A stretch of DNA of 62,482 nt from Pseudomonadota bacterium (GTDB taxonomy: Bacteria > Chloroflexota > Ktedonobacteria > Ktedonobacterales > JADMIN01), in contig JAJPIU010000065.1 in the NCBI GenBank assembly GCA_021324535.1, positions 1 to 62,482 of the forward strand, read 5' to 3'. The notes beneath the pieces are model-generated. The model did not search any database, was not told the origin of the DNA, and worked only from the letters and a program-made list of their open reading frames with translations. This document shows, piece by piece, positions 1 to 62,482 of the stretch; within the stretch, counting starts at the first letter, position 1; each line of letters begins with the position of its first letter. Made by a program: the position numbers and the translations under genes.

Positions 1-683
1 ATGTTCAGCGCGGAGGGGATTTCCGGGCCGTCGCGCCCGGTAATCAGTCCGAAGCGGCTAACGCCCTGCGCCGCCAGTCCCGGTAGAACACTTGCGTCCA
101 GCAGTGCGCACTCGGCATGAACGAACCCTGGCGCGTCGGGCACGAAACGCGGCGTATGGCCAAAATGATGACGGGCAAGCTCCGCGCCCCAGTAGTATTC
201 TTCATGCACCCAGCGCGCGTCATCTGAGGAGGGGATGGCGCTGGCGGACGCAACCTCATAGAGCCAGCGCACTCCGCCATGCCCATCGTGCGCCGCTATG
301 CGCGCCTGCGCCGCCCATTCCGCCAGCGTGATCTGCGCCTGGGGCTGGCCGCGCCACTCGCGCACGCGCGCCACCCAGAGCGCCGTCAACGCCTGCGTCA
401 AGTCCCAATCGTTGTTGAAGCCGCCCGCCAGCTTGAAGAGGATGATCTCGTCGTGCATGACGAGCGGCGATGGCGCATCGGTCAGCAGCGCGTCGGCCTC
501 GGCGCCAAGCATGATCCGCGTGAGCGTGGTGGTCGCTTCGGCCACCGAGCGCCGATATGAGCCGGTCACGTCAATCAGCACGCCATCCACATCAAACAGC
601 GCGGCGGCTGAACCAGCCTCCAACGCCGCCAGCCAGCCGCGCCCCTGGGGGGTATTCGCCAGATTGGGCCGTAGCCACACCAT
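1..683 (-). CDS. HAD-superfamily hydrolase (partial, runs off window start)
   Basis: Manual translation from ATG at 683: MVWLRPNLANTPQGRGWLAALEAGSAAALFDVDGVLIDVTGSYRRSVAEATTT...; HAD motif I DVDGVLID; open to the window edge. Confidence 0.75.
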   Translation of the reverse strand, partial: MVWLRPNLANTPQGRGWLAALEAGSAAALFDVDGVLIDVTGSYRRSVAEATTTLTRIMLGAEADALLTDAPSPLVMHDEIILFKLAGGFNNDWDLTQALTALWVARVREWRGQPQAQITLAEWAAQARIAAHDGHGGVRWLYEVASASAIPSSDDARWVHEEYYWGAELARHHFGHTPRFVPDAPGFVHAECALLDASVLPGLAAQGVSRFGLITGRDGPEIPSALN

Positions 684-763
684 GTATTGTCCTTTGCTCT
701 CGTATTGCGTTGTCGTCGTACTACATCCATGTAGAGCGTAGCACATGGGCGGTGGGCGAGGCG

Positions 764-1043
764 GCGGGCGGGTGAACCCGCGCCTAAGGGTTTCGCTCCG
801 CTGCGCCACGGCGAACCCGCCTGCGCGGCCTCAGGTGCGACCAGACAAGCGCGTTTTGCAGCATGGACTGACATTGGACATGGGCTTTCAAGCGCCGCCC
901 CACACAAGTGTGGGCGTTTGCCGTGTAACATACTTCACCGCTTGCCCACCAGCGATTTCGCTTGCCTCTGCCGAGTCCGCGTAGGCGGACTTCGTGGCGT
1001 AGCGGAGCGTAGCCCCTAGGCGCGGGTTCACCCGCCCGCCCGC
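764..1043. repeat. MITE-like element with long imperfect terminal inverted repeats (about 764-828 and 977-1043)
   Basis: Left arm GCGGGCGGGTGAACCCGCGCCTAAGGGTTTCGCTCCGCTGCGCCACGGCGAACCCGCCTGCGCGG; reverse complement of the right arm GCGGGCGGGTGAACCCGCGCCTAGGGGCTACGCTCCGCTACGCCACGAAGTCCGCCTACGCGG; no convincing CDS inside. Confidence 0.65.
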
Positions 1044-1079
1044 TTGCTACCCAGCCCGCCCTTCGCCATCTCGCTTGCC

Positions 1080-2009
1080 CTACGATCCCTCCCCCACTGG
1101 GGGAGGGGCAGGGGAGGGGGCAGTCCGCGCCGCCACAATCAAGCTGATCACGCACAACACCAGCGCCGCCACCTGTATCCCAGGCGCGATCAGCAGCGCG
1201 TTGAAATGCGTGCCAGGGATTAGCCCCTGCATGAACAGCGGATGGCTCGCGGGATTCAGCGCCAGCGTATGCGCGACAAGTGCGGCGGCGTTGACCAGCA
1301 GCACAACACCAACGCTCACACAGGCGCCCAGAATAAGCGCCACACGCGGGCTGGCGTTTCGCAGCAGGCGCGATGTGGTGAGCCGCCCAAGCAGATAGCA
1401 AACGAGCGCCAGCCCCACAAAGAGCGCAAAGAGCAGGGCAAACCCAAGCGGCGCGCGTAGCAGCAATCCACCGAAGCCACCCAGCGCCACAAGTATTGCG
1501 GCGACGCCCAGGCCAATTGGCAGATACGTGGCGATAGGTTTGCCGCCGACAAGGGCACTGGCAAGCACTGCGCAGAGGCCAAGCCCCACGACGAGCGCCG
1601 AGAGATAGGCGACGTCATAGCTGACACGCAAGACGGGCGACGCCTGGTACGCCGAGTTCGTTAGCGGATTGCCATCTTCAAGGAGATAGAGTTGCAGGCT
1701 TGCCACCACCGTGCCAATGCTCGTCAGCGTGGTCATCACAACCGCAAAGGCCAGAGATGGACGCATAGCGTGTATCCTTTCCGCGCAGGCGCTCACCAGT
1801 AAATCAGCGACCAGCCAGAGCCAGAAGCGCAGCGTCGCCAGCACGCCCTGCCTGTGCGCCGCCAGATATGCCCTCGCCATCACCTGCGCCATCTCGTCGC
1901 CATAGGCGCGGCGAAACGCGCCAGGATAAGCCAGCAGCGCAAGGCGATAGAGTCGCCGCGCCAATACGGCTGGCTCGTGCGCCGACTGTGAGTCGTTTGG
2001 GCGTCGCAT
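1080..2009 (-). CDS. Multi-pass membrane protein (permease-prefix-like N-terminus)
   Basis: 309 aa; N-terminal RRLYRLALLAYPGAFRRAYGDEMAQVM followed by many hydrophobic helices. Confidence 0.75.
   Translation of the reverse strand: MRRPNDSQSAHEPAVLARRLYRLALLAYPGAFRRAYGDEMAQVMARAYLAAHRQGVLATLRFWLWLVADLLVSACAERIHAMRPSLAFAVVMTTLTSIGTVVASLQLYLLEDGNPLTNSAYQASPVLRVSYDVAYLSALVVGLGLCAVLASALVGGKPIATYLPIGLGVAAILVALGGFGGLLLRAPLGFALLFALFVGLALVCYLLGRLTTSRLLRNASPRVALILGACVSVGVVLLVNAAALVAHTLALNPASHPLFMQGLIPGTHFNALLIAPGIQVAALVLCVISLIVAARTAPSPAPPPVGEGS
1087..1123. repeat. C/G-rich hairpin repeat, copy 1
   Basis: CCCTCCCCC-ACT-GGGGGAGGG, then GGGGAGGGGG. Confidence 0.7.
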
Positions 2010-2155
2010 CTGCTCCCCTCATTTCCGTTCTCGCTGGCCCATCGAGATGAGCAAGCATACCTGCGCCATAGCATTGTTTATTCTCGCAACGGATATATCC
2101 AACGTGATTATACATGGTTGTAGATAGCGTGTCAAGGGGCAGCAGGCTACAACGC

Positions 2156-2377
2156 TTAGTGACCGAGGATGCGGCGTGTATAATCGGCAATGATGCCAAG
2201 CGTTATCAGGACTGAAACGCAGGTAAGCGATGTGAAGAAGATACGCCCTTGTGGATCGTGTCGCCATTCCCTGAACCAATTGAACACACAGCCAATGGTC
2301 AGCGCGCCGATGAACAATCCCAAAACGACCTCAATGTACAGTATCCCGTCGGGGAAACCACCATCATTTACCATCAT
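2156..2377 (-). CDS. Small membrane protein
   Basis: 73 aa with two hydrophobic segments. Confidence 0.55.
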   Translation of the reverse strand: MMVNDGGFPDGILYIEVVLGLFIGALTIGCVFNWFREWRHDPQGRIFFTSLTCVSVLITLGIIADYTRRILGH

Positions 2378-2570
2378 AGATTCCCTCTCTTCTCTGACGA
2401 GATGTAACCTTATGATGTAAATATATGTGCGACCAATCCAAATACTCTCACAGTTCCGCAGTCCGCATGTTTGGCTGACGAATAAACATGCAAAATCACC
2501 TTTCCGTCCATTAGGGTTGCCTGGCAGGACAGAACGCCTCTGTTAGTCAGTTCACTATGAGGAGATAACA

Positions 2571-3371
2571 ATGCTTGCGCCGCTCGTCAAACGCATACAA
2601 ACAGAGGCTCCTGCCGCGCCGAAATCGCTACCGCTCTGGCAGGCGCTTTTCTACTTTGCCATCCCCGCCTTCCTCTTCCGTCTCATACTATATAACGGAA
2701 CAGGCTACCTGGTGACGCATGGAGTTGTCGAAGTGACAGCGGTCGTGCTTGCATTCTTGGTTCCATCCGTGCTGCTTTTGCTTGCGGCATTCGTCGCTAT
2801 GCGCCTGGATGGCTATTCGCTGAGCTGGTCGGTGATACGCGAACGGTTTCGCTTCCACCCGCTAACCTGGCGAAGCTGGCTCTGGGTGGTCGGTGGGGCT
2901 TTGGTTGCGCTGGTGGGTGAGCAACTGCTGGCCTTCACAGGTGTATTGCTCGTGCATATCCCAATCTTCACGCCGCCTGCCTATCTCTCCTTCTTGAATC
3001 CCACCGTGCGCCAGTCGCTCAGTTCGTTTCTTGGCGTCTCGCTACGTGGCAATTGGGCGTTTTTTGCGCTCTTCACAGCGATAGTTGTGGTTCAGGTGGC
3101 GGCGGAGGAATGCTGGTGGCGCGGCTACCTCTTTCCACGCCAGGAGCCACTCTATGGCAAGTGGACGTGGATTGTGCATGGCGTGCTGTGGACGGGCTTC
3201 CACTTCGTCTTCTATCCGTGGAGCGTGATCGTCGATCTGTTCTTCTGCTCCACCGTCGCCTACGTCTTTCAGCGCACAAAGAATACGTGGGTGAGTCTGC
3301 TCATTCATCTGCTTTACAATGGACTCACGCCGATTGCGTTGCTGTTGGCTGTGCTAGGGGTGATACACTAG
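2571..3371 (+). CDS. CPBP-family intramembrane metalloprotease
   Basis: 266 aa; AAEECWWRGYLFP (EExxxR-type motif), HGVLWTGFHFVFYPW; multiple TM segments. Confidence 0.85.
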   Translation: MLAPLVKRIQTEAPAAPKSLPLWQALFYFAIPAFLFRLILYNGTGYLVTHGVVEVTAVVLAFLVPSVLLLLAAFVAMRLDGYSLSWSVIRERFRFHPLTWRSWLWVVGGALVALVGEQLLAFTGVLLVHIPIFTPPAYLSFLNPTVRQSLSSFLGVSLRGNWAFFALFTAIVVVQVAAEECWWRGYLFPRQEPLYGKWTWIVHGVLWTGFHFVFYPWSVIVDLFFCSTVAYVFQRTKNTWVSLLIHLLYNGLTPIALLLAVLGVIH

Positions 3372-3375
3372 CGAA

Positions 3376-4326
3376 TTATTCAAGCCCCAGCGCCGCAATG
3401 CCCCCATGCACGCCATGCAGCGTCACACCCGCCAGATCATCTGGGCGGCTGGTGATCAGCCCGCTGCGCAATGGGCGCTTCGCGCGCTGGTTGAGTTCCG
3501 CCGTCGAAACGATGTCTATCAGGCTCGTGTCCAGGCCGTAGTGGTCGGCGATGGCGCGCGCCCAGGCGTCGCGCGCGAGCAGCTCTGGCCCGGCGATATG
3601 GATGATGCCCTCGGCGTGTGTCTCGGCAAGATGCAGCAGCGCAGCCGCCAGGTCGTCCGCAAGCGTGGGGGTGTTGTACTGATCGTTCACGATGCGTACA
3701 CGCCGCCCCGCGCGTAGCTCGCCGAGCAGCCAGGTGATGAAGTTGCCGCGTCCGCCGGGGACGTAGCCGTACACCAGCGCCGTCCGCGCGATCAGCCAGT
3801 CGCCATCACTGCCGTAGACCTCCTGAATAGCGCGCTCGCCTTCCAGCTTGGAGTGGCCGTAGTGACTGATGGCATGCGTTGGCGCATCCTCCAGATAGGG
3901 GCCAGGATGCGCGTCGGAGCCATCGAACACATAATCGGTGGAGACGTGGAGCAACCGTGCGCCAAGCCGCTTGCACACCTGCGCCAGCGCGCGCGGGCCA
4001 CCTGCGTTGACGGCCATCGCCTCGTCGCGACGGATTTCGCAGGCGTCAACATTCGTCATGGCGGCGGCGTTGATCACGCTCCCTGGCTTTGCCTCGTCCA
4101 GCGCACGCGCCACCGCATCGGGATCGCCAATATCCAGCGGCGCCCACGTCACGCGCGGCGAACTGGCCGCAGGAATAGCGGGCGTTGTTCCATGGGTATA
4201 GGCGTAGATATGTGGGTAGCGCGGTGTGTCGCCATCGCCGGAGCGCGCGTCGAGCGCCTGGGCGACAAGCTTCGCGCCAAGCACGCCGCCCGCGCCGACG
4301 ATTGCCAGGGTCTCAGAGTTTGCCAT
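3376..4326 (-). CDS. dTDP-4-dehydrorhamnose reductase-like SDR (RmlD family)
   Basis: LAIVGAGGVLGAKL, INAAAMTNVDACE, LLHVSTDYVFDGSDAHPGPYLEDAPTHAISHYGHSKLEGE. Confidence 0.85.
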   Translation of the reverse strand: MANSETLAIVGAGGVLGAKLVAQALDARSGDGDTPRYPHIYAYTHGTTPAIPAASSPRVTWAPLDIGDPDAVARALDEAKPGSVINAAAMTNVDACEIRRDEAMAVNAGGPRALAQVCKRLGARLLHVSTDYVFDGSDAHPGPYLEDAPTHAISHYGHSKLEGERAIQEVYGSDGDWLIARTALVYGYVPGGRGNFITWLLGELRAGRRVRIVNDQYNTPTLADDLAAALLHLAETHAEGIIHIAGPELLARDAWARAIADHYGLDTSLIDIVSTAELNQRAKRPLRSGLITSRPDDLAGVTLHGVHGGIAALGLE

Positions 4327-4344
4327 GAGGCGGCTCCTTAACAG

Positions 4345-4381
4345 CCCCCTTCCCATGTAGGGAAGGGGGTTGGGGGGTAGG
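4345..4381. repeat. C/G-rich hairpin repeat, copy 2
   Basis: CCCCCTTCCC-ATGTA-GGGAAGGGGG perfect 10-bp stem, followed by TTGGGGGGTAGG. Confidence 0.75.
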
Positions 4382-4383
4382 TT

Positions 4384-5307
<924 letters not shown>

Positions 5308-5322
5308 AACGGTATTTCTCCT

Positions 5323-6354
5323 CTATTTCCACTCTTCGTCGTTGTCATCGTCTTCGGGTTCGTCGGACTCCCAATCGCGTCCGGTGTAGGCCATGAACGC
5401 CTCGGTCAGCGTCGCGGGATGATCAAGCCCTAGCTTCCTGCCAACCAGCGCCTTCAGTTCGTCGGGTGTGCCTTCTACCACGATGCGCCCGCCGTCAATG
5501 ATGGCGATGCGGTCGCAGAGCGCGTCAGCCTCATCCATATCATGTGTGGTCAGCAGGATTGTTGCGTCGTGGGTATCGCGCAGCTCGCGGATGAACACCT
5601 GCACGTTTTGCTTGGAGCGCGGGTCTAGCCCGGTGGTTGGCTCGTCAAGCAGCAACAGCACGGGAGCCGTCAGAAACGCGCGGGCAATCGCCACTTTCTG
5701 CTGCATCCCACGCGACATGCTCTCCAATGGCTGGTTGATGCGATCTGGTTTGATGCCCAGTCGCATCAGTGTCGTGTTGATCAGTTCGCGCGCCTCACCA
5801 GCGGGCACGCCATAGAGCCGCGAGGAGTAGAGCAGATTCTCCATTGGGCTGAGCTTGCGGAAGAAGGCAGCCTCCACGCTGACACGGTTGATCAGCCGCT
5901 GCGTCACCCGCTCCTCCCGCACGACATCATGCCCGAAGACCTCGACGCGCCCCTCATCGGGCAGCAGCAGCGTCGAGATCACACGAATCAGCGTTGACTT
6001 GCCGGAGCCGTTTGAGCCAAGCACACCGTATATCTCGCGCCGCCGGACGCTGAGCGACACATCGTCAATCGCCCGCACGATGCGCCGCTCGGACTTGTGA
6101 TCGGCTGTGGCGCTTCCAGACTCACCTTTTGCATGCCGTCTGAGCCATGCGAAGAGATCGCGCCAGAGCGAACGCCCACCCGTTTTGACGAATCTCTTGG
6201 AGAGGTGATCGATCACCAACGCGGGGTGGGTGTCGAGGTCGGCAAGGTCAGCCTCGGTGAGCGCGCCAAGCCGCTTGTGTTGTGGCGCAGTGGTTTCGTT
6301 TTCGGGTTGATCCGCATGGGATAGCGATGACGCGCGTTGTTGGGTACTTGTCAC
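5323..6354 (-). CDS. ABC transporter ATP-binding protein
   Basis: Walker A GSNGSGKST, signature SRGMQQKVAIARAFL, Walker B VLLLLDEPTTGLDP. Confidence 0.92.
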   Translation of the reverse strand: MTSTQQRASSLSHADQPENETTAPQHKRLGALTEADLADLDTHPALVIDHLSKRFVKTGGRSLWRDLFAWLRRHAKGESGSATADHKSERRIVRAIDDVSLSVRRREIYGVLGSNGSGKSTLIRVISTLLLPDEGRVEVFGHDVVREERVTQRLINRVSVEAAFFRKLSPMENLLYSSRLYGVPAGEARELINTTLMRLGIKPDRINQPLESMSRGMQQKVAIARAFLTAPVLLLLDEPTTGLDPRSKQNVQVFIRELRDTHDATILLTTHDMDEADALCDRIAIIDGGRIVVEGTPDELKALVGRKLGLDHPATLTEAFMAYTGRDWESDEPEDDDNDEEWK

Positions 6355-6626
6355 AGGCAGATTCCTCTCATCGAATGGTCAATGGTCAACAGGGTCATCT
6401 ACAGGTTCTTTATGATGTGCGCTTCATTGGCGCTCAGACCGATTGGGCGCGTTCAGGCGCACAGTGGCGCGATAGGGACAACACACGGCAAGACAGTGAA
6501 CAATAGGCGTTCTAAGATACAAGCGCGTTAGCGGCCAGGCATGGTATCCATGCAAGCGGTTTTAGCCGGAGGTTCGGCGTCGCTCAGGAGCGCATAGGCA
6601 GCGTAGAAGCTGTAACGACCGCCAAC

Positions 6627-6815
6627 TTACACAGTGCGCGTCACGGGCGGCGCGAAGATGGCGATCCCTATGCCGTGCGCACGAAACCTGGGATCACGCA
6701 GGCGCACGAAGTCGGTGAAGGGGGTGGAGAGGCCGGTGGGCACGCCCGCGCCAGTGCCATACGTAGCCATCAAAGCCATCGCGCTTGTCGTGAGCGAGGT
6801 GATGTTGCATGCCAT
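6627..6815 (-). CDS. Putative small protein (62 aa), uncertain
   Basis: ATG preceded by GGAGG at SD distance (GTGGAGGCAGGCGCCAGATG); opposite-strand ORFs overlap, so not certain. Confidence 0.3.
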   Translation of the reverse strand: MACNITSLTTSAMALMATYGTGAGVPTGLSTPFTDFVRLRDPRFRAHGIGIAIFAPPVTRTV

Positions 6816-6932
6816 CTGGCGCCTGCCTCCACAAATGCAAACGGGGAAAGTTTCTCTGTCTCGTGGGTGATGTTAGATGCACACCATACACAGCGAGACC
6901 TTTTCAAGTATACCCGCGCTATCCGTTCGCTG

Positions 6933-9053
6933 TCAAGGCAAAGAGTCTTCCCCCTCCTCGCCAAACAACGACGAAACAGTATACGCGCTTTTGCCTGCCA
7001 GGCGGCGTGGCGCACGCTTTGTCTGAGCTTTGTTCGCAGCCTTCGCTCGTTGTGGCGCTGGCGTTTCTTCTGGCGCATTCGTGTTGCCTTCAACTTCAGT
7101 ATGTTCCTGTTCGCCAGGGGCATAGACCTCCGCCGCAAAGAGCGAGGCGCGCATGACGCTTGCCCCTGCCTGCCACGCCAGCGTTTCGGTCGCCTCGTCG
7201 GTCAGGTCGGCAGGCCCTGGCTGTACGCTGGCCAGCGCAGCGCGTAGCTCCCCCAGTGGCATATGCCCTCCGGCGACGTTGAGCGCACCAAGCAGCCTCC
7301 CCAGCAACGCCGCGCGCCACGCCTGCGAACACAGGCCAACGCCATCTATCCACACCACATCTGCGCCATTCACTTGCAGGCGCCGTAGCGCCTCGGCCAC
7401 TTCGGCGCGGGTGTAGCAACGTAACAGCGCCATGCTCTCGGTCGGTGGGATGCGCCCGCGTAGCGCAACCTCCTGAGCGATCTGTTTGGCGTCGAGCGAG
7501 GCCAGCCGGGCAGCAAAGTCGTCGTAGGCGCGGGTGATCACGCCGACCAGCGCGGCGGCGTTGATGGCTTTCCCGTCGCGATACCACAGAAACGGGAAGG
7601 CGTCGTCAAGTCCTACGAACTCGCTCCGCGCGGACTCCGGCGCAGCCACCACCAGCGCCGCCGCGCCACGCAGCGCCGCCAGCTTGCGCGCCTTGCGTTC
7701 GCGATAGCCAGGGCGCCAGTAGCCTGCCACCTCCAGGTAGACACGCCTGGAATCACGTGTGAGCGCAAAGTCGGGGATAAGGATGGTCTCGTCAATCAGC
7801 AGCGGCTCAGGTTCGCGCTCGATGCGCCAGCCAGCCGTTTCGCCAGCCCGCTCCAGCGCCGTGAAGTCAGCGTAGAGCCTGCGCTCAAGCGACGAATCAA
7901 AGGTAACAGCGCCGCCTGAACGCTCATCATCCACCTGATCTTCGCCGGATGCGAAGGTGTCGTTCCTCCCATCAGATGGGGAAACACGCAGCAGACGTAA
8001 CAGACGATCATCCAGCCGGAACGTCATCGGGCGACCATACACATACACGCGCGCCGCGCCCTGCAAGCCAGCGCCAGCCAGCGCCGCGTCTGTTTCGGCG
8101 TCGGGAGCGCGGCGATAGCCCAGCAGCGCACGGCACAATCGCGCCAGCCGTTCGCCGTAGTGCGCGGGTGCGCTCATCACCTCCTGTGGGCCATACAGCG
8201 TCACCATGACCGATTGATTCGCCTGATCCAGCGTCGTTGGCTCCTCGCGAGACGATGGAACAGCGTAGAGCGCTGGGCGCTCGGCCACGCGCGCTAACGC
8301 GACAGGCGCGGAATCATCCTCTTCAGCCAGGGCAGGTTGCTCATGCTCAAAGGCGACCTCATACAGCACGCCCATCCGCCGCGACAGAAAGCAGACTCGC
8401 TTGACGACGGCGCCCAGGCCGCCACCTGAGCCGTCCGCCGCTTCGGGTGGGATGCGCCATTCCACCTGCGCCGCGTTTGCCAGCATCGTCTCAAACGCGC
8501 GCTGGTTGTAGCGCGCCGCCAGCTCGCGTACTGTGGGCGCCTGTTCGGTTTGGCGGCGCAGGCTGGCGCGGTCGTCAGCGTCGAGCGTCAGCAGCGCATC
8601 GAGGGTAGCGCGCCGCACTCCGCCGGGAACGCAGACGCCGGCGAACTCGTCGAGCCGCGCCTCGCGTTCGTCGGCGCTCAGATAGCCGCCAGCCGTTGCG
8701 TTCACCCAGGCGTAGAGCGCCAGCCGCAGTTCGCCGGGCGACGCGATGCCCTGAGCCGCGAGCGCCTGTGCCTCGTCATCCGACGCCGGGCCGGGCCACT
8801 GCGGCGACTCCCAGATGTACCACTCGCTCAGGCAGAGCGTCAGGCAGCGCGCCAGCCGGTAATCGCCGATGATCTCGGCGGCCCGATCTACAGGGAAAGA
8901 CGCGCGTGCGCGGCCAAGCCAGTCCTCATAGAGGGCGATCAGCGCGGCAAGCTCTTCAAGTCGTTCACGCGGACGCAGCAGATACGGCGTGACGTACTGC
9001 TCGCCGTCGCGTCGCGCGATGCTTTTCTTGAGGTCGGCCAGCGCCAGCCGCAT
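6933..9053 (-). CDS. DUF790 / Bax1-like nuclease
   Basis: 706 aa; nuclease core RLYADFTALERAGETAGWRIEREPEPLLIDETILIPDFALTRDSRRVYLEVAGYWRPGY (PD...ExV type); directly downstream of XPB-like helicase. Confidence 0.82.
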   Translation of the reverse strand: MRLALADLKKSIARRDGEQYVTPYLLRPRERLEELAALIALYEDWLGRARASFPVDRAAEIIGDYRLARCLTLCLSEWYIWESPQWPGPASDDEAQALAAQGIASPGELRLALYAWVNATAGGYLSADEREARLDEFAGVCVPGGVRRATLDALLTLDADDRASLRRQTEQAPTVRELAARYNQRAFETMLANAAQVEWRIPPEAADGSGGGLGAVVKRVCFLSRRMGVLYEVAFEHEQPALAEEDDSAPVALARVAERPALYAVPSSREEPTTLDQANQSVMVTLYGPQEVMSAPAHYGERLARLCRALLGYRRAPDAETDAALAGAGLQGAARVYVYGRPMTFRLDDRLLRLLRVSPSDGRNDTFASGEDQVDDERSGGAVTFDSSLERRLYADFTALERAGETAGWRIEREPEPLLIDETILIPDFALTRDSRRVYLEVAGYWRPGYRERKARKLAALRGAAALVVAAPESARSEFVGLDDAFPFLWYRDGKAINAAALVGVITRAYDDFAARLASLDAKQIAQEVALRGRIPPTESMALLRCYTRAEVAEALRRLQVNGADVVWIDGVGLCSQAWRAALLGRLLGALNVAGGHMPLGELRAALASVQPGPADLTDEATETLAWQAGASVMRASLFAAEVYAPGEQEHTEVEGNTNAPEETPAPQRAKAANKAQTKRAPRRLAGKSAYTVSSLFGEEGEDSLP

Positions 9054-9084
9054 ACGCTTTGCTCCTTCTCTGTACTATCTGATG

Positions 9085-10581
9085 CTATCTGCTCGCCCGC
9101 TCCGTAGACGACGCAGTGTTTTCCCTTCGCCGTTCGGTGATGCGCTCTTCCGTCGTATCTTCCGACACCAGTTCGTAGAGAACTGCCCGTTGCGCCTTTG
9201 GCCGCAGCACACGCCCCAATCGCTGGATGTATTCACGGCGCGTGGCGTTGCCGCTGACGATGATCGCCACCGAGCAATCGGGAATATCTACCCCCTCATT
9301 TAACACGCGCCCCGTCGCCAGCTTCGTGAAGCGCCCTGTGCGGAATCCTTCGAGGATCAGGCGGCGCTCCTCGGCAGGCGTTTTATAGGTGATCTGCGGG
9401 ATGCAGAAACGCTGGCTGATCTCGCCGACCAACTGGTTGTATTCGCTGAAGACCAGCACGCGCTCATCGCGATGGCGGGCAAACAACTCTTCGAGTACGG
9501 TCAGCTTGGCAGGCGCGTTGAGCGCAAGTGAGCGCGCCTCGCGCCAGGCCAGCATGGCTTCGCGCGCTTCGGGATCGCGTGCGCTTGCCCAGAGAATCTT
9601 GCGCTGGAAGTCGTTTGGCGAGGCGATGCTGAGCCGCCGTCGCCGCACGAAGTCGCTATAGACGGCGCGCGCACGTTCATAGCGTTGGCGCGCGTCCGGG
9701 TCAAGCGCCACATCCAGCCGGTGCTCGTCATACGCGGCAAGGTAGCGTCCTGCGGCAAGCTCCTCTGGCTGGCGACGATAGACCTCTGGCCCGATCAACT
9801 CGTTCAGCGCCAGATGCTCCTGGTCGGCGCGTTCGGGCGTGGCGCTCAGTCCCAGACGCAGCGGCGTACATGCGCCCTCAGCAATCTGGCGATAGGTGGG
9901 CGCGGGCAGGTGGTGGCACTCGTCAAACACGAGTAAGCCATAGCGCCGCAGTATCTCTGGGTGAAGCTGCGCGGACTCATAGGTGGTGATAGTGATCGGA
10001 CGTATCTCGTGTGCGCCACCGCCGTAGACACCGATGGGATCGTTTTCCCTCTCGTCGGTCTGTCTATCGAGCGCCAGCGCCTCGGTCAGCGCGCGTTTCC
10101 ATTGTCCTAGCAGATCGATTGTGGGAACGACCACAAGTGTCCACTGGGCGACCTCAGTGATGGCCAGCGCGCCCACCAGCGTCTTACCCGCACCCGTCGG
10201 CAACACCACTACGCCCCGGCAACCCTCGGCGCGCCAGGCGGTCAACGCCTCCTCCTGGTAGGGGCGCGGTGTGAACGCTGGCTGCGGCTGCCAGGGCAGT
10301 TCCGGGCGCTCGTCAATGGCGACAATAAGGGGATAGGAGTCGTGCGCTAGCAGCGCCGCCTTAATACGCGCAAAATACATGGGACGGGTGCGCAGGCAGC
10401 GCCCACGGCGGTCGCGCACGAAGATCGCTTGCGCGCCAGACGCCTCATCGCGCCCGAACAGTGCCTCGCAGAGCACACCGTCAGTCAGCGGCCAGAGCGC
10501 GGCGGGCGGAATTAGTGCGAGGTCGCGCCCGCGCCAATCCAGCGTGATCTGCGCCTCTTGCGGCGTATCTTCCTCACTCAT
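9085..10581 (-). CDS. XPB/Rad25-like SF2 DNA helicase
   Basis: 498 aa; PTGAGKT, LLVFDECHHLPAPTYRQI, LSATPER, EYIQRLGRVLRP; operonic with DUF790/Bax1. Confidence 0.88.
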   Translation of the reverse strand: MSEEDTPQEAQITLDWRGRDLALIPPAALWPLTDGVLCEALFGRDEASGAQAIFVRDRRGRCLRTRPMYFARIKAALLAHDSYPLIVAIDERPELPWQPQPAFTPRPYQEEALTAWRAEGCRGVVVLPTGAGKTLVGALAITEVAQWTLVVVPTIDLLGQWKRALTEALALDRQTDERENDPIGVYGGGAHEIRPITITTYESAQLHPEILRRYGLLVFDECHHLPAPTYRQIAEGACTPLRLGLSATPERADQEHLALNELIGPEVYRRQPEELAAGRYLAAYDEHRLDVALDPDARQRYERARAVYSDFVRRRRLSIASPNDFQRKILWASARDPEAREAMLAWREARSLALNAPAKLTVLEELFARHRDERVLVFSEYNQLVGEISQRFCIPQITYKTPAEERRLILEGFRTGRFTKLATGRVLNEGVDIPDCSVAIIVSGNATRREYIQRLGRVLRPKAQRAVLYELVSEDTTEERITERRRENTASSTERASR

Positions 10582-10922
10582 GCGGTCGATCCTTTGTGCT
10601 CAACAGACTCGCCATCCAAGTGTATTCTTTCTGCTGAGGCAAAAAGCGGCGCATCAGGTTGATATATCTCAGACAGTGGCATGGAAGCGCGGCATTGCGG
10701 TACTCCTTTTCCCTCGTATTGTACCATGTCCCGGCAGTGGGAAAGTCCCGTTGCGCTTGACAAGCGTGGCCTTGAAAGGTACGATAGCTGTGCGCTCTGC
10801 CCCTCCATGCCGCTCATCCTGACAAATGGCATACGCCGGGTTGGGTTGTGTACATCGGCTCACAGAACGACATTCGCAGGGCGCTTACCGTTTCACGTCA
10901 CAGGAGAATACACCGTGCGCAT

Positions 10923-11130
10923 GACCAGTTACGTTCTCATTGTGGTGGGTATCATCGTACTCATCATCGGTGGGATCAACCATTTCGTCCACTTTACAAC
11001 GCTCAACCATTTTGCGCTCTATGCTGGGGGCCTGGGCATCATCATCGCCATCATCGGCGCTGTGCTGTTGTTCATGTCCAGCGGGCAGAGCAACAAATCA
11101 GGCAGCAGCAATCCGCCTGTATGGGGATAA
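10923..11130 (+). CDS. Small membrane protein
   Basis: MTSYVLIVVGIIVLIIGGINHFVHFTTLNHFALYAGGLGIIIAIIGAVLLFMSSG: two TM helices; the longer listed ORF start is probably not used. Confidence 0.55.
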
Positions 11131-11285
11131 CATCCTGAGGTAGCTCTGGGAGCGATCATCCAGGCGCCAGCAGGATCACTACAACACCTGCGCTCGCCCA
11201 TCTTTGGAGAGGCGCAGGCTCATTGCATACCTCGCAGAGGATTTGACAGGTAGTGGAGATCACCTCTCTGAAGGGCAATCGTCTT

Positions 11286-13217
11286 ATGGATCGGATAGAT
11301 CGTTTCGAGCGATATGATCGCCCGCCCCACTCTGCGCCCTTTGGGGGCGGATACTCCCAACAGGACTATCAACCTGCGTATCCGCTACCCCATGTCGCCA
11401 CCGATGAGCGACGCGCCTGGGAAGTGGATGCCGCGCCGCCAGCCGCGCCGCCAGCCTGGCGCTCAAACATGCCTACTGCGCCTTCACGTGACCGTCAATC
11501 CACCTACGGAGGACAGACGCCGCAGCGCCCACCCATGAGGCCAACGCTTCAAGGGCGGCTGCGCCAGGTATGGGATGACTTCAAGCTCGGCTTGCGCATC
11601 ACACCCCTGATGACCTACCTCGATTGGGCGCTCTCCGCTGCGCTAGGGATAACTGCCCTGTTGGTTGGCTCGTACAACGCCGATACCGTCAGCATTTGGT
11701 ATGACGAATCCTGGTCATATGGCGTCGCCACGATCCCGGTCAGCGGCATGATTCACTATTTCCTTTCCGGCTTCGAAAATATGATGTCGTATTTTCTGTT
11801 CGTACACTTCTGGCTCAAACTTGCCGCATTCCTTGGTGTCCAGCCAAATGAACTCTATTTGCGCGTGCCCTCGGTGCTCGCCATCGCACTGAGTGTTGTC
11901 GTACTCTATCACTTCGGACGGCGTTTCTTTGGGCGCGTGGCGGGGCTGGTCGCTGCGGTCTGTTATCTACTCAACTTTACCGTGCTCTACGACGCGCAGC
12001 AGGCGCGCTCCTACGCCCTCGAAATGTTGTTTGTCATCCTCAGTTGGTATGCGCTGCTGGTGGCGCTCTCAGCCAATGAGCAGTCCGGGCGGAGCGCGCG
12101 CATACGATGGCTGCTCTACATCGCAGCTACCATCCTCTGTGTGTATACCCACCTCTTCACCGTGCTGGTGATCGCAACGCAGGCGCTGGCATTGGGCTTT
12201 CTGCTGGTGACGCCTGGGCCGTGGCGTGAGCGTACCCGCGCCGCCTTGAAGCCGCTCATCGCCAGCTTTGTGGGCATTGGCGTGTGTTCGTTACCCATCC
12301 TGGCAATCGCGTTTCTGAAAGGCGACCCCAATAGCTGGGTGCCTGTTCCTACCCCAAAAGATATCTACACGTTGTTGCTCATCCTTACCGAGGGCAACAT
12401 CACCATGTCGCTCTGGTATCTTAGCGCCGGGTTGATTGTGCTGGGGCTGCTCATTGCCGCGCTGAACCAGACCTCACTGATCAAGCGGATGGACACCTGG
12501 AAGTTGCAGTTGGGATCGCGCCAGGCCGAGGGCAAACGTCCGCTGACGATTGACCTTGCGCCCGTCCGCGCGCCTAGCTCAGGCGTCAGTGTCATCATCT
12601 TCTGGATGGCTGGGCCGATCCTGCTCAGCTATATCACTACACAGAAAGCCATTGGGCAGCACTTTTTTTATCCGCGCTACGAGAATGTTGTGGTTCCTGC
12701 GTTGTGTCTGCTCGTTGGTATTGGCATCTCGTCGTTGCGCTGGCGCGTGGCGCAGGTGGGCCTGGGAGCGCTGCTGCTCGTCCTGCTGATTCAGTCCACG
12801 CCGTATTACTACCAGCATGCGCAGATTCAGGATTTTCGCACTCCCGTGTTATGGCTCAAAGCGCACTACCAGTCAGGGGACGGCATTGTCTGCGCGGGCA
12901 GCTATTCGTGCGCTATGCCTACGCTGTACTACTTGCAGGTCTACCCGCCTAAGACAGCGCAGTTTGATGATAACTCGCCCGGCGCATTCTCCTGGGCCAC
13001 GCGCCATAGCGTCGCGGCAGACCCGGCCACGCTGGCAAACTATTCGGCGCAGCATACACGGGTATTTGTCGTAGCGTTTGGCTCTAGCGCAATAGTGGCG
13101 CCCATCTTACAGTGGTATGCAACGCATTACCCGCAGATTGGCCGCATGCTCACACGCACAGTTTCAGTCTATCTCTACGACACCTCTGCGCCGCCAAAGG
13201 CAAGTGGAGGGGGCTGA
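11286..13217 (+). CDS. Glycosyltransferase family 39-like membrane protein
   Basis: About 643 aa, multi-TM; DTVSIWYDESWSYGVATIPVSGMIHYFLSGFENMMSYFLFVHFWLKL resembles PMT/ArnT-type first loop. Confidence 0.75.
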   Translation: MDRIDRFERYDRPPHSAPFGGGYSQQDYQPAYPLPHVATDERRAWEVDAAPPAAPPAWRSNMPTAPSRDRQSTYGGQTPQRPPMRPTLQGRLRQVWDDFKLGLRITPLMTYLDWALSAALGITALLVGSYNADTVSIWYDESWSYGVATIPVSGMIHYFLSGFENMMSYFLFVHFWLKLAAFLGVQPNELYLRVPSVLAIALSVVVLYHFGRRFFGRVAGLVAAVCYLLNFTVLYDAQQARSYALEMLFVILSWYALLVALSANEQSGRSARIRWLLYIAATILCVYTHLFTVLVIATQALALGFLLVTPGPWRERTRAALKPLIASFVGIGVCSLPILAIAFLKGDPNSWVPVPTPKDIYTLLLILTEGNITMSLWYLSAGLIVLGLLIAALNQTSLIKRMDTWKLQLGSRQAEGKRPLTIDLAPVRAPSSGVSVIIFWMAGPILLSYITTQKAIGQHFFYPRYENVVVPALCLLVGIGISSLRWRVAQVGLGALLLVLLIQSTPYYYQHAQIQDFRTPVLWLKAHYQSGDGIVCAGSYSCAMPTLYYLQVYPPKTAQFDDNSPGAFSWATRHSVAADPATLANYSAQHTRVFVVAFGSSAIVAPILQWYATHYPQIGRMLTRTVSVYLYDTSAPPKASGGG

Positions 13218-13225
13218 GCCTGCAT

Positions 13226-14041
13226 TTAGATGGGCAAACGTGTCATGGCGAATCCCGGTAGCGCCTGTATGCCTGCCATCACCAGCCGCCACCAGCCCGG
13301 AACGTAAACAACCTCCGGCCCGCGCTCACAGGCGTCCGCGATGCGCCGCGCCGCCGCCTCAGCCGAGATGACCATCGGGCGGGGAGGGTGCGTATCGGCC
13401 AACATGGCCGTCGCCACATAACCCGGCTTCACCGTCACCACGCGAATGCCCGATCCGTAGCGTGCATGCAGACGATAGCGTAGTGATTCGAGGTAGGTGG
13501 AAAGCGCAGCCTTGCTTGCCATATAGGCGCCATTGCCACGACGCCCACGGTCGCCCGCTACGGATGAAACGCCCACCAGCGCGCCATGCCCGCTCTGGAT
13601 GAAGGTGGTCGCGCCCAGGCCAAGCCAGCGCATGGCCCCAATCGTGTTCGTTTCCAGCATGGCGCGCTCATCCTCGAAGCTCCATACGTCATTGCCTTCA
13701 GACGCAGGCATTACCCCGGCCACATAGATCAATGTGCGCAGGGTTGCGCCGTTCTCTTCGAATTGCTGGAGGATATGCGCATAGAGGTCGGGTGCGGCGG
13801 CGTAGTCGCGCACATCGTGCGAATAGGCGTGAGCGACCTCGGTGTTGGCGCGTTGATTGATCTCAACGGAGAGCGTATCGAGCGCGGAAGCGCGACGAGC
13901 AAGTAGCGCCAGTGTATAGCCACGCGCCGCCAGTTCCCGCGCCAGCGCCGCGCCGATCCCACTCGATGCGCCGACGATGAGCGCGCCTGGGCTTTGGATA
14001 GGTATATCTTGCTCGGATGTCGTCAACTGCGTAACTCTCAT
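13226..14041 (-). CDS. Short-chain dehydrogenase/reductase
   Basis: VGASSGIGAALARELAARG, YVAGVMP, GVSSVAGDRGRRGNGAYMASKAALSTYLESLR. Confidence 0.9.
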   Translation of the reverse strand: MRVTQLTTSEQDIPIQSPGALIVGASSGIGAALARELAARGYTLALLARRASALDTLSVEINQRANTEVAHAYSHDVRDYAAAPDLYAHILQQFEENGATLRTLIYVAGVMPASEGNDVWSFEDERAMLETNTIGAMRWLGLGATTFIQSGHGALVGVSSVAGDRGRRGNGAYMASKAALSTYLESLRYRLHARYGSGIRVVTVKPGYVATAMLADTHPPRPMVISAEAAARRIADACERGPEVVYVPGWWRLVMAGIQALPGFAMTRLPI

Positions 14042-14290
14042 ACTTCTCGTTTTTCCACTCCTCTCACGAATCTTTCATCCCGGCGTCCTATCCTAGCATA
14101 ACGGATGGTGTGCAAGGCAGCAGAGCGCAACAAGCGTTCCTTTGCCGATACAACATGCGCGCGCCAGAATGATGTATGATAGGGAAAACATCCTCCCTAT
14201 CGTGTAAACAACCAATCGCCCGCTGGCGCGTACACCATAGCACAGACACTGCTCCCGCGCCACATCCGATACGAATTGCAAGGGTACTCT

Positions 14291-15667
14291 ATGCCAAAAA
14301 CCACCACCACTTATGTCTGCCAGCAGTGCGGCTTCGAGAGCGCCAAATGGATGGGCCGTTGCCCCGACTGTGGCGAGTGGAACACCTTCATCGAGACGGT
14401 GACGCAGCCACGCCGCACAGGCGCTGGTTCGCGCACGGGCAGCCTAGCGGGCGCGGCGCCAATCCCACTGCCCCAGGTGGCGGCGCTTGCCGAACGTCGC
14501 CGCGCCACCGGCTCCGCTGAGTTCGACCGTGTGCTTGGGGGCGGGCTAGTCCCCGGTTCGCTGATACTGCTGGGCGGAGATCCTGGTATTGGAAAAAGCA
14601 CGCTTGCTTTATCTGTTATTGGATATATTGCGACAGGCGGCGACGAGACCCTCTACGTCTCGGCGGAGGAATCGCCTCAACAGGTGAAGCTGCGCGCCGA
14701 ACGCATGGGCATCACGACGCCAAATCTCTATCTCTTGGCAGCCACCGAGATTGACGCGATCATCGAGCAGATCGAGCGGATGCGCCCGGCGCTGGTGGTG
14801 GTAGACTCCATTCAGACCGTGGCCTCGCCGCAGATCGAGTCGGCGCCGGGGAGTGTGAGCCAGGTGCGGGACTGCACCATGCGCCTGATGCGCGTGGCGA
14901 AAAGCACACATACGCCAGTCTGCATCATCGGACATGTGACCAAAGAGGGAACCGTCGCCGGGCCGCGCACCCTCGAACATATGGTGGACGCCGTGCTCTA
15001 CCTCGAAGGCGAACGCTTTCATAGCTATCGCCTGTTGCGAGGAGTCAAGAACCGCTTCGGGGCCACAAATGAGGTGGGTGTCTTCGAGATGCGCGGCGAG
15101 GGGATGGTGGATGTCGCCAATCCATCTGGCCTGTTTCTTTCCGAGGGGCGTGGCCAGGCCAGCGGGTCAGCCGTCTTGGTTAGCATGGAGGGAACGCGCC
15201 CGCTGTTGGTGGAGGCACAGGCGCTGGTCACGAACGCCGCATACGGTGTGCCGCATGTCACGGCAACGGGCATAGACCGCAACAGGCTTCAGATGTTGCT
15301 TGCCGTGTTGACGAAGCGTGTGGGGTTGGCGCTTGGCACGCAAGACGTCTATGTCAATATCGCTGGCGGCTTTGAGCTGAGCGAACCGGCGGTTGACCTT
15401 GGCGTGGCGGTCGCCATTGCGTCGAGCTTTCTCGAACGGCGTGTGGCTCCTGACTTGGCGCTGGTGGGCGAGGTTGGCCTAGGCGGCGAACTTCGCAGCG
15501 TGACCCGCGCCGACCAACGAGCGCGCGAGGCGCTCAAACTCGGCTTCACCCGTTGTATTTTCCCAAAGCAACCCTCGGATGGGGATGTTGAAACGACTTC
15601 TGGCGCCGAAAGTGAGGTAGTACGGGCCGCCACGCTCTCCGCTGCCCTTGAGCTGGCTTTAGAATAG
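14291..15667 (+). CDS. radA: DNA repair protein RadA
   Basis: Zn finger CQQCGFESAKWMGRCPDCGEWNT, GGDPGIGKST, KNRFGATNEVGVFEM, C-terminal Lon-like domain. Confidence 0.96.
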   Translation: MPKTTTTYVCQQCGFESAKWMGRCPDCGEWNTFIETVTQPRRTGAGSRTGSLAGAAPIPLPQVAALAERRRATGSAEFDRVLGGGLVPGSLILLGGDPGIGKSTLALSVIGYIATGGDETLYVSAEESPQQVKLRAERMGITTPNLYLLAATEIDAIIEQIERMRPALVVVDSIQTVASPQIESAPGSVSQVRDCTMRLMRVAKSTHTPVCIIGHVTKEGTVAGPRTLEHMVDAVLYLEGERFHSYRLLRGVKNRFGATNEVGVFEMRGEGMVDVANPSGLFLSEGRGQASGSAVLVSMEGTRPLLVEAQALVTNAAYGVPHVTATGIDRNRLQMLLAVLTKRVGLALGTQDVYVNIAGGFELSEPAVDLGVAVAIASSFLERRVAPDLALVGEVGLGGELRSVTRADQRAREALKLGFTRCIFPKQPSDGDVETTSGAESEVVRAATLSAALELALE

Positions 15668-15783
15668 CAACCTGGCGGTGAGGGCAACGGGATTTTAGGG
15701 GGATTCCACACGCAAACCACCAATTTCTCGACAAGAATATGGTACACTTAACTCTATGGTGTGCAAGGTAAGGAGGGGTGTTC

Positions 15784-16974
15784 ATGTCTGGCAGAACGAT
15801 TGCGCGCGCAGCCGCCTTCGTCGTCGCCACGGCTGTGGCGCTTGATATTGGATTCAATCTGAGTAACGCGAAAGTTTTTCCGATCACTCTGCCCTGGGAG
15901 GCAGTGGTGGGGGGCGCGCTTGTTTTCGGAATTATCGCGGTATGGGCGACACCATACCTGATTATTGCCCCTTACCACTGGCTTCGTGAGCAAATTCGCA
16001 AGGTGGAGGTCAGCGACCTGATCGCCGGAGTCATTGGGTTGGTTGTTGGCTTGTTCATCGCGGTATTGCTTGGGATTCCATTAGGGCAGGTGCGCGTTTT
16101 TGATATTGCCACCTGGGCGCCGTTGGCGGTGGCCGTGGTCTGTGGCTATCTGGGCATTGCCATCGCAGTGATGCGCCGCAATGACTTCTCGCATCTGGCG
16201 GCCTCGATGTTTGCTGGGCGGGCAGCCAAACGCGCGGCGCGTGAGGCGCAGGAACGCGAAGGCGAGGAACGCGACGAACACGAAGAACCAACCACCGGGC
16301 GTTTACGTGGTTTTGGCGCCTCAAAGAAAGCCGCCCGCAACAGCGATAAAATCCTGGTGGATACGAGCGCCATCATTGACGGACGCATCGCCGACATCTG
16401 CCAGACGGGCTTCGTCAGCGGCACGCTGGTGATTCCGCGCTTCGTGCTGGAGGAACTCCAGCATATCGCCGACTCCGCCGACTCGCTGCGGCGCAACCGT
16501 GGCCGACGTGGGCTTGAGATTCTGCAACGGCTGCAAAAAGACGAACTGGCTCCTGTGGAGATCTCCGACGCCGACGCCGACACGCCTGAGGTGGACGCCA
16601 AGCTGGTGAAGCTGGCGCGCCAGTGGCGTTGCCCCATCATTACCAACGACTTCAACCTCAACCGCGTCGCAGAGTTGCAGGGCGTGAAAGTGCTCAACAT
16701 CAACGAGCTTGCCCATGCGGTCAAGCCAATCTTGCTGCCGGGTGAAGACATGATGATCAAGATCATGCAGGAAGGCAAAGAGGTTGGCCAGGGCGTCGGC
16801 TACCTGGATGATGGCACGATGATTGTCGTGGAAAACGGGCGTGCGTATATGCACAACACCATTGAGGTGACGGTGACGCGTGTCTTGCAGACCGTCGCCG
16901 GACGCATGATCTTTGCCCATCCCAAGCAAAACTCCGGCCCGCTTGCTTCAGTCCGCAAGACTGGCACAGCGTAA
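15784..16974 (+). CDS. PIN/TRAM domain membrane protein (YacL-like)
   Basis: N-terminal TM helices; PIN domain ILVDTSAIIDGRIADICQTGF...IITNDFNLNRVAEL; TRAM-like C-terminus. Confidence 0.92.
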   Translation: MSGRTIARAAAFVVATAVALDIGFNLSNAKVFPITLPWEAVVGGALVFGIIAVWATPYLIIAPYHWLREQIRKVEVSDLIAGVIGLVVGLFIAVLLGIPLGQVRVFDIATWAPLAVAVVCGYLGIAIAVMRRNDFSHLAASMFAGRAAKRAAREAQEREGEERDEHEEPTTGRLRGFGASKKAARNSDKILVDTSAIIDGRIADICQTGFVSGTLVIPRFVLEELQHIADSADSLRRNRGRRGLEILQRLQKDELAPVEISDADADTPEVDAKLVKLARQWRCPIITNDFNLNRVAELQGVKVLNINELAHAVKPILLPGEDMMIKIMQEGKEVGQGVGYLDDGTMIVVENGRAYMHNTIEVTVTRVLQTVAGRMIFAHPKQNSGPLASVRKTGTA

Positions 16975-17007
16975 GAGCGCAGGAGAAGCGAGGACGCCTG
17001 GATTGCT

Positions 17008-17817
17008 ATGGCCCAACATGTTGCGACACAGCCGACAGAGCCAGCGCAAACAGGCATCGTTTTGTTGGCGTGCGCCTGCCTTGCGCCTGATGATCCTGCG
17101 CTAATATGGGCGCCCTTTCGGGGGCGCCCTTTACTTGCGTGGTCGCTCATGACCTATGCCCAAACATTACCCGACGCGCCCATCATCCTGGTTGTAGATG
17201 ACGATCACTTGCCAATGGCTCACGATCTCTGCACTAAATTGGGCCTATCGCCAGCCATGCCACTCCCCATCAGTGAGTATGCGCGCAGGCGCGACGCCAC
17301 TTCAAGCGGGCTGGCGGCGTTACAGGCGCATCATCCTTCATGTGAGTGGGTGATCATCCATGAGGCTACACGTCCGCTCGTCACATCGCGCCTGATCGTT
17401 AGCGTCCTGGAACACGCCAGGCAAGCGGATTGCTCAGCCATCGCCAGCGAACCCGTGAAGGAGACGCTCAAGCGCATGACGCCTGGCGGCGATGGGCAGC
17501 CTGATCGCGTTGCTGAGACGCTGCCACGCGAACGGCTTGCGTGTGCGCAGACACCGCAGGTGTTTCGATTGGCTGATCTCGCACATGCGCTTGCTGTCTT
17601 ACTGGCAGACGTCGATCCGCCGGACGAGGCGACCATCGCCGCACTGGCCGGTCTGCCGATGCTGGCCGTTCCTGGCGATCACAGCAACCTGCGAGTCTCT
17701 TCCCAGGCTGACCTGCCTATCCTTGCCGCGCAGGCCGGGGCCACAAGCAGCAAAGTAGGAAGCCAAACGGAACCTATGAGCAGGAAGGCCTCATCTGGCT
17801 ACCGCGCCGAAGGATGA
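17008..17817 (+). CDS. IspD-like cytidylyltransferase with degenerate N-terminal signature
   Basis: IHEATRPLV, EPVKETLKR, CAQTPQVFR, PDEATIAALAG, GDHSNLRVSSQADL match IspD; the AAGxGxR...PK signature is missing. Confidence 0.7.
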   Translation: MAQHVATQPTEPAQTGIVLLACACLAPDDPALIWAPFRGRPLLAWSLMTYAQTLPDAPIILVVDDDHLPMAHDLCTKLGLSPAMPLPISEYARRRDATSSGLAALQAHHPSCEWVIIHEATRPLVTSRLIVSVLEHARQADCSAIASEPVKETLKRMTPGGDGQPDRVAETLPRERLACAQTPQVFRLADLAHALAVLLADVDPPDEATIAALAGLPMLAVPGDHSNLRVSSQADLPILAAQAGATSSKVGSQTEPMSRKASSGYRAEG

Positions 17818-18090
17818 GACCTCGCCATCATGCCAGTCGGGGTCGCTTTCGAGCAGCGAGCGCATCTGCTGGTAGCGGGCGCCCTGCGCGGGACTCTCCG
17901 CATTAGCGACATAGGCCGCTTTGCTCTCGAAGAGCACCGCCATATAGCACTCGCGCGGGTCTGCGTCCGTCCGATAGAGGTAGGTCGCGACAAAGCCCGG
18001 GACGTTTAGGGTTGTGAAATCGCGCAGGTGTTGGCTGAACTGCGCCTCCGCGCCTTGCCTGATACGCAGGCGGGCAACTGTTCCATACAT
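17791..18090 (-). CDS. Antibiotic biosynthesis monooxygenase-like (ABM fold) protein
   Basis: 99 aa; MYGTVARLRIRQGAEAQFSQHLRDF...VPGFVATYLYRTDADPRECYMAVLFESKAAYVANAESPAQ. Confidence 0.7.
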   Translation of the reverse strand: MYGTVARLRIRQGAEAQFSQHLRDFTTLNVPGFVATYLYRTDADPRECYMAVLFESKAAYVANAESPAQGARYQQMRSLLESDPDWHDGEVSSFGAVAR

Positions 18091-18213
18091 CGTGGTGTAT
18101 CCCTTTCTGTGCTCAAATGTGAACTGCTGTGAGCTGCTAGTATCCGGCGAAAAGCGTCCCCAGATGTGTTTGCTCTAGGGACGCCTGTGCAGTATCGCCG
18201 ATACTTTCAGCCG

Positions 18214-18414
18214 CTACCGCTGCGAGGCGGCGGGTTTCTCATCCGTCAGCATCTGGCGAAGTTGCTCGCGCAGTTCGGGCGTATCTTTATGCCCATGCCG
18301 CGCCACAGCGTGCGCCACTGCTGCGTCCAACACCTCGTTCTCTTCTCCCGAAATGGTGAGCGTGCATCCCACCTCATTTGGGATCGCCCGGCAATCAGCT
18401 ACTTTACGCGCCAT
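18214..18414 (-). CDS. DUF1059-like small protein
   Basis: MARKVADCRAIPNEVGCTLTISGEENEVLDAAVAHAVARHGHKDTPELREQLRQMLTDEK. Confidence 0.7.
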   Translation of the reverse strand: MARKVADCRAIPNEVGCTLTISGEENEVLDAAVAHAVARHGHKDTPELREQLRQMLTDEKPAASQR

Positions 18415-18499
18415 AGTGGTCTCCTTTTGCCCATTATAGGGATGGGTGCCTAACACCAACAACCAACGACGACAAACAACACAACTTGTGAATGATCCC

Positions 18500-19897
18500 C
18501 TACGAGCGTGTAGGCTTGATGTTTTGGTTCACGCGAAAGAAATTGGTGGGATCGTAGGTGTTCTTGACGGCCACCAGGCGTTCGTAGTTTTCCCGGTAGG
18601 AGGCTTCCACGCGATCCTGGCCTTCATCCATCATGAAATTCACATACGCGCCGCCCGCTGAGTAGGGATGGACATCTTCCCAGTATTGCCGCGCCCAGTT
18701 GGTGATGAGGTCTCGGTTGGCGGGATCGGCGTCAACTCCCACGATCACTTCTGCCCACGTCGCATCTCGATAGCTCCACGCCGTATCGTTCCTCCCCACC
18801 CGATGAGCCGCTCCATTCACCGGATAGAGGTGCATGGTTGATTGCCAGGTTGGCAACTGTGAGCCGTGCTTCACATGGAGAGCAATGGCTTCGTCACTGA
18901 GCTCGTTCATGAAGTCTGCCTTCCAATACCACTGAAGACCTCGTATGTAGAGCGCATCGAACATGCTCTGTAGCCCAGGATGAGAGATGGGGCCAACGAA
19001 ATCCAGCGCTGGCGGAAACTGCTCCCGGATCGGCTTGAAGGTTGCCTCTGCCTGCTCCATCGGCCCGGTGTAGCACCAGACGACCCCACACATGTTTTTG
19101 TTGTGAAGCGGCTCAGGAAACGGCGGCGCAGGCGGTACGATCAGGAAGGCGAAGAAGCCATTGAGGTCATCTGGCGCCTGCGTGATGAATTCGCGATACC
19201 ACCTCATCATCTCAGGCGCTTGCTCGATGTTCCACAGCATTGGGCCAGCATAGACGGTATGGACAGGATTCGCCTTGAACACAAACTCGGTGACGACGCC
19301 GAAGTTGCCGCCGCCCCCACGCAAGGCCCAGAACAGATCGGGATATTCCTGTTCGCTGGCATGGACAAAGCGACCGTCAGCCAGCACAACATCGGCGCCG
19401 AGCAGGTTGTCTATGGCGAGTCCATATTTGCGGGTCAGGTGCCCAAGACCGCCTCCCAGGGTGAGTCCGCCAACCCCAGTTGTCGAAATAATGCCGCTGG
19501 GAACGGCCAGGCTAAAAGCGTGGGTGGCGTGGTCAACATCACCCCATGTGCTTCCTCCCCCGACGCAGACAGTTTTAGATGCCGGGTCAACATGCACGTA
19601 GCGAATGAGTGAGAGATCGATGACCAGGCCATTATCACAGACTCCCAGACCCCCGGCGTTATGCCCGCCACCACGGATCGAAACCAGAAGATTGTTTTCG
19701 CGCCCGAAGTTGACCGCAGCAATGACATCGGCGACATCGGCGCAGCGTGCGATCACGGCAGGACGCCGATCAATCATGCCGTTGTAGACCTTACGGGCAG
19801 CATCATAGTCCGCATCGCCTGGTTGAATGACTTCTCCGCGTAGATTCGCTTTCAGCGCATCAGTGTTGACGGCGTGCGTCGTTTGTGTTGACGCCAT
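18500..19897 (-). CDS. FAD-binding (berberine-bridge/PCMH-type) oxidoreductase
   Basis: VSIRGGGHNAGGLGVCDNGLVIDLS (FAD-linking His), TTGVGGLTLGGGLGHLTRKYGLAIDNLLG, C-terminal BBE-like YRENYERLVAVKNTYDPTNFFRVNQNI. Confidence 0.93.
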   Translation of the reverse strand: MASTQTTHAVNTDALKANLRGEVIQPGDADYDAARKVYNGMIDRRPAVIARCADVADVIAAVNFGRENNLLVSIRGGGHNAGGLGVCDNGLVIDLSLIRYVHVDPASKTVCVGGGSTWGDVDHATHAFSLAVPSGIISTTGVGGLTLGGGLGHLTRKYGLAIDNLLGADVVLADGRFVHASEQEYPDLFWALRGGGGNFGVVTEFVFKANPVHTVYAGPMLWNIEQAPEMMRWYREFITQAPDDLNGFFAFLIVPPAPPFPEPLHNKNMCGVVWCYTGPMEQAEATFKPIREQFPPALDFVGPISHPGLQSMFDALYIRGLQWYWKADFMNELSDEAIALHVKHGSQLPTWQSTMHLYPVNGAAHRVGRNDTAWSYRDATWAEVIVGVDADPANRDLITNWARQYWEDVHPYSAGGAYVNFMMDEGQDRVEASYRENYERLVAVKNTYDPTNFFRVNQNIKPTRS

Positions 19898-20268
19898 GAT
19901 AGTTCTCTCCCTCCCAACTACTGCGAAATTGTGTCGCTCACTTCACGACATTTCGCTCCAAAACATTTCCCTGGTTCAAACCTTGTTCTTTCGCTTTCTT
20001 CCACCGTGCGCCCAGAGACGGTGAACCGGCCAGGTCAGGCCAAGTCTTAGGCAGACCTAAGAGTTGCCTATAGCATACCTATCCCGGAGGTGAGAATGAA
20101 TATCTTTCTTATCTCTTGGCAAGGATAAGTCGAAGACAAGAGAGGGCTTTCTTGTGCTATACTTGTTCTCATATGCGCGTGCAGGCGTGGGAAGATACGA
20201 TTGGGGTTGTCGCATCTTCCCTGAGGGGGCAATGCTTCCTCTCGCCATCAGAGATCTGCGAGGGCGCT

Positions 20269-22596
20269 ATGAGACAGAAAGCAGCGACAAAGGGAACACG
20301 CGCCATTCCCAATGATTGTTTGCGAGCCGCTCGCGAGGAGCAAGGCTGGACGCAGCAAGAACTGGCGGATAGGGTTGGCGTTTCACATGCCTTCACCATT
20401 AGCCGCTGGGAAAGTGGCGTTGCTTTTCCGCGCCCATACTACATTCGGCGCTTGTGCGATCTTTTTGGGAAAAGAGCCGTCGAGCTTGGCCTTTCCCTTC
20501 CAGAGAGCGATGAAACCGGCGTTTCCGCTGTCTTGCCCTTCTCGCCCGCAGCCGCCACCGCTGCTCTCATTCCTGAGCGCCTCCTGCCGCTCTGGAACGT
20601 CCCCTACCGCCGCAATCCGTACTTCACAGGCCGCGAGGAGGCGCTTCTCTCTCTGCATAGCCAGCTGACAGCGACCGGCGCCATGACACAAAATCGGGCG
20701 CTGGCCATCAGCGGACTGGGCGGCATCGGCAAGACACAGATCGCCATCGAATACGCTCACCGCTACCGGGACGAGTACGACGCCGTGTTCTGGGTTACGG
20801 CCGCCACACGCGAAACACTGCACTCCGGTTTCATTGCCCTTGCGCGCCTGCTCCAATTACCCGTCCGGGATCTCCCGGATCAGCACGTGATCATTGACGC
20901 CGTGAAGCAGTGGTTAGCGCGGCATGAGCAGTGGCTACTGATCCTGGATAACGCCGATGAACTCGACCTGTTGGCCGACTTTCTTCCGACAGGGGACACC
21001 GGCAGTATCCTCTTCACCACGCGAGCGCAGGCGACCGGCACGCTGGCTCCGAGCCTTTCGATTGAGCAGATGAGCGGAGAGGAAGGCGCGCTGTTCTTGC
21101 TTCGGCGCGCCCGATTGCTGACACCCAAAGGTTCGCTTGAGCAAGCCAGTGAGGCGGATCGAACACAAGCGTTTCCGCTTGTGGCAGCTATGGGCGGCCT
21201 TCCCTTGGCCCTTGACCAGGCGGGCGCCTACATCGAGGAAACACGTTGTGGTCTCTCTGGCTATCTGGAACTATACCGCACACACCATACCTCTCTCCTC
21301 AGTCGTCGTAGCGTCAGCCCGTCCGATCATCCCGAATCGGTAGCTGTCACCTGGCGCGTGGCGTTTCTCACTGTGGAGCGGACAAGCCCTGCGGCGGCCG
21401 AGCTGTTAGGCCTGTGCGCTTTTCTTGCTCCTGACGCTATTCCCGAGGCGATCATCACTGAAGGAAGCATGAAATTGGGGCCAACACTTGGCCCAGTCGC
21501 TTCCGATGCCCTCGCCCTCAATGCTGCCCTCGAAGTCTTGCAAAAGTATTCGCTGGTGCGACGTCATCCTGACACAAAAACTCTCATCATCCATCGTCTG
21601 GTGCAAGCGGTTCTCAAAGAGAGTATGGACGAGCAGATGCAGCGCCAATGGGCCGAGCGAGCGGTGTGCGCAGTGAATGCGGCCTTCCCCGAAGGGTATT
21701 TTGAGAGTTGGAGTCGCTGTCAGGAGTGTCTCCCCCATGTGCTGGCCTGTGCGCAGGCCATCAAACACTATGATCTCCTGCTCGCCGACGCCGCGCTTCT
21801 GTTGCAACGGGCCGGGGCGCATGCGCAAGAGCGGGCACAATATAAGACTGCGGAGGCGCTTCTTCAGCAGAGTATCTTCCTCTGCCAGGGCGTCTGGGGA
21901 ATTGAAAGCCCTCAGGCGGTTCAGAGCTTGAATTACCTGGGCGAAACCTACCACGAGCAGGGCAAGTATGCTCTGGCAGAACCCCTCTTCCAACAGGCGT
22001 TGGTTCTCCACGAACACCTTTTGGGTTCGGAGCATCCTCGCACAGCGACGAGCATCAATAACCTGGCGGTCGTCGCCTTTTACCAGGGCAAGTACGAGCA
22101 GGCGGAACCGCTTTATCGTCGGGCGCTAGCTATCCGTGAGCGGGTTCTTGGTGAAGAGCACCAGGAGACAGCGGAAAGCCTGAATAATCTAGCAAACTTC
22201 TACCATCACGAAGGTAAGTATGAACAGGCGGAATTGTTCTACCGGCGGGCGCTCTTGATTGCAGAACAGGTCTTGGGGCCGGAACGACCATTTACTGCGC
22301 TGGTTCTCCATAATCTGGCGCGCCTGTATACCGACCAACACAGGTATGCGGAAGCGGAACCCCTCTTTCTGCGCGCGCTAACGATTCGTGAGCGGGTGCT
22401 AGGGCCGGAGCATCCCCGTATCGCCTTGACCCAGGCGTTCCTGGCCCGTCTCTATCGGGATCAGAGTAGAGAGAAGGAGGCAGAAACGCTTTTCCAGCAG
22501 GCGTTGACTATGCAGGAGAAACTGCTGGGCCTGGAACATCCTGATACTGTGGCAACGCGTGAGGCTCTGCGCGACCTGCGAACTACCAGCGTGTAG
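20269..22596 (+). CDS. HTH + NB-ARC-type STAND NTPase + kinesin-light-chain-type TPR protein
   Basis: HTH CLRAAREEQGWTQQELADRVGVSHAFTISRWESG; Walker A SGLGGIGKTQIAIEYAHR; WLLILDNADE; about 5 TPR repeats AEPLYRRALAIRERVLGEEHQETAESLNNLANF. Confidence 0.92.
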   Translation: MRQKAATKGTRAIPNDCLRAAREEQGWTQQELADRVGVSHAFTISRWESGVAFPRPYYIRRLCDLFGKRAVELGLSLPESDETGVSAVLPFSPAAATAALIPERLLPLWNVPYRRNPYFTGREEALLSLHSQLTATGAMTQNRALAISGLGGIGKTQIAIEYAHRYRDEYDAVFWVTAATRETLHSGFIALARLLQLPVRDLPDQHVIIDAVKQWLARHEQWLLILDNADELDLLADFLPTGDTGSILFTTRAQATGTLAPSLSIEQMSGEEGALFLLRRARLLTPKGSLEQASEADRTQAFPLVAAMGGLPLALDQAGAYIEETRCGLSGYLELYRTHHTSLLSRRSVSPSDHPESVAVTWRVAFLTVERTSPAAAELLGLCAFLAPDAIPEAIITEGSMKLGPTLGPVASDALALNAALEVLQKYSLVRRHPDTKTLIIHRLVQAVLKESMDEQMQRQWAERAVCAVNAAFPEGYFESWSRCQECLPHVLACAQAIKHYDLLLADAALLLQRAGAHAQERAQYKTAEALLQQSIFLCQGVWGIESPQAVQSLNYLGETYHEQGKYALAEPLFQQALVLHEHLLGSEHPRTATSINNLAVVAFYQGKYEQAEPLYRRALAIRERVLGEEHQETAESLNNLANFYHHEGKYEQAELFYRRALLIAEQVLGPERPFTALVLHNLARLYTDQHRYAEAEPLFLRALTIRERVLGPEHPRIALTQAFLARLYRDQSREKEAETLFQQALTMQEKLLGLEHPDTVATREALRDLRTTSV

Positions 22597-22597
22597 G

Positions 22598-23482
22598 CTA
22601 TAGCAAAGCGCCTTCCGTCACCAGCCAGCGGAGCAGCATCGGAACCTGCGTGATCGTATCGAGCGCAATGTTGGCCTCCTGCGCCAGCGTTGGCGGCGCT
22701 TCATCGCTCAACACCGCAATCCCCACGCCGCGAAACGCTGGCTCGCCCGATGGCGCTTCCGGCTTTGCCTTTCCAGTCAACCGCTTGAGCGCGCGAAAGG
22801 CGTCTCTATCGGTCGTGTCGTCGCCAAGATAGATGGCCGAACGCAGCCCCCGTTCGTGAATCAGTTCAGCGATGGCAAGCCCTTTGTTCATCTCAACGGG
22901 CGGGCGTAGCTCCACCACCAGCCTGCCGCGCGTCACGCGCAGGCCCAGCGGCCCGGTGATCTCTTTCGCAATCGCGAAAACGGCGGCTTCTGTGGCGGGT
23001 GGGTCAGCCGTCTGGCGGACGTGCACGCTGGCCGTCACGCCCTTGTCTTCGAGCAGCAAACCAGGATAGCGGGGGGCGAGCGCCGAGCCGATAGCGGCAA
23101 GCGCCTCGGCGATGTGTTCGCGATATGGCTCGGCGGGTGGATAGATGACATGGCGCAGAATGCTCGGCTGAGTGGATGGTTCTTCTGATTCAAGACGCTC
23201 AAGCCCATGTGAGCCCATGGAGATCAGGCCGGGAACGCCAACCATGCGCAGCGCATCGGATGCCGCGCGTCCCGAAACAACAGCCACTACGTCAAAGACC
23301 CGCTGCGCCTCCACTAGCAGATCGCGTATACCTGGAAGCAATGTCGCCTGCTCAGGCGTCGGCGCGATGGCGCTAAGCGTGCCGTCTATATCGCTCAGCA
23401 GCGCGCGCGGACGCAACGCCAGCGCCGCGCGAAGCAACGCCCGCGCTTCGTCGCTGATTGGGCACGGTTCCTGGGTGGACAT
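22598..23482 (-). CDS. otsB: Trehalose-6-phosphate phosphatase
   Basis: LLSDIDGTLSAIAPTPEQA, VSGRAASDA, GSHGLE, YLGDDTTDRDAFRAL. Confidence 0.9.
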   Translation of the reverse strand: MSTQEPCPISDEARALLRAALALRPRALLSDIDGTLSAIAPTPEQATLLPGIRDLLVEAQRVFDVVAVVSGRAASDALRMVGVPGLISMGSHGLERLESEEPSTQPSILRHVIYPPAEPYREHIAEALAAIGSALAPRYPGLLLEDKGVTASVHVRQTADPPATEAAVFAIAKEITGPLGLRVTRGRLVVELRPPVEMNKGLAIAELIHERGLRSAIYLGDDTTDRDAFRALKRLTGKAKPEAPSGEPAFRGVGIAVLSDEAPPTLAQEANIALDTITQVPMLLRWLVTEGALL

Positions 23483-23515
23483 AGAGCCTCTTTTCGCGAT
23501 TGGCAGTTTGTTACA

Positions 23516-24055
23516 TCAGGAGGCGTGGCGTCGTCCACCATGTGTGGCGCGCACCTGTTGCTCAGGCCAGGTGACGGTAAGCGTCCCGCCAGGCGGCGTG
23601 GCAGCCCAGCGTGCGCACATCTCTTCGATGGGTGTGCGGAGTCGCGCGAGGGCATCGGTTTGCGCTTCGCGAGTGAATGCCTTGCCTGCGTAGACCATCG
23701 GGCGCAGCTCGTTGATGGAGGTCGTTCCCTCGTGTATCCCCAGAGCAGCCGCGACCAGCCCTTCCGACAGGAGTATCTCCCGATGGTTAGCTTTCATGAT
23801 CTCTTCCGAGCGTTCGCGCGCATGCGGGCGCTGCCGCCCCGCGACGATCTTCATACCAGGGAAGACCGCGCCAGCGGCCACGCTGCCCCAGAAGCCACCT
23901 TGCAAGCGTAACTCGCTCTCAACGACAAAGTGCGCCAGATCGTGCGGGATCGGCGCCAATGGGCCAAACACGGGTACGCTCAGTTCAACACCATCATTAC
24001 GCTGGACGAGGGTGGGGATGCGGCGGTGTTCCGAGTTGATGAAGTGCAACTCCAT
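23516..24055 (-). CDS. Conserved hypothetical protein
   Basis: 179 aa, coherent composition; no recognised motif. Confidence 0.65.
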   Translation of the reverse strand: MELHFINSEHRRIPTLVQRNDGVELSVPVFGPLAPIPHDLAHFVVESELRLQGGFWGSVAAGAVFPGMKIVAGRQRPHARERSEEIMKANHREILLSEGLVAAALGIHEGTTSINELRPMVYAGKAFTREAQTDALARLRTPIEEMCARWAATPPGGTLTVTWPEQQVRATHGGRRHAS

Positions 24056-24305
24056 AGCGTGTGCGCCTCCTTCTCATCGCTTGCCTCTGGCGTATGCCGC
24101 AGGCTCTCCTGTGTACAATGTACAATTGTATTGTCTGGTATGGCAAGACTAGCTCAGCTTCCGGCAATGTGCCAATCTATGCAACTGCTGAGGCAGGTTC
24201 ACCTTCCAATCAAGCACCAAAAAGCCAATGGCGGCAAGGCAATCTGGCGCCAAGATACGATAGTCATGATGAACATTTTGTAGTGGTGAAAGCCACAGAG
24301 CGCGG

Positions 24306-24540
24306 TTACTCAATCCGTATCGGGCCTTCCGCAATGCGAGAGCGCATGGCTTCCAGTCCTCCCAGCTCCAGGATAACATACTCCATCCACCATGTTGCTC
24401 CGGCAGCCGCTACCGAGCGAATCATGGCGCGTTCTTCCTCTATGTCTTCTCCACGTGGCCCACCGCCTAGTGCCACATCAAATGGCGTTTTCACTGTGCG
24501 AAGTCGCGTGATGTCTGCAATAAATGGCGGTACAAGCCTT
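24306..24540 (-). pseudogene. C-terminal remnant of an LLM-class (luciferase-like) oxidoreductase
   Basis: Minus-strand reading ...PPFIADITRLRTVKTPFDVALGGGPRGEDIEEERAMIRSVAAAGATWWMEYVILELGGLEAMRSRIAEGPIRIE* resembles LLM C-termini; no N-terminal part found. Confidence 0.5.
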
Positions 24541-24939
24541 GTTGACCCGAAACCGGAATTGACGCTGTACGCAAATGATCAGCAAGAGAGCCTTGTGGCA
24601 TTTACTGCAATTGAAAAAGCACGCATTCGCTTTCAAGTCATTCCCGCCTGCGAGCAACCACATCCATCTGTCGTTTGGGGTGGTGATACGTTTACAGGAT
24701 TAGACGAAATCATGGCGCTCACTGAATTCTTGCTTGAGATTGATGCGCGCCTTGATGCTGCTATAGCGCGACAAGCGATACCTCTCTTGGCGACAAGCGA
24801 TCTGCGTGTGAAACAAGCCGCTGAGGAAGGGTATCAGCAATACCTGACAGCAGCGCAGGCAGTGATGGCCTCGCTACAAAAACCAAGAGGTAGCCTAGAC
24901 TGGCACTGGATTAAGGAGTATGGATGCGCAGATTGGTGA
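24511..24939 (+). CDS. Glutaredoxin/thioredoxin-fold-like protein lacking active-site cysteines
   Basis: MSAINGGTSLVDPKPELTLYANDQQESLVAFTAIEKARIRFQVIPACEQPHPSVVWGGDTFTGLDEIMALTEFLL: beta-alpha-beta, cis-Pro-like HPSVVWGG; DQQE where CxxC is expected. Confidence 0.5.
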   Translation: MSAINGGTSLVDPKPELTLYANDQQESLVAFTAIEKARIRFQVIPACEQPHPSVVWGGDTFTGLDEIMALTEFLLEIDARLDAAIARQAIPLLATSDLRVKQAAEEGYQQYLTAAQAVMASLQKPRGSLDWHWIKEYGCADW

Positions 24940-25321
24940 TGAGGCTAGTGTCGCGAACCGCGATCTGAATGTGCGCCTGGCGATAAATGGCTGACATGGG
25001 AAAAATAGGTTTGCCCTCATTGAAGCTACTACGAACACACCGGATGGCTGTTCCCCGCACTCGGTACTGTTCAATCAAATACTCAATAACTGCTCTATCA
25101 CGATTGTGTTTCAGCGCAGTTTGCTTTACAGCGGCATTAGCCTTGAAGTGCTTTTTTGCCCAGTCCATTGCTCGTTTCAGATTGTTTTCCCAGAAATACG
25201 CGCCATCACCCAACCAATCGTATTCGTTTTGGCTTATGTGAAAGTAGCTTGCTCCATTGTTCGCTATAAACTCTGCCACGTTTTTGCTGGTTCCATGAAA
25301 TCCCTGAACAATCTGCGGCAT
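24911..25321 (-). CDS. Putative ADP-ribosyltransferase-fold protein (toxin-like)
   Basis: QGFHGTSKNVAEFIANNGASYFHISQNEYDWLGDGAYFWENNLKRAMDWAKK: HGT...YFW pattern; SD GAGGAG before ATG. Confidence 0.6.
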   Translation of the reverse strand: MPQIVQGFHGTSKNVAEFIANNGASYFHISQNEYDWLGDGAYFWENNLKRAMDWAKKHFKANAAVKQTALKHNRDRAVIEYLIEQYRVRGTAIRCVRSSFNEGKPIFPMSAIYRQAHIQIAVRDTSLITNLRIHTP

Positions 25322-25495
25322 ATACTCCTCGCCAGCTAATAGCTCTCTGACTATTTTCGATCTAGCTTGTTCACACAGCCTCTTCCAAGATCACAAAGTT
25401 GACGGGCACAGACAAGAGGCAATCCACCTCAGCAAATTATAGCATAGGATCAGATAGTTGCGGGAGTTGGGGAAAGTGTTGCGTGATCGAGTATA

Positions 25496-26083
25496 CTAGA
25501 GATTTTGGGTGTACGGATTGGCGCCATTGCCATTCGTCTCTGTCCCAAACTGCTGTTGCCATGCAAGCCGATTATCAGCATCGGCTGAAATATCAGTCGC
25601 GATGTCGTCAAGCGTCGCGAATACTTCCCACTGAGCCGTTTGCGTTTGCTGTGCGATCCACTGGCAGACGGCTGCTTCCAACCGATCATCGCGCTTGCCA
25701 CGCCACCAGGTATCGGCCAGCCCCACCAGCAGGTCTTCGGGGTGTGGCGATGGATCGTCTGCCCACTGTTCATGTGTCCGCGCGAAGCGTGCAATAGTAT
25801 CGGCGAATCCATGCACGCGAAGCAACGCTTCACCGGCCAATTCGTGAGCATGCCCCGGCTGGGTCAGTTCTTCTGGATGAACGATCTTGCCGATGTCGTG
25901 AATGGCTGCCCCCATACGGACAGCTATGCGATCATACCTGAGTGTCGGCCATGCCGCATCGAGTCGCGCCGTGAGCCGACAGGAGACATCGTGAACGAGC
26001 GTGAGATGCGCAATCAACCGTGGAGGAGCCTTCAGTCGAGATAGGAGATCAGCCACGTCGGATGGCAGGGCCACAAGTCGCAT
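25496..26083 (-). CDS. HD-domain phosphohydrolase
   Basis: RLIAHLTLVHDVSCRLTARLD...GAAIHDIGKIVHPEELTQPGHAHELAGEALL. Confidence 0.85.
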   Translation of the reverse strand: MRLVALPSDVADLLSRLKAPPRLIAHLTLVHDVSCRLTARLDAAWPTLRYDRIAVRMGAAIHDIGKIVHPEELTQPGHAHELAGEALLRVHGFADTIARFARTHEQWADDPSPHPEDLLVGLADTWWRGKRDDRLEAAVCQWIAQQTQTAQWEVFATLDDIATDISADADNRLAWQQQFGTETNGNGANPYTQNL

Positions 26084-26198
26084 AAATATACCTCCTTGTT
26101 TGACGCAACTGTACTTGAAGTCCCATTGAATGAACACCTGTACGCAGGAGGAGGAGTCTCCAAGAAGATGATTCCATGCCGGAACCGAAGCACATCCT

Positions 26199-26978
26199 TT
26201 ATGGCGTGAAATTGGCTGGCCCGGCGACAGCCAAATACTCTGACTCGGTGATGACATTGACAGTAACCGGATCATCCGAGCGTACGAAGATGTAAGAACG
26301 CTGGGAGACCGGCTGCCCTGGCATGACGACCTTCAAATAGCTCACCTGTTGTACTCCATCCACTCCAGACCATATCGCTTCTGGAAGGCCATTGGAGTGC
26401 CCGCTGGCGTCAGTCGCCAGATTAAATCTGGCCTTACTTGGACTCGGCTCGTCCATAATTTGACGTAGTGGCGCCAGACGCCAGGTGGTGTCAGTTACCC
26501 CTGATGCAGCAATTGGACTGATCTGCAATGTGATCAATTGGCCTGCCTGGCTCCGCCGCGCGACATGGATGACTCCCACCGTGTATGCTCTAATTTGCCC
26601 TAGCGTCTGATTGGTAGCAGCAAGCGAGGTTGTCGCGCTGGACTGGGAGGGAAGGGAAGAGTTGGCTGTCACCTGCAAACCACTGAGAGGATTAGCAGGT
26701 TTGAACACATAGTAGAAGCGAAACTGTCTTAGCGTGACCTCCATCCACTTCAGGGCAAACGCGCCAGCAGGCCCCGATGCGAAAGTTTGGGTAAGGTCTG
26801 CCTGCCAGTAAACGGGCGGGGGGCATGGAGAATTTTGGCAGTTTGCCGGTGTGGTGGTCGTGAAAGGCGCACAGGCGCCCAAACCTATGCACAAAGAAGT
26901 ACACAGGGAAAGCAGAACAAGCGTCATTCGACGCACCCTTTGCCAGGTGGACGTATATCTCACTTGACAGCCCTCCAT
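26199..26978 (-). CDS. Putative secreted lipoprotein
   Basis: Signal peptide with lipobox-like LGACAPF; 259 aa. Confidence 0.65.
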   Translation of the reverse strand: MEGCQVRYTSTWQRVRRMTLVLLSLCTSLCIGLGACAPFTTTTPANCQNSPCPPPVYWQADLTQTFASGPAGAFALKWMEVTLRQFRFYYVFKPANPLSGLQVTANSSLPSQSSATTSLAATNQTLGQIRAYTVGVIHVARRSQAGQLITLQISPIAASGVTDTTWRLAPLRQIMDEPSPSKARFNLATDASGHSNGLPEAIWSGVDGVQQVSYLKVVMPGQPVSQRSYIFVRSDDPVTVNVITESEYLAVAGPANFTP

Positions 26979-27165
26979 CGTTTAGCTGGTACTCCAAGAC
27001 TTTCTCCACCTAGCATACAACTTGATGAATCAAATAGCGCCCTCTGTTGCAAGCTCGGTTTTAGCTACGACAGCATGCCCGACGCACGCGCGCCGCCCGA
27101 TGGTGGTACACTATAGGATGTCTGTCATAAACACGTATGTCACAACTATAGGGGAACATCATCGC

Positions 27166-28971
27166 ATGACCACCGCACAGGCGCTGCCCAAGCGCGAAGA
27201 CCTGCCCGTAGAACTCACCTGGAACCTTGCCAGCATCTATCCCACCAACGATGCCTGGGAGGCCGACTTCGACCGCGTGGCAGCCATGTCGCCCACCATC
27301 GCCGGATTCGCGGGCCATCTCGGCGACTCGGCGGCCACCCTGCTCGACGCGCTCACCACGCACGACAACGCCAGCGAAATCCTCGGACGCCTCTACGTCT
27401 ACGCCTATATGCGCCTCTTCGAGAACACCGCCAATAGCACCTATCAGGCGCTCGCCGACCGTGTGAGCACACTCTCCAACGACCTCAACGCCGTCAGCGC
27501 CTATATGACACCGGAGATACTGGCGATTCCACAGGAAAAGCTCGACGCCTTCCTGGCAGAAGAATCCGGCTTGGAGGTCTATCGCCATGCGCTCGACGAG
27601 ATCAACCGCCAGCGCCCGCATGTGCTTTCCACCGAGATGGAGGGATTGCTGGCCCAGGCGGCTGAGATGGGCGCCGCGCCGGAACGCATCTTCGAGATGC
27701 TCAACAGCGCTGACATGAAGCTGCCTATCGTGCATGACGAGCAGGGGAATGAGGTGCAACTCACCCAGGGCAACTACGGCCCACGCTTCCTCGAAAGCCA
27801 GAACCGCGAGGTACGCCGCGAAGCCTTCCAGGCGATGCTGGGAACCTACCAGAAGTATCGCAATACCTTCGGCGCCACGCTGGCCGCGCAGGTCAAGCGC
27901 GACATCTTCTACGCCCGCGCCCGTCACTACGATAGCTCCCTTCAGGCGGCGCTCGACCCTAACAACATCCCCGTCAGCGTCTATGACAACCTGATCACCA
28001 CGGTGGACGCCAACCTGCCGCTGCTCCATCGCTATCTCACCATCCGCAAGCGCGTGTTGGGGCTGGACGACCTGCATATGTATGACCTCTATGTGCCACT
28101 GGCGCGCGAGGTGGAGTACAAAGTCGCCTACGCCGAGGCGCAGGAGCAGGTGGCGCGTGCGCTGGCCCCGCTTGGCGAGGATTACGTCATGCCGCTCCGC
28201 GAAGGATTTGGCTCGCGCTGGGTTGATGTGCTGGAAAACGAGGGCAAGCGGTCGGGCGCATTTAGCTGGGGCAGCTACGGCACACAGCCGTTTGTGTTGC
28301 TGAACTACCAGGAAAGCATGGACAGCATGTTCACGCTGGCCCACGAGATGGGCCACTCCATGCACTCCTATTTCACCTGGCGCACGCAGCCCTACCCCTA
28401 CAGCAGCTACACGCTCTTCGTCGCGGAGGTCGCCTCTACGCTCAACGAGGCCCTGCTGACCGACTATCTGCTGAAGACAACCACCGACAAGGCGCTGCGC
28501 ATGTATATCATCAACCATGCGCTCGAAACCTATCGCGGCACGCTCTATCGCCAGACACTCTTCGCCGAGTTCGAGCGCGAGACGCACAAGCGGGCCGAGG
28601 CGGGCGAGGCGCTGACGCCAGAGTTGATGAGCGAGATATTCCGCACGCTGAACGACAAATACTATGGGCCGGTCGTCACGGTGGATGATCTGATTGAAGT
28701 GGAATGGGCGCGCATCCCCCACTTCTATTCCAGCTTCTACGTTTACCAATACGCGACGGGTATCTCGGCCTCGGCGGCGCTGGCCAGCCAAATCATCGCC
28801 GAGGGCGCGCCTGCTGTCGCCCGCTACAAACGCTTCCTCTCGTCAGGCTCGTCTGACTATAGCATCAACCTGTTGCGCGACGCCGGAGTTGACCTCTCGA
28901 CGCCGCAGCCAATTCAGGCGGCGCTCGATACGTTTGGGCGCTACCTCGACGAGCTTGAGGCATTGATCTAA
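27166..28971 (+). CDS. pepF: Oligoendopeptidase F (M3 family)
   Basis: AHEMGHSMHSYF zinc motif; start MTTAQALPKREDLPVELTWNLASIYPTNDAWEADF. Confidence 0.96.
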   Translation: MTTAQALPKREDLPVELTWNLASIYPTNDAWEADFDRVAAMSPTIAGFAGHLGDSAATLLDALTTHDNASEILGRLYVYAYMRLFENTANSTYQALADRVSTLSNDLNAVSAYMTPEILAIPQEKLDAFLAEESGLEVYRHALDEINRQRPHVLSTEMEGLLAQAAEMGAAPERIFEMLNSADMKLPIVHDEQGNEVQLTQGNYGPRFLESQNREVRREAFQAMLGTYQKYRNTFGATLAAQVKRDIFYARARHYDSSLQAALDPNNIPVSVYDNLITTVDANLPLLHRYLTIRKRVLGLDDLHMYDLYVPLAREVEYKVAYAEAQEQVARALAPLGEDYVMPLREGFGSRWVDVLENEGKRSGAFSWGSYGTQPFVLLNYQESMDSMFTLAHEMGHSMHSYFTWRTQPYPYSSYTLFVAEVASTLNEALLTDYLLKTTTDKALRMYIINHALETYRGTLYRQTLFAEFERETHKRAEAGEALTPELMSEIFRTLNDKYYGPVVTVDDLIEVEWARIPHFYSSFYVYQYATGISASAALASQIIAEGAPAVARYKRFLSSGSSDYSINLLRDAGVDLSTPQPIQAALDTFGRYLDELEALI

Positions 28972-28990
28972 CCGAGGAGTGTGTTTGCGT

Positions 28991-30175
28991 ATGTCGTTTT
29001 GGGTACACGGCGTTCTTGCCGCAGCGGCGCTGCCAGGAAACCTTGTGGACAATTCGCCGTTCGGCGCCATTCAGAGCTATTTCAACTCGCTCACCAATGA
29101 TCCCCTCCAATTGGGGATACGGGCCGGACTAACGGTTGTCGTGCTGGTTCTCGCGCTGACAGTCAGCCCCTGGCTGGGGCGGCGCGCCGGACGTGAACCG
29201 GTGGAGGCGGAACAAAAAGTCGGGCGGTTTGGGCGCGCAGGCAAGATCGTCGAGCGACGTGGGCGCTTTAGCCCGTGGATCGCGTTGCTCACCCGCGTGT
29301 GCATCTGGCTGGCGGCGCTGATCGCCATTGGCATCATCTGGCTTTCCGGCCAGGCGACCGCTGTCAACCAACACCAGCTTGCCAATGAATTGATCGACAT
29401 TGGTGTGCGCCTGGGCCTCTCGCTGATCGCGCTGGCGGCCTCGCTCGTGCTGGCGCGCATCATCCAGCGGACGATTGTCGCCAGCCTCAGCCAGAGCCGC
29501 CTCAATCGCAATCTGACGCTGCTCACGGGTCGCCTGATCTACGTGGCGACGCTGGTGGTCGGGCTGATCGTCATCCTGGCGATCTGGGGCACAGGGCTGG
29601 TCTTCCCAGTGGCGCTGGTGGGCGTGCTGACGGTGGCGCTCAGCCTCTCGCTGCAAGATATTCTCAAGAATCTGGTTGCTGGCGTCTATCTGCTCATCGA
29701 ACGCCCGTTTGTGATTGGCGACTACATCACCGTCGCAACGTACAGCGGCGAGGTCGAAGACATCCAACTACGGGTAACGCTGTTGCGCACGCTGGATGGC
29801 GAGCGCGTGCTGATCCCCAACGCGCTGATCTTCACCTCGGCGGTGGTCAACCTGAGCGCCTTCCAACGGCGGCGGGTCAGCATCTCAGTGACGCTGCCTA
29901 ATGATGGCGCCGACGCCGTTGACCACGCCGAGGAAGAGATACGCGCCGCACTGGCAGATGTGCCGACGGTGCTCCAAGAACCGGAGCCGCTTGTTGCGAT
30001 CAATCGCGTGGGGGCAGATCAGATCGATCTGCGTGTCACCTTCTGGACGCCGATGAAACACCTCAGCATGAACGGCGACGACGCGGTGCTTTCAGACGCC
30101 ATCGAGCAGGTGCGCGCGCGGCTGCCCAAGGCAAGCGTCTCCACCTCGGACGCTTCCGCGCCCTCACCAGTGTAA
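28991..30175 (+). CDS. Mechanosensitive ion channel (MscS family)
   Basis: ALSLSLQDILKNLVAGVYLLIERPFVIGDYITV...GEVEDIQLRVTLLRTLDGERVLIPNALIF. Confidence 0.93.
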   Translation: MSFWVHGVLAAAALPGNLVDNSPFGAIQSYFNSLTNDPLQLGIRAGLTVVVLVLALTVSPWLGRRAGREPVEAEQKVGRFGRAGKIVERRGRFSPWIALLTRVCIWLAALIAIGIIWLSGQATAVNQHQLANELIDIGVRLGLSLIALAASLVLARIIQRTIVASLSQSRLNRNLTLLTGRLIYVATLVVGLIVILAIWGTGLVFPVALVGVLTVALSLSLQDILKNLVAGVYLLIERPFVIGDYITVATYSGEVEDIQLRVTLLRTLDGERVLIPNALIFTSAVVNLSAFQRRRVSISVTLPNDGADAVDHAEEEIRAALADVPTVLQEPEPLVAINRVGADQIDLRVTFWTPMKHLSMNGDDAVLSDAIEQVRARLPKASVSTSDASAPSPV

Positions 30176-30193
30176 GCAAGCGCCAGCGTAGCT

Positions 30194-30228
30194 CCCCTCC
30201 CCACCTATGGGGAGGGGTCGGGGGAGAG
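30194..30228. repeat. C/G-rich hairpin repeat, copy 3
   Basis: CCCCTCCCC-ACCTAT-GGGGAGGGG followed by GGGGGAGAGG. Confidence 0.7.
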
Positions 30229-30230
30229 GT

Positions 30231-30845
30231 ATGCCCACACGATACGGCGTCTTCGGCGGCACGTTCGATCCGCCGCACATCGGTCACCTGGCGCTTGCCC
30301 AGGAGGTTCACGCGCGGCTGGCGCTGGAGCGCGTCTGGTTCGTTCCCACCAACACGCCGCCACACAAGCAGGGGCATGCCATCAGCCCTGCGGCGGATAG
30401 GCTGGCGATGGTGGAGCAGGCCATCGCTGGCGACGCCCGCTTTGCCGTCAGCACGGTGGAACTGGAGCGTCCTGGCCCATCCTACACGGTGGACACGCTG
30501 CGTCAGTTGCGCGCGGAATGGGGAGCAGATGTGTGGCTGTGCTTCATCGTCGGCTGGGATATGCTGGCCTCGCTGCCCCAATGGCATGACGCGCCCGGCG
30601 TAGTGGCTGCGCTGGATCAACTTGCCGCCGTGCATCGCCCCGGCTTCGAGGCCGATCCCGCAGCGCTGGATTCGCTCGAAGCGACGCTGCCTGGCCTGCG
30701 CGCGAAGCTGACGCTGCTGCCCGCGCCTCAGCTCGATCTCGCTTCGAGCGAGCTTCGCCAGCGCGTGGCGTCTGGTCTGCCCATTCGCTATCTCGTCCCC
30801 GACGCGGTAAACGCTTACATCGCAGAGCGTTCGTTGTATCGCTGA
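30231..30845 (+). CDS. nadD: Nicotinate-nucleotide adenylyltransferase
   Basis: RYGVFGGTFDPPHIGHLALAQEV, PPHK, GPSYTVDTLRQL, C-terminal ISSTxIR-equivalent region LASSELRQRVASGLPIRYLVPDAVNAYI. Confidence 0.95.
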   Translation: MPTRYGVFGGTFDPPHIGHLALAQEVHARLALERVWFVPTNTPPHKQGHAISPAADRLAMVEQAIAGDARFAVSTVELERPGPSYTVDTLRQLRAEWGADVWLCFIVGWDMLASLPQWHDAPGVVAALDQLAAVHRPGFEADPAALDSLEATLPGLRAKLTLLPAPQLDLASSELRQRVASGLPIRYLVPDAVNAYIAERSLYR

Positions 30846-31044
30846 GAGCGCAAGGCGGCGACCGGACTAGGCAAAACTGCTTCAAGCATGGTACGATATA
30901 TCGGGATTTTGCGGCCCCTGCATCCGTTTGCGTAGTGGGGCGCTACAACAAACTCTACGCCGATCAACGCTGATCTGCGCTGATAAATACGTGCGTTGGA
31001 CGAGAGAACCAACCCGACTCACTTGCCCAGGAGGATACGAGCCT

Positions 31045-31605
31045 ATGATCTCGACAGGCGATCTCAAAAAAGGGATCTCGATTGAACTAAACGGCCAGCT
31101 CTATACCATTGTGGACTGGCAGCATATCAAGATGGGGCGCGGCGGGGCCATCGTGCGGATGAAGCTGCGCAACCTGCGCACGGGCGCCAACATCGAGCAC
31201 ACGGTGGACGCAGGCGAACGTTTCCAGCGAGCGTTTTTGGAGCGCCGCCCCGTGCAGTATTCCTACAATGACGGCGATACCTACTACTTCATGGACAATG
31301 AGACATTTGAGACGATCCCGCTGACGCTTGAGCAGCTTGGCGATGCGAAGAACTATCTGCTGGACGGCATGCAGCTTGAGATCGTCAGCTACAACGACGA
31401 GCCACTGAGCGTTGAGTTGCCTGTCACCGTTGACCTGGAAGTCACCTATACCGAGCCTGGCTTCAAGGGCGACACCGCCACTGGCGGCACAAAACCCGCC
31501 ACGCTGGAGACGGGGCTGGTAGTGCAGGTGCCGCTATTTGTGAAGACAGGCGAGAAGATTCGCGTGAAGACCGACACCGGAACCTATGTCGAGCGTGTCA
31601 GCTAG
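31045..31605 (+). CDS. efp: Elongation factor P
   Basis: MISTGDLKKGISIELNGQLYTIVDWQHIKMGRGGAIVRMKLRNLRTG; three EF-P domains. Confidence 0.95.
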   Translation: MISTGDLKKGISIELNGQLYTIVDWQHIKMGRGGAIVRMKLRNLRTGANIEHTVDAGERFQRAFLERRPVQYSYNDGDTYYFMDNETFETIPLTLEQLGDAKNYLLDGMQLEIVSYNDEPLSVELPVTVDLEVTYTEPGFKGDTATGGTKPATLETGLVVQVPLFVKTGEKIRVKTDTGTYVERVS

Positions 31606-31677
31606 CGTGCGTCAGCCGTTATAACCGGTAAGATGTTGAAGCAATATTCCAATTGCTGTTGACCAGGAGGCCCCCCT

Positions 31678-32184
31678 ATGGCCCGTGAGCGCGTGGATCG
31701 CGATTCTCTGCTCGCTGTCACTCCGTTGAGCGTGGCCGAGCTACGCCAGCTTATCACGCTGATGAACACCAGCGACATTGGCGAGTTGACCATTGAAGAG
31801 GAGGCGTCGGGGCTGAAACTGACGTTGCGCAAGCCCGCCGTCCCTATGGGCTACTTCTCTGAGGACGCCGATGGAAGCTACGACGAAGACGAAGGCTCCG
31901 ACGATGAAGAACAAGCCGCTCAGGATCAGAAGCTGATCACCGTACGGGCGCCGTTTGTCGGCTACTTCCGCGCCAGCCTGAAACAAGGGGGCGCGCCGCT
32001 GGTCGCCCAGGGCGATGTGATAAAGGCCGAGAAGCCACTCGGCGCTATCGAATCACTCAACGTGCTCAACGAGATTATGGCGCCAGCCGACGGGCGGCTC
32101 AAACAATTGCTAGTGAGCGATGGCGAGCCGGTGGAGTATGGCAAGCCACTGATGGTGATCGAGCCAAAGGCGCCTGCCAGGTAA
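31678..32184 (+). CDS. Biotin/lipoyl (BCCP-like) domain protein lacking the biotin-acceptor lysine
   Basis: BCCP architecture directly after efp; ...EKPLGAIESLNVLNEIMAPADGRLKQLLVSDGEPVEYGKPLMVIEP aligns to IEAMKxMNEI with N at the Lys position. Confidence 0.88.
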   Translation: MARERVDRDSLLAVTPLSVAELRQLITLMNTSDIGELTIEEEASGLKLTLRKPAVPMGYFSEDADGSYDEDEGSDDEEQAAQDQKLITVRAPFVGYFRASLKQGGAPLVAQGDVIKAEKPLGAIESLNVLNEIMAPADGRLKQLLVSDGEPVEYGKPLMVIEPKAPAR

Positions 32185-32190
32185 CAGCAT

Positions 32191-32913
32191 CTACGGCTGT
32201 TCATCCCTTTTATCCTCGGCGCTCTCGGCGTTCTCATCGAAAAGGCCGGGGATGGGGTCAACCACCATCACACCATCGGCCAGGCTGATTGACGTGATGA
32301 ACTGCTTGACGGCAGGGAGCAACACGTCCTCGTCGCCATGACCATCCGCGTGTGGGCGCCGCACCACATAGAGGTCGCTGGCGCCAGTGGTGATCACATC
32401 TACCAGCACACCAAGCGGCTGGCCGTTCACGTGTCGCACGCGCAAGCCAATCAGTTCGTGCAGGTAATACTGATCGGGCGCGAGCGGCGTCAGTTCTGCG
32501 CTGGGGATGTAGAGATGCTGGCCCCGCAGACGTTCGGCTTCGGTCGCTGTCGTAATTCCACGCAGCCGCAGCAGGATGAAGTCGCTCTTTTGCTGTTTGT
32601 GCAGGCGCGCGCCGATCACCTCATAGGGCATTGGCGCGGCGCTGAGCGGCTGCTGTTTGCTTAAATACAGCGTTTTCAGGCGCAGAAAGTGATTGGGGAA
32701 GTCGGTTTCGGGGCGTGCTTTGATCTCGCCTTGCACGCCAAATGCGCCCACGATCAGCCCAACCTCTGCCCAGGCGTCGGCCTCATTATGAGCGCCAGGC
32801 GTATCCTCATGGGAGCCGCTGGGATGCAGAGTAGGTGTTGGTGATGAGTGCGACGGTTGGCTATTCGGGGTTTTGGCGCGCTGGCGGCGGCGTTCCTCGG
32901 TCATCAATCTCAA
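32191..32913 (-). CDS. rimM: Ribosome maturation factor RimM
   Basis: VGLIVGAFGVQGEIKARPETDFP, LRGITTATEAERLRGQHLYIP, YYLHELIGLRV. Confidence 0.92.
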   Translation of the reverse strand: MRLMTEERRRQRAKTPNSQPSHSSPTPTLHPSGSHEDTPGAHNEADAWAEVGLIVGAFGVQGEIKARPETDFPNHFLRLKTLYLSKQQPLSAAPMPYEVIGARLHKQQKSDFILLRLRGITTATEAERLRGQHLYIPSAELTPLAPDQYYLHELIGLRVRHVNGQPLGVLVDVITTGASDLYVVRRPHADGHGDEDVLLPAVKQFITSISLADGVMVVDPIPGLFDENAESAEDKRDEQP

Positions 32914-33133
32914 GCCCTATGTGGTGTTTGCCTCCAACTGTGGCGGAGGCGCGCATGAGCGAACGGATGGCCTTGGCGACACGCCCCTGGCGGCCAATCA
33001 CCTTGCCCAGGTCATCCGGCCCCACGCGCAAGCCAATGACCGTGGCGTAGCGGTCGTTGCGCAGTTCGCGCGTCTCCACTGCGTCGGGATCATCTACCAG
33101 ATTGCGTGCGATAAACTCAACCAAACCACGCAT
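32861..33133 (-). CDS. khpA: KH-domain RNA-binding protein
   Basis: MRGLVEFIARNLVDDPDAVETRE...GPDDLGKVIGRQGRVAKAIRSLM. Confidence 0.92.
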   Translation of the reverse strand: MRGLVEFIARNLVDDPDAVETRELRNDRYATVIGLRVGPDDLGKVIGRQGRVAKAIRSLMRASATVGGKHHIGLEIDDRGTPPPARQNPE

Positions 33134-33196
33134 GATGGCGCCTCGCTTTGCCAGCCTATGATGCTCTGATACTGTGGCTCTCTGGCAGACGGCTGA

Positions 33197-33508
33197 TTAC
33201 TTCTTTGCCGATTTGGCGGCCTTGGGCGCTTTGCCGGATGTGGCGGGTTGCGCAGGCGCTTTGTGGCGCTCGATGATGCCAGCGCGAATCAGCAGGGAGC
33301 GCGCGGAATCGCTTGGCTGCGCGCCAACACCCAGCCAGTGTTTGGCGCGCTCGGCGTTGATGTTGATGGTGGATGGCTCGGTGAGCGGATTATACCACCC
33401 AATGTTTTCGATGATACGTCCGTCGCGGGGCGAACGCGCATCCGCTACCACCACACGATAGCTGGGCGCGCCCTTCATGCCCATCCGCATAAGGCGAATT
33501 TTGACCAT
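33197..33508 (-). CDS. rpsP: 30S ribosomal protein S16
   Basis: [41 protein letters not shown]. Confidence 0.96.
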
Positions 33509-33782
33509 GTACGCTCTTGATCCTCACCCGAACTGGGATTCGGGAGTTTCCTCTATGCACACTATGCAAGACAAATTGCGTAAGCCTAAAAAGCATAGCA
33601 TGGGATGGCCTTTGCTGTCAATAGCCACAGCACAGTTTGGCTCCCCGGCGCCAGGCGTTTCTGCCACTTGCGGCCTTCCGCTCAGCGAGCTATTATGCGG
33701 AAAGAGAGCAAGGGGAAGCAAACAGCAGCGAAGGAGACCGTCTGTGGAGAAGCCAAACACAACACAACCTACCATACCTACC

Positions 33783-35558
33783 ATGCCACCCCCCATTCGC
33801 GAGTTGCCGCGCTCGCTCGTCGAACGGATCGCTGCGGGCGAGGTCATCGAGCGCCCGGCTTCAGTTGTACGCGAACTCATTGACAATGCGCTCGACGCAG
33901 GCGCGACAGAGATACGCATCGAACTCCGCGATGGAGGCATGCGCCTGATTCGTGTCAGCGATGACGGGTGGGGTATTCGCTCCGACGAACTGGCGCTGGC
34001 GTGCCAGCCACACACCACCAGCAAAATCGCCCAGATGGATGATCTCGCCTGTCTGGCGACGCTTGGCTTCCGGGGCGAGGCGCTTGCCAGCATCGGCGCC
34101 GTCGCAGAACTGACCTTGACCAGCGCATGTGATAAGAGCGGGATGGCGCGTGAGATCACGTTGCGCCCAGGCGCGCCCGATGAGGTGATTACTGAGGCAA
34201 ACGTCGCGCGGGGACGTGGAACGACAGTCACCGTGCGCCATCTTTTTCAGACGATGCCAGCGCGGCGGGCGTTGCTGCGCGGGCCAGCGGCGGAGGCGAC
34301 ACGTGCGCTTGCTGTTGTTCGCGCCTACGCGGTGGCCCGGCCTGCCGTGCGCTTTACCCTGACACATGACGGCGACCTGTTGCTCCAAACGCCCGGCGCC
34401 GATCTGCCATCCACCATCGAGGCGCTCTATGGAGCGGATGTCGCCAACTCGCTCAGCGCGCTGGAGCCGGTACATCTGACCAACGCGACCATCTCAGGCT
34501 ATGTCGCGGGGCGTAGCTTCCACTTTCCCACGCGCGAACATATCTTCCTGAGCGTGAACGGCCGCCCACTCGCCACTCGTGCGCTGTTGGCGGCGGCTGA
34601 GGCTGGCTATCGCCCGCTGTTGCGCAAGGGCCGTCACCCGCTGCTGAACGCGCGTATCACGGTTGATCCTGACCGCATAGATGTGAACATTCATCCGGCG
34701 AAGGCTGAAGCGTTGCTGCGCGATGAAGCCTCACTGGCGGCAGCCCTGCGGCAGGCGATTCACCAGGCGTTGGGGGCGGCGCCACTGAGTTTTGCTGTGG
34801 CTGCGTCGCCAGGAACACGAGCAGGCGCCATGCTTTCTCAGGCGCGCCAGTTGCGCCTGCCCATGCCTCGCCGTCGTCGCCTTGCGCGTTTGCCATCCTT
34901 TTCCGAAGCTGGCGCGCGTCAACTTGCCTGGGCCACAACAGAGGAAACACCCCTTCATGAACTGCCGGAGCTTGAACCGCTAGCCCAATTCGCCAACACG
35001 CTGATTCTGGCGCAATCGCCCGAAGGCCACCTGTTCCTGGTGGATCAACACCGCGCGCATGAGCGGGTTCTCTATGAGCGTATCAAGCAGACGCCACAAG
35101 AGTCGCAGCCGGGCGATCAGGATGAGGTCTCAGCGGCAGGCGCAGGCCAGCTCTTGCTCGAACCGCTAATGATCGAGTTGACGCCGATGCAGGCCGAGAT
35201 TCTCACGGCGCGGCTCGACGAACTGGCTTCGCTAGGATTGGAGTGCCAGCCGTTTGGGGGCAGCGTCTTCCTGGTGCGGGCGCTTCCCCATGTGCCGGGC
35301 GCGGCGCATGATGTGGCGGCCTTTGTGCGCGAACTGGCGCAAGACGCGGCAATTGAGAGTGACGACTGGCGCGACCACGTCACCATCGCGCTGGCCTGTC
35401 GGGGAGCGATCAGGCGAGGACAGCCGCTGAGCCTGCCTGAGCAGCGCGCGCTGCTGGCAGACCTGCGCTCGGCTGGCGTCGCTTCGGTCTGTCCTCATGG
35501 CAGCCCACTCGCCATCTACTATAGCCAAGAGGTCTTCATACGCCTGTTTGGCTGGTGA
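33783..35558 (+). CDS. mutL: DNA mismatch repair protein MutL
   Basis: IAAGEVIERPASVVRELIDNALDAGATEI, DDGWGI, GFRGEALASI, C-terminal DQHRAHERVLYE and CPHGSP; possible alternative GTG start at 33744. Confidence 0.95.
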   Translation: MPPPIRELPRSLVERIAAGEVIERPASVVRELIDNALDAGATEIRIELRDGGMRLIRVSDDGWGIRSDELALACQPHTTSKIAQMDDLACLATLGFRGEALASIGAVAELTLTSACDKSGMAREITLRPGAPDEVITEANVARGRGTTVTVRHLFQTMPARRALLRGPAAEATRALAVVRAYAVARPAVRFTLTHDGDLLLQTPGADLPSTIEALYGADVANSLSALEPVHLTNATISGYVAGRSFHFPTREHIFLSVNGRPLATRALLAAAEAGYRPLLRKGRHPLLNARITVDPDRIDVNIHPAKAEALLRDEASLAAALRQAIHQALGAAPLSFAVAASPGTRAGAMLSQARQLRLPMPRRRRLARLPSFSEAGARQLAWATTEETPLHELPELEPLAQFANTLILAQSPEGHLFLVDQHRAHERVLYERIKQTPQESQPGDQDEVSAAGAGQLLLEPLMIELTPMQAEILTARLDELASLGLECQPFGGSVFLVRALPHVPGAAHDVAAFVRELAQDAAIESDDWRDHVTIALACRGAIRRGQPLSLPEQRALLADLRSAGVASVCPHGSPLAIYYSQEVFIRLFGW

Positions 35559-35730
35559 TCGCATGTGGGCGTCTCCCAGCCGAACAGGTTCGTCCTTTGG
35601 GTGTCCTTTCCCTGCATAGGGGCATCCTCTCCCCTTCTACGCATTCCTGCGCCTCTTCGGCGCGCTTAACGTGTGAGCCTGCCTGCGTTTGAGGCGCACG
35701 GAGGCTCGCTATTCTGTCGGCTTACCGCTG

Positions 35731-36042
35731 TTAATATGGCTCATACGGCTGCTCAGGCCACGGGCTGTACTCAATGATCTTGAGCCAGCGGGATGTCTGG
35801 GCTGACGCATCGGGGCCTGTATGTGGCGTCGGAGTTCTCCTGAGATCACGCCAGAGGTGTTGGCTGGCTGCGGTGGCAAACTCTGGCAGCGAATGCGCAT
35901 GCAGGCGCTCGATATGTGCGGCGTCATCCGCCGCAAGCCCATACTCTCCCAGGGTCTCAGCAGGGTCAGTGAGCAGACGCGCACGAAACGAGGACTCAGC
36001 CGCCGCCCGCGCCAGCGCCCGCTCGAAATGGCTTCGCAACAC
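35731..36042 (-). CDS. Os1348/NHLP-type leader-like small protein (possible orphan RiPP precursor)
   Basis: GTG start with GGAAGGA upstream; RALARAAAESSFRARLLTDPAETLGEYGLAADDAAHIERLHAHSLPEF; C-terminus RWLKIIEYSPWPEQPYEPY. Confidence 0.6.
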   Translation of the reverse strand: MLRSHFERALARAAAESSFRARLLTDPAETLGEYGLAADDAAHIERLHAHSLPEFATAASQHLWRDLRRTPTPHTGPDASAQTSRWLKIIEYSPWPEQPYEPY

Positions 36043-36194
36043 GTCCGCGCCATCCTTCCATTTTCCATCACCCTGTGGATGCGCTTGTCCCAGCGCGTCT
36101 GAATCGTTCTCGATGCCTGAGTGGGCCTGTGGGGCAGCCTTGCGACTATTCCTTGCCCTGCATCTCCCGCCGGCTGCCCCACAACTTACGCCAA

Positions 36195-36416
36195 TCAGGG
36201 CATGCCGGGGCCGCCAACGATGCTGGGTTGAGTCCCATCAGCCACCAGGTGCGTCGTCGCCGGAGCGGCATGGCTTGTCAGCAAAGCGCCCTGGGCAGTT
36301 GTGAGGGCGCCAAGCGCCACGCTACCGCCCAAACTTGCCGTCAATAGTCCCGTCGCCACCAGCCGTGCTAGCCAGCTTCCACGCACTTTCACGCCGCTTC
36401 TCAACAACTTCGTCAT
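36195..36416 (-). CDS. Small exported peptide (73 aa)
   Basis: GGGGGAG SD before ATG; hydrophobic signal ARLVATGLLTASLGGSVALGALTTAQGALLTSHA, short tail APATTHLVADGTQPSIVGGPGMP. Confidence 0.55.
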   Translation of the reverse strand: MTKLLRSGVKVRGSWLARLVATGLLTASLGGSVALGALTTAQGALLTSHAAPATTHLVADGTQPSIVGGPGMP

Positions 36417-36484
36417 GGCACTCCCCCTTTGACTCATCGCCGTCAGGTACTTCAGCTCTCTCAGCTCCAGGCTATGTGACAATG

Positions 36485-36513
36485 GTGAGACTCCTTGTGT
36501 TATGGTGTCTCAC
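36485..36513. promoter_or_regulatory. Inverted-repeat operator-like element
   Basis: GTGAGAC-N15-GTCTCAC, half-site spacing 22 bp, about 70-100 nt upstream of the 73-aa peptide ORF. Confidence 0.4.
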
Positions 36514-36577
36514 GTCTTCTGAGCAACACTATACGGATTGGTGGTTCCTTCACGGTTCCTCCAAAGCGGCCCAAGTG

Positions 36578-36620
36578 CAAAAAAAGTCGCTCCACCTTGA
36601 AATAGTCAGGCGAAGCGACT
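36578..36620 (-). terminator. Rho-independent terminator of the SARP-like regulator gene
   Basis: Minus strand: AGTCGCTTCGCC-TGACTATTTCAA-GGTGGAGCGACT followed by T-run; 12-bp stem allowing G-U pairs. Confidence 0.8.
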
Positions 36621-36653
36621 GTAAAGACAGGGTATGGCTAGCGTCTCGTTGGC

Positions 36654-39600
36654 TTATACACGCGCGGGCAGGCGCGGTTGGCTATGGCGCGGGGCAGCCT
36701 GGGAGGGTAGCCGCGCTGTATCCGGTGGCCGACCAACGCTTCTCTCTGCTCTCTGTTGAATAGATCGCCAGAACTGCTGCGTTTTGGGATCGGGCGCAAC
36801 GCCGAGCGTCTCACGCAACGTAGCGACGCATTGCTGATAAGCGCGCGCGGCGGCGCTATACTCGCCATTCAGCGTATAGGCCGCCATCAGCCCGCGATAG
36901 GCGTTCTCGTTGATGGGATCGGTTTCCAGGATGCGATAACAGTATTGCGCGGCGCTATCCCAGCGTCCAAGAGCCAGCTCCACCTCGGCGGCGCGTTCGA
37001 GACAACGCAGAGCGATGCGTTGCAGCGCGTCTTTGCGTAGAATTGCCCACTCTTCATAGTGATCCGGCAGGTAGGGGCCGTTCCACAACGAGAGCGCCTG
37101 CCGGAAGATGCGTGTCGCCTCAGTCAGTGAGCCGCTCTGCGCAAGCTCCTCGCCCTGGCTGACCAGCGCCGTAAACGCATGGGAATCGAGCCAGACATCG
37201 CCAGCCACCGACAACGAACTGCCTGTCTGGAGGAGTGGCTCACAACCAAGCGACTCACGCAAATGCAGGCGCGCTTTCTTCAGCGCGCGCTCGAACTGTT
37301 CGGGGTCACGTTCAGGCCAAAGCGCCTCGTGAATGACATCCTTCGAGACAGGCTTCCGCTGCTCAGCCAGAAAGAACAGCAGATCACGCGCCTGCGGATG
37401 CTTCCACAACGCAACCACCTCTGACCCCAGCAGAACACGCGGCTCGCCAAGCGTATAGAGGCGCAGTTGCATATCTTTGTTTGCGAGCGATGGAAAACGA
37501 TCCGTCCGTGGGCGTGTGCCTGCCTGTTTCTCTCCCTCAGCAGTCCTGCCGGTCTCCGCCTCCAAAGCTTCCAACAACGCAATGGCTTGGCGTGCCACAG
37601 GATGCTGTACACACGCAAGCGCATCGCGCAAGGGCTGATGAAATCTGGCGTCCAGCCAGACCAGCGCCGCGCGTTCTTTCTGCTGCCCCGTCAGTGTCAG
37701 CGCAGTGTCGCAGGCCTGTTCGAGGAGACGTTCAGCGCGCTGTTGATCGTCCTGAGCGCCATTATCGAGCAACACCCTGGCATAGTACATCTGCACTGTG
37801 GCATAATCGTCCGCCGAATTGCCTCGTAGGGCAAGGCGCCCGGCTACGGCAAACCACTTTTCTGCCGCTCTCCGCCGATTTTGCTTCCAGGCAGTAATAG
37901 CGCTTGCCAGTATCATCTGAGTCTCATCAGAAGTCCGTTCTGATGAACGGTGGCGTATTCGCCTGAGGAAGCGCAATTGCCCTTCCGCGTGATCCACACT
38001 ACCGTTGAACGCCAGCGCAATGCCTTGAAGCGCATAAGTATAGAGGATCAATCGCTGATCGCTCTGTGTATTCATCACCCGAATCGTTTGCTCAAAACGC
38101 TCAATAGCCTGGGCATACTCGCCAACTCGCAAAGCAATATCACCAAGGTTCAACAGCGCATAGGCCTGGCCTGCCTGATAGTGGGCATCTTCGGACTGAC
38201 GTAACGCCGTTTCCAGATGCTCCCTGGCTTGCTCAATCTTCCCCAGGTGGTGGTCAGCCGCGCCAAGCTGCAGGCGGGCGCTGATCGCGATAATCTCATC
38301 ACCGGCCTCCTGGGCGTAGCGTAGCGCATCGAGCGAGTCGCGCTCAATCTGCTGGTAGTCACCACGCAGGAGCGCAATCTGTGACCGGAAGTAGGCGACG
38401 CGCGCCAGCAGCCAGAGACCGCCTTGCCGCTGGCAGTAGGCTTCCGCCTCTTTCAAAAGGCGTTCGGCGACCTCCGATTGCCCTGTCTTGTTGTAGCATT
38501 GCGCCAGCGCAAAGCGGAGCCGCGCCTGCAATTCGTCTGCGTCGGAAGGGGCAAGCGCCAGCCCCGCCTCGCTGGCTCGCCGCGCTTCGGCGTAATCGCC
38601 CTGCACGAAACAGACCTCCGCGCGTACAGCCAATGCGCTTGCAGCCAACTGGGGCTGTTCATGGGCGAGTGGCTGCGTGAGCGCACAGGCGCGCTGCGCC
38701 AGCGCCCCGGCTTCCTCGGTACGGCCAAGCTGGCGCGTCAGTTCCGCCTGCAAGATCACCAGATGGGGTTGCTGCGAGCGAACGTCATCCGGCAACAGAC
38801 GCAGCCAACGCTCAAGTGTGGCGCCGCGTCCGGCGCGCAACAGGGTTCCCCGCACGGACTCGATCACCGTGACGATACGCCCATAGGCGCCTACAGCATG
38901 GAACTGCTTGATGGCTTCTTCCAGGTCGCCATCTTGAGCCAGCAGCGTTCCCGCTTTGATGCGCGTCTCATAGGCGCGTTCGCGCCCACCTGTCTCCGAC
39001 GCGAGCCGCCGCAGCAACGCCGCGCGCAAAAACGGCTGGAACGCATAGCGCGCCTCCTGGGGGCGCAGGCCGAAGCGTGTGACCAGGCCGGTGTGTTGCT
39101 CCAATTGAATGAGGCGAGCGCGCGCCTGTGGTTCGTCGAGCAGCCGCTCACACAAGGAAACCGTCATATAGTTCAGCGGCGCGACCGCTAACGCAAAGCC
39201 AAGTTCGTCCTCATCAAGCGAGGCTAATACCTCGTGGGCCAGATAAGCGCTGACGGCTGCATGATTGATGCCGTCGTCGCCATCTATCCCCATTCCTACT
39301 GTCGGCGCCAGACGTCTTGGTGTCTGTGGCGGCCAGAGAGCATTGGTCGCCAGCAAAACACCTGTAATCCATCCTGCGCAGAGATCGGCGACCGCCTGAC
39401 GGTACGCAGGGTCATCGGGCGCGTCAATCAGTTCAAGCAGGGCGTCAAGTTCGTCGTCTTCCAGGCGCAGTTCGCGTGCGCCAATACCTGCCACACGGCC
39501 CTGCGCCAACGCCTGAGAGATGTTGAGCGCGGGGGCTTCGCGCGTCTCGATGAGTGTTCGCAGGTGATCAACCGGGCGGCCAAGCACGGCGTCGAGCAGC

Positions 39601-40247
39601 GCCAGACCGCCGCTCTCTTCCGCAAGCTCAGTGACACCAGTCACCGCCAGGGCGGCCGGGCGCATGATATTTGCGCTGATCTCCTCGGCCAGCGCCGCCG
39701 CGACCCGATGAATGTTCGCTGGCTCCCAGGCGCTCTGCCCGCCCGGCGTAATAGCCCCCGCACGCCACTGCGCCGAGCGGGGCGCCAGCCGTCGCAACGC
39801 CTGAATGAGATCATGCGTGAACGTGACGGGATCGTTGTCGCTGGCGTCAAGATGGAGCCAGGCGGAGGGAAGCCCTGACGCCTGGAACCATTGCGCGATG
39901 GTGACGCTTTTGCCATAGCCCGCAGGGGCAGTAATGAGAAAAATCGAGCCTCCGGCGACACTTTTGCCCAAAGAGGCGTCGAGCAGAGCGGTAAGGCGCT
40001 GGCGCGGCAGCAGCGCGTGTGTGTGGGCGGTTGTCGAGGCGGGCGCCGCGAACTTCCAGGCGCGTGCAGCGGGCCGCCCAAACACGGCGCTCCTGTCATC
40101 ATCTGGGGCGCCATCGGTAGAGCCGAAAGAACAACGCTGCAGCGCATGTGGCGTTTTGAGTAACGCATCCCCATCCCATTCGCCTGGCGTTTGCGTCGTC
40201 TGAGAACAGACTATAGGGGTTTCAATGCGCTCATCTCGAAGAGCCAT
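36654..40247 (-). CDS. SARP/BTAD-domain transcriptional regulator with MalT/LuxR-like NTPase and TPRs
   Basis: 1197 aa; ITAPAGYGKSVTIAQWF; C-terminal LYTLGEPRVLLGSEVVALWKHPQARDLLFFLAEQRKPVSKDVIHEALWPERDPEQFERALKKARLHLRESLG + BTAD. Confidence 0.92.
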   Translation of the reverse strand: MALRDERIETPIVCSQTTQTPGEWDGDALLKTPHALQRCSFGSTDGAPDDDRSAVFGRPAARAWKFAAPASTTAHTHALLPRQRLTALLDASLGKSVAGGSIFLITAPAGYGKSVTIAQWFQASGLPSAWLHLDASDNDPVTFTHDLIQALRRLAPRSAQWRAGAITPGGQSAWEPANIHRVAAALAEEISANIMRPAALAVTGVTELAEESGGLALLDAVLGRPVDHLRTLIETREAPALNISQALAQGRVAGIGARELRLEDDELDALLELIDAPDDPAYRQAVADLCAGWITGVLLATNALWPPQTPRRLAPTVGMGIDGDDGINHAAVSAYLAHEVLASLDEDELGFALAVAPLNYMTVSLCERLLDEPQARARLIQLEQHTGLVTRFGLRPQEARYAFQPFLRAALLRRLASETGGRERAYETRIKAGTLLAQDGDLEEAIKQFHAVGAYGRIVTVIESVRGTLLRAGRGATLERWLRLLPDDVRSQQPHLVILQAELTRQLGRTEEAGALAQRACALTQPLAHEQPQLAASALAVRAEVCFVQGDYAEARRASEAGLALAPSDADELQARLRFALAQCYNKTGQSEVAERLLKEAEAYCQRQGGLWLLARVAYFRSQIALLRGDYQQIERDSLDALRYAQEAGDEIIAISARLQLGAADHHLGKIEQAREHLETALRQSEDAHYQAGQAYALLNLGDIALRVGEYAQAIERFEQTIRVMNTQSDQRLILYTYALQGIALAFNGSVDHAEGQLRFLRRIRHRSSERTSDETQMILASAITAWKQNRRRAAEKWFAVAGRLALRGNSADDYATVQMYYARVLLDNGAQDDQQRAERLLEQACDTALTLTGQQKERAALVWLDARFHQPLRDALACVQHPVARQAIALLEALEAETGRTAEGEKQAGTRPRTDRFPSLANKDMQLRLYTLGEPRVLLGSEVVALWKHPQARDLLFFLAEQRKPVSKDVIHEALWPERDPEQFERALKKARLHLRESLGCEPLLQTGSSLSVAGDVWLDSHAFTALVSQGEELAQSGSLTEATRIFRQALSLWNGPYLPDHYEEWAILRKDALQRIALRCLERAAEVELALGRWDSAAQYCYRILETDPINENAYRGLMAAYTLNGEYSAAARAYQQCVATLRETLGVAPDPKTQQFWRSIQQRAERSVGRPPDTARLPSQAAPRHSQPRLPARV

Positions 40248-40520
40248 ACCACGCCTCCGCCATCCATTCTGCGCAGTTCAGCGCAGGTACTCCCCACATT
40301 TGCTCTACAGGACAGATATTGAGTAAGACGTTTGAGCGCCCACTTTTGTTTAGTGTTTATCGCCGCGCCAGGGCGTTGGCTGAGCCAGACGCTATATGCA
40401 GTCTTGCTGCCCGCGTTCTAAAGATTTCTTTATGATACACCAACATTGTATTATGTCTATAGGCAAATTGACCAGCGCCGCGCCTTTTGGTTGCAGGTAG
40501 GGCGACTTGGCTCAGGAGAT

Positions 40521-41108
40521 TTAGGGGAGAAGGCGGCCGTGTGAGCCAATGAGGGCCACCGTCAGGTAGATCAGCCAGAGCAAAACACACGCCCCCAGCG
40601 CAACGCCATAGCACCCAAGATTGCTTCGGCGGCGAATCTCCAGCGCCTGCGCAAGCTGAGTATCCATATCGGGTGGATCAAGCTCGATCTCCGGGCGAAT
40701 ATCTTGCAGGCGCTCCAACAACTTGCGGAAGTCGCGCACATTGGTCATGCCTTCGGCGGCGATGACCGTCTCGCCATCCTCCAGATCAAACATGAGGACG
40801 AGCTTGCTAGGGGTGGGGTCTCCTGGCGCAAGGATCAGGCGGCGGATGCTCGCCAGCGAGAAACGCAACTCAGCGGCTTCCTCGCGGCTCACCACGGAAA
40901 TTGCGTCGTCGAAGAGCAGCAACTCTTTGCCCAACCCATAACGCACGCGCACAAGCGGCCGCTCGGCGTCGTCTTCCCCGCTTGCATTGTTCTCGTCGCC
41001 AACGCCACGCTCTTCGTCCGGCGCCTCATCGGCCGAAGACACACCACCGTGTTCGCCGCCCCGCTGTTCTTCGTCGGCGTTCGCGTCAGGGTTTTGTTGC
41101 TCACTCAT
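40521..41108 (-). CDS. Hypothetical protein, acidic N-terminus, C-terminal TM
   Basis: 195 aa; coherent, single C-terminal hydrophobic helix. Confidence 0.65.
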   Translation of the reverse strand: MSEQQNPDANADEEQRGGEHGGVSSADEAPDEERGVGDENNASGEDDAERPLVRVRYGLGKELLLFDDAISVVSREEAAELRFSLASIRRLILAPGDPTPSKLVLMFDLEDGETVIAAEGMTNVRDFRKLLERLQDIRPEIELDPPDMDTQLAQALEIRRRSNLGCYGVALGACVLLWLIYLTVALIGSHGRLLP

Positions 41109-41217
41109 TGCTGTATCCGGTTGTCCGCATGCGCTTACAGAGAAGGGCTATACCTTCATACTTCATACATACCCCTGGCATATTGTAGCAAGTTTCGCCG
41201 AGTGAGCGCAGGCTTCG

Positions 41218-42837
41218 TCAGTTGAAGTGTTTCACCTTTGGCCAGGCGTCGCCAATTGTCACTTTGGGCTGTGTGCACACATACACAAAGATACCGTTCT
41301 CCTCCCCCTGGCAATACTGACAGGTGATGGTCGCCGCCTGGACGACGCTCTTAAACGATGGCGTCAGATCGGTATTGGCGTAACCCACCGTGATCAGCAC
41401 AGCGCCCGTGCAGGAGCCAGGCCCCCAGAGGTAGTAGTTGTTGTGTCCGCTGATCACCCGTGGCAAATGATAGTGTGGGCCAAAGAACGTCAGCGCGCTG
41501 GCCTCGCCGTAGTTGACCGTAAGGATGCACGCCTGGGCGCGTTCGGTGGCTGGCAGGCCATCATAGACGTGCGCAACAGTGGCCGTCATGCTCTCCCAGC
41601 CAAAGCGGTCGGCGAGATACTGCGGGAAGACGCTGGAGTTGCCCTGCCCGGCGGCGCTATTGCCAACAAAGTTCAGATGGCCATACGTGTTCGCATAGGT
41701 CGCCGGAGGCAAGATTGGCATGAGCAGCGGCGCGAGCGCAACACCGATTGCCAGCGGCGCAACGATATACGCCGGACGCAGCCATGCCCAGCGTGGGTGA
41801 GTCTGTGCGATGCGCTGTGTCATTACCGAGCCGCCCGCGAAAAAGATCGGGTAGATCGGCGCCAGGAAGTACGATTTGGCGTTGATCACTGTCAGCAGTA
41901 CATAGAGCGCGATATACGCCCAGCCAAACAAGCGATAAGGCTTGCCTGCGGGCGCACGCAGATAGAAATACAGCCCGGTGATGATCAACGGGACGTTGAG
42001 CGGATTGGCGACAAGGATTTGATTGGCGAGAAAGCCGATGGGGCCGCCGCCCGTCAGGCCGCCATAATGGCGCCAGAACTCCACGGTGGGCCAGCCATTC
42101 ACCGCGTTCCAGAGGGCATAGGGGAGTAGGCCAATAAAAGCGATGAGGCCACCCAGCCAGAGCCAGCGGGTGCGGAAGTAGGCTCGCTCAGGCGTCGCAA
42201 GCAGCCCGATGACAATGCCCAACCCGAAGAACAGCATGGTAAGCTTGTTCAGCAGGCCAATCCCCGCCACTGCGCCGAAGAGCAGCCATAAGCGCGGCTG
42301 ATTGCGGTGAATCAGCCGAATGATGATATAGGCGCTGAGCGTCCACCAGAGCACATCAAGGATGTCCATCGAGAAGATCGAGGCGGTCGCCAGGTAGTCG
42401 GGCGTCGCAAGCGCGGCAGTGGCGGCTAGCGCCTGGGCAAAGCGTCCGCCGCCCAGTTCGCGCGCCATCAGTCCTGTGATGACGATGACACAGCCACCGG
42501 CCAGCGCAGGTATGATGTGGATGGCGAAGAGCGATTGGCCGATGGTGGCGTGGAGCAGCGCCGCCAACCAGCCGATCAGCGGCGGCTGATCTACATACCC
42601 CCAGGCCAGGTGATTGCCATCTTCCAGATAGTACAGTTCGTCACGGAAGTAGCCGTAGTTGTTGGCGATCAGCAGGTGGAGGGCGACATCGAAGAGCGCA
42701 AGGTAGACCAGGATCGCGTTGGCGCTCGTCAGCGCCTCGCGGGTAAGCAGCCGATTGAACAACGGTTGCGCCTGCTCAGACCGATCAGGCATGGCGCTTC
42801 CAGCGTCGGTAGTTGTAGATGAGACTGACGGTTTCAT
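41218..42837 (-). CDS. Glycosyltransferase family 39 / ArnT-like membrane protein
   Basis: NYGYFRDELYYLEDGNHLAWGYVDQPPLIGWLAAL: typical GT39 first loop; multi-TM. Confidence 0.88.
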   Translation of the reverse strand: MKPSVSSTTTDAGSAMPDRSEQAQPLFNRLLTREALTSANAILVYLALFDVALHLLIANNYGYFRDELYYLEDGNHLAWGYVDQPPLIGWLAALLHATIGQSLFAIHIIPALAGGCVIVITGLMARELGGGRFAQALAATAALATPDYLATASIFSMDILDVLWWTLSAYIIIRLIHRNQPRLWLLFGAVAGIGLLNKLTMLFFGLGIVIGLLATPERAYFRTRWLWLGGLIAFIGLLPYALWNAVNGWPTVEFWRHYGGLTGGGPIGFLANQILVANPLNVPLIITGLYFYLRAPAGKPYRLFGWAYIALYVLLTVINAKSYFLAPIYPIFFAGGSVMTQRIAQTHPRWAWLRPAYIVAPLAIGVALAPLLMPILPPATYANTYGHLNFVGNSAAGQGNSSVFPQYLADRFGWESMTATVAHVYDGLPATERAQACILTVNYGEASALTFFGPHYHLPRVISGHNNYYLWGPGSCTGAVLITVGYANTDLTPSFKSVVQAATITCQYCQGEENGIFVYVCTQPKVTIGDAWPKVKHFN

Positions 42838-42867
42838 AGCGTGCTCCTCGCTTTTTATCTGTCTACA

Positions 42868-43812
42868 TTAGCGTGCGATGAATAGTCCCGATACACGGGT
42901 GATGTGAAAGGCGCCATGCGTGGCGATCTGCTGTTCGACATAGGCGCGGATGGCCTCGCGGCGCTCTTCGGTGAGCAGGTTGGTTGGCGCCACAGCCACC
43001 ATTGAAGCCATATACGCTACCACCGGCTCGGCCTCCGTCACTTCCAGATCGCCTGGAAAGCGCAGTTCTTCGACCGACGCGAAGCTGGCGCGCAACTGGT
43101 CGGCGCCGTTCCCAAGGGTGAAATCTTCGCTGAAATGGCGGTTGGCTCCCGCTGTTTCGGGCAGAAAACGCGCAGCCAGCTCATCCAGTTCGCGTAGATG
43201 CGCCTCGCCGTTCGTCGCGGCGATCAGAGGCGCGCCTGCCCGCAGCACACGTCGTATTTCACTGATGGCTTTCGTGCGGTCGGGCACATGATAGAGCATA
43301 TGATTGGCGACTACCGCATCGAACGTTTCATGTGCAAACGGCAGCGATTGCGCGTCGGCGACGGTAAAGGAGAAGGGGATCCTCTGCTCAGGGCCGAACG
43401 CCACGCCAATGCTCTGCCGCGCCTCATCCACCATGCCCGCCGAGAGATCGACAAGGGTGATCGCCCAATCTGGAGGGATGCGGTCGGCGTTTTCCACCCA
43501 GAGGCGCGCCGGACCACAACCAATCTCCAATACGCGCGTCGTTACACGCCCTTTTCGAGGAGGCGATTCCTGCATAGCTTTGATCAACTGATCGAAGACC
43601 CAGCGCTGCCAGGGAGAGGTATTGTGGCCAAACCGCTGGTGCAGGGCGATGCGCGCGTTGAGGTTGCTGGCGTCGCGGTATTGCAGTGTGACGAGATATT
43701 CCTGATCGGAGCGCAGCGCATAGGCCGTGTTTGAGGTCGCCTCAGAGTTCTCAGAAATCTCAGAGGCGCCAGGGGATGGAAGGGATGGAGAGGATATATC
43801 GGATGCTGGCAT
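42868..43812 (-). CDS. Class I SAM-dependent methyltransferase
   Basis: TTRVLEIGCGPARLWVENADRIP, SFTVADAQSLPFAHETFDAVVANHMLYHVPDRTKAISEIRRVLRAGG-type motif. Confidence 0.92.
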   Translation of the reverse strand: MPASDISSPSLPSPGASEISENSEATSNTAYALRSDQEYLVTLQYRDASNLNARIALHQRFGHNTSPWQRWVFDQLIKAMQESPPRKGRVTTRVLEIGCGPARLWVENADRIPPDWAITLVDLSAGMVDEARQSIGVAFGPEQRIPFSFTVADAQSLPFAHETFDAVVANHMLYHVPDRTKAISEIRRVLRAGAPLIAATNGEAHLRELDELAARFLPETAGANRHFSEDFTLGNGADQLRASFASVEELRFPGDLEVTEAEPVVAYMASMVAVAPTNLLTEERREAIRAYVEQQIATHGAFHITRVSGLFIAR

Positions 43813-43819
43813 GGAACGT

Positions 43820-44392
43820 CTATGCCTCCGTTCCTGCGAGACCAAGCGCCTCGGCGTCCTCAGTCATCGCGGCAATCACAACGGCGATATGCTCGTTGAG
43901 GTCAACACCAAGCTGTTCGGCCCCATTGATGATGTCGTCGCGGTTGACGCCGCGCGCGAAGGCTTTGTCCTTCATCTTCTTGCGCACAGAACTTGCCTCG
44001 AGGCCGACGATGCTCTTGTTCGGGCGTACCAGCGCGGCGGCGGTGATCAAGCCGGTCAGTTCGTCGCAGGCATAGAGCGCCTTCGCCAGCAGCGTTTCGC
44101 GCGGGAGGTGGAAGTAGTCGTTATGCGCCTCGACGGCCTGGACGACATCCTCAGGGTAACCCAGGTCGGCGAGCCACCCCGCGCCAACCTTCCCATGTTC
44201 TTCAATGGTGGGGTGCTCTTCGTAGTCCACATCATGCAGCAGACCGGTGATGCGCCATTTGAGTTCATCCTCGCCATATTTGCGGGCGTAGGCGCGCATG
44301 GCGGCGCTGACGGCCATGCCATGTTTCACCAGGCTCTCGCTGGTGTTGTGCGCCCGCAACAGGGCCAGCGCGTCATCGTAGTTCAGTTCCAT
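43820..44392 (-). CDS. HD-domain protein
   Basis: SESLVKHGMAVSAAMRAYARKYGEDELKWRITGLLHDVDYEEHP. Confidence 0.9.
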   Translation of the reverse strand: MELNYDDALALLRAHNTSESLVKHGMAVSAAMRAYARKYGEDELKWRITGLLHDVDYEEHPTIEEHGKVGAGWLADLGYPEDVVQAVEAHNDYFHLPRETLLAKALYACDELTGLITAAALVRPNKSIVGLEASSVRKKMKDKAFARGVNRDDIINGAEQLGVDLNEHIAVVIAAMTEDAEALGLAGTEA

Positions 44393-44459
44393 AACTGCTC
44401 CTCAGCGATAGGGTAGACCTGCGTTATTGTCTGAGGGCAGTATACAACGTTTGGAAGGA

Positions 44460-45662
44460 TTATCCCGCGTCGGGCAAACGCACACCCTGCGCCCATTCCG
44501 CCGGATCGGCGACGGTCAACTGCGTATAGGGGAGGGTGCGCCGCGCCAGCGCATCGGCCAGCAATTCGGCGGCATGCTCGTTTTCTGCGCGGGTTGGCGC
44601 GCGCAGCCCTGCGCCAACGGCGATGCGCGCCGCCAGCACAATCTTGCCTCCGCGCATCCACCCACGCAGCTCGCGCGCCTGGGGAATGGTGTGAACTGCG
44701 CGGCTGAAATGCAGAGAGACATCGCGGGCGAAATCGCGCGTATAGTCTTCCATCACCACGCCTCCCGGCAGCATTGGCATGTCAATCTCGATGCAGACCA
44801 GCGTTGTCACCTCTTGGCTTTCGCTGGCGGCCAGACCACCCAACCCCGCGCGCCAGCCACCTGTCCAGCCACTGGGTTCCTGGTACGGCGGAAACGCTGA
44901 GGCTTCGTCGTGTATCGTCAGCGGCTCTGGGGCCACCACACTCCGCAAGCCGGGCAGTCCTGGAAGTGACCTGGCGCCATCGGGCGGAACCGGACGCATC
45001 GGCGCTATGGGAGGCTCCTCCTGTATGCGCGCCTCGCGCCAGGGCGAGCCTGAGGGCTGCATCATACGCAAGCTGGGAGGCGGCGCTGCAGGCGAAGCGC
45101 CAGAACGTGGAACGCTGGAGATACCCGCCTGCCCTGGTGGTGTAAGCGGTGTGAACGGGGGCGAGCTATTTGGCGATTGGGCAGGCATTGAGGTATAGCC
45201 CGAAGAGGGCGGCGCCAGTTGCGCGTTGATCTGCGAGGCGCGCGCTTGCTCTGCCAAACGGCGTTGCTGAAGCTGGCGCAACGCCTCGGCGCGCGCCTGC
45301 TGGATGCGTTGTCCCAGTTCGAGCGCCTGTGTCTGATCCAGCCGCACAGGCGTCCAGGCGCCTGGCCCGGCCGGGTTGGGCGCGGCGGACGCCTCAGTAT
45401 GAACGGCAAGCTGAATCCAGGCGTCGCGTTCGGCGGCCAACATCGATTGCTCATCCTCCGGCGGACGAAACGCCTCGATGGCATCGCCATCCGGGCTACG
45501 CCAGAGCGCATGTGTCAGCGTAAGGGGATTCTCCGGCCAGCGGCGGGCGCTATACAGCGCGCCTCCGCGCATCGCATAGGAGATGAGCGCCTGGGCGATT
45601 TTTGTGTCTCGTTCCGCCGGATGTTCACGTTCGCGCGAACCATCTCGATAAGGGCCAGCCAT
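44460..45662 (-). CDS. Hypothetical protein with Pro-rich central region
   Basis: 400 aa ORF; coherent N- and C-terminal regions. Confidence 0.65.
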   Translation of the reverse strand: MAGPYRDGSREREHPAERDTKIAQALISYAMRGGALYSARRWPENPLTLTHALWRSPDGDAIEAFRPPEDEQSMLAAERDAWIQLAVHTEASAAPNPAGPGAWTPVRLDQTQALELGQRIQQARAEALRQLQQRRLAEQARASQINAQLAPPSSGYTSMPAQSPNSSPPFTPLTPPGQAGISSVPRSGASPAAPPPSLRMMQPSGSPWREARIQEEPPIAPMRPVPPDGARSLPGLPGLRSVVAPEPLTIHDEASAFPPYQEPSGWTGGWRAGLGGLAASESQEVTTLVCIEIDMPMLPGGVVMEDYTRDFARDVSLHFSRAVHTIPQARELRGWMRGGKIVLAARIAVGAGLRAPTRAENEHAAELLADALARRTLPYTQLTVADPAEWAQGVRLPDAG

Positions 45663-46087
45663 ACCATTCTCTCTCCTGACGCCGTTCTGTGGCGTATTCA
45701 GGCTCTTCGCTGAGATCTCCCAGCGTCTACGGCAATGCGTTTGCCAAAACTATGCCAGTTAGTGAAGAAACGAACGTGTTCTTGCGTTCAGCTATTTGTT
45801 CGCATATCCTTATGATGTGTGGGATTGAAGCATATGGTATTGCTATCTTTCCTTCCGACGAATACTCGCAATGAGTATAGCACGCCATACAGACGTTGCC
45901 AACAACACCCGTACTCTCGGCTCATCGGCCACTGGAGTCGGCTGATAGGCGCCGACTCCTGGCATGGCTGAACACGGCTTGAACGAGACTCGGAACGAGA
46001 CTTGGCTGCGTGGCGAACGGGCTAGACGCTTGACGTGGGTGGCAAGACAAGGCATAATGCCCAAGGATAGTTCAACGTGCCTTTCAG

Positions 46088-49030
46088 GTGGGGAGTAGGA
46101 TGGGGCCAACAACACGCACAATGCTCAGCGAGAGCCTTGCCGCCATCGAGGCTGAGATCGCGGCCGGTCAGGCGGAGCAGGCGCTGGCGCACTGTCAGGA
46201 GATACAGACCCGTTACCCGCGTGCGCTTGCGGTGCAGCGGGTGTTAGGCGAGGTCTGGTTGGCGTTGCGCAAACCGCGTGAGGCGCTTGGCGCGCTCGAC
46301 CGCGCGCTTGCGGGCAACCCTGAGGATGTCCGCGCGTGTTGCGCACGCGCCATTATACACCAAATGCACGGCGACGCGACGGCGGCGCTCTCGTGGTATC
46401 GGCGGGCATGCGATGTACGCCCAAACGATCAGGAGTTGCGCGCCACTTACCTGGAGATGGCGTCGCAGATTGGCCAACCGGCCTATCGGCCCTCGCGCGT
46501 AGGGCTGGCGCGGCTCTATCTGCGCGGCGGCCTGGCCACTCACGCCCTGCGCGAGTGGGAGTTACTGCTCGCCGAACGGCCCGATCTCCTCGATGCGCAG
46601 GTGGGCATGATCGAAACACTCTGGCGCACCGGGCGCTTTGCGCAGGCCGAGGAGTGGAGCCGCCGCACGCTGGTCAACACACCCTCATGCGTGAAGGCGC
46701 TGCTGATCGGCGCCGTCATCGCGCACGACGCCGGGCGCGCCGAAGACGCCGACCGCCTCATGCAGCGAGTAACCCAGCTCGACCCCGATCAGCGCATTGC
46801 GCAGGCGTTGTTCGCTGACCGACTGGCCACGGGCGACCGCGCGTTACGTGTGTTGCTCTGGGGCGCGAACGCTCCTGAGCCGCCACCATTTACGCCTCCT
46901 TCTCCCTCAGCGCCCTATACATCGGCTCCATTCGGCCCTACCTTTGCGTCTTCCGCTGCATCTTCGGCGTCTGCTTCTTCCGCAGCGCAATCGCCCGGCG
47001 CTGCATCTTCGGCGTCCCGTGGCGCGCCATCATCGCCTTATGTGTCTTCAACATCGCAACCACTTGCCGACCCCAGGCAAAACGAGGGACGCGGCGAGCG
47101 CGTGATCCGCCCGCTGGTGGATAGCCACCGGAGCAACCCCTCACTGACCCAATCGCCGACGCCATCATCAGCCATGCTGACCGCCAACACATCAACAGCC
47201 GGACGAGGCGCACAGGGGGAGCCGGTGGGGTTTGCTCAGCCTGCCACATCATCAGCGTCCAATCTGGCGCCGTTGCCCCGCCCGACCGCCTTGCCTCCTA
47301 CCTTTAGAAGCATCTTCAAAGAGACCGAGGGGATGATCTGGAGCGCGGATGACACCGATAGCTTCGAGGCGTCGCGTGCGGCTCCGAAAGCCCCTGGCGC
47401 CGAGGCGCCAGCCGCTACGCAGCCAGACACGGCCCCCGGCGATACGTTTGCGCGCTCCACGCAGTTTGTCCCTCCCATGATCGCCGAGCACAGCGCCGAG
47501 ATGGACGACACCGAGGCGCACCGCGCCATCAATTGGGTACACTGGCTTCAGGCGCAGGGCGCGCGTACCCTTGACCCCAACGCATCATCCGGCGAGACCC
47601 CCTCTGCCCAGGCGCCAGCTTCCCCCGGCGGACGTGGCGCGCAGGAAACACCGACGTCTCCATCCTCGCCAACATCGGCCTCGGTTCCCCGCCCGGCGCA
47701 GCAGAGCACGCCACAGCAACCAACACAGCAACCAACACAGCAACCAACACAGCCCACGCTTGCGCCAACGCCACAAAAGCCACGCCCACGCAAGACGAGC
47801 GCGCCGCGTCCTCTGTGGGAAGCCGATACACCGCCACGGGGAACGCCTGCCCAGCCGCGTGTAACCGCTCGTCCCGCCGCCGGGGCGTTTGCCGCTTCCA
47901 CCACAACGCCACGTACCCAAACGGTAGGGCCTGCGCCACAGACGCCACAGACGCCACAGCAGCCTGCCGCCTCGGCGTCTTCTACAGCAAATCTTCAGGC
48001 GTCGCCCGAAACCTTGCGCCATATGTTTGCCCAGCTTGAGTTGGGCGCTGGCGTCCGCGAGATTGTGGACGCCGATGTCGTGGCTGCGGATAGCGTGAGC
48101 GCCTCGTCGGATGGTATGCGCAACGATAGGCGCGGCGACGAAGATGATGGGTTCGCCGCCAGCCAGGCGGAGCGAACCGACTCGGCCCCCTGGCCCGCGC
48201 AGTCGGCATGGTCAACTGAGGATGGTGTCGTTGACGCTGTAGCGTCTGCGCCTCCGGGGCCGTCCGCCAGCCGCTCGCGTGAGCCGGTTCCTGTTGTGGC
48301 CGGGACGCCATTTGTTGCGTCTTCGGCGCAGATTTCCATAAGCCCAACGCCAACACACTCGCCCGCGCCAGGCGCCATGCCGGAAACGGAGCCGCCATCC
48401 GTGCTGACGCTCGAGGCGCTTGAGCGCGGATTCGCCGCATCCGGCTACCAGCAGGTGGCGCTTGCGCCTGGAACCCTGGCGGCGCTGGTGGGCCAGGGTG
48501 AATCGGGCAGACAAAGCGACCAACCTGTGGAGACTGCACCGCCAGCGGAAGAGACGCCGCTTTCACTGATCGCCGATCCTTCGGTACATAATGGCGCTTC
48601 ACGCGCGGAGGCGGCGCAAAACGCAGGTGGCGCAGCGGCAAATGAAGGCGTGGTTCACGCTGAGGCAAGCGCGTCTGCCCCCCCACAGGAGGCGATGCCC
48701 GAACCACTGGCTGAACCGGAGGCGACGTTGCTGCCCAAAGGGCCTGATCCCAAAGATTACGCCGCCCGGCTGGAGCTTGCGCGCAGCAAACGTAGCGCAG
48801 GCGCGCTGGATGAGGCGTTTGTAGAGTATAATGCGGTGCTACGAAACGCCCCAGATTTGCTGGATGAGGTGATGCGCGATTTGCAATCGCTCGACGAAGA
48901 CGAGGCGCAGCATCCTGAGGCGCATCGCCTGCTGGGGGACGCGCGCATCCGCCAGGGTGACTATATGAGCGCGCTTGAATCGCTGAATCGCGCGACAGCG
49001 CTCTCGCAGGCGCAGGAGGATCAGGCTTGA
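46088..49030 (+). CDS. Large TPR protein with Pro/Ala/Ser/Gln-rich linker
   Basis: 980 aa; N-terminal TPRs (EAEIAAGQAEQALAHCQEIQTRYPRALAVQRVLGEVWLALRKPREALGALDRAL), C-terminal TPR-like region, low-complexity centre. Confidence 0.8.
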   Translation: MGSRMGPTTRTMLSESLAAIEAEIAAGQAEQALAHCQEIQTRYPRALAVQRVLGEVWLALRKPREALGALDRALAGNPEDVRACCARAIIHQMHGDATAALSWYRRACDVRPNDQELRATYLEMASQIGQPAYRPSRVGLARLYLRGGLATHALREWELLLAERPDLLDAQVGMIETLWRTGRFAQAEEWSRRTLVNTPSCVKALLIGAVIAHDAGRAEDADRLMQRVTQLDPDQRIAQALFADRLATGDRALRVLLWGANAPEPPPFTPPSPSAPYTSAPFGPTFASSAASSASASSAAQSPGAASSASRGAPSSPYVSSTSQPLADPRQNEGRGERVIRPLVDSHRSNPSLTQSPTPSSAMLTANTSTAGRGAQGEPVGFAQPATSSASNLAPLPRPTALPPTFRSIFKETEGMIWSADDTDSFEASRAAPKAPGAEAPAATQPDTAPGDTFARSTQFVPPMIAEHSAEMDDTEAHRAINWVHWLQAQGARTLDPNASSGETPSAQAPASPGGRGAQETPTSPSSPTSASVPRPAQQSTPQQPTQQPTQQPTQPTLAPTPQKPRPRKTSAPRPLWEADTPPRGTPAQPRVTARPAAGAFAASTTTPRTQTVGPAPQTPQTPQQPAASASSTANLQASPETLRHMFAQLELGAGVREIVDADVVAADSVSASSDGMRNDRRGDEDDGFAASQAERTDSAPWPAQSAWSTEDGVVDAVASAPPGPSASRSREPVPVVAGTPFVASSAQISISPTPTHSPAPGAMPETEPPSVLTLEALERGFAASGYQQVALAPGTLAALVGQGESGRQSDQPVETAPPAEETPLSLIADPSVHNGASRAEAAQNAGGAAANEGVVHAEASASAPPQEAMPEPLAEPEATLLPKGPDPKDYAARLELARSKRSAGALDEAFVEYNAVLRNAPDLLDEVMRDLQSLDEDEAQHPEAHRLLGDARIRQGDYMSALESLNRATALSQAQEDQA
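47711..47753 (+). repeat. 12-bp tandem repeat (acagcaaccaac), coding for QQPT repeats
   Basis: ACAGCAACCAACACAGCAACCAACACAGCAACCAACACAG read directly. Confidence 0.85.
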
Positions 49031-49377
49031 TGGAGGCAATCTTACAACGCCTGATGGCGGTGGATGGCGTGACAGGGGCGCTGCTGGTCGGCAAAGATGG
49101 CCTGGTGGTCGCCAGCACGATTGACGGCGAAGACGAAGAGCTGCTTGGCGCGATGGCGGCGGCTGCCTACGATGCGGCTGGCCGCTATATCGAGCAGCTT
49201 GGCATGGGCGAGGTGCGCCATGCGCTCTTCGAGACACCTGGTGGTACCGTGCAGGTGACGGATGGCGGTGATCTGCTGATCGTCGTGCGCTGCTCCTTCC
49301 ACGCAAGCGTTGGGCGCATCCGCATGGAGGCCGGGCAGGCAAGCCTCCAACTTGCCGAGCGCATCAGCGGCTATTGA
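49030..49377 (+). CDS. Roadblock/LC7-domain protein
   Basis: MEAILQRLMAVDGVTGALLVGKDGLVVASTIDGEDEELLGAMAAAAYDAAGRYIEQL; start overlaps upstream stop (TGATG). Confidence 0.85.
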   Translation: MEAILQRLMAVDGVTGALLVGKDGLVVASTIDGEDEELLGAMAAAAYDAAGRYIEQLGMGEVRHALFETPGGTVQVTDGGDLLIVVRCSFHASVGRIRMEAGQASLQLAERISGY

Positions 49378-49421
49378 TTGGTTGATTGATACGACAACGG
49401 ACATTCCGAAAGGCATAGACT

Positions 49422-49880
49422 GTGGCGACAGAGCGAACGTTGATTATCGTGAAGCCCGAAGGGGTGCAGCGGGGGCTGGTTGGCGAGGTGCTGGCGCGCT
49501 TCGAGGCACGCGGCATGAAGCTGGTGGGTCTGAAGATGATGCAGATCACGCCGGAACTGGCTTCCCGTCACTATGCGGAACACCAGGGCAAGCCGTTTTA
49601 TGAGGGGCTGGTGGCGCACATCACCTCCAGCCCGGTGGTGGTAGGCGTGCTCGAAGGGCCAGGAGCCATCGCCATCACCCGCGCGATGATGGGTTCTACG
49701 CGCCCTGCGGAGTCGGCCCCCGGCACGATTCGCGGTGACTACGCGCTCAGTGTCGGCTTGAATATCATCCACGGCTCCGACGGAGGCGACGCCGCCCAGC
49801 GTGAGATCGCGCTCTTCTTCTCGCCCGATGAGTTGGTCAACTACACACGCTCTAACGAACGCTGGCTGACGGAGGAGTAG
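49422..49880 (+). CDS. ndk: Nucleoside diphosphate kinase
   Basis: ERTLIIVKPEGVQRGLVGEVLARFEARG, GTIRGDYA, NIIHGSDG (catalytic His). Confidence 0.96.
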   Translation: MATERTLIIVKPEGVQRGLVGEVLARFEARGMKLVGLKMMQITPELASRHYAEHQGKPFYEGLVAHITSSPVVVGVLEGPGAIAITRAMMGSTRPAESAPGTIRGDYALSVGLNIIHGSDGGDAAQREIALFFSPDELVNYTRSNERWLTEE

Positions 49881-49886
49881 ACAGAG

Positions 49887-49912
49887 GAGGCGGGCGCGTG
49901 AACACCCGCCTC
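49887..49912. repeat. Short palindrome after ndk
   Basis: GAGGCGGG-cgcgtgaaca-CCCGCCTC; resembles GGCGGGTGAACCCGCC core of the 764-1043 element arms. Confidence 0.5.
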
Positions 49913-49989
49913 AAGGCTTGCAGCCACCAAGGCCGCCTAAAGAGCGGACGGTGCGGCCTAGATATTATCCTGGGCCTGCTTCGTTGATG

Positions 49990-51018
49990 TTACACAGCCG
50001 TCGCGCGCTCGTCTACGCTTTCCACAGGCATAGGAGCCATAGGCGCCGGTTCGCGAATAATCCCTATCACAGGTGGTTGTTTGTGCTGTGCGGATGATGC
50101 TTCGGCGCTTGAACGCAAGAGGTGCAGGTGGGCGAGCGCAGCGGTGATCTCATGCGGCGTCGTCTGTATGCCCGCGCGCCACGACGCCACCTCGGCCCCC
50201 AGCACAATCAAAAAGCCATAGGCGAAGAAGAACATCAGCGAGACCAGCACGAAGCCCGCGATTGAGCCAAAGTGATCGGGCTGCAAAATGAAGCGCGTGT
50301 AGAGTGGGAAGATCAAGAGATAGCCCTGCGCCAAAGTTGCGCTCAGCAGTGCGCCCGGCCAAGCGGCGCGCACAGAGACAAACCCCGGTGTCACGCGCGT
50401 ATAGAGCGTCAGCAACAGCACAAAGTTCGCCACAAGCCCACCGAGTATGCCCAACGTCGTCCACAGGGGGCTGGCGCGCAGGGCCACCAGGGTTGTGTCA
50501 TCGCCCGATACGGTAATCCGCGACGCCGAAGCTGAAGAAGCCGAAGCGGTTGGCGAGAAAAACGGGAGGTGTGGTGTCAGCGTTACCGAGAAGACGATGA
50601 CGGGCAGCAGCAGCAGAAACACGCCAAGCATCGCCAACGCCATACGATTCTGGCGCAGGAAGGTACGCCGCTCGCGCCGAAAGATGACACAGAAGCAGCT
50701 TTCCAAAACGACAAAGAAGCGTGTGCTATACCACAGCGCGACGGGCAGACCAAGCAGCAGCAGCGGCTCCGGGGTGGAGCGCAGGCTGTAGGCAAACGAC
50801 GCGGCGGCTGCGGATGTGACATGGTTTGGCAGCAAGCCAAACAAATACGATAAATCATCCTGTTCGATATGTGAGCCAAAAAAGCGCAGCACAAACGCCA
50901 GCATGATGAGTATCAGGCCGAGCACGGCGAAGAGCGCCGAGAGAAACGTATAGGCAAGTAGGCGCGAAAGATTCCAGCCCCAATCGCTGTCGAACTTGCG
51001 CCACAGTCCCTTCATCAT
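49990..51018 (-). CDS. YihY/BrkB-family membrane protein
   Basis: Multi-TM; LLGLPVALWYSTRFFVVLESCFCVIFRRERRTFLRQNRMALAMLGVFLLLLPVI. Confidence 0.75.
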   Translation of the reverse strand: MMKGLWRKFDSDWGWNLSRLLAYTFLSALFAVLGLILIMLAFVLRFFGSHIEQDDLSYLFGLLPNHVTSAAAASFAYSLRSTPEPLLLLGLPVALWYSTRFFVVLESCFCVIFRRERRTFLRQNRMALAMLGVFLLLLPVIVFSVTLTPHLPFFSPTASASSASASRITVSGDDTTLVALRASPLWTTLGILGGLVANFVLLLTLYTRVTPGFVSVRAAWPGALLSATLAQGYLLIFPLYTRFILQPDHFGSIAGFVLVSLMFFFAYGFLIVLGAEVASWRAGIQTTPHEITAALAHLHLLRSSAEASSAQHKQPPVIGIIREPAPMAPMPVESVDERATAV

Positions 51019-51245
51019 GCTGCGCTCTCCCCATGTGGCCTGTCGTCGGTTGTGTTGTATTCAGAAGCATAGCGCATGCGCCGTACTACTGACATCACTA
51101 TTACGCTTTCATTCGCATTTTCTGAGCAAATTCTCACATACGGTGCGCTAATCCGTTGGAAGGGCTAACGGCTGGCTGCTCACTACCTCAGTTCGTTTGT
51201 AATATGGTAAGGTATATCCGTCCGATAGAGCCAAAGGGAAAGCAT

Positions 51246-52340
51246 ATGGCGACAGCGCATACAACCCAGCTCTCAGAGCGACATGCGCCACGCCAGTCTC
51301 GGCGCAAAACATCAGCGCGTACTGCCAGTGTTGAGCGTGATGTCTCGCCACCACAGGAGGCGCCACTCGATGCGTATGCTGGCGCGTTTCGCTCGGAAGC
51401 TATCGGGCGTTTCCGAATTGTGCAGGCCGATTGCTTCGAGTGGCTGGCCGCTCTTCCTGAGAACAGCCTGCATGCCATCATCACCGATCCGCCCTACGGC
51501 GTGAAAGAATACGACGTTGGGCAACTTGCGAAGCGCGCCACAGGGAGTGGTGGCGTCTGGCGCATTCCTCCATCGTTTGACGGTCACACGCGAGCGCCGT
51601 TGCCGCGCTTCACGGCGTTGAACGAGAAAGAACGCACAACACTCCAGCGGTTTTTTACCGAGTGGGGACGACTGGTCGTGCGCGTGTTGTGTCCGGGCGG
51701 CCATGTCTTTCTTGCGAGCAATACCTACCTCTCGCAATTAGTGTTCTCGGCGCTGGTCGAAGGTGGGTTGGAGTTCCGTGGCGAGATGATCCGGTTGGTG
51801 CGCACATTACGCGGGGGCGACCGGCCAAAGGGCGCCGAGAACGAGTTTCCTGATGTGTGTTCGTTACCGCGCGGCTGCTATGAACCATGGGGTATTCTAC
51901 GGAAGCCGTTGCCAGTCAAGATGACGGTTGGCGAGTGCTTGCGTGACTACCAGACAGGCGCGCTACGCCGTAAGCCAGACGGCCAGCCATTTTGCGATGT
52001 GATCCTGAGTGAGCGTACCTCGCGCCGCGAACGCGCCATCGCCAATCATCCCAGCCTGAAGCCACAATCGTTTCTCCGCCAAATCGTCTACGCGGCGCTA
52101 CCTCTTGGCGCAGGTGTGATTGCCGATCCGTTCATGGGATCGGGATCAACGGTTGCGGCGGCTGAGGCGCTGGGGCTGGCGTGCATCGGCGTGGAGCGCC
52201 ACGCCGACTACTATGAACTGAGCCGGACAGCGATTCCCAGGCTGGCGGCGCTCAGCATCCGGCCTACAACGCAGACTGCCTTGGCCGATTTCGAGACCGA
52301 TGTCAGCACAAACCTCCAGCAGTTGCCTATGTTTGATTGA
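51246..52340 (+). CDS. DNA methyltransferase (amino-MTase, DPPY motif early, FxGxG late), R-M modification subunit
   Basis: FRIVQADCFEWLAALPENSLHAIITDPPYGVKEYD; HPSLKPQSFLRQIVYAALPLGAGVIADPFMGSGSTVAAAEALGLACIGVERHADYYELSRTAI. Confidence 0.93.
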   Translation: MATAHTTQLSERHAPRQSRRKTSARTASVERDVSPPQEAPLDAYAGAFRSEAIGRFRIVQADCFEWLAALPENSLHAIITDPPYGVKEYDVGQLAKRATGSGGVWRIPPSFDGHTRAPLPRFTALNEKERTTLQRFFTEWGRLVVRVLCPGGHVFLASNTYLSQLVFSALVEGGLEFRGEMIRLVRTLRGGDRPKGAENEFPDVCSLPRGCYEPWGILRKPLPVKMTVGECLRDYQTGALRRKPDGQPFCDVILSERTSRRERAIANHPSLKPQSFLRQIVYAALPLGAGVIADPFMGSGSTVAAAEALGLACIGVERHADYYELSRTAIPRLAALSIRPTTQTALADFETDVSTNLQQLPMFD

Positions 52341-52345
52341 TTTTC

Positions 52346-53020
52346 TCACTCATCGTCTTGAGGCGCTACGCCCGCTTGGTTATCTACAACAGCCGAGCGA
52401 TAGATCCAGTTGGCAAGCATCTTCTCGTAGCCGCTCTTGATGACACTTGCCGTTATCGTGCGGCGGCTGCGTTCACCTCTGCCGGAAAACGACCAATCTG
52501 CTTGTGTGAGGCGCGCGCCAACGACACTGAGAAACCTGAATGGCCTGGGAAGCTCGCTCTCATCAGGCGTGTTGCTGGAGTAGACAAACACCATCAGCCA
52601 GCAGTCTTCAGGATTGTGTCCCTGCCAACCGCTGGCGCGACGTGACGCTTTAATCTCGATGCCTTCGACTCCATGCTCAACGTCACCTCCTGAATAAATA
52701 CCGACAGGGAGTAAGTCAGGATGCCCATTATGATGGCGATTGGTGACCACTGTCTTGCAATAGTGAGGCAAGTTCCCCTTCATGTACTCGCTCGCGATGC
52801 TGCTGAAGTTGGCTTGCATCATCATCGTTTCAAGGCGCTTCAACCCTTTGGTATGAAGCTGTAGGTTGAAGAACCCCAAAAAGTCCAGGAAATCGCTCAT
52901 CACGAGGCGCAGATGCTCCGTTGTGAGGCCATAGGGAAGAATACTGGCAGGGTTATATGCCATTGGCTCAATAGTGGCAGGCTGGCACGCTACCATCTCT
53001 AAGGCTTCCAGATCAGGCAT
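52346..53020 (-). CDS. Putative Type II restriction endonuclease (PD-(D/E)xK-like)
   Basis: GHPDLLPVGIYSGGDVEHGVEGIEIKASRRASGWQGHNPEDCWLMVFVYSS: PD...EIKAS core; convergent with the MTase, 5-nt gap. Confidence 0.8.
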   Translation of the reverse strand: MPDLEALEMVACQPATIEPMAYNPASILPYGLTTEHLRLVMSDFLDFLGFFNLQLHTKGLKRLETMMMQANFSSIASEYMKGNLPHYCKTVVTNRHHNGHPDLLPVGIYSGGDVEHGVEGIEIKASRRASGWQGHNPEDCWLMVFVYSSNTPDESELPRPFRFLSVVGARLTQADWSFSGRGERSRRTITASVIKSGYEKMLANWIYRSAVVDNQAGVAPQDDE

Positions 53021-53230
53021 GGGTGGCTCCTTGAGATGTCAGTAGCCCATACTATCACGTTTGTCCTCCCTTCCACCGTTACGAGTTATGTGTTATGTGT
53101 TTCTCATCGCTCGTTCACTTTGTAGGCGCTCTGCTGTGCAGGTGTATAAGCTGATGGAGTGCGTCGCTCTGTAGGCGATTGGGATGCGTTGAGCGCGCAA
53201 TAGGGGCGTCAATCCAGGAGGGATGTCGGG

Positions 53231-53830
53231 ATGATACGACGAATTGGGCATGCGGCGCGTATGCGTCCCTGGGTGGCAGGGAGTGTTGTTGTCGTTTGTG
53301 CGCTGGTGGCAGCCACCCTGGGTGTCCTCTCGCCACTGGCGATAAACGCCTTTGCCCATGCGCTCACGCCACGCCATGCGGCCTCCGGTTCCGGCTGGAG
53401 CCAGATTCCCAGCGCGCCTGTTCACTCACAGTACAGCTATCTCTACGGGAGCGTCACCTTCACCTCGACCGACGCCTGGGTCGGAGGAGATTATACGGTT
53501 GGCAGCAACCATGCCTACACACTTTTCGAGCACTGGAATGGCGTACACTGGTCATTAGTCGCCGGAGCCAATCCAGGTAGCGCCTCCGACGGCATCCGTG
53601 CTATGTCAGGTGATCGCTCGACCGATGTCTGGGCAATTGGCTTTTACTTCGCCTCTTTGCAAGGACAATCTTTGTCGCTGGTGGAGCACTGGAACGGCTC
53701 GAAGTGGTACAGCACCTTTAACTCCGTTCCACCCGATGCGTTTTCCACCACGCTCACTGGCGTTACCTCATTGTCCCCGACTGACGCATGGATTACAGGA
53801 AATAAGGAAGAATGGGCGTTGCTACGATGA
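53231..53830 (+). pseudogene. Probably truncated secreted repeat protein
   Basis: N-terminal signal anchor; recurring S(S/P)TDAW(V/I)xGxxx...(L)FEHWNGxxW units; ends abruptly inside a unit (SPTDAWITGNKEEWALLR*). Confidence 0.5.
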
Positions 53831-53878
53831 CATGCCGTATGCTATGGTGTATTGTGAAAGAGCGGGGCGTCATACCCC

Positions 53879-53946
53879 CTGGCGATGAGGCTCGCCACTA
53901 ACCGCGCGTTTGCCCAAGAAGCGTTACGCGCTGATGGCTTCTACCC
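53879..53946 (+). ncRNA. Fluoride riboswitch (crcB motif)
   Basis: GGCGATGAGGCTCGCCACTAACCGCGCGTTTGCCCAAGAAGCGTTACGCGCTGATGGCTTCTACCC matches the GGCGAUG-x-GCC...GCUGAUGGCUyCUACC consensus; located upstream of two crcB genes. Confidence 0.9.
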
Positions 53947-53988
53947 GACGCTTGGCCCTGGCTTGCTGTTCTGGCCGGGCGCGTCGCC
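53947..53988 (+). promoter_or_regulatory. Possible expression-platform hairpin of the fluoride riboswitch
   Basis: CGACGC-TT-GGCC...GGCC-GGGC-GCGTCG stem immediately 3' of the aptamer. Confidence 0.45.
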
Positions 53989-54151
53989 GTAGAAGCCTAT
54001 TTTGTTGCCTCGCGCCGCCAGCTTGTTTCTTGTTGGAGGCAGCGCGCCAACAGGCCAGAGCGGCGGCCTTATCCCGACACATGCCAGCGCCCCAGGATGT
54101 GAGCGTTGGAGACGATTGACAACCTCGAAAAGAAAGGGCTTCTCTCACACC

Positions 54152-54778
54152 ATGCGAAAACTGGCGTATGTCGCCGCAGGTGGCTTCTGCGGCGCACTGG
54201 CGCGCTGGCTGCTTGCGGCTCCGCTATTGGCGCTGGCAGGGCGCCTTGCGCTCCCCGGCGCTGGCAGTGGCTTTCCCTATGACGTACTGGCAATCAACCT
54301 CACAGGGGCGCTGGCGCTTGGCTTGATCTATGGGCTGGTGGAGCTTGGCGCGCATGTGCCGCATGGCGTGCGGCTACTGATAGGCACGGGCTTCCTGGGC
54401 GCGTATACGACGTTTAGCTCCTATGTCTACGGCGGAGAACAATTGCTGGCCAGCAACCGCCCATCCCTCATGCTGATGGGTATGCTCTATCTTGTCGGCA
54501 GCCTGGCGCTCGGCGTATTCTGCGCGCAGTGTGGCTACTGGCTGGCCGAAGCCTCTCTTGTAGGGATTATTGCTGCGCGACATCGCTTGCAACGTGCGCT
54601 GGCCCAATCAGCCGCCTCGCCAATGCCCCGCACGATCCGCGCAATGGGCGCGCCCATCGCCGATGTATTGAATGCGCTCGACCTGGGCAGGCTCGATCAG
54701 CCGCTTGGCGCGGACGAAACATTGGATGATGACGACTACGACGACCGCGACGGCCTCAGGGAAGAGGAGTTGGTGTGA
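54152..54778 (+). CDS. crcB: CrcB/Fluc fluoride channel subunit with acidic C-terminal extension
   Basis: AAGGFCGALARWLL, INLTGALALGLIYG, GTGFLGAYTTFSSYVYGGEQLL; tail DETLDDDDYDDRDGLREEELV. Confidence 0.92.
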   Translation: MRKLAYVAAGGFCGALARWLLAAPLLALAGRLALPGAGSGFPYDVLAINLTGALALGLIYGLVELGAHVPHGVRLLIGTGFLGAYTTFSSYVYGGEQLLASNRPSLMLMGMLYLVGSLALGVFCAQCGYWLAEASLVGIIAARHRLQRALAQSAASPMPRTIRAMGAPIADVLNALDLGRLDQPLGADETLDDDDYDDRDGLREEELV

Positions 54779-55182
54779 TGATGGCGCTGCTGGTAACGGC
54801 GCTGGCGGTAGGCATGGCGGGCGCGGTGGGCGCGCTTGCCCGCTATGCGCTGGCGGAGTGGGTGGCGCCGCGCTGGAAGCATGCCTTCCCGCTGGCGACG
54901 CTGATCATCAATATCGCTGGCGCGTTTGCGCTGGCGTTTCTCTTCGCCGCCAGCGGTCGCCTCTTCGCCGCGCATGCCCAACTGGCGCTGCAAACCCAGA
55001 CGCGCGCCATCCTGGGGACAGGCTTCCTGGGTGGCTTTACCACCTTCAGCACACTCAGCGCCGAAACGCACACGCTCATCCGACGCAAACACCATGCGCT
55101 CGCCTGGCTCAACGTTGGTGGTTCGCTGCTGGTGGGCGTGCTGGCGGTCGTCGCTGGACTGGCGCTGGGCAATGTCCTCTAA
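54778..55182 (+). CDS. crcB: CrcB/Fluc fluoride channel subunit 2
   Basis: GAVGALARYALAEWV, LIINIAGAFALAFLFA, ILGTGFLGGFTTFSTLSAETHTLI; ATG overlaps upstream TGA. Confidence 0.93.
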   Translation: MMALLVTALAVGMAGAVGALARYALAEWVAPRWKHAFPLATLIINIAGAFALAFLFAASGRLFAAHAQLALQTQTRAILGTGFLGGFTTFSTLSAETHTLIRRKHHALAWLNVGGSLLVGVLAVVAGLALGNVL

Positions 55183-55294
55183 TGTTTGCCCAGCAGTGAG
55201 GAACGCGATAGTCCAGGCGTAGACTGTAGTGCTATACTGACGGCATCAGCGCTAATCATGCTCTATCGTGGAAATCCGGGGAGGAGCGCGCCCG

Positions 55295-56476
55295 ATGGCA
55301 GATGAGGATATAGCGAAAACCATCGCTACGTCTTTGCTCATGGAGAGCGAAGGCTACCTGAGGCGACAGCAGTATGCGCAGGCGTTGGCGTGTTGTGAGC
55401 AGGTGTTGGCTTCACTTCCGAACCATGCAGGCGCATGGGCGAACAAAGCACGCGCGTTGGCTGCGCTTCATCGGGTGGATGAAGCCCTGGCGGCGGCTGA
55501 GCGCGCCTTGACGATTGATTCCACCCTTGCGCCTGCCTGGCACGCCAAAGGGATGGCGTTGGCAAGGATCCACAGCAAGCGTGCTGACGCGCTCGCTGCC
55601 TATGAGCGCGCGCTAGCCCGTGACCCAGCTTTCGCGCCTTCGCTCATCAACAAAGCAGGGCTACTTTCAGCGGTGGATCGCCATGATGAGGCGCTTATGG
55701 TGATAGATCAAGCGATCACGCTCGATCCTGCGTATGGTCTGGCATGGACGAACAAAGGTGTTATCCTCATCAACCTCAATCGCTATGAAGAGGCGTTGGC
55801 AGCGATGAATCATGCGGCCGAACTCGATCCTATGAGCGCGCGCATACTCGCTCATAGGGGAATGGCGCTGAAAAGGCTGAAACGCTATGCTGAGGCGCAC
55901 CAGGATTATGATCGCGCGCTGGCGCTCGATCCTACATCTCTCCCCGCCTGGATTAATCTGGGCAGTTTGCTCATTGACCAGGGGAAGTTTGTCGAAGCCT
56001 TATATGCTACTGACAACGCTCTTGCGCTTGATCCCAATCATCTGAGAGCATGGGCAAACAAGGCGTGGATACTATACCTGCTCAAGAGATTGGACGAATC
56101 TAGCGCGGCAGCCGAGCGGGCGCTAGCATTGAACCCAACGGATAGCTCGGCTCTCAATACGAAGGGCCTCATTTTCCATGCGCGCCGCCGCCACAAAGAG
56201 GCGCTAACGTGTTTTCAGAAAGCTGTGCAAGCTGACCCGGTATTTCACTATGCCTGGTTCAATCAGGGAAAGACATTCATTGCCCTGAAAAAATACCCAC
56301 AGGCGCTCGAAGCGCTCAATCGTGGGTTGGCGCTCAAACCCGCTGACGCTTCGATCTGGAAGTTGCGCGCCGAGGTCTTGCGCCAACTTGGCCGCTGTGA
56401 TGAGGCGCGCGCGAGCGACGCGCAGGCCGAGGCGCTACGCAATGGCAAGCGGCGCGCAGAGGCGCATAAAACGTGA
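55295..56476 (+). CDS. TPR-repeat protein
   Basis: Repeating 34-aa units e.g. ALAAYERALARDPAFAPSLINKAGLLSAVDRHDEALMVIDQAITLDPAYGLAWTNKG. Confidence 0.9.
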   Translation: MADEDIAKTIATSLLMESEGYLRRQQYAQALACCEQVLASLPNHAGAWANKARALAALHRVDEALAAAERALTIDSTLAPAWHAKGMALARIHSKRADALAAYERALARDPAFAPSLINKAGLLSAVDRHDEALMVIDQAITLDPAYGLAWTNKGVILINLNRYEEALAAMNHAAELDPMSARILAHRGMALKRLKRYAEAHQDYDRALALDPTSLPAWINLGSLLIDQGKFVEALYATDNALALDPNHLRAWANKAWILYLLKRLDESSAAAERALALNPTDSSALNTKGLIFHARRRHKEALTCFQKAVQADPVFHYAWFNQGKTFIALKKYPQALEALNRGLALKPADASIWKLRAEVLRQLGRCDEARASDAQAEALRNGKRRAEAHKT

Positions 56477-56502
56477 TATACTACAGGCGCGTGAAGGGGG
56501 CG

Positions 56503-56970
56503 TGAGGCGCCCAGGCAATCGCGGGCGGCTCGTGTTGGCGTGGCATGGTGACATGCGGCGCTGGCAAGCCGCGCGAGGAAAGTCCGAACTCCACAGAGCG
56601 GGATGCTGGCTAACGGCCAGTGGGGGCGACCCCAAGGAGAGCGCCACAGAAACATACCGCCGCGCGCGCTCGTTGAGGCTCCAGCCAACACTGGCTCGCG
56701 TTGGTAAGGGTGAAATGGCGAGGTAAGAGCTCACCAGCAACCGGGTGACCGGTTGGCTGCGGCAAGCCCCATCTGGAGCAAGGCCGGACAGGAGGAGCAG
56801 TCAGCGCATGCTGCGGGCAACTGTGGTGTGCGCTGGCTCGCGGGTGGCTCGCCCGTTACCCTCCGGGTTGGCCGCTAGAGGCGGCGGGCAACCGTCGTCG
56901 TAGAGAGATGATTGCCATCGCTGGCGTCGTAGGGCGCTGGCGGAACAAAATTCGGCTTACGGACGCCTCA
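56503..56970 (+). ncRNA. rnpB: RNase P RNA (type A-like)
   Basis: GAGGAAAGTCCGAACTCCACAGAG, GCTGGCTAACGGCCAGT, GAGAGCGCCACAGAAACATACCGCC, GGTGAAATGGCGAGGTAAGAGCTCACCAGC, 3' ACAAAATTCGGCTTACGG; P1 TGAGGCG/CGCCTCA. Confidence 0.95.
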
Positions 56971-57081
56971 TCCTCCCTTTGCCATATCTTTTCATATGCT
57001 CCGGCTCACTTTCATTATCGGGCGGCTGGTATCATTGGCAGGGGTCATCCCCTGTGGAGGCTACGCAAAGGGGGAGAGACC

Positions 57082-57738
57082 ATGACACGCGATGGGTTTC
57101 ATAAGGATTTACGCGAGATTGAAGAAGCGGTCATCCAGATGGCCGCGCTTGTTGAGGCGGAAATTGCCCTGGCAATGCAGGCGCTTAGCAAGCGGGATGT
57201 GAACCTGGCGCAGGAGGTGGTGACGCGCGACGGCGAAGTCAACGCCCTTCAGCGCGACATCCGCACCCGCTGTACCAGCCTGATCGCTCTGCAAGCGCCT
57301 GTCGCCCGTGACCTGCGCGAACTGGTAACGGTGCAACTGGTGATCAGCGAACTTGAGCGCATGGGCGATCATGCCGTTGGCGTCGCCAAGCAATCGCTGC
57401 GTCTGCAAGAGTTCGAGCCGCTGCCACTGCTTGTCAACGAACTGGTGGAGATGGCCCGGCTGGCGCGAAACCAGGTGCGCGAAGGCATCCAGGCGTTCGT
57501 GGATGTGAATGTACAGCTTGCTCGGGCTATCTGCGCCAAAGATGACGAGATTGACCAGCGCTACCGCATGGTATTTACCAACATCCTCACGGCGATGACA
57601 AACGACCCCAGCATCATCAAGCCTGCGGCGTCGCTGCTCTTTGTCGCGCACGACATCGAGCGCATCGCCGACCGCGTGACAAACATCTGTGAAGATGTGA
57701 TCTATATGGTCTCCGGCGAGGTTGAGGAACTGAACTAA
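57082..57738 (+). CDS. phoU: Phosphate-transport accessory protein PhoU
   Basis: GFHKDLREIEEAVIQMAALVEAEIALAMQAL...ISELERMGDHAVGVAKQ...VAHDIERIADRVTNICEDVIYMVSGEV. Confidence 0.94.
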   Translation: MTRDGFHKDLREIEEAVIQMAALVEAEIALAMQALSKRDVNLAQEVVTRDGEVNALQRDIRTRCTSLIALQAPVARDLRELVTVQLVISELERMGDHAVGVAKQSLRLQEFEPLPLLVNELVEMARLARNQVREGIQAFVDVNVQLARAICAKDDEIDQRYRMVFTNILTAMTNDPSIIKPAASLLFVAHDIERIADRVTNICEDVIYMVSGEVEELN

Positions 57739-57796
57739 CCGACGCCGGAACACATGAGAGCATAGCGGTAAGTGGCCCACAGGCAGGAGCGCAGGC

Positions 57797-58537
57797 GTGC
57801 AACAGCAACACTCGCAACAACCACAGCAACCGGTGGTGATTCTCGTGGTAGAAGACGACGAGGCGCTCCGCGAGACCATCGTCTACAACTTGCGCGCCGA
57901 TGGCTACGAGACGCTTGCGGCGGCGGATGGCGTAACTGCCCTCGAACTCGCGCGCCAGCGTCCCGTTTCATTGGTACTGCTCGATGTCATGTTGCCGCGT
58001 CTGAGCGGCCTTGACGTCTGCCGCCAGTTGCGCGCACGTCCGGCGACGGCGGATGTACCCATTCTGATGCTGACAGCCCGCGCCGAGGAGTCTGACATTG
58101 TGGTAGGGCTTGAGCTTGGCGCTGATGATTATGTGACCAAGCCGTTTAGCTGGTCGGAGACACGCGCGCGGGTGCGCGCATTGCTGCGTCGTGGACGCGC
58201 CACAGTGGGCGGCGAGTCGCCCCAACCGGAGGAAAGCGAAGTCCTCGAGGCGGGCGACCTGCGGATCGACCTGGCGCGCCACGAGGTGACGAAGCGCGGC
58301 CAGCCTATCGAACTCCCCACCCGCCTCTTTGAGTTGCTTGCGTACCTTGTGCGCTACAAGGGAACCGTGCTGACGCGCGGCCGGCTGTTGGAGCGCGTCT
58401 GGGGGTATGACTACGCAGGCGACACACGCACGGTGGATGTGCATGTGCGCTGGCTGCGCGAGAAGCTGGAAGACGACCCGGCGAACCCACAGTTGATCCA
58501 GACGGTACGCGGGGTGGGCTATCGCTTCAAGGGGTGA
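57797..58537 (+). CDS. OmpR/PhoB-family response regulator
   Basis: LVVEDDEALRETIVYNLRADGYE, LVLLDVMLPRLSGLDVCRQLR, LELGADDYVTKPF, winged helix C-terminus VDVHVRWLREKLEDDPANPQLIQTVRGVGYRF; GTG start. Confidence 0.95.
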   Translation: MQQQHSQQPQQPVVILVVEDDEALRETIVYNLRADGYETLAAADGVTALELARQRPVSLVLLDVMLPRLSGLDVCRQLRARPATADVPILMLTARAEESDIVVGLELGADDYVTKPFSWSETRARVRALLRRGRATVGGESPQPEESEVLEAGDLRIDLARHEVTKRGQPIELPTRLFELLAYLVRYKGTVLTRGRLLERVWGYDYAGDTRTVDVHVRWLREKLEDDPANPQLIQTVRGVGYRFKG

Positions 58538-60054
58538 GCTGGCGAGTGGCTATTGTTAGCCTGCGAAAACACGAGAATAGCCAGCCCTATCACTAGCGCC
58601 AGGCCGCCCAGCGGGCGCAATTCCAGCGCGCCCGGCCAGAGCGGTATCCCAAACACGGTGGTATGGTGAGGAAGCGGATCGGTATCCCACCCATAGGGCA
58701 AACCCCAGCCCAGCGCCAGCGTCGCCAGCGCGATCAGCGCCAGTACGCCGATCTCTTTGCGGCGTGCGGCTGATGATGACGCAGTGAGCGCACGCCGAAT
58801 CCCAATGCCAAGCCCAGCAAAGACGCCGGGCAGCAGCCAGACATAGTGATGTACCCAGGCGGTGGGCGAGAGCAAGACCATCGCGCAGAGGGCTATGCCA
58901 AATATGAGCGCCTCGATGTCGTCGTGTGCGCGCTGTGCCTGCGCATCTAATTGTGTGTTTTGCAGTAGCCCATGCCACGGCGCACGCCAGATCAGTATAC
59001 CTACCCCAAGCCCCAGCAGTCCAAGGATAGCGTATTGCCCCAGCGTGAAGGCAATTGAACTGCCTGACAGGCCAAGCGCAACTTTGATGGGCGCCAGCAG
59101 CGCCTCGTTGTGGTTGAGCGATTGGTCGCCCGTACCCACCTGCAACGCCTGGGGGATGGCGGCGAAGAAGACGCCCGGCCCGACAATCACTATACAGAGC
59201 AGACTCACCGCCGCAAGCGTGATCAGCGCCGCCGCCACTGCTTCCCACCGACGACGCAGCGCCAGATAGACGATCAGAATCGCGGGAGTGAACTTGATCA
59301 ACGCTGCCAGCGCGATCAGCGCGCCGACCCAACGTTCATGCCCACGGCGGCCCAGCAGCGGGATCGGCGCCAGCAGCGCCAGCACGAGGAAGTTGACCTG
59401 CCCCGTGAGCAACGCCTGATAGGCCGGGGTGAACCCCAGGCAGACCAGCGCCGCCAGCGCCAGGGAGACCAGTGGCGTCGGATCATCCAGCAGCCCCGCC
59501 AGCCCATTGCTCTGTGCTGAGGGCGTTGTTTGCATGGTCGCTGTCGCGCCGGAGACGTTGGGTGCAATGGCTGCTTGTGGCTGACGACGTAGCGTATCGC
59601 CAAGCAGGTAGCGCAACTCACCCGCGAAGAAGAAGGTTAGCGCAATCCAGAGGGTCGCGTTGGCCAGCAGCCACAGTCGCGAGAGTACGCGAAACGAGAG
59701 AATGGTGAACGGGCTGAGCAGCAGCGCAAACAGCGGCGGATAGGCATACGGCAGCGGCGGGTTGACCAGCGTATGGCTTCGTGCGCCAGCCTGCTTCAGT
59801 GTCGTGGGGTCGTAGATGTTGGCGTGCAGATTATTTCGCAATGCCGCCGCAGCCGCGTAGTATGTTGAGAAGTCGTAGCGGCCCGCCTCAGAACTCAGAA
59901 ATCCGGCCAGGGTGATCGCCCAATGGCCCAGCATGATCAGCAGCGTCGCCCCAGCCAGCGCCACCAGCGCAGCGCGCCAGCCGGTGGAAAAGGCAGGCGT
60001 GGCGCTCTTCTCGGCTGGCGTGGCGTTTTGCTGCGTAGGCTGTGTCTCTGCCAT
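58519..60054 (-). CDS. Glycosyltransferase 87 (DUF2029)-like membrane protein
   Basis: Multi-TM; RYDFSTYYAAAAALRNNLHANIYDP, PLPYAYPPLFALLLSPFTILSF, LIALAALIKFTPAILIVYLALRRRWEAV. Confidence 0.88.
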   Translation of the reverse strand: MAETQPTQQNATPAEKSATPAFSTGWRAALVALAGATLLIMLGHWAITLAGFLSSEAGRYDFSTYYAAAAALRNNLHANIYDPTTLKQAGARSHTLVNPPLPYAYPPLFALLLSPFTILSFRVLSRLWLLANATLWIALTFFFAGELRYLLGDTLRRQPQAAIAPNVSGATATMQTTPSAQSNGLAGLLDDPTPLVSLALAALVCLGFTPAYQALLTGQVNFLVLALLAPIPLLGRRGHERWVGALIALAALIKFTPAILIVYLALRRRWEAVAAALITLAAVSLLCIVIVGPGVFFAAIPQALQVGTGDQSLNHNEALLAPIKVALGLSGSSIAFTLGQYAILGLLGLGVGILIWRAPWHGLLQNTQLDAQAQRAHDDIEALIFGIALCAMVLLSPTAWVHHYVWLLPGVFAGLGIGIRRALTASSSAARRKEIGVLALIALATLALGWGLPYGWDTDPLPHHTTVFGIPLWPGALELRPLGGLALVIGLAILVFSQANNSHSPAHPLKR

Positions 60055-60131
60055 ATGCGAGTGTCTCCAATTGTGGTGTATGAAATGAGAAGGAGCGCGC
60101 CGCGCCATCCCGCTGTATTCTAACATAGAGA

Positions 60132-60144
60132 CTCCAATTTGGAG
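60132..60144. promoter_or_regulatory. Palindrome CTCCAATTTGGAG upstream of the GT87-like gene
   Basis: Perfect 6-bp arms; a related half-site GTCTCCAA near 60063. Confidence 0.3.
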
Positions 60145-60291
60145 ACGTCTGTGAAGCTGAAGCGCCAAATGCGTCTTCCTTGCTCTTGAAAAGCAGTGAG
60201 TTTGCTGATATACTTGCGACACGTTCTAGCGTTGTATATGCGTCATGTGGCCAGATGCGCTACATGACCAACAGCCTCTTGAGGAGAGACA

Positions 60292-61077
60292 ATGCGCAAA
60301 ACACTCTTTGTCCTGGCGCCGGTGGCGCTGGTCGCGATCACCCTGGTCGCCGTGTTGGCCCTCTCATTCGGCGGAATCGGTACCGCCAACGCAGCGCGCT
60401 CTATGTATAGGGTTCATCATTCTGTTCCCAGCATTTTCCTGAGCCGACATGGGCGCCACTCCACCAGCTCCAACTGGTCGGGCTACGCCACCACCGGCAC
60501 AACGTACAGCGATGTAAAAGGCTCGTGGGTTGAGCCGAGCGTTACCTGTTCTAGTGGGCAGACAGCCTATTCGTCCTTCTGGGTGGGTATTGATGGCGAC
60601 ACCACCAACACCGTCGAACAGTTGGGAACCGACAGCGATTGCTCCAGTGGTAGCCCGGTCTACTACGGCTGGTGGGAGATGTATCCCAAAGGGTCTCATA
60701 ACATCTCGACCTCGACGTATCCTGTGCAGCCCGGCGATAGCCTCAGCGCCGCGGTCAGCACGAACGGCTCCGGCTTGTTCACGCTGACGATGACCAACAA
60801 CACGCGCGGCTGGACGTTCACCACCACGCAAACCTCGCGGAAGGCAAAGCGCGGCTCGGCGGAGTGGATCGCTGAAGCGCCCTCCTCTGGTGGTATTTTA
60901 CCGCTTGCCGACTTTGGCACGGTCAACTTCTCGAACTGCACGGCGAACGGCGTTGCGATCAGCTCCAATCCTAATCCCGACGCGATCACCATGGCGGCCA
61001 ACGGCGTGACGAAGGCGGTTCCCTCCAGCCTCGGCTCCGGCGGCGAGTCGTTTAGCGTCACCTGGAAGCACAGCTAA
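60292..61077 (+). CDS. Secreted G1-family (eqolisin-like) glutamic peptidase
   Basis: Signal peptide; SSNWSGYATTGTTYSDVKGSWVEP...SSFWVGIDGDTTNTVEQLGT...AEWIAEAP (Gln and Glu positions present). Confidence 0.88.
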   Translation: MRKTLFVLAPVALVAITLVAVLALSFGGIGTANAARSMYRVHHSVPSIFLSRHGRHSTSSNWSGYATTGTTYSDVKGSWVEPSVTCSSGQTAYSSFWVGIDGDTTNTVEQLGTDSDCSSGSPVYYGWWEMYPKGSHNISTSTYPVQPGDSLSAAVSTNGSGLFTLTMTNNTRGWTFTTTQTSRKAKRGSAEWIAEAPSSGGILPLADFGTVNFSNCTANGVAISSNPNPDAITMAANGVTKAVPSSLGSGGESFSVTWKHS

Positions 61078-61094
61078 ACACACCTAACCCCTTG

Positions 61095-61168
61095 CCCCCT
61101 TCCCATCCGGGGAAGGGGGTGGCGGAATGATCTAACTCCTTGCCCCCTTGCCTATCTGGAAAGGGGGC
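61095..61168. repeat. C/G-rich hairpin repeat, copies 4 and 5 in tandem
   Basis: CCCCCTTCCC-ATCC-GGGGAAGGGGG then GCCCCCTT-N11-AAGGGGGC; both preceded by CTAAC(C/T)CCTT. Confidence 0.75.
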
Positions 61169-61190
61169 ATCTGTATAGGGTGAATTGCCT

Positions 61191-61790
61191 ATGAATGATA
61201 AGATGACTGTTCAAGCGTTGGAAGAACGCATCGGGCAGATGGAAGCGCGTATCAGGCGGCTGGAAGAACAATTGGAAAGCGCCGCGCGAACGGAGACGCA
61301 ACCTGCCACGCAGCCAATTCAGCTGGTTGCGCCGCTGGAAATACGCGATAGCGAGGGGCGGTTATTGCTCGATCTACACGTTGAGCGGAACGACCGTAGC
61401 GTGCGCCTGTTCAACGCAGGTGGTCATGTCGCTGCCGCGCTGGGCGTGGATGGAACGAATGGCGGCTATTTGGCGCTACGCAACTACGAGGGCGAACTCG
61501 TTGGCCTATGGGATGTGGAGTCATACGGCGGGCGCTTGCAAGTGTTGGGAAATCAGGGCGGCGGCGTGTTTCTACACGGCGGCGAGGCCGGAAATGACGA
61601 CGCTGGCGGCCAGATCATCATCACCACGCCGGAGCAAATTGATGGCGTGTACCCCTCCAACGCAGGACATCTCTTTATCTCCACCGATAGCGAAGGCGCC
61701 GAGGTTGAGATAGAAGGCAAGCAACTGGTCATTCGCCTCGGTGACGTAACCTTTACATCAGGAGACATTGGCCGCGTAGAAAACGATTGA
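61191..61790 (+). CDS. Hypothetical protein with N-terminal coiled coil
   Basis: MNDKMTVQALEERIGQMEARIRRLEEQLESAARTE; beta-rich Gly-rich remainder; start could be 61185 or 61191. Confidence 0.75.
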   Translation: MNDKMTVQALEERIGQMEARIRRLEEQLESAARTETQPATQPIQLVAPLEIRDSEGRLLLDLHVERNDRSVRLFNAGGHVAAALGVDGTNGGYLALRNYEGELVGLWDVESYGGRLQVLGNQGGGVFLHGGEAGNDDAGGQIIITTPEQIDGVYPSNAGHLFISTDSEGAEVEIEGKQLVIRLGDVTFTSGDIGRVEND

Positions 61791-61803
61791 GGAGAGGTGA
61801 GCT

Positions 61804-62482
61804 ATGACGTATCTGGAGCGTTACCTGCACGGCGAATGTGAGCCGGTGTGGGAGGAACTGACGGCGTTGGGAGCGGATGTCTTTACGGAGCTGGTTTATA
61901 GTGAGGCTCTTGCTGTTGTGCGCGAAACGATGCGGCGTGTCCGCAATGACATTATGACATTGATCGCCCACCTGACTGAATTAGGCTATAGCTTTGGATA
62001 CAATCATTTACTGGAAATGAGCCTGAAAAATTCACTGCATAACGCCGAACCGGACACCAGTTGGCGCAATCAAATCTGGTCGGATTACTATGATACGCTT
62101 CTCTGGATTCAGAAGCAACCACCGCTCTTTCTACCCGCGCGCCTGGGTGTGGAAGAGGTAGGGCAACGGCGGCTTGCCTGGCCAGGTATGCCCGAGGGCG
62201 ATGAGTTTGAAAAGCTCATTGCGCTGACCGATGAAGAGCAGGCGGCGATGCCCGATATGGCACAAAACGTCCAGGAACTTGAGCGCATCGTCGGGCGATT
62301 GCCGATGGCGTTACGGGTCTGGTATGAGGAGGTGGGTGCGGTCAATATGTATGGCTATTATTCTCCTTGGGTAGACTATAGTGCCTTGCTATATCCTGAT
62401 TTTTCGCGCTTCTCCCAGGAGCGGTATTTGATGGAGCATTGTGATCCGTTGCAAGTATGCACGCTCGACGCGCGTAAGCTAG
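61804..62482 (+). CDS. Hypothetical protein (partial, runs off window end)
   Basis: Manual translation MTYLERYLHGECEPVWEELTALGADVFTELVYSEALAVVRETMRRV...; open to the window edge. Confidence 0.75.
   Translation, partial: MTYLERYLHGECEPVWEELTALGADVFTELVYSEALAVVRETMRRVRNDIMTLIAHLTELGYSFGYNHLLEMSLKNSLHNAEPDTSWRNQIWSDYYDTLLWIQKQPPLFLPARLGVEEVGQRRLAWPGMPEGDEFEKLIALTDEEQAAMPDMAQNVQELERIVGRLPMALRVWYEEVGAVNMYGYYSPWVDYSALLYPDFSRFSQERYLMEHCDPLQVCTLDARKL

What the first reader, a model, noticed from the sequence alone, without database searches (positions are those of the whole stretch)
31678..32184. BCCP-like protein with the biotin-acceptor lysine replaced by Asn
The ORF has full BCCP architecture (N-terminal helix, acidic linker, biotinyl-like barrel) and sits directly after efp, as accB often does. 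Where biotinylated BCCPs read (I/V)EAMKxMNEI, this one reads IESLNVLNEI (codons gaa tca ctc aac gtg ctc aac gag att). It therefore should not be biotinylatable. Plant BADC proteins are a known precedent for non-biotinylated BCCP paralogues that regulate acetyl-CoA carboxylase; a bacterial counterpart would be notable.
Basis: partly seen in the sequence, partly recalled or inferred. Interest (0 to 1): 0.78.

Follow-up and report, generated by a model that had tools for sequence, protein, structure and literature searches.

The report
Lysine-less BCCP paralogue beside efp
This bacterial gene encodes a well-preserved copy of the biotin-carrying subunit of the first fatty-acid-synthesis enzyme that has lost the one lysine to which biotin is attached; many related bacteria keep such a copy besides a normal one, as plants do with their BADC proteins, so it is probably a non-catalytic subunit of that enzyme.

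Summary
Window 31678-32184 encodes a 168-aa AccB/BCCP-like protein 72 bp after efp, with Asn128 at the biotin-acceptor position (IESLNVLNEI). It is neither a sequencing error nor a decaying copy. The same genome has a normal AccB (VEAMKVFNEV) in an accC-fabF-accB cluster. Lysine-less paralogues occur in 44 of 47 genomes of the order and in 19 families of the phylum, mostly directly after efp. The residue is N, G, R, D, Q or H, and the invariant Met before it is usually Leu. The gene is under purifying selection, and the predicted barrel matches E. coli BCCP at 0.7 A. All 33 genomes checked for both genes pair the lysine-less copy with a lysine-bearing AccB; 14 of 15 genomes whose efp-lineage accB kept its lysine have no second ACC-type BCCP. 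In two lineages the lysine-less gene sits inside the acc cluster. Best reading: a bacterial analogue of plant BADC, a non-biotinylated subunit of heteromeric acetyl-CoA carboxylase, more likely for assembly than for inhibition. Binding and effect on activity are inferred. I found no report of such a bacterial family in the held library, and a 2025 paper calls BADC unique to the plant enzyme.

The parts
31678..32184 (+). lysine-less BCCP paralogue (psi-AccB), 168 aa
31729..31833 (+). N-terminal BCCP-type region (helix 19-31 plus beta hairpin 36-51), retained from AccB
   Evidence: AlphaFold secondary structure; profile alignment with canonical AccB starts at residue 13
31834..31932 (+). low-confidence acidic linker
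   Evidence: pLDDT about 48-49 over residues 61-80; sequence EDADGSYDEDEGSDDEEQ
31933..32172 (+). biotinyl-like barrel
   Evidence: PF00364 residues 89-161; 0.7 A to 4hr7 chain G over 76 columns
32059..32061 (+). codon AAC, Asn128, at the biotin-acceptor lysine position
   Evidence: alignment with E. coli BCCP and with canonical AccB
31045..31605 (+). efp (elongation factor P), upstream neighbour; also the usual neighbour of canonical accB
   Evidence: Pfam EFP_N, EFP, Elong-fact-P_C; efp-accB-accC outside the phylum

Best explanation
The gene encodes a non-biotinylatable paralogue of AccB that still builds into the heteromeric acetyl-CoA carboxylase. Proposed history: this phylum came to hold two accB genes, one beside efp and one beside fabF; the fabF-linked copy took over biotin carriage, and the efp-linked copy lost the acceptor lysine while keeping the BCCP fold and N-terminal region. 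Proposed action: psi-AccB occupies BCCP positions in the biotin carboxylase-BCCP subcomplex, using its N-terminal region and barrel surface, and stabilises or tunes the complex without carrying carboxyl groups. That is the role proposed for plant BADC, with assembly more likely than simple inhibition. SHOWN: lysine loss, preserved architecture by sequence and model, purifying selection, pairing with a lysine-bearing AccB, acc-operon linkage in two lineages. INFERRED: physical incorporation in ACC, direction of the effect, order of duplication and lysine loss.
For: Own genome: separate canonical AccB in accC-fabF-accB and AccA. Lysine-less copy read in 44 of 47 genomes of the order; the three without a hit (G015, G029, G031) are 76-87% complete. 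33 genomes checked by sequence pair a lysine-less copy with a Lys-bearing AccB; 14 of 15 genomes with a Lys-type efp-lineage accB have no second ACC-type BCCP (my tally). Operon linkage: accC-psi-accB in G036 (L142) and G034 (L120); psi-accC-fabF-accB order in families f12 and f22 (L140, L197, L198, L203, L204). N-terminal region retained: hhalign probability 99.9%, E 1.8e-32, 145 columns from residue 13. Fold. dN/dS 0.05-0.32 within three genera. One lysine-less clade is not rejected with the motif masked (AU p 0.62). Plant precedent: PMC11926652, PMC12873504.
Against: No physical or biochemical evidence. In the own order psi-AccB mostly stays beside efp, away from accC-fabF-accB, so linkage to acc genes is seen only in a minority. 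The pairing may trace to one ancestral loss, so the genomes are not independent counts. Some complete genomes of the phylum have only weak matches, so it is not a general requirement for ACC.
Confidence: 0.6

Rival explanations
1. The protein was recruited to a function outside acetyl-CoA carboxylase, for example with another biotin carboxylase of the genome or a process linked to EF-P, and now works as a plain protein-binding barrel.
For: In most genomes it stays beside efp rather than in the acc cluster. The genome holds two further biotin carboxylase domains. Sequences diverge strongly between families.
Against: efp-accB is the ordinary arrangement of canonical accB outside the phylum and in sister families, so efp linkage needs no functional meaning. 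Two lineages place it inside acc operons. The N-terminal BCCP-type region is kept.
Confidence: 0.2
2. It is an ACC component but acts mainly as a competitive brake: it replaces biotinylated AccB in the complex and lowers ACC activity under some conditions.
For: First model proposed for plant BADC (cited in PMC11926652). The hairpin that carried the lysine stays conserved in the own order (LNVxNEV), so the barrel may still dock at active sites.
Against: The NMR study in PMC11926652 argues for assembly over inhibition in plants. Nothing here measures activity.
Confidence: 0.15
3. The domain carries biotin, lipoate or another group on a different residue.
For: The barrel fold is shared by biotinyl and lipoyl domains.
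Against: No conserved Lys lies in the barrel of the lysine-less alignments. The acceptor position varies among N, G, R, D, Q and H, and the flanking Met is also lost.
Confidence: 0.03
4. Pseudogene or sequencing error.
For: Lys (AAA/AAG) and Asn (AAC/AAT) codons differ by one base.
Against: Genomes in 19 families lack the Lys, dN/dS is well below 1, and the whole motif, not one base, has changed.
Confidence: 0.01

Closest known systems
Plant BADC proteins (biotin attachment domain-containing, plastid heteromeric ACCase)
   Same: BCCP paralogues without the biotinylation motif that coexist with lysine-bearing BCCP of a heteromeric ACC.
   Different: Bacterial; beside efp or in acc operons. Common descent with BADC not tested. 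Binding to BC and BCCP not shown here. PMC11926652 calls BADC unique to the plant enzyme.
AccB / BCCP of bacterial acetyl-CoA carboxylase (TIGR00531; E. coli 4hr7, 1bdo)
   Same: Full-length architecture, barrel at 0.7 A, efp-adjacent gene position.
   Different: No acceptor lysine, the Met before it lost, score below the AccB equivalog cut-off.
Chloroflexus aurantiacus BC1 (fused biotin carboxylase-BCCP, PMC11077971)
   Same: A BCCP-type barrel that helps a biotin carboxylase assemble into a tetramer: a structural role for such a domain, in what I infer to be the same phylum.
   Different: BC1 is biotinylated (Lys553) and fused to BC. No lysine-less protein is described in the passages read.

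Membership tests
AccB equivalog (TIGR00531) | score at or above the curated cut-off of 115.2 bits | tested here: not met
   79.2 bits; the canonical AccB of the same genome scores 119.7
AccB equivalog (TIGR00531) | biotin-acceptor Lys in E-A-M-K | tested here: not met
   ESLN in the window; no K in the relatives of this family
AccB equivalog (TIGR00531) | N-terminal region, linker and biotinyl-like barrel | tested here: met
BADC-like non-catalytic BCCP paralogue | BCCP homologue lacking the biotinylation motif | tested here: met
BADC-like non-catalytic BCCP paralogue | coexists with a biotinylatable BCCP of heteromeric ACC | tested here: met
   own genome; 33 genomes
BADC-like non-catalytic BCCP paralogue | binds biotin carboxylase and BCCP | not testable with these tools
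   no complex prediction or binding data; only operon linkage in two lineages
BADC-like non-catalytic BCCP paralogue | changes ACC assembly or activity | not testable with these tools
   needs reconstitution or a knockout
BADC (plant family proper) | common descent with plant BADC | not tested
   no plant BADC sequences were compared

The most novel reading that the evidence does not exclude
A large part of a bacterial phylum (inferred to be Chloroflexota) evolved, independently of plants and early, a dedicated non-biotinylated BCCP subunit of acetyl-CoA carboxylase, made from the efp-linked accB after a fabF-linked accB took over catalysis, and ACC in these bacteria needs it for assembly or control.
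Probability: 0.45. Interest if true: 0.85.

Novelty: new variant of a known kind. Interest (0 to 1): 0.72.

Why it matters
Non-catalytic BCCP paralogues are described as unique to the plant plastid ACC, where assembly and inhibition models still compete. A bacterial counterpart, probably of independent origin, would show that two lineages reached the same solution and would offer a small system for testing assembly against inhibition. It would also mean that genes annotated as accB after efp in many genomes of this phylum cannot carry biotin, which affects metabolic reconstructions.

Tried and rejected
Sequencing error and pseudogene: rejected by conservation and dN/dS. Alternative conserved Lys: none seen in the barrel. 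A functional link to EF-P from gene order alone: not accepted, since canonical accB sits in the same place outside the phylum and in sister families. The first outside control (68 of 68 Lys) proved, where ten of the same genomes were looked at again, to consist largely of carrier domains of other biotin enzymes rather than AccB; part of the set (such as L305) is likewise the carrier domain of an HMGL/PYC_OADA-type protein. I therefore rest the control on the efp-accB-accC loci and on in-phylum AccB. The free tree showed two or more lysine-less groups; the constrained tree with the motif masked was slightly better, so a single loss is not excluded but not shown. Two searches centred on locus ids failed and were redone from genome handles. 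No prediction of a complex was possible with these tools.

Full report
WHAT IS THERE. The ORF at 31678-32184 is real: 168 codons, ATG, GGAGG upstream. It follows efp (31045-31605; EF-P Pfam domains) by 72 bp with no terminator-like site between them on the + strand. A weak terminator-like hairpin lies at its end (32183-32201); the number of such sites is close to chance. The downstream genes (rimM, a KhpA-type KH gene, rpsP) lie on the other strand. The protein is full-length BCCP-like: PF00364 over cut-off, TIGR00531 over residues 18-162 but under its cut-off, best PDB match E. coli BCCP. AlphaFold, given 20 relatives, predicts helix 19-31, hairpin 36-51, a disordered acidic linker and a very confident barrel, which lies 0.7 A from E. 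coli BCCP in the BC-BCCP crystal complex over 76 columns. The acceptor position is Asn128, codon AAC at 32059-32061.

SECOND ACCB IN THE GENOME. The assembly (4.65 Mb, 91% complete) has six PF00364 matches. One, on contig 94, is a normal AccB with VEAMKVFNEV in the order accC-fabF-accB; it passes the AccB cut-off at 119.7 bits. AccA is on contig 166. The others include lipoyl domains of acyltransferases and carriers of other carboxylases. So the Asn protein is not the cell's only BCCP.

CONSERVATION. In 61 genomes (own and relatives) 58 have a match. In the order I read a lysine-less copy in 44 of 47 genomes, with N, R or (once) H at the acceptor; G015, G029 and G031, which are 76-87% complete, gave only a canonical AccB. 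A phylum-wide search of 241 genomes found matches in 224, many of them weak or canonical, and I read stretches from a spread of families. The BCCP-like gene beside efp is lysine-less in families f1, f2 and f4 of the order (with one f2 genome where efp was not seen beside it) and in f7, f10, f13, f16, f17, f23, f26, f27, f51, f54 and f71. Lysine-less copies not seen beside efp occur in f3 (same order), f12, f22, f28 and f34. That makes 19 families. The efp-adjacent gene has a normal EAMK in f5, f6, f24, f47, f56, f58 and f72; f15 and f52 have a normal copy not seen beside efp. Among 60 tallied lysine-less proteins the acceptor is N 32, G 13, R 8, D 3, Q 3, H 1, and the residue before it is L in 55. 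Among 37 tallied canonical in-phylum BCCPs both M and K are invariant. Outside the phylum 82 carrier domains have K and one has Q. Part of that set belongs to other biotin enzymes, but true efp-accB-accC loci with a normal EAMK or ESMK are among them (L335, L336, L339, L340, L342-L344, L346, L347, L349).

THE TWO-COPY PATTERN. By my tally, 33 genomes were checked for both genes, and all 33 have a lysine-less copy and a separate Lys-bearing AccB, mostly directly after fabF. Of 15 genomes whose efp-lineage accB kept Lys, 14 have no second ACC-type BCCP (other biotin-enzyme carriers aside); the exception, G154, has two more, both with Lys. This fits loss of Lys only where another AccB does the catalysis. 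The genomes are related, so these are not 33 independent events. With the motif columns masked, one clade of lysine-less proteins is not rejected (AU p 0.62), and the fabF-linked AccBs group together (support 94).

SELECTION. Pairwise dN/dS within three genera is 0.05-0.32 (a simple Nei-Gojobori count, saturated for some pairs). The N-terminal region aligns with canonical AccB profile to profile.

LINKAGE TO ACC. In G036 and G034 the order is accC-psi-accB. In G036 the accC stop, the psi gene and accB follow each other with gaps of about 50 and 30 bp. Both genomes also keep an efp-linked psi gene (L105, L116). In families f12 and f22 the psi gene precedes accC, followed by fabF and, where the stretch reaches, accB (L140, L197, L198, L203, L204). 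These are the only hints to partners that do not rest on homology.

MECHANISM. I think it most likely that psi-AccB is a non-catalytic subunit of heteromeric ACC, like BADC, and more likely an assembly or stabilising subunit than a simple inhibitor. The steps from anatomy to binding and to activity are inferred.

LITERATURE. PMC11926652 describes BADC as unique to the plant enzyme and favours an assembly role; PMC12873504 describes a mixed, condition-dependent role. PMC11077971 shows that a BCCP domain tetramerises a biotin carboxylase in C. aurantiacus; searches in its text found no lysine-less protein. Eight library searches found no report of a bacterial lysine-less AccB family. Subscription journals are mostly outside the library, so absence is not proof.

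TAXON. Chloroflexota, order Ktedonobacterales, is my inference from genome-size fingerprints among the relatives (for example a 13.7 Mb genome in 10 contigs in the same order) and is untested.

Noticed in passing
L142 3923-4425 and L120 3713-4204: Two genomes of the order have a second lysine-less copy inside the acc cluster (accC-psi-accB) besides the efp-linked one; in G034 the acceptor is His.
   Followed up: partly
L353 63-560: A lysine-less BCCP (EVLQ) in a genome of another phylum (G424), grouping with a Lys-bearing sister; possibly an independent loss.
   Followed up: no
L236 1405-2013 and L247 1327-1749: G154 has two extra BCCPs with Lys but odd motifs (EVMKLMH, GVMKTFH).
   Followed up: no
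L140, L197, L198, L199, L203, L204: The f12/f22 lysine-less proteins lack about six residues of the barrel before the former acceptor hairpin, so they have drifted further from BCCP.
   Followed up: partly
window 36654-40247 (-): 1197-aa regulator with BTAD and MalT-type TPR regions.
   Followed up: no
L305 115-1980: In many Clostridia the best match is the carrier domain of an HMGL/PYC_OADA protein next to a biotin carboxylase gene, with an AccB-like stretch before the barrel.
   Followed up: partly
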